The notes under the pieces were generated by a model, which worked only from the letters and a program-made list of their open reading frames with translations, did no database searches and had not been told where the DNA came from. Positions 1 through 36,091 of a stretch of DNA of 36,091 nucleotides are shown here, one piece after another (within the stretch, counting starts at the first letter, position 1; every line of letters begins with the position of its first letter). Origin of the DNA: Gammaproteobacteria bacterium. Its GTDB lineage: Bacteria > Pseudomonadota > Gammaproteobacteria > Burkholderiales > Burkholderiaceae_C. The translations under genes were made by a program, and so were the position numbers. Location: contig JAHJOG010000153.1 of NCBI GenBank assembly GCA_018820395.1, forward strand, positions 1 through 36,091. The letters run 5' to 3'.

Positions 1-64
1 CGAAGGCATCGATCAAAGTCCCTAGCACCAAGGCGACACCGAGCAGCAAGGCGGTGAGAGGCAT
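1..64 (-). CDS. Possible N-terminus of a hydrophobic protein (partial, cut by window edge)
   Basis: Reading leftward from an ATG at 64 there are 21 open codons beginning MPLTALLLGVALVLGTLIDA, a hydrophobic stretch like a signal peptide or first membrane helix. An AAGG sits about six bases upstream of the ATG and could serve as ribosome binding site. The rest of the gene lies outside the window, so no family can be named. The fragment is short enough that it could be a chance open frame in GC-rich DNA; it is kept only because start, spacing and hydrophobicity agree. Confidence 0.3.
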   Translation of the reverse strand, partial: MPLTALLLGVALVLGTLIDAF

Positions 65-379
65 CAAGGACCTTACGAGAGGAAAACGAGTCCCATCATG
101 CCTCTCTCAGGCGAGCCACACGGTTTGTGTGGCGAGGTTCGGGATCCACTGACTCGAAGCGGCGCCAGCAACGCGGCAACACCCAGCCCCAACGCCCGCG
201 CCAATCGCTCGATTCCATCGGCTCCGCTCCACGGGCGTACCGCTTTATCATCACGACCCGGCTTGTATTCCAGGGCCCGTGACTTTCTTTTTCTGGCCAC
301 GCGAGCGAGCACCATCGCCACGACCGGCGGGGCTGCGCTTCGACCGCATCGCTTCCACACCATCTCCGGAGACCACCCC
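65..379. other. Intergenic stretch, no convincing gene; contains inverted repeats
   Basis: No gene is evident here. Open frames exist on both strands, but their translations have no recognisable domain. Two structures are visible: a 9-base inverted repeat, GAGAGGCAT (56-64) with ATGCCTCTC (98-106), and a 7-bp hairpin GCCACAC/GTGTGGC (115-133) with a GGTTT loop. The stretch should hold the promoters of the leftward fragment and of the rightward binding-protein gene; no clear -35/-10 pair stood out. Confidence 0.5.
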
Positions 380-1360
380 TTGAACCCCCAACGCAGAACA
401 CTCCTCACCGCGCTCGCCGCCGCCGGCGCGACCACCGTCGCCCCGTGGGCACACGCTCAAAGCTACCCCGACCAGGTCATCAAATGGATCGTGCCCTACC
501 CGGCAGGCGGCGGCACCGACGTGATCGCGCGCACGCTGGCGGAAGCGATGCGCCAGCCTCTCGGCCAGTCGATCGTGATCGACAACAGGCCGGGCGCGTC
601 GACCAACATCGGCGCGGACCTCGTGGCCAAGAGCAAGGCCGACGGCTACACGATCATGTCGGCCGACAACGCGGTGCTGGCCTTCAACGAGTTCCTGTTC
701 AGCAAGCTGCCGTTCAACCCCGAGAAGGACTTCAGCTACGTCGGCGCCATCGGCCGCTTTCCGCTGGCGATCGTGGTGAACCCCGAATTTCCCGCGAAGG
801 ACTTCAAGGAGTTTCTGGCCTACGCCAAGGCCAACCCCGGCAAGCTCAACTACGCGTCGCCGGGCAACGGGTCGCCTCACCATCTGGCGATGGAGATGTT
901 CAAGAACCGCACCAAGACCTTCATCACGCACATCCCGTACCGCGGCGCGGCGCCGGCCATGGCCGACGTGATGGGCGGGCAGGTGCAGTGCATGTTCCTC
1001 GACCTGGCGTCGGGCCTGCCGATCATGCAGAGCGGCAAGGTGCGCGTGCTGGCGATCGGTTCGGCGCAGCGCAGCAAGCTGCTGCCCAACGTGCCGACGT
1101 TGGCCGAAGTGGGTGTGCCGGACACCGAGGTGTTCGCGTTTCAGGGCGTGCTCGGGCCAGCGGGTTTGCCGCCGGCCGTGGTTCAGCGGCTGAACGGCGA
1201 GCTCAACAAGTCTTTCAGCAACCCGGCGGTACAGAAGCGCTTCACCGATTTCGGCATGGAGCCGCTGCCCGGAACGCCCGAGCAGTTCGCCGCGCTGGCG
1301 CGTGCGGAGTCGAAGCGCTGGGGGCCGATCATCAAGGCGCAGGGGATCAAGCTGGACTGA
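380..1360 (+). CDS. Bug-family tripartite tricarboxylate transporter substrate-binding protein (TctC-like)
   Basis: This is a 326-residue periplasmic binding protein of the Bug/TctC family. Such proteins capture organic acids for TctAB permeases or act as orphan sensors. I chose the TTG start because a GGAG lies eight bases upstream and because translation from it gives an immediate twin-arginine-like signal (NPQRRTLLTALAAAG, ending in AHAQ). Starting at the ATG at 98 would put about 94 unlikely residues before the signal. The mature part has the Bug hallmarks: WIVPYPAGGGTDVIAR near the start, then DNRPGAS, and PYRGAAPA later. No tctA or tctB is nearby. It converges on boxA and is not part of the box operon. 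The ligand is unknown; an aromatic acid is only a guess from the neighbourhood. Confidence 0.88.
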   Translation: MNPQRRTLLTALAAAGATTVAPWAHAQSYPDQVIKWIVPYPAGGGTDVIARTLAEAMRQPLGQSIVIDNRPGASTNIGADLVAKSKADGYTIMSADNAVLAFNEFLFSKLPFNPEKDFSYVGAIGRFPLAIVVNPEFPAKDFKEFLAYAKANPGKLNYASPGNGSPHHLAMEMFKNRTKTFITHIPYRGAAPAMADVMGGQVQCMFLDLASGLPIMQSGKVRVLAIGSAQRSKLLPNVPTLAEVGVPDTEVFAFQGVLGPAGLPPAVVQRLNGELNKSFSNPAVQKRFTDFGMEPLPGTPEQFAALARAESKRWGPIIKAQGIKLD

Positions 1361-1366
1361 TCGAAT

Positions 1367-1389
1367 GGGCCGGCCGCGTGGGCCGGCCC
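1367..1389. terminator. GC-rich hairpin between convergent genes
   Basis: A perfect 9-bp stem, GGGCCGGCC (1367-1375) with GGCCGGCCC (1381-1389), closes a GCGTG loop seven bases after the stop of the Bug gene and 43 bases beyond the stop of boxA. There is no T-run on either side, so it is not a canonical intrinsic terminator. Its position between converging genes suggests a shared bidirectional stop or an mRNA 3' end stabiliser. Confidence 0.45.
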
Positions 1390-1432
1390 TGTCAGCGTGC
1401 GGCCGTCGTCGGCGAGTCCGCGGCGCCGCCGC

Positions 1433-2497
1433 TCAATACGTCTCGAGGTGCATCCGCCCCTCGCGCTTCAGGCTCGCGCCCACGCTGTCCCAATCCAGGC
1501 CCGCTTCGACGGCCACGTCGCGCAGGGCCAGCATCACGCCTTCTTCCATGCTCTTCAGGCCGCACACGTAGAAGTGGCTCTGGCCGTCCTTGAGCATGGC
1601 GGCGAGGTCGGCCTTGCGTTCGCGCATGACGTCCTGCACGTAGCGCTTGGGCTGGCCCGGCGTGCGCGAGAAGGCGAAGTTGATGTCGATGAAGTCCTTG
1701 GGCAGGGTCTGCAGCGGGCCGAAGTAGGGCAGCTCCTGCTGCGTGCGCGCGCCGAAGAAGAGCATGAGCTTGCCGCCTTCGAACTTGCCGCTCTTGCGCA
1801 GGCGCCGGCGCCATTCGGTCATGGCGCGCATGGGGGCGCTGCCGGTGCCGGTGCAGATCATGACGATGTGCGACTTGGGGTGGTTGGGCATCAGGAACGA
1901 CGCGCCGAAAGGCCCGACGACCTGCACCTTGTCGCCGACCTTGAGGTCGCACACGTAGTTGCTGCACACGCCGTGCACGGGCTTGCCCTGGTGGTCTTCG
2001 CGCACGCGCTTCACGGTGAGCGAGATGTTGTTGTAGCCGGGGCGCTCGCCGTTGCGCGGGCTGGCGATGGAATATTGCCGCGCGAAGTGCGTCTTGCCGT
2101 TGGCGTCGGTGCCGGGCGCGATGATGCCGATCGACTGGCCTTCGAGCACCGGGAACGGCATGGCGCCGAAGTCCAGCACGATGTGGTGGGTCTGGTTCTC
2201 GAAGCCCGCTTCGGTGCAGTTGAAGTTGCCGACCACGGTGGCGGTGGTGGGGTTCTTCGGCGGGTGCAGGTTGGTGTACGCGTGCGCGGCCGACCAGGGC
2301 GGCGTGGTGGCGCCGTACTGCGCGGAGTTGAAGACGGGCTCGCCCGGCTCGGCCGCGGGCTGCGGCGTGGCGGCGGGCGGCGGCATCACGGCTTCGTCGG
2401 GCGCGGTGCCGGCTTCGGCTTCGAGCTGCTCGGGCGGCAGCTCGGCGGGGAGTTCGTCCCACGTGAGCTGCTCTTCGATCGAATACGCGCGCGCCAC
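1433..2497 (-). CDS. boxA: BoxA C-terminal FAD/NADPH reductase part (354 aa from a GTG)
   Basis: This part begins with an acidic, proline/alanine-rich linker (about the first 70 residues). It continues into a ferredoxin-NADP+ reductase fold, with the FAD motif RQYSIAS, the nucleotide motif CTGTGSAPMR and a C-terminal YVCGLKSMEEG. It ends in ETY, as expected for this reductase family. The GTG used as start lies four codons after the TGA, and no purine-rich ribosome binding site precedes it, so independent initiation would be weak. Coupled re-initiation after the TGA is possible, since stop and GTG are 12 bases apart. The start is an open-frame limit, not a supported initiation site. All reductase motifs look intact. 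Confidence 0.7.
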   Translation of the reverse strand: MARAYSIEEQLTWDELPAELPPEQLEAEAGTAPDEAVMPPPAATPQPAAEPGEPVFNSAQYGATTPPWSAAHAYTNLHPPKNPTTATVVGNFNCTEAGFENQTHHIVLDFGAMPFPVLEGQSIGIIAPGTDANGKTHFARQYSIASPRNGERPGYNNISLTVKRVREDHQGKPVHGVCSNYVCDLKVGDKVQVVGPFGASFLMPNHPKSHIVMICTGTGSAPMRAMTEWRRRLRKSGKFEGGKLMLFFGARTQQELPYFGPLQTLPKDFIDINFAFSRTPGQPKRYVQDVMRERKADLAAMLKDGQSHFYVCGLKSMEEGVMLALRDVAVEAGLDWDSVGASLKREGRMHLETY

Positions 2498-2509
2498 CGG
2501 AATGTGGCG

Positions 2510-2713
2510 TCAGTTGTCGATCGAGCCCGTCGGGCACGGCGAGATGCAATCCATGCAGCCGTTGCAGATGTCGGCCCGCACGACGTAGTTGCGGTCGTCG
2601 TGCGTGATCGCACCGACGGGGCAGGTCGCCTCGCAGGTGTTGCAGCGGATGCAGATCTCGGGGTCGATCAGGTGCTGCTTGAGCACACCTGCTTCGACCA
2701 ATGCGGCTTCCAT
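2510..2713 (-). CDS. boxA: BoxA N-terminal ferredoxin part (67 aa, ends at premature TGA)
   Basis: This piece encodes the bacterial-type ferredoxin domain of BoxA. Two cysteine motifs for two [4Fe-4S] clusters are complete: [12 protein letters not shown] (about residues 21-32) and [12 protein letters not shown] (about residues 50-61). It has a good ribosome binding site (AGGAG) and directly follows boxB. Translated alone it would be a freestanding 67-residue ferredoxin, a plausible size for a soluble electron carrier, but in the known family it is fused to the reductase. Its end at TGA immediately after the second cluster motif is what makes the locus odd. Confidence 0.75.
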
Positions 2714-2722
2714 CTCAGTCTC

Positions 2723-4150
2723 CTACCCGAACCTCACGTACTCGAAGTCAACCGGTTGCCTGTTGATGCCCATCACCGGCGGTGCAATCCAGCCGGCGAA
2801 CTTGCCGGGGTCGACCACGCGGCCCATCAACGATGCCACGAAAGCGAAGTCGCCGGGCGTGGGCAGCCATTCGTCCTTTTTGGCGGCCCATTCGGCCTCG
2901 TTCACCACGCGGCCTTCGGGCGACATCTTGATGCCGGCGAGGGCGCCGATCTGGCGGTTGAAGGCCTTGTGCGGCGCGATGAGGCGGGTCGGGACGCCGG
3001 CTTTTTCGAGCACCTTGTTCCAGCGGCCGATGCCGGCCACCGAGTCCTTGATGAAGTCGTCGCGCAGCACTTCGTTGAGCGCGTTGAGCATCGGCACTTC
3101 TTTCTCGAGGAGCTGGCCGTTCACCACTTCGAGGACCTTGTAGGTCTGGCCCTTGAGCACGTGGTCGTCCGTCCGCTTGCCTTCTTCGTAGCGGCCCTTG
3201 AGACCCGAGCTGTAGAAGGTGGCGGCGTTGCTCGACTGGTCGGCGCCGAAGAGGTCGATGGTGACGCTGTAATGAAAGTTCAGGTAGCGCTGGATAGTGC
3301 CCAGATCGATGCACCCGGCCGCACGGATCTTGGCCGGGTCGTCGGTCTTGAGCTCGTTCATGACGGCCGCGGTGCGTTGCAGCACGCGCGACACGCCCGA
3401 TTCACCCACGAACATGTGGTGCGCCTCTTCGGTCAGCATGAACTTGGTGGTGCGCGCCAGCGGGTCGAAGGCGCTTTCAGCGAGCGCCGACAGCTGGAAC
3501 TTGCCGTCGCGATCAGTAAAGTACGTGAACATGAAGAACGCGAGCCAGTCAGGCGTCTTCTCGTTGAAGGCGCCGAGGATGCGCGGGTTGTCCACGTCGC
3601 CCGAGGTGCGCTGCAACAGCGCGTCGGCTTCTTCGCGGCCGTCGCGGCCGAAGTGCTTGTGCAGCAGGTAGACCATGGCCCACAGGTGGCGGCCTTCTTC
3701 GACGTTGATCTGGAACAGGTTGCGCAGGTCGTACATGCTCGGCGCGGTGAGGCCGAGGTGGCGCTGCTGCTCGACCGACGCGGGCTCGGTGTCGCCCTGC
3801 GTGACGATGATGCGGCGCAGGTTGGCGCGGTGTTCGCCGGGCACGTCCTGCCAGGCCTTCTCGCCGAGCGAATCGCCGAAGTGGATCTTGCGTTCGGCAT
3901 CGCCCGGGTTCAGAAAGATGCCCCAGCGGTAGTCACGCATCTTCACGTGGCCGAACTGCGCCCAGCCTTGCGGGTCGACGCTCACTGCGGTGCGCAGGTA
4001 CACGTCGTAGTTGGTCGAGCCGTCCGGGCCGACGTCGTCCCACCAGTTGATGAAGTTCGGCTGCCAGCCTTCGAGCGCGCGCTGCAGCGTGCGGTCTTCT
4101 CCGAGGTTGACGTTGTTGGGGATCTTCTCGCTGTAGTTGATCGTGCTCAT
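2723..4150 (-). CDS. boxB: Benzoyl-CoA 2,3-epoxidase oxygenase component BoxB
   Basis: BoxB is a soluble diiron monooxygenase that inserts one oxygen atom into benzoyl-CoA, giving 2,3-epoxybenzoyl-CoA with electrons from BoxA. The protein is 475 residues, close to the roughly 473 of the Azoarcus evansii enzyme. Likely iron ligands are E122, E152 and H155 (in VEEGRHLW), D213 (in YFTDRDG), and E242 and H245 (in TEEAHHMF). They sit two residues later than the ligand numbers I recall for the A. evansii structure. An AAGGA lies upstream of the ATG; the gene is 19 bases from boxC and nine bases from boxA, so it is surely cotranscribed. Everything expected for activity is present, which makes the interrupted electron donor downstream more striking. 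Confidence 0.97.
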   Translation of the reverse strand: MSTINYSEKIPNNVNLGEDRTLQRALEGWQPNFINWWDDVGPDGSTNYDVYLRTAVSVDPQGWAQFGHVKMRDYRWGIFLNPGDAERKIHFGDSLGEKAWQDVPGEHRANLRRIIVTQGDTEPASVEQQRHLGLTAPSMYDLRNLFQINVEEGRHLWAMVYLLHKHFGRDGREEADALLQRTSGDVDNPRILGAFNEKTPDWLAFFMFTYFTDRDGKFQLSALAESAFDPLARTTKFMLTEEAHHMFVGESGVSRVLQRTAAVMNELKTDDPAKIRAAGCIDLGTIQRYLNFHYSVTIDLFGADQSSNAATFYSSGLKGRYEEGKRTDDHVLKGQTYKVLEVVNGQLLEKEVPMLNALNEVLRDDFIKDSVAGIGRWNKVLEKAGVPTRLIAPHKAFNRQIGALAGIKMSPEGRVVNEAEWAAKKDEWLPTPGDFAFVASLMGRVVDPGKFAGWIAPPVMGINRQPVDFEYVRFG

Positions 4151-4169
4151 CGTTGTTCCTTGGTTGGAT

Positions 4170-5840
4170 TCAGACGCGGTTCAAATCGAAGCCGGCTTTT
4201 TCGCCGGTGCCGTAGACCTTGAGGGCACCCTTTTCGCCGACGGCGTTGGGGCGGTTGAAGATCCAGTTCTGCCAGGCGGTCAGGCGCCCGAAGATGCGGG
4301 TCAGCATGTTTTCCTGGCTGGCGAAGCGCAGGTTGGCTTCGAGGCCGGTGAGCGCATCGGGCGACATGGCGGCGCGCTCTTCGATGGCGATGCGCAGCTC
4401 GTCGGCCCAGTCGATGTCGTCGGGCGCGGCGGTGACCAGGCCGAGCTTCAGGGCAGCATCGGCGTCGAGCATCTGGCCCGCGGCGCCGCGTGCGGCTTCG
4501 AGCGGGCCGGTCTCTTCGTAGAAGCGGCGCTGCAGGCGGCTCTGGTCGTTGACCATCGGATAGAAGCCGAAGTTGAACTCGTTGAGCGCGAACTTCGGCG
4601 CCTTGTCGGCGTCGTCGGGCAGGGCCAGCATGTAGCTGCGGTCGGCCGACAGAGCGATTTCGGCCAGCGTGCCGGCGAAGCAGGAGCCTTCGTCGATCAA
4701 CGCGAACAGGCTGCGCGACGACACGTCGAGCCGCGCGAGCGTGCGGCGCAGCATGCCGATGGTCTCGCGGCCGAGCCAGTGGTCCTGGTGGGCGAGCAGC
4801 GTGGCGTCGCTCGCGAGCACGGCCTGGGCATCGCCCTGGGTCTTGAGCAGCCAGGTGCCGATGTCGAGTTCGTTGGTGCGCAGATTGAGGATGGCGTCGT
4901 CGAGCTGGCGCGCCATGGCGAGCGGCCACCAGGTGGCGCCTGCGGCTTCGATGCCGGCCACGTCCTTGGGCTGCTCGCCGCTCGGTGCCTTGACGGTGAG
5001 CGTGGCAACGCGGCGCGCGCGATCGATCTCGACGGTGACGTGTTCGTAGCCCAGCGCGTCGGCGCTTTCTTCGCGTTCGAGGCGGGGCAGCGAAATGCCC
5101 TTGGCGTCGGCCGGACGCAGGCTGCCTTCGCCCAGCTTGGCAGCGCGCTCCTGCACGGTGGCCGCAAACTGCGCCGGCTTGGCGATGGCATCGACCAGCC
5201 GCCAGTCGACCGCGCGCTGGCCGCGCACGCCTTCGACGCTGGTGCAGAAGATGTCGGCCAGGTCGTGGCGCACGTGGCGCTTGTCGGTGACGCGGGTCAG
5301 GCCGCCGGTGCCGGGCAGCACGCCGAGCAGCGGCACTTCGGGCAGCGACACGGAAGATGAACGGTCGTCGACCAGCACGATCTCGTCGCAGGCCAGTGCG
5401 AGTTCATAGCCGCCGCCGGCGCAGGCGCCGTTGACCGCGGCGAGGAACTTCAGGCCCGAATGTTTGGACGAGTCTTCGATGCCGTTGCGCGTCTCGTTGG
5501 TGAACTTGCAGAAGTTCACCTTCCAGGAATGGCTGGAGACGCCGAGCATGAAGATGTTGGCGCCCGAACAGAAGATGCGGTCCTTGTCGCTGGTGACGAT
5601 CACCGAGCGCACCTGCGGGTGCTCGAAGCGCACGCGGTTGAGCGCGTCGGCCAGTTCGATGTCGACGCCCAGGTCGTAGCTGTTGAGCTTGAGCTTGTAG
5701 CCCGGGCGGATGCCGCCGTCTTCGGCGATGTCGAGCGACAGGCGCGCGACCGGGCCTTCGACGCTCAGTTTCCAGTGGCGGTACTGCGTCGGGTCGGTGC
5801 GGTAGTCGACACGGGGGGATGTGGCGGCGGATTCGGTCAT
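4170..5840 (-). CDS. boxC: 2,3-epoxybenzoyl-CoA dihydrolase BoxC
   Basis: BoxC is a crotonase-superfamily enzyme that hydrolytically opens the epoxidised ring of 2,3-epoxybenzoyl-CoA to 3,4-dehydroadipyl-CoA semialdehyde and formate. The 556-residue length is normal for BoxC, which is about twice a standard enoyl-CoA hydratase. The N-terminal half holds the crotonase core, with FCSGANIFMLG, then a glycine-rich oxyanion segment NGACAGGGYELALACDEIVL and PEVPLLGVLPGTGG. The C-terminal half is a degenerate second unit. Start: AGGAG about eight bases before the ATG. It is the first gene after a promoter and BoxR-type operator in the 155-bp gap behind boxR, and it is followed at 19 bases by boxB. 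Confidence 0.97.
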   Translation of the reverse strand: MTESAATSPRVDYRTDPTQYRHWKLSVEGPVARLSLDIAEDGGIRPGYKLKLNSYDLGVDIELADALNRVRFEHPQVRSVIVTSDKDRIFCSGANIFMLGVSSHSWKVNFCKFTNETRNGIEDSSKHSGLKFLAAVNGACAGGGYELALACDEIVLVDDRSSSVSLPEVPLLGVLPGTGGLTRVTDKRHVRHDLADIFCTSVEGVRGQRAVDWRLVDAIAKPAQFAATVQERAAKLGEGSLRPADAKGISLPRLEREESADALGYEHVTVEIDRARRVATLTVKAPSGEQPKDVAGIEAAGATWWPLAMARQLDDAILNLRTNELDIGTWLLKTQGDAQAVLASDATLLAHQDHWLGRETIGMLRRTLARLDVSSRSLFALIDEGSCFAGTLAEIALSADRSYMLALPDDADKAPKFALNEFNFGFYPMVNDQSRLQRRFYEETGPLEAARGAAGQMLDADAALKLGLVTAAPDDIDWADELRIAIEERAAMSPDALTGLEANLRFASQENMLTRIFGRLTAWQNWIFNRPNAVGEKGALKVYGTGEKAGFDLNRV

Positions 5841-5919
5841 GCGGTGTCTCCTGGGGCGGCTGGGCTAGGTTGGTTGCGGGAGCGCAGGAACAATAATGCA
5901 GTTATCCGATGCGCTGACA

Positions 5920-5933
5920 TGCATGATGCTGCA
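5920..5933 (-). promoter_or_regulatory. BoxR-type operator TGCA-N6-TGCA upstream of boxC
   Basis: An exact TGCA-N6-TGCA (spacer TGATGC on the plus strand) lies 80 bases before the boxC start. This matches the operator I recall for the benzoyl-CoA-responsive repressor BoxR in Azoarcus. It covers most of the proposed -10 box at 5923-5928, so a bound repressor would block RNA polymerase. A further lone TGCA occurs at 5897-5900. The operator assignment is inference from motif and position. Confidence 0.65.
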
Positions 5934-5951
5934 TGTTTTAAGCGGCGTCAA
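5923..5951 (-). promoter_or_regulatory. Predicted sigma-70 promoter for boxCBA
   Basis: On the minus strand a TTGACG (5951-5946) is followed after 17 bases by CATCAT (5928-5923). These match the sigma-70 consensus at 5 of 6 and 4 of 6 positions. Transcription would start near 5916, about 75 bases before boxC. The overlap with the TGCA-N6-TGCA site supports repression by BoxR and gives boxCBA a promoter separate from that of boxR. Confidence 0.5.
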
Positions 5952-5995
5952 CCGTCTGCGATCTTTTTTACAAGATGGCCAAGGCTGGCTTCGGC

Positions 5996-6922
5996 TCAGC
6001 GAGCAGCGGCCATCGCGCCGGTCACGGCCGAGCGCAGCGCCTCGAAGCTGTGCGCCAGGTTCTGCCCGCTGGTGTCCACGGTGATGTCGGCCTTCGAATA
6101 GAAAGCGGCCCGGCCGTTCAGGATGCGGCGCAGGTCTTCCATGGCTTCCTTGCTGGCGGCCATGGGGCGCGTGTCGCCCTGCGCCGCGACGCGGCCCATG
6201 TGCTCTTCGGGCGCGGCCTGCAGCCACACGGTGGTGCAGTGCTGCAGCAGCTCGTTGAAGGTGGCCGGGTCGGACACGATGCCGCCGGGCGTGGCGATGA
6301 TCACGTCGGTGTAGATCTGCACGGTTTCTTCGAGCGCACGGCGCTCGTAGCGGCGGTAGGCGTTGGTGCCGTAGAGGTCGTGGATCTCGCGCACGCTGCA
6401 GCCGGCCAGCTTCTCGATTTCGCGGCTCAACTCGATGAAGGGCACTTCGAGGTCGTCCGCCAGCATCTGGCCGAGGGTGGATTTGCCGGCCCCGCGCAGC
6501 CCCACCAGCGCAAAGCGGCGGCCGCGCGCCGGGTCGCGGGCAGCGCCACCGAGCAGGTCGCCCAGCGCGATGCGCACGCGGCGCAGGTCGGCTTCGCTGC
6601 GCTGTTCGAGCATCTCGCGGATGAGCAGCCATTCGGCCGAACTGGTGGTGACGTCGCCCACCAGCTCGGCCAGCGAGCAATGCAAGGCGGCCGCGACCTG
6701 CTGCAGCACCAGGATCGAGGCGTTGCCGATGCCGTATTCGAGATTGGCCAGGTGCCGCTCCGACACGTCCGCGGCCAGCGCGACGGCCTTGCGCGTGAGC
6801 CCTCGACGCGCGCGGAGCGTGCGCACACGTTCGCCGAGCGCCACGAGCAACGGGTTCTTGGCTTCCTCCGCAGGCGCGGTCGCATCGGGTGGGGTCATCA
6901 CCGCGTCGACTCGATCGTTCAT
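5996..6922 (-). CDS. boxR: BoxR, benzoyl-CoA-responsive transcriptional repressor (HTH plus shikimate-kinase-like domain)
   Basis: BoxR controls box genes; in Azoarcus it represses until it binds benzoyl-CoA. From the chosen start the protein is 308 residues. An XRE-type helix-turn-helix lies at about 25-85 (LGERVRTLRARRGLTRKAVA, then SERHLANLEYG). A C-terminal shikimate-kinase-like domain follows, with Walker A GLRGAGKST and the segments YGTNAYRRYE and TPGGIVS. I chose the ATG at 6922 because AAGGA precedes it closely; an in-frame ATG at 6976 would add 18 residues and overlap the promoter. It is divergent from the benzoate activation operon and upstream of boxC with a 155-bp gap. The kinase fold is thought to serve effector binding, not shikimate phosphorylation. 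Confidence 0.95.
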   Translation of the reverse strand: MNDRVDAVMTPPDATAPAEEAKNPLLVALGERVRTLRARRGLTRKAVALAADVSERHLANLEYGIGNASILVLQQVAAALHCSLAELVGDVTTSSAEWLLIREMLEQRSEADLRRVRIALGDLLGGAARDPARGRRFALVGLRGAGKSTLGQMLADDLEVPFIELSREIEKLAGCSVREIHDLYGTNAYRRYERRALEETVQIYTDVIIATPGGIVSDPATFNELLQHCTTVWLQAAPEEHMGRVAAQGDTRPMAASKEAMEDLRRILNGRAAFYSKADITVDTSGQNLAHSFEALRSAVTGAMAAAR

Positions 6923-6971
6923 GGCGTTCCTTGTGTCGTCCGAACCGAGATCCTGGGGTAAACCCATAGGA

Positions 6972-6985
6972 TGCACTATATTGCT
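6972..6985. promoter_or_regulatory. BoxR-like site TGCA-CTATAT-TGCT at the boxR promoter
   Basis: This is a one-mismatch version of TGCA-N6-TGCA. It overlaps a good leftward -10 box, TATAGT, on the minus strand (6980-6975), about 50 bases before the boxR ATG. Autoregulation of boxR would follow if BoxR binds here. It also touches the rightward -35 box TTGACA that begins at 6985. Motif and position are seen; binding is inferred. Confidence 0.5.
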
Positions 6986-7013
6986 TGACAGCGGTCGGGG
7001 CGGTATCTATCGT
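6985..7013 (+). promoter_or_regulatory. Predicted promoter of the DUF4863-boxD-bclA-ABC operon
   Basis: A perfect -35 hexamer TTGACA (6985-6990) is followed after 17 bases by TATCGT (7008-7013), a 4-of-6 match to the -10 consensus. The predicted start point is near 7020, about 85 bases before the first gene. BoxR-like sites at 6972-6985 and 7023-7036 lie on either side, touching the -35 box and just after the start point. Confidence 0.55.
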
Positions 7014-7022
7014 TCGTCCACA

Positions 7023-7036
7023 AGCAAGATACTGCA
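7023..7036. promoter_or_regulatory. BoxR-like site AGCA-AGATAC-TGCA downstream of the rightward promoter
   Basis: On the minus strand this reads TGCA-GTATCT-TGCT, the same one-mismatch form as the site at 6972-6985 but in opposite orientation. It covers the first transcribed bases of the rightward operon, a classic place for a repressor roadblock. The distance between the two sites is 51 bases, about five helical turns, which would allow both to be bound on one DNA face. Confidence 0.45.
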
Positions 7037-7105
7037 CACCAGCTTTTGACGCAAGCACGCGGCGTCAACATCCTGCCAACCCTGTCCACGAACCGCCACG
7101 ACACG

Positions 7106-7567
7106 ATGTCCAAGCAAACCTTCCACGCCCTCGTGGCCGACCTGACGACCCAGATCGCCGGCCGCCCGCTCGACGACGAGCTCGACCGCTGGCTGAACGC
7201 CGTGCACGGCGCGGACAGCGACACCTTCGAGCGCCTGAAGAGCGCTTGCGTCGACGGCGTGGCCGAAGGCTGGCTGTGCGACCGCGAGGGCGGCGGCATC
7301 CGCTACGGCCGCGTGTTCAAGCCCGAAGAGGCGCTGCACGGCTTCTCGGTCGACGTGGTCGACATGCAAGACCTGGCCGGCCCGCACCATGCCCACCCCA
7401 ACGGCGAGATAGACCTGATCATGCCGCTCACCGAAGGTGCAAGCTTCGACGGCCGGCCCGCCGGCTGGTGCGTGTACGGGCCCGGCACGGCGCACCACCC
7501 GACCGTGACCGAAGGCCGCGCGCTCGTCCTCTACCTGCTGCCCGCCGGGCAGATCAAATTCTCCTGA
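7106..7567 (+). CDS. DUF4863 family protein (related to 4-hydroxylaminobenzoate lyase)
   Basis: This 153-residue protein belongs to DUF4863, the family of p-hydroxylaminobenzoate lyases (PnbB) from 4-nitrobenzoate degradation. Family members are also common in box clusters. The second half looks like a compact cupin-type metal site: GPHHAHPNGEIDLIMPL (about 92-108), with H94, H95, H97 and E101 as candidate ligands, and GPGTAHHP with H130 and H131. The N-terminal part is helical. I chose the ATG at 7106; an upstream ATG at 7046 would place 20 unconvincing residues over the operator region. It is the first gene of the operon, seven bases before boxD. No nitroreductase is present, so a nitrobenzoate role is not supported; processing of an aberrant benzoate-derived compound is a guess. 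Confidence 0.85.
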   Translation: MSKQTFHALVADLTTQIAGRPLDDELDRWLNAVHGADSDTFERLKSACVDGVAEGWLCDREGGGIRYGRVFKPEEALHGFSVDVVDMQDLAGPHHAHPNGEIDLIMPLTEGASFDGRPAGWCVYGPGTAHHPTVTEGRALVLYLLPAGQIKFS

Positions 7568-7574
7568 GGCCTCC

Positions 7575-9128
7575 ATGACCGAACTGCTTTCCAACTACGT
7601 GTCCGGCCGCTGGCAGGCAGGCACCGGCGCCGGCACCGTGCTGCTCGACCCGGTGCTCGGCGACGAACTGGTGCGCGTCGACGCCACCGGCCTCGACCTG
7701 CCGGCCGCTTTCGGCTTCGCGCGCCAGACCGGCGGTGCGGCGCTGCGCGCCCTGGGCTACCGCGAGCGCGCGGCGCTCCTGGGCGAGATCGTGAAGGTGC
7801 TGCAGGCCAATCGTGATGCCTACTACGAGATCGCGACGGCCAATTCAGGCACGGTCAAGAACGATTCGGCGGTGGACATCGACGGAGCGATCTTCACGCT
7901 CGGCCAGTACGCCAAGTGGGGCGCGGCTTTGGGCGATGCGCGTGCGCTGCGCGACGGCGACGCGGCCCGGCTCGGCAAGGAGCCGGTGTTCATGTCACAG
8001 CACCTGCAGGTGCCGACACCGGGCGTGGCGCTCTTCATCAACGCCTTCAACTTTCCGTCGTGGGGTCTGTGGGAAAAGGCGGCGCCAGCGCTGCTGTCGG
8101 GCGTGCCGGTGATCGTCAAGCCGGGCACGTCCACGGCCTGGCTCACGCAGCGCATGGTGCGCGACGTGGTCGAGGCCGGCGTGCTGCCGGCGGGTGCGCT
8201 GTCGGTCATCTGCGGCAGCTCGCAGGGGCTGCTCGATGCGCTGGAAGGCTTCGACGTGCTGTCGTTCACCGGCTCGGCCGAAACCGGCGCGCAGATCCGC
8301 TCGCACGACGCCGTGACCCGGCGCTCGGTGCGCGTCAACATCGAGGCCGACAGCCTCAACTCCGCCATCCTCATGCCCGACGCGGCGCCCGGCTCCGATG
8401 CCTTCAACCTGCTGGTGCGCGAGGTGGTGCGCGAAATGACGGTCAAGTCGGGCCAGAAATGCACCGCCATCCGCCGCGTGATGGTGCCCGAAGCGATGTT
8501 CGACGCGGCGGCCGAAGCCATCGGCGCCAAGCTGGCGGGCATCACGGTCGGCAACCCGCGCAACGAGAGCGTGCGCATGGGCTCGCTGGTGAGCCGTGCG
8601 CAACTGAACTCGGTGCGCGAAGGCCTGAACGAACTGAAGGCGCAGGCCGAAGTACTGCACGACGGCAGCCAGCAGGCGCTGGTGGATGCCGACCCGGCCG
8701 TGGCCGCCTGCATCGGCCCGGTGCTGCTCGGCGTGCGCGATGCCGACGTGGCGCTGCGCGTGCACGACCTCGAGGTGTTCGGCCCGGTCGCCACGCTGAT
8801 GCCTTACCGCGACGTCGATCATGCGGTGGCGCTGGCGCATCGCGGCCAGGGCTCGCTGGTGAGCTCGCTCTACGGCGCCGACGATGCGGCGCTGGGCCGC
8901 GCGGCCGTGGCGCTGGCCGCGAGCCACGGGCGCGTTCATGTGGTCACGCCCGGCGTGGCCAAGGAACAGACCGGCCACGGCAACGTGATGCCGATGTCGC
9001 TGCACGGCGGGCCGGGCCGCGCCGGCGGCGGCGCCGAACTCGGCGGCCTGCGTGCTCTGGACTTCTATCACCGGCGCAGCGCGGTGCAGGCGAGCCCGGC
9101 CGTGCTGGCCGCGCTCGGCATTCAATGA
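7575..9128 (+). CDS. boxD: 3,4-dehydroadipyl-CoA semialdehyde dehydrogenase (NADP+), BoxD
   Basis: This enzyme oxidises the semialdehyde made by BoxC to 3,4-dehydroadipyl-CoA, the step that commits the opened ring to a beta-oxidation-like route. It is 517 residues, an aldehyde dehydrogenase of the PaaZ/BoxD branch. Catalytic residues are visible: N159 in INAFNFPSWG, E257 in VNIEADSLNS and C296 in KSGQKCTAIRR; these match the numbers I recall for the Burkholderia xenovorans enzyme. The C-terminal segment ends with LGGLRALDFYHRRS, typical of this branch. There is no fused hydratase domain, unlike full-length PaaZ. It is seven bases after the DUF4863 gene and 52 bases before the ligase. Confidence 0.94.
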   Translation: MTELLSNYVSGRWQAGTGAGTVLLDPVLGDELVRVDATGLDLPAAFGFARQTGGAALRALGYRERAALLGEIVKVLQANRDAYYEIATANSGTVKNDSAVDIDGAIFTLGQYAKWGAALGDARALRDGDAARLGKEPVFMSQHLQVPTPGVALFINAFNFPSWGLWEKAAPALLSGVPVIVKPGTSTAWLTQRMVRDVVEAGVLPAGALSVICGSSQGLLDALEGFDVLSFTGSAETGAQIRSHDAVTRRSVRVNIEADSLNSAILMPDAAPGSDAFNLLVREVVREMTVKSGQKCTAIRRVMVPEAMFDAAAEAIGAKLAGITVGNPRNESVRMGSLVSRAQLNSVREGLNELKAQAEVLHDGSQQALVDADPAVAACIGPVLLGVRDADVALRVHDLEVFGPVATLMPYRDVDHAVALAHRGQGSLVSSLYGADDAALGRAAVALAASHGRVHVVTPGVAKEQTGHGNVMPMSLHGGPGRAGGGAELGGLRALDFYHRRSAVQASPAVLAALGIQ

Positions 9129-9180
9129 TCGCTGCCGGCGCCGCAAACCCCGCGAGAGCAAGACAGCAAGAGGAGACACG

Positions 9181-10727
<1,547 letters not shown>

Positions 10728-10731
<4 letters not shown>

Positions 10732-11528
10732 GCAGCGAGACGCAGTTGGCCGCCATCCGGTGGCGGGGCAAGGACGTGCGCATCGAATACCGGCGCATCG
10801 CGCCCGAGCGCGCCGATGCACCGCTCGTGGTCTTCCTCCACGAGGGCCTGGGCTCGGTCGCGATGTGGAAGGACTTCCCCGATCAGCTGTGCGACGCCGG
10901 CGGCTTTCGCGGGCTGGTGTTCTCGCGGCCCGGCTACGGCCGCTCCACGCCGCGCGCGGCCGACGAGACCTGGGGCGTGGACTTCATGCACCGGCAGGCG
11001 CACGAGGTGCTGCCCGCCTTGTTCGAGTCGCTCGGCATCGAGGAACCGCCTTGGCTCTTCGGCCACAGCGACGGTGCGTCGATCGCGCTGCTGTACGCGG
11101 CGAAGTTTCCGGAACGGGTCGCCGGGCTCGTGCTGTTGGCGCCGCACATCTTCGTGGAAGACGTGACCGTCGCCCACATCGAACAGGCGCGCGAGGCGTA
11201 CACCCACACCGACCTGCCGCAGAAGCTCGGGCGCTACCACGACGACGCCGACTCGGCCTTCTGGGGCTGGAACCGCATCTGGCTCGACCCGGCCTTCCGG
11301 TCGTGGAACATCGAAGACCCGATCGGCTCCGTGCGCTGCCCCGTGCTGGCCATGCAGGGCGTGGACGACGAATACGGCACCCTCGAACAGATCCGCGGCA
11401 TCGCGCGCCGCATCCCCGGAACCGAGCTGCTCGAACTGCCCGCATGCGGGCATTCCCCGCATCGCGATCAGCCTGAACAGGCGATAGTGGCGACCATTTC
11501 ATTCATTCACTCCAGGAGTTCTTCATGA
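10728..11528 (+). CDS. Alpha/beta-fold hydrolase of the benzoate operon
   Basis: This is a 266-residue serine hydrolase with a complete triad: S114 in FGHSDGAS, an acid at D213 or D214 in MQGVDDEYG, and H242 or H245 in ACGHSPHRDQP. The oxyanion region FLHEGLGSVAMWKDFP is well conserved for the family. GTG is the start because it overlaps the ligase stop by four bases; the gene's own stop overlaps the ATG of the next gene in the same way (ATGA). Such hydrolases accompany box genes in other bacteria, where lactonase or CoA-thioesterase roles have been proposed; none is shown here. Being wedged between ligase and transporter, it may release CoA from stalled intermediates, but that is inference. 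Confidence 0.88.
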
Positions 11529-12694
11529 AGCACCGCATCGCGCGCACCACCCTTGCCGCACTGACCCTGGTGGCCTTCGCCACCGTCGGCCACGCCCAGC
11601 AGGGCAAGCTCAAGGTGGGGATGATGCTGCCCTACAGCGGCACCTATGCCGCGCTCGGCACGGCGATCGAGAACGGCTTCCGGCTGCGTCTCCAGGAGCA
11701 GGGCGGCAAGCTCGGCGGGCGCGAGATCGAGTTCGTCAAGGTCGACGACGAATCCGATCCGGCCAAGGCCACCGACAACGTCAACAAGCTGATCAAGCGC
11801 GACAACGTCGACGTGATCGTCGGCACGGTGCATTCCGGCGTCGCGATGGCGATGGCCAAGGCCGCGAAGGAAAGCGGCACGGTGCTGATCGTTCCCAACG
11901 CCGGTGCCGACGCAGTCACCGGCCCGATGTGCGCGCAGAACATCTTCCGCAGCTCGTTCTCCAACTGGCAGCCGGCCTACGCGATGGGCGTGGTCGCGGC
12001 CAAGCAGGAGGGCAAGAAGTCGGCGATGACCATCACCTGGAAGTACGCGGCCGGCGACGAATCCACGGCCGGCTTCAAGGAAGGTTTCGAGAAGAACGGC
12101 GGCAAGGTCGTGAAGCAGCTGACGGTGCCCTTCCCCAACGTGGAATTCCAGGCACTGCTGACCGAGATCGCGGCAGCCAAGCCCGATGCGGTGTACGCCT
12201 TCTTCGCGGGCGGCGGCGCGGTCAAGTTCGTCAAGGACTATGCGGCGGCCGGCCTGGACAAGACCATTCCGCTTTACGGCCCCGGCTTCCTGACCGACGG
12301 CACGCTCGACGCGCAGGGCGACGCCGCCAAGGGCATGCTCACCACGCTGCATTACGCCGACGGCATGGAGACGCCGCGCGACAAGAGCTTCCGCACGGCC
12401 TATGCCAAGGAATACAAGCTGCAGCCCGACGTGTATGCGGTGCAGGGCTACGACGCTGCGCAGATGCTCGCCATCGGCCTGAACGCGGTCAAGGGCGACA
12501 TCAGCAAGAAGGCCGAATTCGCGAGCGCGATCGAAAGCGCCAAGATCGACAGCCCGCGCGGCACCTTCACGGTCGGCAAGTCGCACAACCCGGTACAGGA
12601 CATCTACCTGCGCAAGGTCGAAGGCAAGGAAAACAAGATGGTGGGCGTGGCGATCAAGGGGCTGGCCGATCCGTCCCGTGGATGCAAGCTCTAG
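11525..12694 (+). CDS. ABC transporter substrate-binding protein (LivK-type), probably for benzoate
   Basis: This is the periplasmic receptor of the importer encoded just downstream. It is 389 residues with a Sec signal peptide (KHRIARTTLAALTLVAFATV, cleavage after GHAQ) and a type I periplasmic-binding fold. It starts KLKVGMMLPYSGTYAALGTA and carries KVDDESDPAKATDNVNKLI and QGYDAAQMLAIGLNAVKGD. The family is named for branched-chain amino acids, but close relatives bind aromatic acids. Cotranslation with the benzoate hydrolase (4-base overlap) argues for benzoate or a related ring acid. The stop is followed by a 200-base gap with hairpins before the permease genes, so receptor and permease expression may differ. 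Confidence 0.93.
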   Translation: MKHRIARTTLAALTLVAFATVGHAQQGKLKVGMMLPYSGTYAALGTAIENGFRLRLQEQGGKLGGREIEFVKVDDESDPAKATDNVNKLIKRDNVDVIVGTVHSGVAMAMAKAAKESGTVLIVPNAGADAVTGPMCAQNIFRSSFSNWQPAYAMGVVAAKQEGKKSAMTITWKYAAGDESTAGFKEGFEKNGGKVVKQLTVPFPNVEFQALLTEIAAAKPDAVYAFFAGGGAVKFVKDYAAAGLDKTIPLYGPGFLTDGTLDAQGDAAKGMLTTLHYADGMETPRDKSFRTAYAKEYKLQPDVYAVQGYDAAQMLAIGLNAVKGDISKKAEFASAIESAKIDSPRGTFTVGKSHNPVQDIYLRKVEGKENKMVGVAIKGLADPSRGCKL

Positions 12695-12894
12695 CTCGCC
12701 CCCAGGCTTCGCGCACTTCGTGTCGCTTCGCCAACCCCCTGACCGGGGGCAACACCTGAGGCCCGGCAGAGCCGGTTCCTCGGTGTTTCGCGAACGGGCC
12801 TGGCTGCGCCGGCCGCTCGATGGGAGCGAGTGGCATGAGGGTTGCGTGTCTGGCTTGTTTTTTCGTTGACGGTTTGCGCTGAGGCCTTTCATTT
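12695..12894. repeat. Hairpin-rich intergenic block between binding-protein and permease genes
   Basis: This gap of about 200 bases holds no gene. From about 12695 to 12790 it has the look of an interspersed intergenic element that I associate with Comamonadaceae genomes. It contains hairpin CCCCC-TGACC-GGGGG (12735-12749) and hairpin CCGGC-AGA-GCCGG (12763-12775). The second part (12840-12894) is T-richer and holds the permease start region. Position after the receptor gene resembles the processing and attenuation spacers that let binding proteins be made in excess. Repeat status cannot be proven from one copy. Confidence 0.5.
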
Positions 12895-13764
12895 GTGGAT
12901 CTTGGAACTTTTCTTGTTCAGTGCCTGAACTCGGTGCAGTACGGGCTGCTGCTGTTCCTGGTGGCTTCGGGGTTGACGCTGATCTTCGGGATCATGGGCG
13001 TGATCAACCTGGCGCACGGGAGCTTCTACATGATCGGGGCGTACATGGCGTTCGCGCTGTCGCCGCTGTTCGGGGATCAGTTCGTGGTGATGCTGCTGGC
13101 CGGGGTGGTGCTGGCGGCGGTGTTCGGCTATTTGCTGGAGTGGGCGTTCTTCAGCTATCTCTATCAGCGCGACCATCTGCAGCAGGTGCTGATGACCTAC
13201 GGGCTCATCCTGGTGTTCGAGGAATTGCGCTCGCTGCTGATCGGCAACGACGTGCATGGCGTGAAGGCGCCGCCGTGGTTGCAGGGGAGCTTCGCGCTGG
13301 GCGACCTCATGAACTATCCGTGGTACCGGCTCTTCGCGTCGGGCGCCTGCGTGCTGCTGGCGCTGGCGCTCTACTTCGTGGTGAACCGCACGCGGCTGGG
13401 CATGATGATCCGCGCCGGGGCGAGCAACCGCGACATGGTGCGCGGGCTGGGCATCGACATCCGGCGGCTCTATCGCATCGTGTTCGCGGCGGGCGTGGCG
13501 CTGGCGGCACTGGCGGGCATGATCGCCGCGCCGATGTCGTCGGTGTACCCGGGCATGGGCGCGAGCGTGCTGATCATCTGCTTCGTGGTGGTGGTGATCG
13601 GCGGCATCGGCTCGATCACCGGCGCGCTCGTGGCGTCGCTGCTGGTGGGCTTCGTCGACACCTTCGGCAAGGTGCTGTTCGCCGAATACAGCGGCATGGG
13701 GATCTACGTGCTGATGGCGGTGATCCTGATCTGGCGGCCCGAGGGCCTGATGGGTAAACGATGA
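12895..13764 (+). CDS. ABC transporter permease, LivH-type
   Basis: This is a 289-residue inner-membrane permease of the branched-chain-amino-acid/aromatic-acid class, one half of the transport channel. It has around eight hydrophobic segments, the family signature GIMGVINLAHGSFYMIGAYM near residues 30-50 and a C-terminal cytoplasmic coupling region followed by VVVIGGIGSITGALVASLLVG. I used the GTG start, which gives MDLGTFLVQCLNSVQYGL; a GAGG about ten bases upstream is a modest ribosome binding site. The first 30 bases are richer in A and T than the rest. Its stop overlaps the start of the next permease by four bases (ATGA). Confidence 0.93.
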   Translation: MDLGTFLVQCLNSVQYGLLLFLVASGLTLIFGIMGVINLAHGSFYMIGAYMAFALSPLFGDQFVVMLLAGVVLAAVFGYLLEWAFFSYLYQRDHLQQVLMTYGLILVFEELRSLLIGNDVHGVKAPPWLQGSFALGDLMNYPWYRLFASGACVLLALALYFVVNRTRLGMMIRAGASNRDMVRGLGIDIRRLYRIVFAAGVALAALAGMIAAPMSSVYPGMGASVLIICFVVVVIGGIGSITGALVASLLVGFVDTFGKVLFAEYSGMGIYVLMAVILIWRPEGLMGKR

Positions 13765-14723
13765 CACCGGCGCTGCAAGGAATTTCTCGCTGGGTGCCGC
13801 TGGCGGTGGCCGTGGCGCTGGCGGTGCTCGGGCCGATGCTCGGGGCGTATGTGTCGGACTTGGTCGTGAAGGTGATGATCCTCGCGATCCTGGCGCTGAG
13901 CCTCGAACTGCTGGTCGGCATGACCGGGCTGGTGAGCCTCGGGCACGCGGCCTTCTACGGCATCGGCGCCTATGCCACGGTGATGGCGTCGGGGCGCGAC
14001 GGTGGCTCCATCGGCTGGCTGCTGCCGCTGGCGATGGGCTCGGCCGCCGGCTACGCGCTCCTGGTCGGCGCGCTGAGCCTGCGCACACGCGGGGTGTACT
14101 TCATCATGGTCACGCTGGCCTTCGCGCAGATGGCTTTCTTCCTGTTCCACGACACCGACTTCGGCGGCGGCAGCGACGGCATCTACATGTACATCCGCCC
14201 GGTGCTCGGCCCGATCGACCTCGAAGGCCGCAACACGCTCTTCTATTTCGTGCTGGCTGCGCTGGTGCTCACCTATGCCTTTCTCGCGCTGCTGCGCCGC
14301 TCGCGCTTCGGGGCCGCGCTGGCGGGCATCCGCGTGAACGAGCAGCGCATGCGCGCGGCGGGCTTTCCGGTGTACGGCTACAAGCTGGCGGCCTTCGTCA
14401 TCGCGGGTGCGCTGGCAGGGCTGGCAGGCTTTCTGGTGGCCTCGCGCGACGGCGTGGTCAACCCTGAGCTGATGGCCTGGCACATCTCGGGCGAGATCCT
14501 GCTCATGATCATCCTCGGCGGGCTGGGCCACCTGCGCGGCGCCGTCATCGGCGCGACTGCGTTCACGCTGCTGAAGGAGCTGCTGTCCACGCACGCGCTG
14601 GTCGGGCCCATGGCGGACCACTGGCAACTGTCGCTGGGCCTGGCGATCATCGTCTTCGTGGCGCTGCTGCCGCGCGGCATCATCGGCATCGCGTCGCGCC
14701 TCGGCGGAAAGGCGGCGGCATGA
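13761..14723 (+). CDS. ABC transporter permease, LivM-type
   Basis: The second channel subunit, 320 residues, pairs with the LivH-type protein in the inner membrane. It is highly hydrophobic, with the family signature GMTGLVSLGHAAFYGIGAYA around residues 53-72 and a late segment EILLMIILGGLGHLRGAVIG that contacts the ATPase. A possible outside-facing loop of about 35 residues (FFLFHDTDFGGGSDGIYMYI) is where LivM proteins usually carry a loop. Both ends overlap neighbouring genes by four bases, so livH-, livM- and livG-type genes are translationally coupled. Substrate specificity comes from the receptor, probably benzoate. Confidence 0.93.
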   Translation: MTPALQGISRWVPLAVAVALAVLGPMLGAYVSDLVVKVMILAILALSLELLVGMTGLVSLGHAAFYGIGAYATVMASGRDGGSIGWLLPLAMGSAAGYALLVGALSLRTRGVYFIMVTLAFAQMAFFLFHDTDFGGGSDGIYMYIRPVLGPIDLEGRNTLFYFVLAALVLTYAFLALLRRSRFGAALAGIRVNEQRMRAAGFPVYGYKLAAFVIAGALAGLAGFLVASRDGVVNPELMAWHISGEILLMIILGGLGHLRGAVIGATAFTLLKELLSTHALVGPMADHWQLSLGLAIIVFVALLPRGIIGIASRLGGKAAA

Positions 14724-15508
14724 ACGGCGCCACGGCTTCTGCGCCCAACGTCGCGGCCCCCGGCGCGCCGCTGCTCGCGGTCGACCAGCTCACGCGCCGC
14801 TTCGGCGGGCTGGTCGCGGTCAACGCCGTGAGCCTCGATCTCCACCGCGGCGAAGTGCATGCGGTGATCGGCACCAACGGCGCGGGCAAGTCCACGCTGA
14901 TCAACATGCTCTCGGGCGAATTGCCGGCCTCGTCGGGCCGCGTGATGCTCGATGGCCAGGACATCACGCAGCGCGCGCAGTTTCGCCGGGCGCTGGCGGG
15001 CGTGGGGCGCAGCTACCAGCGCACCACGATCTTTCCGGAATTCACCGTGCACGAGAACTGCCGGCTCGCGGCGCAGGCGGCGCACCCGCGGCCATGGACG
15101 CTGTGGCAGGCGTCGAGCGCGTGCGACCGCAGCAATGCCGCTGCCACCGAAGCGCTGGCCGATGCCGGGCTTGCCGATGTCGCGACGCGCATCGCCGGCA
15201 CGCTGAGTCACGGCGCCAAACGCCAGCTCGAAGTAGCGATGTGCCTGGCCACGCGTCCGCGCGTGCTGCTGCTCGACGAGCCGCTCGCCGGCATGGGCGC
15301 CGAGGAAACCGACCGCATGCTGCACCTGCTGGCCAAGCTCAAGTCCACCCACGCGATCCTGCTGGTGGAACACGACATGGACGCAGTGTTCCGCATCGCC
15401 GACCGCATCACGGTGATGGTCAACGGCACCGTGATCGCGACCGGCGATCCGGTGTCGATCCGCGCCAACCCCGACGTGCGCACCGCCTACTTGGGCGAAG
15501 GCCATTGA
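14720..15508 (+). CDS. ABC transporter ATP-binding protein, LivG-type
   Basis: One of two ATPases driving the importer, 262 residues. Walker A is GTNGAGKST, the ABC signature is LSHGAKRQLE (normally LSHGEKRQLE in this family), Walker B is VLLLDEPLAGMG, and the switch histidine lies in LLVEHDMDAVF. The LivG feature of a long insert between Walker A and signature is present, with TTIFPEFTVHENCRLAA. The alanine in the signature is a mild departure that should not abolish activity. The start overlaps the livM-type stop (ATGA) and the stop is one base before the next gene. Confidence 0.93.
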   Translation: MNGATASAPNVAAPGAPLLAVDQLTRRFGGLVAVNAVSLDLHRGEVHAVIGTNGAGKSTLINMLSGELPASSGRVMLDGQDITQRAQFRRALAGVGRSYQRTTIFPEFTVHENCRLAAQAAHPRPWTLWQASSACDRSNAAATEALADAGLADVATRIAGTLSHGAKRQLEVAMCLATRPRVLLLDEPLAGMGAEETDRMLHLLAKLKSTHAILLVEHDMDAVFRIADRITVMVNGTVIATGDPVSIRANPDVRTAYLGEGH

Positions 15509-15509
15509 G

Positions 15510-16211
15510 ATGTTGAAGATCGAGGCGTTGAACAGCTACTACGGCGACAGCCACATTCTGCGTGGCGTCGATGTCGAGGTGCCGGCCGCCACGTCGGTGG
15601 GCCTGCTGGGGCGCAACGGCATGGGCAAGACCACGCTCATCCGGTCGCTGATGGGCTACGTGCGCCCCTCGTCGGGCCGCGTGCAGCTCGACGCGCAGGA
15701 CGTGACCGGCTGGACGCCCGAGCGCATGGCGCGGCGCGGCATCGGCTACGTGCCCGAAGGACGCGGCATCTTCCCCAACCTGAGCGTGCGCGAGAACCTG
15801 CTGATGAGCGCCCGCCCCGGCATCGACGGCCAGCGGGCCTGGACCTTCGACCGCGTGATGACCACCTTTCCGCGGCTCACCGAGCGGCTGTCCCACGGTG
15901 GTCAGCAACTGTCGGGCGGCGAACAGCAGATGCTTTCGATCGGCCGCGCGCTCATGACCAACCCGCGCCTCCTGATCCTCGACGAAGCCACCGAAGGCCT
16001 GGCGCCGCTGATCGTCATCGAGATCTGGCGCGTGATCGCCGACATCCGCCAAACCGGCATCGCCACGCTGATCGTCGACCGCGACTGGCGCAAGGTGCTG
16101 GCCCACACCGACCGCGCCGTGGTGATGGAAAAGGGCCGCATCGTGCGGCACGGAACGTCGCCCGAGTTGACGGCGGCACCGGACGAACTCGAAGCGCTGC
16201 TCGGGGTGTGA
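15510..16211 (+). CDS. ABC transporter ATP-binding protein, LivF-type
   Basis: The second ATPase, 233 residues, the usual LivF length. Walker A is GRNGMGKTT, the ABC signature LSGGEQQML, and Walker B LLILDEATEGLAP, a LivF trademark. The family commonly has VEQN after the Walker B region; here the segment reads LIVDRDWRKVL, a small deviation. The gene starts one base after the LivG-type stop and ends the rightward benzoate operon. Downstream a GC-rich inverted repeat separates it from the convergent glycosyltransferase gene. Confidence 0.93.
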   Translation: MLKIEALNSYYGDSHILRGVDVEVPAATSVGLLGRNGMGKTTLIRSLMGYVRPSSGRVQLDAQDVTGWTPERMARRGIGYVPEGRGIFPNLSVRENLLMSARPGIDGQRAWTFDRVMTTFPRLTERLSHGGQQLSGGEQQMLSIGRALMTNPRLLILDEATEGLAPLIVIEIWRVIADIRQTGIATLIVDRDWRKVLAHTDRAVVMEKGRIVRHGTSPELTAAPDELEALLGV

Positions 16212-16244
16212 GCGCGGAACCGAGGCGCGTGCGTGCGCCGCGCT
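16211..16244. terminator. Possible shared hairpin terminator between convergent genes
   Basis: AGCGCGG (16211-16217) pairs with CCGCGCT (16238-16244), and an alternative inner hairpin GGCGC/GCGCC (16224-16239) competes with it. It lies in the 43-base gap between the LivF-type stop and the stop of the convergent gene. On the plus strand GGGGCTTTCG follows, with only three T residues, so termination strength is doubtful. Confidence 0.35.
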
Positions 16245-16254
16245 GGGGCTTTCG

Positions 16255-17481
16255 TCAAACGATCTCGTCCGCCGAAGGGTGGACCGATTCGATGCGCCCG
16301 GCCGAAGCGGTCCTGCGATAGCCAGTTTGGCGCCGATCGCCCCGCACTGCACCCTCTTCCCCGCTCGCGTCGGCCAGAATCTTCTGCAGGATGCCGGGCA
16401 CTTCGAACACGGCGCGGTTGCGCACCCGGCGGGTCGCGGCCCGCAAGCCGTCGAGGTCACGCACCAGCGCCTCGACGGGCGGCCCGACTTTCGTGAAGCT
16501 GCTGCAGACCACGCCGACGCCGAGTTCGCGCACCCAGTCGGTGTTGTAGCGCTCCTGCGGCAGCGTGTAGCGGTTGCGCACCACAACCACCGGCAACTCC
16601 ATCTGCACGGCCTCGCTGAGCGTACCGGGGCCGGGCTTGCCGATCATGAAATCCGAGAGCTGCATGTAGCGCGCGATGTCGGGCGTGAAGCCGAGCACAT
16701 GCCTGGGCACCGACGACGGTAACCCAGCGAGCGTGCGTGCGAGGCGCCCGTTGTGGCCGCAGGCCAGGATCAGCTGCATGCCACTCAGACGCTTGGCAAT
16801 GCCGATCATCGCCGCCGAGCCGTGACCACCGAATAGCACCAGGCCGGTCGGCCGGTCCGGGTCCAGCCCCAGCGCCGATCGCTCTGCCGCGCGATCGAGC
16901 GGCGGCCGCTCGTAGAAGTCGGGACGGATCAGCATGCCCGACGTGGCATGGATGCGGGACTCGGGCAGCCCGGCCGCGCGCGCCTGCGCGACCGCGCGTG
17001 CCGATCCGCAGACCACATGCTGCGGCGCTTCGCTTTCGATCCAGAACCGGGGAGGAAGGTCCGCCAGATCGGTCATGACGGTCACATAAGGAACGCCCGG
17101 CAGCGTCGCCTGCAGCGCCTCGCACAACACGCGGTTGAAGTTCGGGATCAGCGACACGACCATGTCGGGTTCGTTCGCCAGCCAGTGCGCCTGGACGAGC
17201 CGCGACATCGGCGAGTGGCCCCAGCGGATGAGCGCCTGCAGCAAGCGGAGCTCCTGCGCGAGGCCGAGGGTCCAGCCTCTCGCGAGGCGCTGGTTGTAGA
17301 AGTCCTCCGGATCGATGCCCGTGAGGTTGCCGAACGCATCGGCTGGATCGAGCACCTCGCGCAGGTTGAGCAGCCGCACCTCCCAAGGCAGACCGGCCCG
17401 AGCGATCGCCGCCTCCAACGCAAGGGCCGACGCGCGGTGTCCGCCACCGGCGTTGAAGTAGACGAGGTCGACCTTGATCAT
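16255..17481 (-). CDS. Glycosyltransferase of the MGDG synthase (GT28) type
   Basis: This 408-residue protein resembles monogalactosyldiacylglycerol synthases and related GT28 enzymes that put sugar on diacylglycerol or other lipids at the cytoplasmic membrane. The N-terminal domain starts KVDLVYFNAGGGHRASALAL, the MGDG-synthase-like glycine-rich loop. The C-terminal nucleotide-sugar domain has LVLFGGHGSAAM, FTPDIARYMQLSDFMIGKPG and PGTLSEAVQMELPVVV. I chose the ATG at 17481, since the earlier open codons overlap the upstream gene and lack sense. Its start lies 31 bases after the stop of a metallophosphoesterase gene, so the two are probably one operon. Sugar donor and acceptor are unknown; a membrane glycolipid role is inferred from the family. 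Confidence 0.85.
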   Translation of the reverse strand: MIKVDLVYFNAGGGHRASALALEAAIARAGLPWEVRLLNLREVLDPADAFGNLTGIDPEDFYNQRLARGWTLGLAQELRLLQALIRWGHSPMSRLVQAHWLANEPDMVVSLIPNFNRVLCEALQATLPGVPYVTVMTDLADLPPRFWIESEAPQHVVCGSARAVAQARAAGLPESRIHATSGMLIRPDFYERPPLDRAAERSALGLDPDRPTGLVLFGGHGSAAMIGIAKRLSGMQLILACGHNGRLARTLAGLPSSVPRHVLGFTPDIARYMQLSDFMIGKPGPGTLSEAVQMELPVVVVRNRYTLPQERYNTDWVRELGVGVVCSSFTKVGPPVEALVRDLDGLRAATRRVRNRAVFEVPGILQKILADASGEEGAVRGDRRQTGYRRTASAGRIESVHPSADEIV

Positions 17482-17512
17482 GGCGCGCTCGGGCAAGGCG
17501 CCTGCGTCGCGC

Positions 17513-18448
17513 TCACGCGTGCACGGGAGTCGGCCGGGCGTCGGCGCGCTGCGACTGCCTCGCGGCCAGGAAGCTCGGCGCACATTGGAGGATTTCCAAC
17601 GTGCCGTCGGCGTGCTCCGCGAGCGCAGTGAGGCTTTCGACCCAGTCGCCGTCGTTGGCGTAGAGGATGCCGTCGATGTCGCGCAGTTCGGCATGATGGA
17701 TATGGCCGCAGACCACGCCTTGCAGGCCGCGCTTGCGCGCCTCTTTGGCCAGCGCATTCTCGAAATCGCCCACGTAGCTGACGGCCCGCTTGACCTTGGC
17801 CTTGAGGTACTTCGACAGCGACCAGTAGGGCAGGCCCAACCTCGCGCGCAGCGAGTTCAGGTGCCGATTGAGCTTGAGCGTGAACTCGTAGAGCGAGTCG
17901 CCGACGTGCGCGAGCCATTTCGCGCACTGGATGACGCCGTCGAACAGGTCGCCATGCACGACCCACAGCCGGCGGCCGTCCGCGGTTTCGTGAACCCATT
18001 CTTCGGCGACCTCGATGCCGCCGAAGCTGTGGTCGAGGTACTTGCGCGCGAACTCGTCGTGGTTGCCCGGGATGAAGATCACGCGCGTGCCTTTGCGGGC
18101 CTTGCGCAGCAGTTTCTGGATCACGTCGTTGTGCGATTGCGGCCAGTACCACTGACGCCTGAGCTGCCAGCCGTCGATCACGTCGCCGACCAGGAACAGC
18201 GTGTCGCACTCGGTGTGCTTGAGGAAATCCAGCAACGCCAACGCCTGGCAGCCCGGCGTGCCGAGGTGCAGATCGGAAATCCAGAGCGTCCGGTAGTGCT
18301 TCGCCGGAGGCTCGGCTTCGTCCTCGTCGGCGTCGACATGACTCCCGGCCCGCCACGATCCGAGAAGAGCGTCTTCGCGTTTCATGGACCGCATGGTTCT
18401 CGACCCGCATGACGCCGCCGAGTCGAAGCGGTGAAGCTTCGATGACAT
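17513..18448 (-). CDS. LpxH-like metallophosphoesterase (UDP-2,3-diacylglucosamine diphosphatase family)
   Basis: This calcineurin-like phosphoesterase is of the COG2908 type. All five metal motifs are seen: WISDLHLG (D59, H61), GDVIDGW (D89), PGNHDE (N129, H130), VVHGDLFDG (H165) and VCGHIHHAE. From the chosen ATG it has 311 residues, 60-70 more than canonical LpxH. The extra part includes an acidic stretch HVDADEDEAEPP before the domain and a helical insert NRHLNSLRARLGLPYW. GGGAG lies only two bases before the ATG, so later ATGs (18394, 18385) are possible. It lies upstream of, and close to, a lipid glycosyltransferase gene, suggesting a joint role in envelope lipid metabolism, not core lipid A synthesis. 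Confidence 0.85.
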   Translation of the reverse strand: MSSKLHRFDSAASCGSRTMRSMKREDALLGSWRAGSHVDADEDEAEPPAKHYRTLWISDLHLGTPGCQALALLDFLKHTECDTLFLVGDVIDGWQLRRQWYWPQSHNDVIQKLLRKARKGTRVIFIPGNHDEFARKYLDHSFGGIEVAEEWVHETADGRRLWVVHGDLFDGVIQCAKWLAHVGDSLYEFTLKLNRHLNSLRARLGLPYWSLSKYLKAKVKRAVSYVGDFENALAKEARKRGLQGVVCGHIHHAELRDIDGILYANDGDWVESLTALAEHADGTLEILQCAPSFLAARQSQRADARPTPVHA

Positions 18449-18548
18449 GCCTCCCACACGCTCTGGGCACGGCACCCGGACCCGACGAGCGAAGGCGGCT
18501 GAGACGCGAACGGCCGGCCGACGATCTCCTGGTGCGTGTCCCGGGAAC

Positions 18549-18854
18549 CTAGTCTCCAACCGCCTCGACGATGGCGATCTCGACTTCGCCCACACCCTGC
18601 TTGCGCCGGTAGGCCGCGGCGCTCTGGTAGGCGGGCGATTCGAAGGCGGCCACGGCCTGGTCGAAGCTGGGGAACTCGATCACCACGAAGCGAGAGAAGT
18701 GGGCCGGCCCTTCCATCACCTGGAAGCGGCCGCCGCGCGCCTGGATCTTGCCGCCGTGCGCCGCGATGATGGCGGGCACCTCGTCGGCGTATTTCTTGTA
18801 TTCGACGGGGTCGTCGATGCGCCCGCGCGCGATCCAGTAAGCCTTGTTCGTCAT
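18549..18854 (-). CDS. DUF1330 domain protein
   Basis: A 101-residue protein of the DUF1330 family, small ferredoxin-like alpha/beta-barrel proteins whose biochemical role is not settled. The full domain is present: KAYWIARGRIDDPVEYKKYA at the start, GGKIQARGGRFQVMEGP in the middle, and FVVIEFPSFDQAVAAFESPA then YQSAAAYRRKQG, the best conserved part. It is ten bases downstream of the TRAP permease gene and is the last gene of the long leftward catabolic operon. DUF1330 genes are often at the ends of such operons. No catalytic claim can be made. Confidence 0.88.
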   Translation of the reverse strand: MTNKAYWIARGRIDDPVEYKKYADEVPAIIAAHGGKIQARGGRFQVMEGPAHFSRFVVIEFPSFDQAVAAFESPAYQSAAAYRRKQGVGEVEIAIVEAVGD

Positions 18855-18864
18855 GGTCGGTCCT

Positions 18865-20229
18865 CTATCGTCGGAGTGAATTGGCCAGGTCGGGCAGCCA
18901 GGTGGCGATCTGCGGAAACACCGCGATCAGCACGATCGCCGCGAGCAGCGCCATCCAGTAGGGCGCGGCACCGCGAAAGATCTCGCCGGTGGAAAGATCG
19001 GGCTCGCCCGCCACTGCTGCCTTGACGGTGAACACCAGGATGCCGAAGGGCGGCGTCAGCAGGCCGGTTTCGATCGCGATGATGCCGAGCACCGCGAAGG
19101 CGATCGGGTCGAAGCCCAGCGCCACCGCCACGGGCGCGAACACCGGCACCGTGAGCAGGATGATCGAGATCGAATCGATGATGCAGCCGAGCACGAACCA
19201 CACCGCCACCATGAGCGCCAGCACGACGAAGGGCGACAGGCCCGCGTGCACGAAGAATTCCTTGGCGGCACCGGTGATGCCGGTCATGGCGAGGATGCGC
19301 GAGTAGAGCTGCGCGGTGACGAGCAGCAGCAACAAGGGCGCGGAGGTGCGGCCGACCGACAGCACTGCTTCGAGCACCTCCTTGCCGCGCATGCCGCGCG
19401 CCAGGGCCAGTGCGAGCGCCAGCGTGGCGCCGACGCCGGCCCCTTCGGTCGGCGTGAAGAAGCCGAGCCAGATGCCGCCCAGCACCAGCACCACCAGGCA
19501 CAGGATGCCGAGCGTGCTCCAGAGAATCGTCCGCAGGTCCGCCACCGCGTGCTGCTCGTTGGCCAGCCGCGCTTCCTGCTGGATGCGCGGCAGGTGGTCG
19601 CCCTCCCCCACGCGCTCCGGCCGCGTCTTGGCGACCCACACGATGTAGCCGATGTAGAGCAGCACCACCAGGAGGCCCGGCACGATGCCGGCGATGAACA
19701 GCCGGCCGATCGCCAGCTCGGTGAGCACACCCCAGACGATCATGAGGACCGACGGCGGGATCAGCATGCCGAGGCAGGCGCTGCCGGCGATGCAGCCCAG
19801 CGAGAACTTGCGCTCGTAGCCGAAACGGCGCATTTCGGGGTGCGCGATCTTCGAGAACGCGGCCGCTGCCGCGATCGACACGCCGGTGACGAAGGCGAAC
19901 ACCGCGTTGGCGAGCACGGTCGCCACGCCGAGCCGCCCGGGCACGCGCCGCGAGAGCCGGTCGACGAGCGTGAAGAGATCGCGAGCGGCGCCGCACTTGG
20001 CAAGGAACTCGCCCATCAGCATGAACAGCGGGATCACCGCGAAGATGTAGTCGCGCAGCGCCTCGTAGGCGGTGCTGGCGGTGAAGCTCTTGACGGTCTC
20101 GATGTCGCCATTGACCAGGTAGATCCCGAGCAGGCTGGTGACGCCCAGCGAGACCGCGATGTGAAAGCCGCAGAACACGAGGCCCAGGAGCACCGTGACC
20201 AGCACGACCATGTCGGTGGCATTGAACAT
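18865..20229 (-). CDS. TRAP transporter large permease DctM
   Basis: This 454-residue polytopic membrane protein forms the ion-driven channel of a TRAP transporter, importing an organic acid presented by DctP. It has about 12 hydrophobic segments. Conserved pieces are IPLFMLMGEFLAKCG, GVSIAAAAAFSKIAHPEMRR, GSACLGMLIPPSVLMIVWGV and FFTPTEGAGVGATLALALAL. It is about 25-30 residues longer than the common 425-430; the extra length is a charged loop with EGDHLPRIQQEARLANEQHA near the middle, as in the larger DctM subfamily. It starts 12 bases after dctQ ends, so a standard dctP-dctQ-dctM order on the minus strand is seen. Confidence 0.94.
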   Translation of the reverse strand: MFNATDMVVLVTVLLGLVFCGFHIAVSLGVTSLLGIYLVNGDIETVKSFTASTAYEALRDYIFAVIPLFMLMGEFLAKCGAARDLFTLVDRLSRRVPGRLGVATVLANAVFAFVTGVSIAAAAAFSKIAHPEMRRFGYERKFSLGCIAGSACLGMLIPPSVLMIVWGVLTELAIGRLFIAGIVPGLLVVLLYIGYIVWVAKTRPERVGEGDHLPRIQQEARLANEQHAVADLRTILWSTLGILCLVVLVLGGIWLGFFTPTEGAGVGATLALALALARGMRGKEVLEAVLSVGRTSAPLLLLLVTAQLYSRILAMTGITGAAKEFFVHAGLSPFVVLALMVAVWFVLGCIIDSISIILLTVPVFAPVAVALGFDPIAFAVLGIIAIETGLLTPPFGILVFTVKAAVAGEPDLSTGEIFRGAAPYWMALLAAIVLIAVFPQIATWLPDLANSLRR

Positions 20230-20241
20230 GCGCGCGTCCGG

Positions 20242-20760
20242 TCAGTGCGAGGCCTGCGAGCTCGGCGGCGGCTCGCCCGTCAGCGCGTCGCGAACGTGGC
20301 CCGCCAGCGTCACCAGGTAGCTGGTGGTGGCGAGCGCGGTGCCGATGACGAGCGCGTAGCGTGTCGGCCAGGCGGGCACCCGCAGGGCGCCCTCGCCTTC
20401 GAACTCGTTGCTGGCCCACGCGTGCAGCGCCGGTTCGAGGCTGCCCCAGCACAGGAAGGCGAAGAACGCGGCGCCGAGCAGCGCCCCGAGCGCCGCCATC
20501 CAAGACTGCGCGGCCGGCGGCAGGTGCTTGACCAGCGCGTCGACGTTGAGCATGCCCCCCGAACGGATCGCATAGCCGGCCTGCATGAAGCAGATGATGA
20601 CGATCGAGGTCGACACGATCTCGGGCGTGCCCTTGACCGGTGAATTGAAGACCACCCGGCCGAGCACGTCGGCCACGACCAGGAAGCACAGCAGAAAAGC
20701 CAGCACGGCAGCAGCGTAGAGAAAGGCGCGCGCGATGGCGTCGTTGATTCGCGTCAACAT
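20242..20760 (-). CDS. TRAP transporter small permease DctQ
   Basis: A 172-residue membrane protein with four hydrophobic helices (about 14-34, 52-68, 89-108 and 133-152), the standard DctQ topology. Landmarks are ADVLGRVVFNSPVKGTPEIV between helices 1 and 2 and IVIICFMQAGYAIRSGG. DctQ holds together the periplasmic receptor and DctM. The leader before the ATG lacks a Shine-Dalgarno sequence and instead has CCGACC repeats (on this strand), so translation may rely on coupling to dctP. The gene sits between dctP and dctM. Confidence 0.92.
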   Translation of the reverse strand: MLTRINDAIARAFLYAAAVLAFLLCFLVVADVLGRVVFNSPVKGTPEIVSTSIVIICFMQAGYAIRSGGMLNVDALVKHLPPAAQSWMAALGALLGAAFFAFLCWGSLEPALHAWASNEFEGEGALRVPAWPTRYALVIGTALATTSYLVTLAGHVRDALTGEPPPSSQASH

Positions 20761-20797
20761 CGGTCGGGTCGGGTCGGATCAGGTCGGAGCCGGTCGG
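20761..20797 (-). repeat. GGTCGG short repeats in the dctP-dctQ gap
   Basis: GGTCGG occurs five times on the plus strand, starting at 20762, 20767, 20772, 20782 and 20792, so the spacings are 5, 5, 10 and 10 bases. The repeats fill most of the 50-base gap between the dctP stop and the dctQ ATG, in the place where a ribosome binding site would be expected. They could be a simple slippage repeat or a protein or RNA recognition array. Confidence 0.55.
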
Positions 20798-20810
20798 AAC
20801 GGAGGCCGGC

Positions 20811-21887
20811 CTACTTGATCGGGTAGCGAACGGGCCACTTGTAGCCCATCTTCTCCGCCTCTTCGAGCGTCAGCTTGAGCACCTGCGTGGCCGGAAGCCC
20901 CTGCTTGTCGAGCTCGGTGGCGCGCTGCTGCGGCCAGTCGGTGAGCGACTTCGCCCAGTCGAGCCGCACCGAGTCCGGCACGGCCTTGACGACCGCGCCG
21001 ACCTGCTTGAGCTCGGCGATCTCCTTCGGGTAATTGGCTTCGTTGACGCTGCCGGTCATGGTTTCGTATTCGCGCGCGACCTCGACGATGATGTCCTGCA
21101 CGTCCTTGGGCAGCCGGGCGAAGCGGGCCTTGTTCATGGTCAGGCCGTGCCAGGTGATCGAGCCGAAGCCGACCTCGGTGTAGTACTTGGCCACTTCGGT
21201 GAGCTTGAACTTGGTCCAGCCCGAGGGGAACATGATCCAGCCGTTGTAGACGCCGGTCTGCATCGACGTGTAGGCCTCGGGCAGCGACGACTGCACGGCG
21301 GTCGCGCCGGCGAACTCGAGCCACTTGAGGTTGAGCCCGGCACCGGCGATCTTGCGGCCCTTGAGGTCGGCGACGGTGTTCCAGTCGAAGGTGGTGCCGA
21401 TGTTGTAGCCCGTGTCGGCGATGAGGGCCAGCAGGCGCTGGTTGAACTTGTCCTCCAGCACGCGGGTCATGTAGGGCACCTTGTCGTACACGGTGCGCGC
21501 CAGCTTGACGCTCATCACCGGACTCATGGTGCCGAAGGGCAGGATGACCTGGAACGAATGCAGCGGCAGGTTGGACGGCTCGAAGCCGAAGTTGTAGCCG
21601 CCGATGTCGATGATGCCGGACTGCACGCCTTCGAGCGTGTCGGCCACCTTGACCATGGTGCCGCCGTAGCCCTCGATGAACTCCACCTTGTGCGCCCTGC
21701 GCGCGGCCACGCGCTTCGTCACCTCGGGCACGAAGAAGCTCTGCAGCAACGACACGTAGGTGTTGGCCGTGGGGTGGCCCGAGGCGATGCGCAGCTTGAT
21801 CTCTTCGGCGTGCGCGACGCCGGCCGGGAGGGCCAGGGCGGCGGCGGTCGCCAGGGTGTAGGCGGAAAAAGTCCTTCTGCTCGTCAT
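20811..21887 (-). CDS. TRAP transporter substrate-binding protein DctP
   Basis: A 358-residue periplasmic receptor with a twin-arginine-containing signal (TSRRTFSAYTLATAAALAL, cleavage after AHA) and the DctP fold. Family features: IKLRIASGHPTANTYVSL at the mature start, FNQRLLALIADTGYNIGTTF, then DLKGRKIAGAG and LPEAYTSMQTGVYNGWIMFP, the ligand-proximal region. An AGGAG lies upstream of the ATG. It follows a quinone oxidoreductase gene by 77 bases. The ligand is an organic acid, probably the same compound or family handled by the operon's dehydrogenases; nothing in the sequence identifies it. Confidence 0.93.
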   Translation of the reverse strand: MTSRRTFSAYTLATAAALALPAGVAHAEEIKLRIASGHPTANTYVSLLQSFFVPEVTKRVAARRAHKVEFIEGYGGTMVKVADTLEGVQSGIIDIGGYNFGFEPSNLPLHSFQVILPFGTMSPVMSVKLARTVYDKVPYMTRVLEDKFNQRLLALIADTGYNIGTTFDWNTVADLKGRKIAGAGLNLKWLEFAGATAVQSSLPEAYTSMQTGVYNGWIMFPSGWTKFKLTEVAKYYTEVGFGSITWHGLTMNKARFARLPKDVQDIIVEVAREYETMTGSVNEANYPKEIAELKQVGAVVKAVPDSVRLDWAKSLTDWPQQRATELDKQGLPATQVLKLTLEEAEKMGYKWPVRYPIK

Positions 21888-21964
21888 GTCTCTTGTCTCC
21901 TGTTGGATGTTCTTGTCGGGGCAGCCAGGCTCGCCTTCGAGGGCGCGCTCCGGGAAGGTCGGAA

Positions 21965-22942
21965 TCAGGGAATGATCAGGATCGATCCTTTCGTGCGGCC
22001 GGCTTCGAGGTCGCGATGCGCCTGGGCGATGTCGGCCATGGCGTAGCGCTGCGTGGCCGCGACGCTCAGCACGCCGCGCGCCACGAGGTCGAACACCGCG
22101 GCCGCCGAGGCCTGCAGCTCGTCGGTGCTGGCGATGTAGGTCACGAGCGTGGGCCGCGTGAAGTAGAGCGAGCCCATCTTCTGCAGCAGCGGCGGCTCGA
22201 CGGCCGGCGGCACGCCCGTGGTGGTGCCGAACGACACGAAGAGCCCGCGCGGTGCGAGCGAGTGCAGCGACTGTTCGAAGGTGTTCTTGCCGACCGAGTC
22301 GTAGACCACCGGCACGCCGTGCCCGCCGGTGAGCGCCTTGACGCGGACGACCACGTCCTCGCTGTGGCGGTCGATGCATTCGGCATAGCCGTTGGCCAGC
22401 GCCAGCGCGACCTTCTCCGGACCGCCGGCGATGCCGATCATGCGCGCGCCCAGGTGTCGTCCCCACTGGCCGGCGAGCAGCCCCACGCCGCCGGCCGCCG
22501 CGTGGAACAGCACCGCTTCGCCGGGCTGCACCGCATGGCAGCGGTTGAGCAGGTATTCGACCGTCATGCCCTTCATGAGCAACGACGCGGCCACGTCGTC
22601 GCTCACGCCGTCGGGCGTGCGCACCAGGCGGTCGGCAGGCATCAGGCGATGGGCCGCACACGCGCCGGGCGCCCCGCCGCCGTAGCAGACGCGGTCGCCT
22701 TCGCGCCACTGCGAGACGCCGGCGCCGACGCGCTCGACCACGCCGGCGGCTTCGGTGCCCAGGCCGGAGGGCAGCGGCAGCGGATAGAGGCCGGAGCGGT
22801 GGTAGATGTCCTGGTAGTTGAGGCCGATGGCCGTCTGGCGCACGAGCACCTGGCCGGCGCCGGGCTCGGGCACGTCGATGGTCTCGACCGCCAGGACCTC
22901 GGGTCCGCCCTGCGCGTGGATCTGAACGGCTTGCGTCTGCAT
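21965..22942 (-). CDS. Quinone oxidoreductase (zeta-crystallin/MDR family)
   Basis: A 325-residue medium-chain dehydrogenase/reductase of the zinc-free quinone oxidoreductase group, expected to use NADPH. The start resembles QOR (QAVQIHAQGGPEVLAVETID), followed by GLNYQDIYHRSGLYPLPLPS and the coenzyme motif AAAGGVGLLAGQWGRHLGA. Catalytic zinc cysteines are absent, as usual in this branch. It ends with LEAGRTKGSILIIP. It starts two bases after the VOC gene stops. In this operon it could reduce an enone or a quinone formed during catabolism, but the reaction is unknown. Confidence 0.92.
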   Translation of the reverse strand: MQTQAVQIHAQGGPEVLAVETIDVPEPGAGQVLVRQTAIGLNYQDIYHRSGLYPLPLPSGLGTEAAGVVERVGAGVSQWREGDRVCYGGGAPGACAAHRLMPADRLVRTPDGVSDDVAASLLMKGMTVEYLLNRCHAVQPGEAVLFHAAAGGVGLLAGQWGRHLGARMIGIAGGPEKVALALANGYAECIDRHSEDVVVRVKALTGGHGVPVVYDSVGKNTFEQSLHSLAPRGLFVSFGTTTGVPPAVEPPLLQKMGSLYFTRPTLVTYIASTDELQASAAAVFDLVARGVLSVAATQRYAMADIAQAHRDLEAGRTKGSILIIP

Positions 22943-22944
22943 GG

Positions 22945-23475
22945 TCAGCTGGCTTTCTGCGTCGTCGGGTCGGCGGCGGGGGTGGCGGCCGGGTTGGCAC
23001 CGGTGCTGGTCCATTCCGGCACGCGGCCGGCGCTCACCGCCTCGGCCGCGGTGAAGTTGAGTTCGACCTTGATGCCGTTGATCGGCTCGCGCATGAAGAG
23101 CTGGTACAGGTCGGAGTTGTGCGCCTTGCGCTCGCTGAACTCGACGCCGTTGCGGGTCAGCCGCTCGATGAACTCCAGCATGCCTTCGCAGTTGAAGCAC
23201 ACGTGGTCGATGCGCCCGGAGCCCGGCGCGCCGGCGGCCGAGTAGTCCTCGCCGTCCTTGTCGCTGGGCGTGCGCAGGTAGGTGTCCTGGTGCGCCGAGT
23301 GGCGCGCCTTGCCGATGTGCACCACGTCCTGCTCGCCGATGTAGAGCCAGTGCACCGGAAAGCCGAACTCCGGGTGGTAGCCGCTGCGAAAGCCGAGGTT
23401 GTCGACGAACCAGTCGCGCGTGGCGTCCGGGTCGTGGGTGAGGATCAGGATGTGCTCCATGAAGCGAAGGCCCAT
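22945..23475 (-). CDS. VOC-superfamily metalloprotein (glyoxalase/extradiol dioxygenase fold)
   Basis: A 176-residue protein with two beta-alpha-beta-beta-beta units of the vicinal oxygen chelate fold. The four usual metal positions are H8 in MEHILILTHD, H53 in DVVHIG, H91 in RIDHVCFNC and E138 in IKVELNF, giving a 3-His/1-Glu set. The tail (from about 146) is rich in alanine, proline and threonine and probably disordered. AAGGAG lies before the ATG. It lies between the cupin and quinone oxidoreductase genes. It may be an isomerase, lyase, hydratase or dioxygenase; the metal set favours a real enzyme over a binding protein. Confidence 0.88.
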   Translation of the reverse strand: MGLRFMEHILILTHDPDATRDWFVDNLGFRSGYHPEFGFPVHWLYIGEQDVVHIGKARHSAHQDTYLRTPSDKDGEDYSAAGAPGSGRIDHVCFNCEGMLEFIERLTRNGVEFSERKAHNSDLYQLFMREPINGIKVELNFTAAEAVSAGRVPEWTSTGANPAATPAADPTTQKAS

Positions 23476-23507
23476 CGTCGTCTCCTTGTGGTCGTGGGTT
23501 GCCGGAT

Positions 23508-23930
23508 TCAGCGCCGGTGCTCGGCCGTGATCGGGTTGGTTTCGCCGGTCTCGGTGAGGGTGCGGGTCGGCGCCGTGGACGCATAGGTCCAGAAGATCTT
23601 CATGGGCTCGGTGGCGGACACGTTGCGGAAGCGGTGCGACAGGTTGGCCGGCAGCCAGGTGGTGTCGAGGGCCTTCAGCGGATGCTCGGCGCCGCCTTCG
23701 ATGTCGAGGATGGCTTCACCCTGCAACAGCATCACGCTCTCTTCGCAGTTGTGGCTGTGGAACGGGATCGCCGTGCCGGCCGCGAATTCGGTGATGCCGT
23801 TGACGAAGCCGGTGGCGCCGGTGCCCGGGCCGACCAGCGGCGTGGTGCGCGCGCCGCCGCCGCGGTCGTGGCTCTTCAGTTGGTCGGGCCGCAGGACGGC
23901 GGGTTGGGGGGTGTGCGTGTCGGCGCTCAT
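23508..23930 (-). CDS. Cupin-domain protein
   Basis: A 140-residue single cupin. The first motif has H58, H60 and E64 in IPFHSHNCEESVMLLQGEA, and the second has H99 in LPANLSHRFRNVS, so the 3-His/1-Glu metal site is complete. The N-terminal part has RGGGARTTPLVGP, typical of small cupins in organic-acid operons. No good ribosome binding site precedes the ATG; translation may be coupled to the aldehyde dehydrogenase gene 29 bases upstream. It could be a dioxygenase, isomerase or ligand sensor; the family alone does not decide. Confidence 0.87.
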   Translation of the reverse strand: MSADTHTPQPAVLRPDQLKSHDRGGGARTTPLVGPGTGATGFVNGITEFAAGTAIPFHSHNCEESVMLLQGEAILDIEGGAEHPLKALDTTWLPANLSHRFRNVSATEPMKIFWTYASTAPTRTLTETGETNPITAEHRR

Positions 23931-23959
23931 GGTCGGCTTTCTGGCTTGGCTTTGCGGGG

Positions 23960-25354
23960 TCACGATTTCGCCGTAGCGGGCGGCACCACGGCGGGGCCGG
24001 TCCAAACGGTCTTGATGTTGCAGAACTCGTGCAGGCCGAGCGTGCCGAGTTCGCGGCCGTAGCCCGACTGCTTGCTGCCGCCGAAGGGCAGGCGCGGGTC
24101 GGACGCGACCATGCCGTTGACGAACACGGCGCCGGCGTCGATCTCGCGGGTGAGCCGTTGCGCGAGCGCGAGGTCGGCGGTCCAGAGGGCGGCGCCCAGG
24201 CCGAACTCGGTGCCGTTGGCGACTGCCACGGCCTCTTCGGCGTTGCGCACGCGCAGGATTGCGGCGGCGGGGCCGAAGGTTTCCTGCCGCGCGGCGGTCA
24301 TTCCGGGCTTGACATGATCGAGCACGGTGGGTGGATAGAACGCGCCCTTGCCGGAGGGCATCTGCCCCCCGAGCCGGAGCGTGGCGCCCTCTTCGACGGT
24401 GGCCTGCACCTGCGCATGCAGTTCGTCGCGCAGGTTGCGGCGCGCCATGGCGCCCTGCGTGACGCCGTCCTCGCGCGGGTCGCCCACCACCAGCTCGGAC
24501 GCGAGCGCGCAGAAGGCGTCGGCGAAGGCATCGGCGATGGCGTCCTCGACGATGAAGCGCTTGGCCGCGATGCAGCTTTGCCCGGTGTTCTGGAAGCGGG
24601 CCTTGACCGCGACGGCCGCCGCGGCCTGCACGTCGGCGTCGGCCAGCACGATGAACGGGTCCGACCCGCCGAGTTCGAGCACCTGCTTCTTCAGCGCGTT
24701 CGCCGCCTGCGAGGCGAGCTTGCGGCCCACCGGGGTCGAGCCGGTGAAGGTGACGGCGGCGATGCGCGCGTCGTCGATCAGCGCGGGCACGGCCGACGAG
24801 CCGACCAGCAAGGCGGTGAAGAGCCCCGCCGGCGCGTCGGCATCGGCGAACACGCGCTCGATGGCCAGCGCGCACTGCGGCACGTTGGACGCGTGCTTGA
24901 GCACCAACGCATTGCCGCCCGCGAGCACCGGCGCCGCCGCGCGCATGACTTGCCAGAACGGGTAGTTCCACGGCATCACGGCCAGCACCAGGCCGAGCGG
25001 GTCGTACACGATGCGGCTGTCGGTGGCGCTGCTGGCGACCACCTGGTCGGCCAGCATCGCGGGCGCGTGCTCGGCGTAGTAGTCGAAGTTCCAGGCGCAC
25101 TTCTCGATCTCGCCGCGGGCCTCGGCCAGCGGCTTGCCCATTTCGAGCGTCATCAGCATGGCGAGGGCGTCGCGCTGCTCGCGCAGCGTAGCCGCGACAC
25201 GGCGCAGCACGCCCATGCGTTCGTCGACCGGCGTGCCGCGCCAGCGCTTCTGCGCCGTGGCGGCGTGCGTGAGGCGCTCGTCGATGGTGTCGGGAGAGGT
25301 CTCGTCGAAGCGCGCCAGCACTTCGTCGGTGGCGGGGTTGAAGGATTCGATCAT
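23960..25354 (-). CDS. NAD(P)+ aldehyde dehydrogenase, succinate-semialdehyde dehydrogenase (Sad/YneI) type
   Basis: A 464-residue aldehyde dehydrogenase. Sad-like hallmarks are VMPWNYPFWQVMRAAAPVLA (N130 for the oxyanion), FTGSTPVGRKLASQA, E227 in LELGGSDPF and the nucleophile C261 in NTGQSCIAAKRF. The C-terminal end PFGGSKQSGYGRELGTLGLH is complete. Sad enzymes oxidise succinate semialdehyde and other short acid semialdehydes, so a small carboxylic semialdehyde is the likely substrate here. It is 39 bases after the Bug gene and 29 bases before the cupin gene. No ribosome binding site is obvious before the ATG. Confidence 0.93.
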   Translation of the reverse strand: MIESFNPATDEVLARFDETSPDTIDERLTHAATAQKRWRGTPVDERMGVLRRVAATLREQRDALAMLMTLEMGKPLAEARGEIEKCAWNFDYYAEHAPAMLADQVVASSATDSRIVYDPLGLVLAVMPWNYPFWQVMRAAAPVLAGGNALVLKHASNVPQCALAIERVFADADAPAGLFTALLVGSSAVPALIDDARIAAVTFTGSTPVGRKLASQAANALKKQVLELGGSDPFIVLADADVQAAAAVAVKARFQNTGQSCIAAKRFIVEDAIADAFADAFCALASELVVGDPREDGVTQGAMARRNLRDELHAQVQATVEEGATLRLGGQMPSGKGAFYPPTVLDHVKPGMTAARQETFGPAAAILRVRNAEEAVAVANGTEFGLGAALWTADLALAQRLTREIDAGAVFVNGMVASDPRLPFGGSKQSGYGRELGTLGLHEFCNIKTVWTGPAVVPPATAKS

Positions 25355-25393
25355 GGCGGGTGGGAACGGTCGGAAAACGAGGAGGGGAATGAA

Positions 25394-26383
25394 TCAGTCC
25401 GGCTTGATGCCGTTGTCCTGCATCAGCTTGCGGTACATCTCGAACTGCGCCTTGGTGGCTTCGCCGAGTTCCTGCGCGCTGCTGCCGCGCAGCGTCACGC
25501 CCTGCTCGACGATGCGGGCGCGCGTGTCGGGGTCGGCCAGCGCGGTGCGCACTTCGGCATTGAGTCGCTCGACGATGGGCTTGGGCGTGCCGGCGGGCAC
25601 CACCATGGCGAACCACGAGTTGAAGAAGAAGCCCTTCAGGCCCGATTCGTCGATGGTCGGCACGTCCGGGTATTGCTTGAGGCGCTCGTGCGTGGCCACG
25701 GCCAGCAGGCGCACCTTGTGGGCCTGCAGCAGCGAGGTGACGGTGCCCATGCCCTGCATGGCGGCATCGACCTCGCCGGCCGCGACGGCCACCGCCGCCG
25801 GCGTCGCGCCCTTGTACGGAACGTGCAGCATGTCGAGCCCGCCGGCGCGGCTGGCGAAGAGCACCATGCCGATGTGCTGCGGGCTGGCGTTGCCGCCGGA
25901 ACTGAAGCGCAGCTTGCCGGGCGAGGCCTTGGCCGCGGCAATGAAATCGGCGGCCGTCTTGTAGGGCGAGTCGACGCCGACCACCAGACCCCATTCGATG
26001 GTGCCGACCAACGACAGCGGGTCGAAATCCGTCAGCGCATTCCAGGGCGCCTTGGGCTGCACGTGCGGCACCATGGTGAGGATGCTGTCGTTGAAGCCGC
26101 CGAGGGTGTAGCCGTCCGGCGCGGCCTTGGCCACGCGGTCCGCGCCCAGCAGGCCCGAGGCGCCGGGCGTGTTCTCGATCACGATCGACTGGCCGAGGCC
26201 CTGCGACATCTTGGCCGACAGCACGCGCGCCGCCACGTCGACCGCGCTGCCCGCGGCCAGCGGGATGATCATGCGGATCGGTTTGTTCGGGTAGGCGGAC
26301 TGGGCATGGATGCCGGTGGCGGCGGCGAACGCCAGCAGCGCTGCGACGGCACCTCGGACGAGGATCTGCGGGGTGGTTCTCAT
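25394..26383 (-). CDS. Bug-family substrate-binding protein (TctC-like)
   Basis: A 329-residue periplasmic binding protein with a signal peptide (VRGAVAALLAFAAATGIHAQ) and Bug features: PIRMIIPLAAGSAVDVAARV, VIENTPGASGLLGADRVAKA and the VPYKGATPA loop. An AGGAG lies ahead of the ATG. It is in the second catabolic operon, between the Ldh-type dehydrogenase and the aldehyde dehydrogenase. No TctA or TctB is present, while a complete TRAP transporter is encoded further down the same operon, so this receptor is either an orphan sensor or works with a distant TctAB. Confidence 0.92.
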   Translation of the reverse strand: MRTTPQILVRGAVAALLAFAAATGIHAQSAYPNKPIRMIIPLAAGSAVDVAARVLSAKMSQGLGQSIVIENTPGASGLLGADRVAKAAPDGYTLGGFNDSILTMVPHVQPKAPWNALTDFDPLSLVGTIEWGLVVGVDSPYKTAADFIAAAKASPGKLRFSSGGNASPQHIGMVLFASRAGGLDMLHVPYKGATPAAVAVAAGEVDAAMQGMGTVTSLLQAHKVRLLAVATHERLKQYPDVPTIDESGLKGFFFNSWFAMVVPAGTPKPIVERLNAEVRTALADPDTRARIVEQGVTLRGSSAQELGEATKAQFEMYRKLMQDNGIKPD

Positions 26384-26416
26384 GGCGTGTCTCCTGTCTT
26401 TTTCGTGTGCCGGCGA

Positions 26417-27511
26417 TCAGGCCTCGGCGGCGGCGGGGTTGTGCAGCGTCCGCAGCGGGTCGATGCCGAGCTCGCGCGCCAGCGCATCGAGTTCGGCGTG
26501 CAGATTGGTGGCGATCGGAATGCCCGCTTCGGCATAGTCCCTGCGCCGCTCGTGGCTCTGCTCGCCCGGCAGGAAGATGCGCTCGACGCCGGGCAGGCGC
26601 TCGCTGTCGCGGATGTCGCGCACCAGCCGGTCGACCGCCGCCTTGAAGAATTGCGGCTCGCCGAAAGCCTTGAGATCGATGACCAGGATCGCCTGGCCGG
26701 TGTTGGTCGGCGTGGTGTGGTCGCGGTTGAAGTCGACCACCTCGCGACCCATGGCGGCGCCCTGCAGCGTGCCGGCCAACAGGCCGACGATGAGCGCCAG
26801 GCCGTAGCCCTTGTGGCCGCCGATCGGCAGCAGGAAGCCTTCATCGGCGCGCTGCGGGTCGAGCAAGGGGCGGCCCTCGCGGTCGATCATCCAGCCTTCG
26901 GGCATCGCTTCACCGCGCTTGGCCTTGGCCTTGACCTTGCCGTAAGCGGTGACCGTGGTCGCCATGTCGAGCAGCACCGCGGGCTCGTCGCCGGCCGGGA
27001 TGCCGGCTGCGATGGGGTTGGTGGACAACAGCATGCTCGTGCCGCCCCACGGCGGCAGATGGTTGGCATTGCCGACCGCGAAATACAGGCCGATCATGTC
27101 GTGCGCGATCGGCATGCGGGCATAGAGCGAGGCCGGCCCGGCATGGTTGCTGGAGCGTGCGCCGACCCAGGCCACGCCCGCGGTGCGTGCCTTTTCGATC
27201 GCCAGCTCGGCCGCGCGCGACACCACCAGGTGCCCCATGCCGTTGTCGCCGTCGACCACCGCCATGGCAGCGCGCTCGTGGACGATGCGGATGTCGGGCC
27301 GGGTGTTGATGCCGCCGGCCTGGATGCGTTTGACGTACTGCGGCAAGCGGATCGCGCCGTGGCCGTCGGAGCCCTGCAGATCGGCATCGGCCATCAGGCC
27401 GCCGACCTTCTCGGCATCCGCCTGCGGGAGCCCGACGCGTTCCAGTGCGGCGGCGATGAATCGCTTCAAGGGGGCGTGGCCGACGCGCGTCGAGCTCGAG
27501 TCTGTGGTCAT
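26417..27511 (-). CDS. Ldh-family NAD(P)-dependent 2-hydroxyacid dehydrogenase (malate/L-lactate dehydrogenase type)
   Basis: A 364-residue member of the Ldh/MdhLS family, which oxidises 2-hydroxy acids such as malate, L-lactate, sulfolactate or ureidoglycolate and reduces some imino acids. The fold is unlike the classical Rossmann lactate dehydrogenases. Key segments are GSDGHGAIRLPQYVKRI (H51, R55), DGDNGMGHLVVSRAAELAIE, GARSSNHAGPASLY and PIGGHKGYGLALIVGLLAG. It is the first gene of the operon after the LysR regulator gene and LysR-type palindrome. A hydroxyacid to ketoacid oxidation is the likely first internal step. Confidence 0.92.
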   Translation of the reverse strand: MTTDSSSTRVGHAPLKRFIAAALERVGLPQADAEKVGGLMADADLQGSDGHGAIRLPQYVKRIQAGGINTRPDIRIVHERAAMAVVDGDNGMGHLVVSRAAELAIEKARTAGVAWVGARSSNHAGPASLYARMPIAHDMIGLYFAVGNANHLPPWGGTSMLLSTNPIAAGIPAGDEPAVLLDMATTVTAYGKVKAKAKRGEAMPEGWMIDREGRPLLDPQRADEGFLLPIGGHKGYGLALIVGLLAGTLQGAAMGREVVDFNRDHTTPTNTGQAILVIDLKAFGEPQFFKAAVDRLVRDIRDSERLPGVERIFLPGEQSHERRRDYAEAGIPIATNLHAELDALARELGIDPLRTLHNPAAAEA

Positions 27512-27742
27512 GGAAAGGCGCTGGCGGTAAGAGGCAGGCAGCGTGGCGCGATGCCCCGCCTGCGAGAAGTTCGAGGCCGCAGTCTAGGAAGCGGGTTCGT
27601 GCGCGTCCAATGCCGAATTCGTTCGCTGCCATCTTGGAATGAGATGGCAGGTTGCCAGTCGCTCTTGGAGCTGCGCGCTCTTCATGCGCGATGCGTCGAG
27701 CGGCCCGGCGAGCGCGTGGCCCCGCGCTCGAGCGGCAGGCTG
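27512..27742. other. Regulator-to-operon intergenic region
   Basis: No gene is seen in these 231 bases between the regulator stop and the first enzyme gene. The clear element is the 25-base palindrome at 27626-27650. No confident -35/-10 pair was found, but the promoter of the leftward operon should lie here. Confidence 0.5.
27626..27650. promoter_or_regulatory. Predicted LysR-type regulator binding site
   Basis: CTGCCATCT (27626-27634) and AGATGGCAG (27642-27650) form a perfect 9-bp palindrome around TGGAATG. The core is ATC-N9-GAT with T-N11-A at 27632-27644, the classical LysR-family box. It lies 115 bases before the first enzyme gene and 92 bases after the end of the lysR-type gene, where an activator site is expected. 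Confidence 0.65.
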
Positions 27743-28696
27743 CTAGCGGGCCGGCATCTGACGTTCGGTGGCGCGCTGTGTGCGGCGCCCCGCACCGAGC
27801 GAAAACACGCCGCGCCGGGCCAGCTCGGCGAACTCGGCCTGCACCAGTTCTTTCATGACCGCGATGCCCGCCGCGGGCCGCAGCTCCGTGCGCGTGGCCA
27901 GCATCAGGATGCGGCTCAACGGGATCCCCGACACCTCCGAGAAGGTCACGCTGCGCAACGCCCGCGCGTCCGACGCGAACACCGACACGGGCATCAGGGT
28001 CGCGCCGCTGCCGCGCAGCACGAGCTCGCGGATGGAATCAATGGAGTCGATCTCGGCCTGCACCTGCAGCGTGGCGCCGAGCGCGGCCAGCTGACGCTCG
28101 ACGATGCCGCGATGGAGCTTGGAGATCAGCACCGGCACGGCCGACAGTTGCTCGGGCGTGATCACCGCGCCGCGCTTTTGCGCGAGCGGACTCACCAGCG
28201 CGAAGGGTTCGCCGACCAGCGGTTGCAGGGCGAAGGGCTTGTCGGTTTCAGGGCTGGTGACCACCGCCACGTCGATCAGGCCGCGGTGCAGCCAGTCGAG
28301 CAGCACGGGCGTGAAAGCCTCGCGCACGCTGAGCTTGATGCCGGTGGGCGAGCGCTGGCAGCGTTCATACAGGCCCGGCACCAGCACGCGCCCCAGCGTG
28401 GGCGAGGTGCCCAGCGTGACCATGGCTTCGGCGTGCGGGCCACCGTCGGACAAATGACCCCGGATGCGCGAGGCTTCGTCGAGGATCTTGGTGGCCGAGT
28501 CGTAGAGTGCCACACCCGCCGGCGTCAGCCGCACACCGCGCGGCAGGCGCCGGATGAGCGCGACGCCCAGGTCGTCTTCGAGCACGCGGATGTGCCGACT
28601 GAGTGCCGACTGCGCCACGCAGACGCGCTCGGCCGCTGCGGTGAAGCTGCCGGCTTCGGCGATCGCCACGAAATAGCGCAGTGCGCGCAGGTCCAT
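27743..28696 (-). CDS. LysR-family transcriptional regulator
   Basis: A 317-residue LysR-type regulator. The winged helix-turn-helix is at about residues 5-60: LRYFVAIAEAGSFTAAAERV, VAQSALSRHIRVLEDDLGVA and LIRRLPRGVRLTPAG. The rest is the two-lobed effector domain. It is in the same orientation as, and directly upstream of, the catabolic operon, with 231 bases between them that contain a LysR-type box. It resembles the CbbR/CynR-like regulators used for aromatic and organic acids. The effector is probably the operon's substrate or an intermediate. Confidence 0.94.
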   Translation of the reverse strand: MDLRALRYFVAIAEAGSFTAAAERVCVAQSALSRHIRVLEDDLGVALIRRLPRGVRLTPAGVALYDSATKILDEASRIRGHLSDGGPHAEAMVTLGTSPTLGRVLVPGLYERCQRSPTGIKLSVREAFTPVLLDWLHRGLIDVAVVTSPETDKPFALQPLVGEPFALVSPLAQKRGAVITPEQLSAVPVLISKLHRGIVERQLAALGATLQVQAEIDSIDSIRELVLRGSGATLMPVSVFASDARALRSVTFSEVSGIPLSRILMLATRTELRPAAGIAVMKELVQAEFAELARRGVFSLGAGRRTQRATERQMPAR

Positions 28697-28767
28697 CGAG
28701 GTCTTCCGTTGATCGAGACCCGCCGCCTGCGCTGGACCGAGCCAGCTTGAAATGATATGCCAACGAT

Positions 28768-28782
28768 GGCGGCGAGGCCGCC
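28768..28782. terminator. Small hairpin between mscS-type and lysR-type genes
   Basis: GGCGGC-GAG-GCCGCC, a perfect 6-bp stem with a three-base loop, lies 17 bases beyond the mscS-type stop. No T-run follows on the minus strand, so it may be only a weak terminator or a 3'-end stabiliser. The surrounding 103-base gap holds no gene. Confidence 0.3.
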
Positions 28783-28799
28783 TCGGGCCTGCGCCTGGC

Positions 28800-30011
28800 T
28801 CAGGCTGCGCCCGGCTGGCCTGCTTGAAGACCGGCGGGTGAGCGGGCGGACTCGAGGCGCTGGCCGTTCTGGCCGTCCTGCCCGTTCTCTCGGTTCTGCT
28901 CCGGCCGACCCGCCGGCTCGGACATGCCGCGCTCCACCGCTTCAGGCACCGTCGCGATGTGAACCGTGCGCGTGGGAAAGGCGAAGTCGACGCCGATCGC
29001 GGAAAGCTCGCGCATCAGTTGCAGATTGAGCCTCTGCTGCTCGTCCATGTAGAGCCCGAAGTCCGGGTCTTTCACGTAGTAGACGACTTCGAAGTCGAGC
29101 GAGCTGTCGCCGAAGCCCTGGAAGTGGGCGCGATCCAGGCGCAGCTTGTCGCGTTCCCCGATGAGGCGCTTGACGATGCCGGGCACCGCTTCGGCCTGCT
29201 CGGGCGTGGCGTCGTAGGTGATGCCGAACTTGAACACGATGCGCCGCTCGGCCATGCGCTTGTAGTTCTTCACCACCTGCTTGAGCAGGTCGGTGTTGCC
29301 GACGATGATCTGCTCGCCGCTCAGGCTGCGGATGCGGGTGGTCTTCAGGCCGATGTATTGCACCGAGCCCAGGTTGGAATCGAAGGCAATGAAGTCACCG
29401 ACTTCGAAGGGCTTGTCGACCGCGATCGACAGCGACGCGAACAGATCGCCCAGCACGTTCTGCACGGCCAGGGCGATCGCGATGCCGCCCACTCCCAGGC
29501 TGGCGACGAAGGCGGTGATGTTCACGCCCAGGTTCGACAGCACGGCCAGCAGCACGGTGGCCCACAGCAGCGTGCGCAGCGACCACGACAGGAGCGTGGC
29601 CGACGCGCTCACCTGCGTCATGCCCGCGGTGCTGTGGAGTTCCTGGTAGCGCTTGAGGCCGACGGTGATGGCCCGCGTGAGCCAGACGCCGAGCTGCATC
29701 GCCAGCGCGATGAACCACAGATGGCTGACGCGCGAATTCCAGCGATCGGACAGGTCGAGCATGCTGACGCCGATCAGCACCGACGCGAGCACCAGGAAGA
29801 TGCGGTTGGTGGCTGCGATCACTTCGACCAGGCTGTCGTCGAAATGGTTGGCGGTGCGCGCCGTGATCTTGCGCATGCGACCGATCGCGAAGCGCAGCAC
29901 CACGCTGATGATCAGATAAGAGCCCAGCGAGACGGCGACCGCCAGGCCGATGTTGGTCAGCGAAACGCCGAGGAAGGTGAGGTTGTCGAATTGCGAGAAA
30001 TACTCTGTCAT
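28800..30011 (-). CDS. MscS-family mechanosensitive ion channel
   Basis: A 403-residue small-conductance mechanosensitive channel homologue that releases solutes under osmotic downshift. Four hydrophobic segments precede the pore helix, which is glycine/alanine-patterned (FVASLGVGGIAIALAVQNVL) and followed by GDLFASLSIAVDKPFEVGDF, the family signature. The C-terminal cytoplasmic beta domain runs to about 350. The last 45 residues are low-complexity, rich in G, N, Q and R (NRENGQDGQNGQ). That tail is unlike the ordered part and is probably disordered. It appears to be a single-gene unit. Confidence 0.92.
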   Translation of the reverse strand: MTEYFSQFDNLTFLGVSLTNIGLAVAVSLGSYLIISVVLRFAIGRMRKITARTANHFDDSLVEVIAATNRIFLVLASVLIGVSMLDLSDRWNSRVSHLWFIALAMQLGVWLTRAITVGLKRYQELHSTAGMTQVSASATLLSWSLRTLLWATVLLAVLSNLGVNITAFVASLGVGGIAIALAVQNVLGDLFASLSIAVDKPFEVGDFIAFDSNLGSVQYIGLKTTRIRSLSGEQIIVGNTDLLKQVVKNYKRMAERRIVFKFGITYDATPEQAEAVPGIVKRLIGERDKLRLDRAHFQGFGDSSLDFEVVYYVKDPDFGLYMDEQQRLNLQLMRELSAIGVDFAFPTRTVHIATVPEAVERGMSEPAGRPEQNRENGQDGQNGQRLESARSPAGLQAGQPGAA

Positions 30012-30225
30012 GCAGGTGGGGCCTTGGAAGACATTGCGGTTCTGGAAAGCGCTCGGTGGCGGCGGGCGACCGGGGCGGCACCGGCAAGCGATGCCGATTC
30101 CGGCAAGAACGCAGCCCGGCGAGTACTGCGAGGGTTGCGGCCTTCAAGGCGCCGCGTTGCATGCCATGCGATGACGGCCTGCACGTCCGGCAAGGGACGG
30201 GTGTTCGAATTTTCCCACGAACGAC

Positions 30226-30246
30226 AAAAGCGCCGCTCGGCAGCGC
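30226..30246 (-). terminator. Intrinsic terminator of the VWA-protein gene
   Basis: On the minus strand GCGCTGC-CGA-GCGGCGC (one G-U pair) is followed immediately by TTTT, 43 bases after the VWA-gene stop. This is the most canonical intrinsic terminator in the window and separates the VWA gene from the mscS-type gene downstream. Confidence 0.65.
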
Positions 30247-30288
30247 CCATTGCGGCTTCGGGGTGGATCCAGGCGACCGAGGGCGGCG

Positions 30289-31326
30289 TCAGGCCATGCG
30301 CCCGTACCAGACGAGCGACAGCGTGGCGGCAGCCAGTGCCAGCAGCGCCGACAGCAGCGCCAGCGGGCCGGCAAGCTCGGTTTCACGTGTCTGCACCTGC
30401 AGGCGGGAACCGAGGTTCTGATAGACGCCGCGCAGCGCTTCGGCAGTGCCTGCGTGGTGGTATTCGCCGCCGGTCATGCGGGCCACTTCGCGCAGCGTCG
30501 GCTCGTCGAGCTTCATGTAGATCGCCATGCCGTCGGGTGTGCTGACGTCGCCGTCCACCGTGCCCAGGCCGACCACGTAGATGCGCACGCCGCGGTCGGC
30601 GGCCATCCGGGCCGCCTGCAGGGTGTCGACGCCGGTGGTGCGGCGGCCGTCGCTCAGGAGGATGATGGCGGCCGCGTCGTAGGACCCCGGCGGCACAGGC
30701 GCAACCTGTGTGGGCGGCGGTCGGGCGCGGTCGTCGAGGTTGCGGCCACGCGTCATCCGGCCTAGCGTCAGGCTGGAAAGATCGATGTGTTGCTCCGGAA
30801 AGAGCTCGGCCAGGCACAGCACGATGGCGTCGCCAACGGCAGTGCCGATCTGCATCTGGAAGGCGTCGATGCTCGCAACGAGCGAGTCGCGATCCAGCGT
30901 GGGCCGCTGCACCATCTGGCTGCTGCCCGCGAAGGTGACCAGCCCAACCTCGATGCGGGCCGGCAGGTCCTTGAGGAAGAGCTTGGCCGCATCCTGCGCG
31001 GCCACGATCCGGCTGGGCTTGACGTCGGTGACGCGCATGCTGAGCGACACGTCGATGGCCAGCAGAATGGTCGACCGCGCCCACGGCAACGGAACGCGCG
31101 CCACGGGCCTTGCGGCGGCGAGCAGCAACCCCGTGCAGGCCAACAGAAACAGCGCAGGCGGCAGGTGGCGTCGCCAATGGCGCCCAGCGCTCGCGGCACG
31201 CACGACGCCGAGGCTGCTGTAGTGCAGCGCCGCCTTGCTGCGGCGCCGCAGCAGCCACACGTAGGCGGCCACCAGCAGCGGAAGCGCCAGCAGGTACCAC
31301 AAGACGTCGGGCCACAGGAAGGACAT
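30289..31326 (-). CDS. von Willebrand factor A domain membrane protein (BatA-like)
   Basis: A 345-residue protein with two N-terminal helices (about 7-27 and 55-72), a VWA domain (about 85-305) and a C-terminal helix (about 318-342). The MIDAS metal motif is present: D92, S94 and S96 in AIDVSLSM, with the later ILLSDGRRTTGVDT. BatA-like architecture is recognised, but an insert with PPPTQVAPVPPGS and a loop NLDDRARP occur mid-domain. The start is taken at the ATG where hydrophobic sequence begins. The usual partners (MoxR ATPase, DUF58, BatB) are not next to it. A terminator follows, so the gene stands alone. Confidence 0.88.
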   Translation of the reverse strand: MSFLWPDVLWYLLALPLLVAAYVWLLRRRSKAALHYSSLGVVRAASAGRHWRRHLPPALFLLACTGLLLAAARPVARVPLPWARSTILLAIDVSLSMRVTDVKPSRIVAAQDAAKLFLKDLPARIEVGLVTFAGSSQMVQRPTLDRDSLVASIDAFQMQIGTAVGDAIVLCLAELFPEQHIDLSSLTLGRMTRGRNLDDRARPPPTQVAPVPPGSYDAAAIILLSDGRRTTGVDTLQAARMAADRGVRIYVVGLGTVDGDVSTPDGMAIYMKLDEPTLREVARMTGGEYHHAGTAEALRGVYQNLGSRLQVQTRETELAGPLALLSALLALAAATLSLVWYGRMA

Positions 31327-31471
31327 CGGCAAGCGCGTTGCGTGGGGCGAGCGAAGGGGTGCGCGCAGGGCACTTGCGTCGCAGCAGCATCGTGCACGCG
31401 AATCACGCCGGGCGCAACGCACACACCAAGCGTGGGGTCGCAGCGCACTCGCAAGGGCCGTCTGCGCTCCC

Positions 31472-31498
31472 TCGCGCTGCATCGCGCTGCATCGCGCA
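31472..31498. repeat. Short tandem repeat TCGCGCTGCA
   Basis: Two and a half copies of the 10-base unit TCGCGCTGCA sit in the 290-base gap between the divergent VWA gene and small membrane-protein gene. Nothing else is visible in that gap except promoters that I could not place. A by-product is a TGCA-N6-TGCA at 31478-31491. Confidence 0.6.
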
Positions 31499-31616
31499 GG
31501 GTTGTCGTGCCCTCGGTCGCGTGGTCGGTCGCGCGCTCGGCGACGGCAAGTAGCGCGAGTCGATACCGCTGCATTCCGACGCTGACCGATGCGCGCAGGC
31601 TTCCTAGAGTGCGACC

Positions 31617-32042
31617 ATGAATCCGCTCACCCCACTCTCCACAGGCGTCCGTTTCTTCCAGCGCCACGAGGCGGCCAGCGCACACCACCGCACCCGCGCG
31701 GACGATCTGGAAGAGCCCGATTGGGCCAGCTCTGTCCACGGGCCAGCGCCGCGCTCGACGCCTCAGGAGTGGCGCTTCTGTTGCTTTCTTCTCTGCATGG
31801 CCATGACGGCCCTGCCACTGCTCTGCATTCGCTGGACCTCGACCGACGCCGGGCAACGCGCCTCGATGGTCGGCGATGCAATCCTCCTGGCGCTGCCGGT
31901 CGCGCTGCCCCTCCCCTTTCTCTTGCTGGCGTGCATCAGCGCGCTGGTCTTTCATCCCGCATCGCGCACACGCGAAACCTGGGCCAGCTTTCTGGCTGCG
32001 CTGGCCATCGGCGCCGCGGCCGCGTGCGCAGTGGCGAGCTAA
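31617..32042 (+). CDS. Hypothetical small membrane protein
   Basis: A 141-residue protein I do not recognise. The first 50 residues are polar and rich in H, R and D. Then three hydrophobic helices follow: about 52-72 (CCFLLCMAMTALPLLCIRW), 86-112 and 121-140. Cysteines are frequent in the first helix. No strong ribosome binding site precedes the ATG. The stop overlaps the stop of the convergent AsmA-like gene. The TM pattern and lack of frame problems argue for a real gene, but its function cannot be inferred; another start could be used. Confidence 0.6.
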   Translation: MNPLTPLSTGVRFFQRHEAASAHHRTRADDLEEPDWASSVHGPAPRSTPQEWRFCCFLLCMAMTALPLLCIRWTSTDAGQRASMVGDAILLALPVALPLPFLLLACISALVFHPASRTRETWASFLAALAIGAAAACAVAS

Positions 32043-33352
32043 CGAGGCGCGCCGCGCTTGTTGTCGCGACGCATCTTGGGGGCGTCTTCGTCCTCGAACA
32101 ACTTGTCCAGTTGCTGACCGATGCGCGCGCCGATGGCGGTACCGACACCGGGCAGCACCGCCGAGCCGACCGCCGCACCGGCCAGCGCCTTGCCGGTCAG
32201 CGACAGCGTCGGGTCGTCGAGCGTGCCGCCGAGCTTGAGCGGCATGCCCACCACGCCGTCCACGATGTCGACCGCGGCCTCGCCGTCCAGCTTTCGATTG
32301 AGCACCGTGGCGCTTCCGCTCGCTAGAAGAAATCCGGAGCGCGCTCGCAGGTCGGTGTAGCGCATGACCGTGCCGTCCGGTGTGACCTGGGTGTCGAGGG
32401 TGCCGACGAGTTCGTCCAGCGGGGTCTGCCCACCGCGCACCGTTCCTGCCGAGCGAACGGCGGCCGCGAGATCGAAGCCGTCCAGACGCGCCGGTTTGAC
32501 GCTGAACCGGGTGCGCGTATGAAGCCGGCCGGCGAGTTGCGGCAGACTTTCGCCCTCGGCATCGACCACGGTCCGACCGGCCACGGTCCCTTGAACCGCG
32601 CTGCGGCGCTTGAAGGCACGGAGCATTTGCGCGATGTCCACGCCCTTGGCCTCGAGGCGGGCGACGAGATGCAGCCGGTTGTCGGACAGCGATTCGAGTT
32701 CGGCCTCGCCGCTCCACGTGCCACCGCCGACGTGGACGACGGCCTGCCAACGGTCCTCGCTGCCCTGGCGCTCGAGAACGAGCCGCGCCTCGGGCGTCGC
32801 ATCGGAACGCCAGGCTTCGGCCTTGCGCGGCCGCCAGCCCGCATCGAAGTCGACGTCGGCGTCGTACGCCAGCCCGATGTCGCGACGGTCGATCCACGTG
32901 ATGTCGCGCAGCTTCAAGTGCCGAACCGGGACGTCGCCGAAGTGCCAGCTGCCGCTCACCGCAGCCAGGGGATGGCTGGAATCCCAGCGGCCCCTGAATG
33001 CGCGGACCGAGCTGCTCGGCAGGACGACGCCATCGACTTCGATCGTGTCGACGGCGAGCCGGCGCTGCCAGAGTTCACCGAGCCTGGGATACAACACGAT
33101 TCGCCGCACCGTGATCGGCGCCGGCTGCGCCGTGGCGACGTCGCTGATGACGATGGCCGGCGTGGGCCGAAGCGTCCACTGCACGCCGCCCACGCGCAGG
33201 GCCACGCCGGTGGCTTTCTCGAAGCGCGCGCCGACATCTCGCGCCAGGTCGGCTTCGGAAGGCAGCAATACCCATGCGACCAGAAAGAGGCCACCCACCA
33301 GCACCGCCAGCGCGATCGCCGTGCGGGTCAACCATCGTGCAGCGCGTGTCAT
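32039..33352 (-). CDS. AsmA-like envelope protein
   Basis: A 437-residue protein with one N-terminal membrane helix (about 9-31, TAIALAVLVGGLFLVAWVLL) followed by a long periplasmic, beta-rich region. The AsmA-like character shows in an early pattern of beta strands with PAIVISDVAT and RRLAVDTIEVDGVVLP and a late GMPLKLGGTLDDPTLSLTG. AsmA-family proteins affect lipid transfer and outer-membrane homeostasis. The C-terminus ends with an arginine-rich tail (KMRRDNKRGAPR). It is a lone gene, divergent from the thioesterase (88-base gap). The family assignment is moderate; some repeats are diverged. Confidence 0.78.
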   Translation of the reverse strand: MTRAARWLTRTAIALAVLVGGLFLVAWVLLPSEADLARDVGARFEKATGVALRVGGVQWTLRPTPAIVISDVATAQPAPITVRRIVLYPRLGELWQRRLAVDTIEVDGVVLPSSSVRAFRGRWDSSHPLAAVSGSWHFGDVPVRHLKLRDITWIDRRDIGLAYDADVDFDAGWRPRKAEAWRSDATPEARLVLERQGSEDRWQAVVHVGGGTWSGEAELESLSDNRLHLVARLEAKGVDIAQMLRAFKRRSAVQGTVAGRTVVDAEGESLPQLAGRLHTRTRFSVKPARLDGFDLAAAVRSAGTVRGGQTPLDELVGTLDTQVTPDGTVMRYTDLRARSGFLLASGSATVLNRKLDGEAAVDIVDGVVGMPLKLGGTLDDPTLSLTGKALAGAAVGSAVLPGVGTAIGARIGQQLDKLFEDEDAPKMRRDNKRGAPR

Positions 33353-33440
33353 GGTCGGAGCTTAGCGCTGCCGACGCGTCGGCGCGCATCGAAATGCCCG
33401 CGTCGCTATAGTCGAAAGCGCACTGACACGGAGAACGCGC

Positions 33441-33866
33441 ATGCCCATCTGGCAAAAGGATATTTCGATCGACGCACTGACGCGCAGCCATCTCGGCACG
33501 GCCCCGGCGCATCTCGGCATGGAGTTTCTCGAGGTCGGCGACGATTTCATCAGAGGGCGGGTACCGGTCGATCAGCGCACTCGCCAGCCTTTCGGCATCC
33601 TGCACGGCGGTGTGTCGGTGGTCCTTGCAGAAACCCTCGGCTCGTGTGGCGCTCACTATTCATGCCCGGAGGGCCGACGGGCCGTGGGCCTCGACATCAA
33701 TGCCAATCACATCAAGTCGACGAACTCGGGCTGGGTCACGGGCGTCGCGCGGCCCGTGCACCGCGGCCGCACCACGCAGGTGTGGCAGATCGACATGACC
33801 AACGATGCGGGCGAGCTGACCTGCGTGTCGCGCATCACCATGGCGGTGCTTGCGCTCAAGAGCTGA
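33441..33866 (+). CDS. Hotdog-fold acyl-CoA thioesterase (PaaI/MenI family)
   Basis: A 141-residue hotdog thioesterase that hydrolyses an acyl-CoA. The catalytic segment is FGILHGGVSVVLAETLGS, with E64 as the likely base and H55-G56-G57 as the preceding turn. This matches E. coli YdiI/MenI-type enzymes. The C-terminal VWQIDMTNDAGELTCVSR is standard. It is about 17 kb from the benzoate operon and divergent from the AsmA-like gene, so a role in the box pathway is not implied, though the family includes aroyl-CoA thioesterases. The next gene is convergent at 11 bases. Confidence 0.9.
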   Translation: MPIWQKDISIDALTRSHLGTAPAHLGMEFLEVGDDFIRGRVPVDQRTRQPFGILHGGVSVVLAETLGSCGAHYSCPEGRRAVGLDINANHIKSTNSGWVTGVARPVHRGRTTQVWQIDMTNDAGELTCVSRITMAVLALKS

Positions 33867-33877
33867 ACGCGAGTCGG

Positions 33878-34189
33878 CTAGGTGCTGGCAATCAGGCGGC
33901 GCGGGACAGAACGCGTGCGGTACAGCGCTTCGACCCGGCTCATGAGTTCATCGAACAGTCCGCGGGCATCGAGCACCATGCGGGCGACCGGATAGCAGCC
34001 GAGCGCGAATCCGGCAAAGCGAATCTGGGCCGTCTCGAAATAGCCGTACAGGCCTTCGCCCGCATCCCTGAGGCAGCGTTCGGCCGACTCGAAAAGTTCT
34101 TCGCAATGCAATTCGGCCTGCCGCGCCGCGCCGAGGCTGTAGGTGAAGAGGTCGGGACGAACGGCCCGGATGTCGAGGATCGGTTTCAT
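33878..34189 (-). CDS. Hypothetical 103-residue protein
   Basis: I do not recognise this protein. It reads as mostly helical, with ILDIRAVRPDLFTYSLGAAR then a helix rich in E and C (QAELHCEELFESAERCLRDA) and a hydrophobic middle (IRFAGFALGCYPVARMVL). The ATG at 34189 is chosen because the upstream codons (to 34363) give a low-complexity translation and would overlap promoter DNA of minC. No convincing ribosome binding site is seen. It is convergent with the thioesterase and divergent from minC. It could be a small cytoplasmic or phasin-like protein; this is only an impression from helix content. Confidence 0.55.
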   Translation of the reverse strand: MKPILDIRAVRPDLFTYSLGAARQAELHCEELFESAERCLRDAGEGLYGYFETAQIRFAGFALGCYPVARMVLDARGLFDELMSRVEALYRTRSVPRRLIAST

Positions 34190-34409
34190 CGATGGTGTGA
34201 TCTGCCTGGGAAATGGAAGCGCGAGAGTGTGCGAACGAATCGGTGACGCGCTTGTAGGAATTGATTGCGTCGTGTCATCATCGCTTCGATCTGTCGCACG
34301 GGCGCCGCAAAGTGCAACCTGTTGCAAGAGATGTGGCGGCAAGACCGCTTTGGCAGGCGGCAAGATGGTGCCCGACGCCGCGCCCGTTAGACTTCAACGC
34401 TTTCCGCAT

Positions 34410-34431
34410 CCACGTTTCCACCCACGTTTCC
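34410..34431 (+). repeat. Direct repeat CCACGTTTCC immediately before minC
   Basis: CCACGTTTCC occurs at 34410-34419 and 34422-34431, with a 12-base period, ending one base before the minC ATG. No Shine-Dalgarno sequence lies in that interval. The repeat could be a duplication that replaced the ribosome binding site or a binding site in the leader. Confidence 0.55.
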
Positions 34432-34432
34432 A

Positions 34433-35182
34433 ATGGCCGATGCTTCCGCCGCGCGCGTTCGAGCAGTTTTCGAATTCAAGAGCGCCACGCTTCCGCTGAT
34501 CGCGGTGATCCTCAAGACGGCCGACCTGCGCGTGTTGTCCGAAGCGCTGGACGTCCAACTGGCCGACTCCCCCGACTTCTTCGACCAGGAGCCGGTGGTC
34601 ATCGACCTGTCGCAACTGCATGACGACGCGTCTGCCGACATCGATTTCCCGACGCTGCGCGACTTGCTTGCGCACCACCAGACCCAGCCGGTCGCCGTCC
34701 GAGGCGGCAACGACGCGCAGCACGCGGCAGCGCGAGCTGCCGGCCTCTCGGTCACGGCCATGCCGGTGGCGCCGAGCAAGCCAGCGGCGCAGCCCGCACC
34801 GGCGGCACCCACAGAGGCGCCGCAGTTCGTTCGCGAAGTCCCGGTGGCCGCCAACGGTACGCTGGTGATCGACAAGCCCTTGCGCTCCGGCCAGCAGATC
34901 TACGCCCGGGGCGGCGACGTGGTGGTGACGGAGATCGTCAGTTTCGGCGCCGAGGTGATTGCGGACGGCAACGTCCACGTCTACGCCCCGTTGCGTGGCA
35001 AGGCGATCGCGGGAGCACGCGGCAATGCGGCGGCGCGCATCTACACGACCTGCCTCGAAGCCCAGCTGGTCGCGATCGCAGGCATCTACCGGACATCGGA
35101 AGTGGCGCTGCCACCCGATGTGGCCGGCAAGCCCGCGAAGATCTCGCTGGACGGCAAGAAAATCGTCATGAACGCGATCTGA
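34433..35182 (+). CDS. minC: Septum site-determining protein MinC
   Basis: MinC blocks FtsZ ring formation away from midcell when recruited to the membrane by MinD. It is 249 residues: N-terminal FtsZ-inhibiting domain about 1-105 (FEFKSATLPLIAVILKTADL), then a flexible alanine/proline linker about 110-132, and C-terminal MinD-binding beta-helix about 138-249. The latter has RSGQQIYARGGDVVVTEIVS, GNVHVYAPLRGKAIAGARGN and IYTTCLEAQLVAIAGIYR, the strongest MinC signature. Its order, minC-minD-minE, is usual. There is no clear ribosome binding site before the ATG. Confidence 0.96.
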   Translation: MADASAARVRAVFEFKSATLPLIAVILKTADLRVLSEALDVQLADSPDFFDQEPVVIDLSQLHDDASADIDFPTLRDLLAHHQTQPVAVRGGNDAQHAAARAAGLSVTAMPVAPSKPAAQPAPAAPTEAPQFVREVPVAANGTLVIDKPLRSGQQIYARGGDVVVTEIVSFGAEVIADGNVHVYAPLRGKAIAGARGNAAARIYTTCLEAQLVAIAGIYRTSEVALPPDVAGKPAKISLDGKKIVMNAI

Positions 35183-35212
35183 TCAATCGACACGAACAAT
35201 AGAAGGAACGGA

Positions 35213-36028
35213 ATGGCAAAAATTGTGGTGGTGACATCCGGCAAGGGCGGCGTCGGCAAGACGACGACCAGCGCGAGCTTCGCCTCGGGTCTCGCACTGG
35301 CGGGCAAGAAGACGGCGGTGATCGATTTCGACGTCGGCTTGCGCAACCTCGACCTGATCATGGGCTGCGAACGCCGCGTGGTGTACGACCTGATCAACGT
35401 CATTCAGGGCGAAGCCAACCTGAGCCAGGCGCTGATCAAGGACAAGCAGTGCGAGAACTTGTTCGTCCTGGCCGCCTCGCAGACGCGCGACAAGGATGCG
35501 CTCACCCAGGAAGGCGTCGAGAAGATCCTGAAAGACCTCGACGAGCAGGGCTTCGACTTCATCGTCTGCGACTCGCCCGCGGGCATCGAGACCGGCGCGC
35601 TGATGGCGATGCATTTCGCCGACGAGGCCTTGATCGTGACCAACCCCGAGGTGTCGTCGGTGCGCGATTCGGATCGCATTTTGGGCATGCTGGCATCGAA
35701 GACCAAACGCGCCAAGGAAGGCGGCGAACCGATCAAGGAGCATCTGCTCATCACCCGCTACAACCCCAATCGCGTGGCAGGCGGTCAGATGCTCTCTTTG
35801 GATGACATCAAGGACATCCTGCGCATCAAGCTCATCGGCGTGATCCCGGAATCGGAAAGCGTGCTCCAGGCGTCCAACCAGGGCGTTCCCGCGATCCACG
35901 ACAGCGAAACCGACGTGGCACAAGCGTACAGCGACGTGGTGGCGCGCTTTCTGGGCGAAGACAAGCCGATGCGCTTCATCGAGGCCGAGAAACCGAATTT
36001 CTTCAAGCGCTTCTTCGGGGGGAGGTAG
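35213..36028 (+). CDS. minD: Septum site-determining protein MinD
   Basis: MinD is the membrane-binding ATPase that carries MinC and oscillates with MinE to place the septum. It is 271 residues, about the E. coli length. The deviant Walker A is GKGGVGKTTT (K11 and K16), and FDVGLRNLDLIMG, CDSPAGIETGALMAM and VTNPEVSSVRDSDR are MinD landmarks. The C-terminal amphipathic helix FFKRFFGGR, which binds membrane, is present. AAGGAA precedes the ATG. It lies 30 bases after minC and three bases before minE. Confidence 0.98.
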   Translation: MAKIVVVTSGKGGVGKTTTSASFASGLALAGKKTAVIDFDVGLRNLDLIMGCERRVVYDLINVIQGEANLSQALIKDKQCENLFVLAASQTRDKDALTQEGVEKILKDLDEQGFDFIVCDSPAGIETGALMAMHFADEALIVTNPEVSSVRDSDRILGMLASKTKRAKEGGEPIKEHLLITRYNPNRVAGGQMLSLDDIKDILRIKLIGVIPESESVLQASNQGVPAIHDSETDVAQAYSDVVARFLGEDKPMRFIEAEKPNFFKRFFGGR

Positions 36029-36031
36029 ATC

Positions 36032-36091
36032 ATGTCCCTCTTCTCCTTCCTTCTGGGCGAAAAGAAGAAGACGGCCAATGTCGCCAAGGAA
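36032..36091 (+). CDS. minE: MinE, topological specificity factor (partial, cut by window edge)
   Basis: Only the first 20 codons are present: MSLFSFLLGEKKKTANVAKE, the classical amphipathic N-terminus of MinE that contacts membrane and displaces MinC from MinD. A very strong purine tract (GGGGGGAGG) overlaps the last codons of minD and serves as ribosome binding site; the ATG is three bases after the minD stop. The remaining part is outside the window. Confidence 0.93.
   Translation, partial: MSLFSFLLGEKKKTANVAKE

Follow-up and report, generated by a model that had tools for sequence, protein, structure and literature searches.

A single in-frame TGA interrupts the only boxA gene found in the draft genome of a Variovorax-like soil bacterium, and a recent nonsense change, private among the genomes examined and possibly introduced in one short multi-base event, is probably the cause. 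An earlier sequence-only reading had offered three options for this stop, i.e., a fresh nonsense change, a base-call error, or a ferredoxin and a reductase made as two chains. The first of these is the best supported, because the stop is private, the gene is single-copy, the remaining frame is intact, the dN/dS of the reductase part is normal, and the neighbouring genes are intact. The main product would then be a 67-residue fragment that carries the ferredoxin only, so that the electron flow from NADPH to BoxB would be lost or strongly reduced.

The interrupted boxA frame and its neighbours

The window, i.e., the whole stretch of DNA analysed, is the complete contig C134, 36,091 bases long. 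The draft genome to which it belongs totals 5,283,514 bases over 331 contigs, with 99.1% completeness and 3.2% contamination. The closest boxA genes among named relatives are mostly from Variovorax. The following features were considered:

2513..2713, minus strand: boxA codons 1-67, with the ATG and two CxxCxxCxxxCP motifs (two [4Fe-4S] clusters expected)
2510..2512, minus strand: in-frame TGA, boxA codon 68
1433..2509, minus strand: remaining boxA frame, with the tail of the conserved ferredoxin block, a variable linker, an FNR-type FAD/NADPH reductase and the natural stop
2501..2510, minus strand: cluster of four bases that depart from sites conserved at 95% or more (codon positions 68.3, 70.1, 70.2 and 71.3)
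2495..2497, minus strand: GTG codon 73, the first common in-frame start past the TGA, without a ribosome-binding site
2492..2509, minus strand: inverted repeat CGCCAC-ATTCCG-GTGGCG with a 6-bp stem, immediately 3' of the TGA
2723..4150, minus strand: boxB, intact, immediately upstream of boxA (TIGR03225, 881 bits, cut-off 499)
4170..5840, minus strand: boxC, intact (TIGR03222, 960 bits, cut-off 712)
5996..6976, minus strand: BoxR-type regulator (NF006015)
7575..9128, plus strand: 3,4-dehydroadipyl-CoA semialdehyde dehydrogenase, BoxD type (NF008868, 910 bits)
9052..10731, plus strand: benzoate-CoA ligase family frame (TIGR02262, 778 bits)

The boxA frame (2713..1436) comprises 426 codons: 67 codons starting with the ATG at 2713, the TGA, and 358 codons up to the natural end. 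As the sequence-only reading had stated, the TGA at codon 68 (2512..2510, minus strand) is the sole internal stop of an otherwise continuous frame, and the cysteine and flavin/NADPH motifs are present: all eight ferredoxin cysteines lie 5' of the TGA, which is located eight codons past the last cluster cysteine. The read-through frame is 91% identical to the nearest relative and scores 737 bits on the BoxA profile TIGR03224 (cut-off 459); the piece after the stop alone scores 588 bits, and the ferredoxin piece (codons 1-67) alone scores 114 bits, below the cut-off. The two 4Fe-4S motifs and the FAD/NADPH reductase by which BoxA is recognised do not share one unbroken frame, as the TGA lies between them. 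The same reading placed the split exactly between the two halves. Although the cysteines come before the stop and the reductase after it, this is an overstatement: the stop falls inside a conserved block, the variable stretch begins near codon 93, about 25 codons further on, and the reductase domain begins only near codon 145.

A search of the genome for a further boxA copy gave none; the other match covers residues 245-407 only, at 38% identity. A benzoate dioxygenase reductase (BenC) was considered as an alternative and rejected, with the best score in the genome being 195 bits compared to a curated cut-off of 430, in a search that covered the reductase only. Four matches of the BenC search were flagged as containing TGA; three of them end at their own natural stops, and the fourth (contig C224) stops just before a start-like MKSDTRW. 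In the part of the literature that was covered, we found no mention of a stop in boxA.

The genes boxC, boxB and boxA share the minus strand and are preceded by the BoxR-type regulator. The description of boxB and boxC as functional in appearance is correct at the sequence level, both being full length and above their profile cut-offs, and no internal stop was found in the boxC, boxB, regulator, dehydrogenase or ligase frames of the window. The true start of the ligase frame is probably downstream of 9052, given that the profile match runs from residue 49 on. The ribosome-binding site of boxA overlaps the boxB stop (-7.6 kcal/mol with the 16S tail). The spacing between boxB and boxA (window 2698-2726) is unusually short, with 27 bases from the last codon before the boxB stop to boxA codon 6, compared to 138 in the nearest relative (G095).

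Codon 68 in relatives and the cluster of changes around the stop

Codon 68 is TGG in all 109 other loci, representing 90 distinct matched stretches because some genomes entered via two collections; the sequence-only reading was thus right that homologues have TGG here, and no other locus examined shares the stop. The check proposed with the original claim, i.e., whether close relatives all carry the TGA, was run, and none of the 109 loci does, so the claim is not refuted. In the search of 101 genomes of the genus, a full-length boxA without stops was found in 90 of the 100 others. The exceptions are one gene broken elsewhere (G100), one fragment (G076), and eight genomes with weak boxA matches or none. 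In G100 (locus L120, contig C29), boxA is broken near codon 236 and the boxB frame is broken as well; this is probably an error-rich assembly. The family search matched 195 of 399 genomes, several of them with two partial matches, and among the matches listed a stop was present only in the genome under study (G000).

The boxB gene was found in 91 of the 101 genus genomes, always accompanied by a boxA gene (a broken one in G000 and in G100), and among the ten genomes without boxB, boxA was seen only in G076 (the fragment) and G098. Since boxB never occurs without a boxA gene in these 101 genomes, BoxA is not normally dispensable here. Two genomes carry second, diverged boxA copies next to the normal one (G066, contig C27, 73% identity; G068, contig C104, 48% identity). 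In 40 aligned relatives, positions 68, 69, 72, 77, 85, 88 and 89 are invariant. In the four distant plasmid BoxA copies that were read, out of 12 matches, position 68 is W, W, W and Y, and position 69 varies. Two loci on Cupriavidus plasmids (L203 and L204) encode distant BoxA-like proteins of about 40-43% identity, one of them with Tyr at the position of W68.

The sequence-only reading missed a change at codons 70 and 71. The residues here are H and I, and neither is present in the 109 other loci, which have T, I, S, N, K or V at position 70 and M, V or L at position 71. Compared to 43 relatives, this boxA departs at nine of 823 sites conserved at 95% or more, and four of the nine departures fall within 10 bases, in codons 68, 70 and 71. 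A permutation test within boxA packed four departures into 12 bases in none of 5000 trials; among the 43 relatives, a single one, the metagenome bin L062, has a cluster of this density. Such a cluster of four changes is odd for a simple point mutation, and it also argues against an isolated miscalled base. A pure one-base error, as originally suggested, is a poorer match to the data, given three further rare changes no more than 9 bases away. What stands of that option is a local fault of consensus or assembly, in which the draft contig misrepresents the sequence at and near codons 68-71 and the organism itself carries a normal boxA. This is the main rival of a genuine nonsense change, and we regard it as unlikely, though deserving serious attention. 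It is consistent with the fragmented and partly contaminated state of the draft, and with the position of four rare changes in 10 bases next to an inverted repeat; on the other hand, the reading frame is preserved across the cluster.

A patch in boxB with a stronger appearance is instructive in this respect. Codons 93-95 of boxB contain seven departures in 12 bases, which is denser than the boxA cluster, and all six bases of codons 94-95 (3866-3871, minus strand; residues SL) are unlike those of nearly all Variovorax. This patch was rejected as a sign of bad sequence, as the same residues, in other codons, are found in two Pseudorhodoferax loci (L086 and L092) of 74. It is therefore a natural variant, which counts against an assembly fault insofar as a patch in this contig need not signal an error. 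The benzoate-CoA ligase frame also contains a four-base cluster (permutation P 0.002), equalled by two of 38 relatives. Natural clusters of replacements thus exist here, and the one in boxA can neither establish nor rule out an error.

Several sources for the odd patch were considered and rejected. A search of the genome for the 15-mer GACGCCACATTCCGG gave the boxA site as its single occurrence, so no donor is present there. No near DNA match was found on plasmids, and none of the four distant plasmid BoxA copies read, out of 12 matches, has H-I at positions 70-71. Recombination of boxA alone was likewise rejected, as the gene-wise identities reflect a longer branch of the window and not a donor specific to boxA. 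The lower identity (85%) of 2736-9111, from boxB on, probably reflects the other genes and spacers included in that alignment.

The wider quality of the assembly bears on the rival in both directions. A six-frame coding scan, which detects stops and not frameshifts, was applied to 388,761 bases, or 7.4% of the genome, made up of the window plus 20 further stretches. The boxA TGA was the only stop judged by eye to be intragenic; the other candidates look like gene boundaries or non-coding sequence, and one (L140, position 4963) is ambiguous. Stops of this kind are thus not widespread in the assembly, which speaks against a fault. Conversely, tRNA-Trp is absent from the 42 tRNA matches in the genome, all of them typed by ARAGORN, and a tRNA-Trp sequence pattern that matches six of six control genomes has no match in it. 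The three control loci checked are tRNA-Trp according to ARAGORN, and tuf and secE/nusG frames adjoin one of them. Because tRNA-Trp is missing, the assembly probably has gaps, which favours the fault; this gap probably adjoins the tuf repeat. The stretch from the end of tuf through secE to nusG had no match in the genome, but this carries no weight, as the search had no positive control and also missed the tuf copy on contig C262.

Selective constraint and the two-chain possibility

Compared to the nearest relative (G095), the reductase part (codons 145-426) has a dN/dS of 0.108, close to the 0.102 that is the median for 19 relatives. For the linker (codons 72-144), the ratio is 0.253 (relatives' median 0.188), for boxB 0.100 (0.089), and for boxC 0.207 (0.158). 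A normal value for the reductase part is what a young break predicts; on these ratios, the frame past the stop appears to be free of long decay, and the reductase part still looks selected. The ferredoxin part (codons 12-67) has a dN/dS of 0.173 compared to G095, based on about 4.5 nonsynonymous differences. Its median compared to all relatives is 0.114, the highest of 20 (rank 1), and the relatives have 0.037 among themselves, which hints at some earlier relaxation in this part of the sequence.

Normal constraint on the reductase part would also be expected if BoxA worked as two chains, with the ferredoxin (residues 1-67) and a reductase translated separately from GTG 73 or from a start further downstream. 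As this explanation predicts, the stop comes after all eight cluster cysteines, and the 67-residue piece is, by its length, presumably like a complete small ferredoxin of the clostridial type, which favours a stand-alone ferredoxin. The GTG 12 bases past the TGA does exist (codon 73) and, as had been noted, has no ribosome-binding site: its pairing with the 16S tail is -0.6 kcal/mol, compared to -5.2 to -7.6 kcal/mol at the starts of boxA, boxB and boxC. GTG 109 likewise lacks one (-0.7 kcal/mol), and the pairing at ATG 110 is weak (-1.8 kcal/mol). Among the ATG, GTG, TTG, CTG and ATT codons scanned in positions 69-159, no start with a good ribosome-binding site of its own was found for a second chain; the best pairing, a modest -3.5 kcal/mol, belongs to CTG 92, a start of a rare type.

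The location of the cut is a further argument against two chains. The stop lies inside a conserved block in which positions 68, 69, 72 and 77 do not vary in the 40 relatives, and the predicted structure has a strand at 67-71 (moderate confidence; mean pLDDT 65, a hint only). Taken together, these conserved positions and the modelled strand suggest that the truncation takes away a portion of a conserved fold. In three intact relatives, codons 66-144 account for 22-23% of the single-base routes to a stop and for 37-39% of the routes by transition; a stop "between the halves" is therefore an ordinary coincidence. As none of the 109 loci is stopped at codon 68 either, the two-chain option has little support, and we consider it very improbable. 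There is no support for a new kind of BoxA.

Read-through, recoding and comparison with known systems

Under the preferred explanation of a recent nonsense change, re-initiation at GTG 73 would not be the source of any full-length BoxA; judging from E. coli data, such BoxA would be expected to come from occasional misreading of UGA, mainly as Trp, the residue of the relatives. A dedicated recoding of the UGA, either as selenocysteine or by a suppressor tRNA that reads it as Trp, is the least probable of the explanations considered, and we view it as extremely unlikely. The genome does contain a SelB match above the curated cut-off and tRNA-Sec (contig C12, locus L181), and because tRNA-Trp was not recovered, a changed anticodon is possible. 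However, codon 68 is Trp and not Cys in the relatives; a general Rfam scan, the one search that bears on SECIS elements, gave no match above the gathering score in 1300-6000; and the other genes in the 388,761 sampled bases have no clear stops of this kind. The hairpin past the TGA (-9.8 kcal/mol over 21 nt) is not unusually stable, as it is equalled or exceeded in 26 of the 109 relatives. The features of programmed readthrough or recoding are thus missing: the stop is kept in none of the 109 loci, and the downstream structure is not distinct from that of unaffected relatives.

Plain leakiness appears more plausible than dedicated recoding. With regard to context, UGAC is said to rank as a weak terminator in the work of Poole et al. 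of 1995. In E. coli reporters, TGA is read through mainly as Trp at a rate that depends on context, and the study links more read-through to G after the stop and reports no correlation with predicted mRNA structure (PMC11126739); as boxA has C after its TGA, the evidence from context is mixed. According to a review, cells contain far less BoxA than BoxB, and minor amounts suffice (PMC4498308). Together, misreading of UGA as Trp and a low demand for BoxA would make residual function, and a living pathway, possible. The stop may then be real and tolerated, with misreading acting as a dimmer: a few per cent of the ribosomes would produce full-length BoxA, which could be enough given how little of it BoxB requires, and the excess of the 67-residue chain could serve as free ferredoxin. 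From the present analysis, we regard this version as quite unlikely. It should be noted that, according to a study of conserved bacterial genes, in-frame stops can be short-lived polymorphisms (PMC7918605); therefore, boxA may be intact in the species at large.

If the stop is real, this locus would be a clean natural case in which to ask whether leaky decoding of UGA, at the Trp codon of a component in low demand, keeps a catabolic pathway going. Annotation would either credit the genome with benzoate degradation, from boxB, boxC and the ligase, or label boxA a pseudogene, leaving the functional truth undecided. If an assembly fault or a break at the strain level is responsible, the case is ordinary.

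Compared to its relatives in the BoxA family (TIGR03224), this BoxA shares a profile score above the cut-off and the arrangement of boxC, boxB and boxA on one strand, whereas its stop at codon 68 and the unusual codons 70 and 71 occur in none of the 109 other loci. With UGA read-through in E. coli, it shares a TGA at a Trp position; the next base is C, whereas that study ties G to more read-through (PMC11126739). Compared to the in-frame stops of conserved bacterial genes (PMC7918605), the case differs in that no orthologous stop was found in another species, that work focusing on stops common to orthologues of at least two species; what is shared is an isolated stop, an intact frame, and a dN/dS well below 1.
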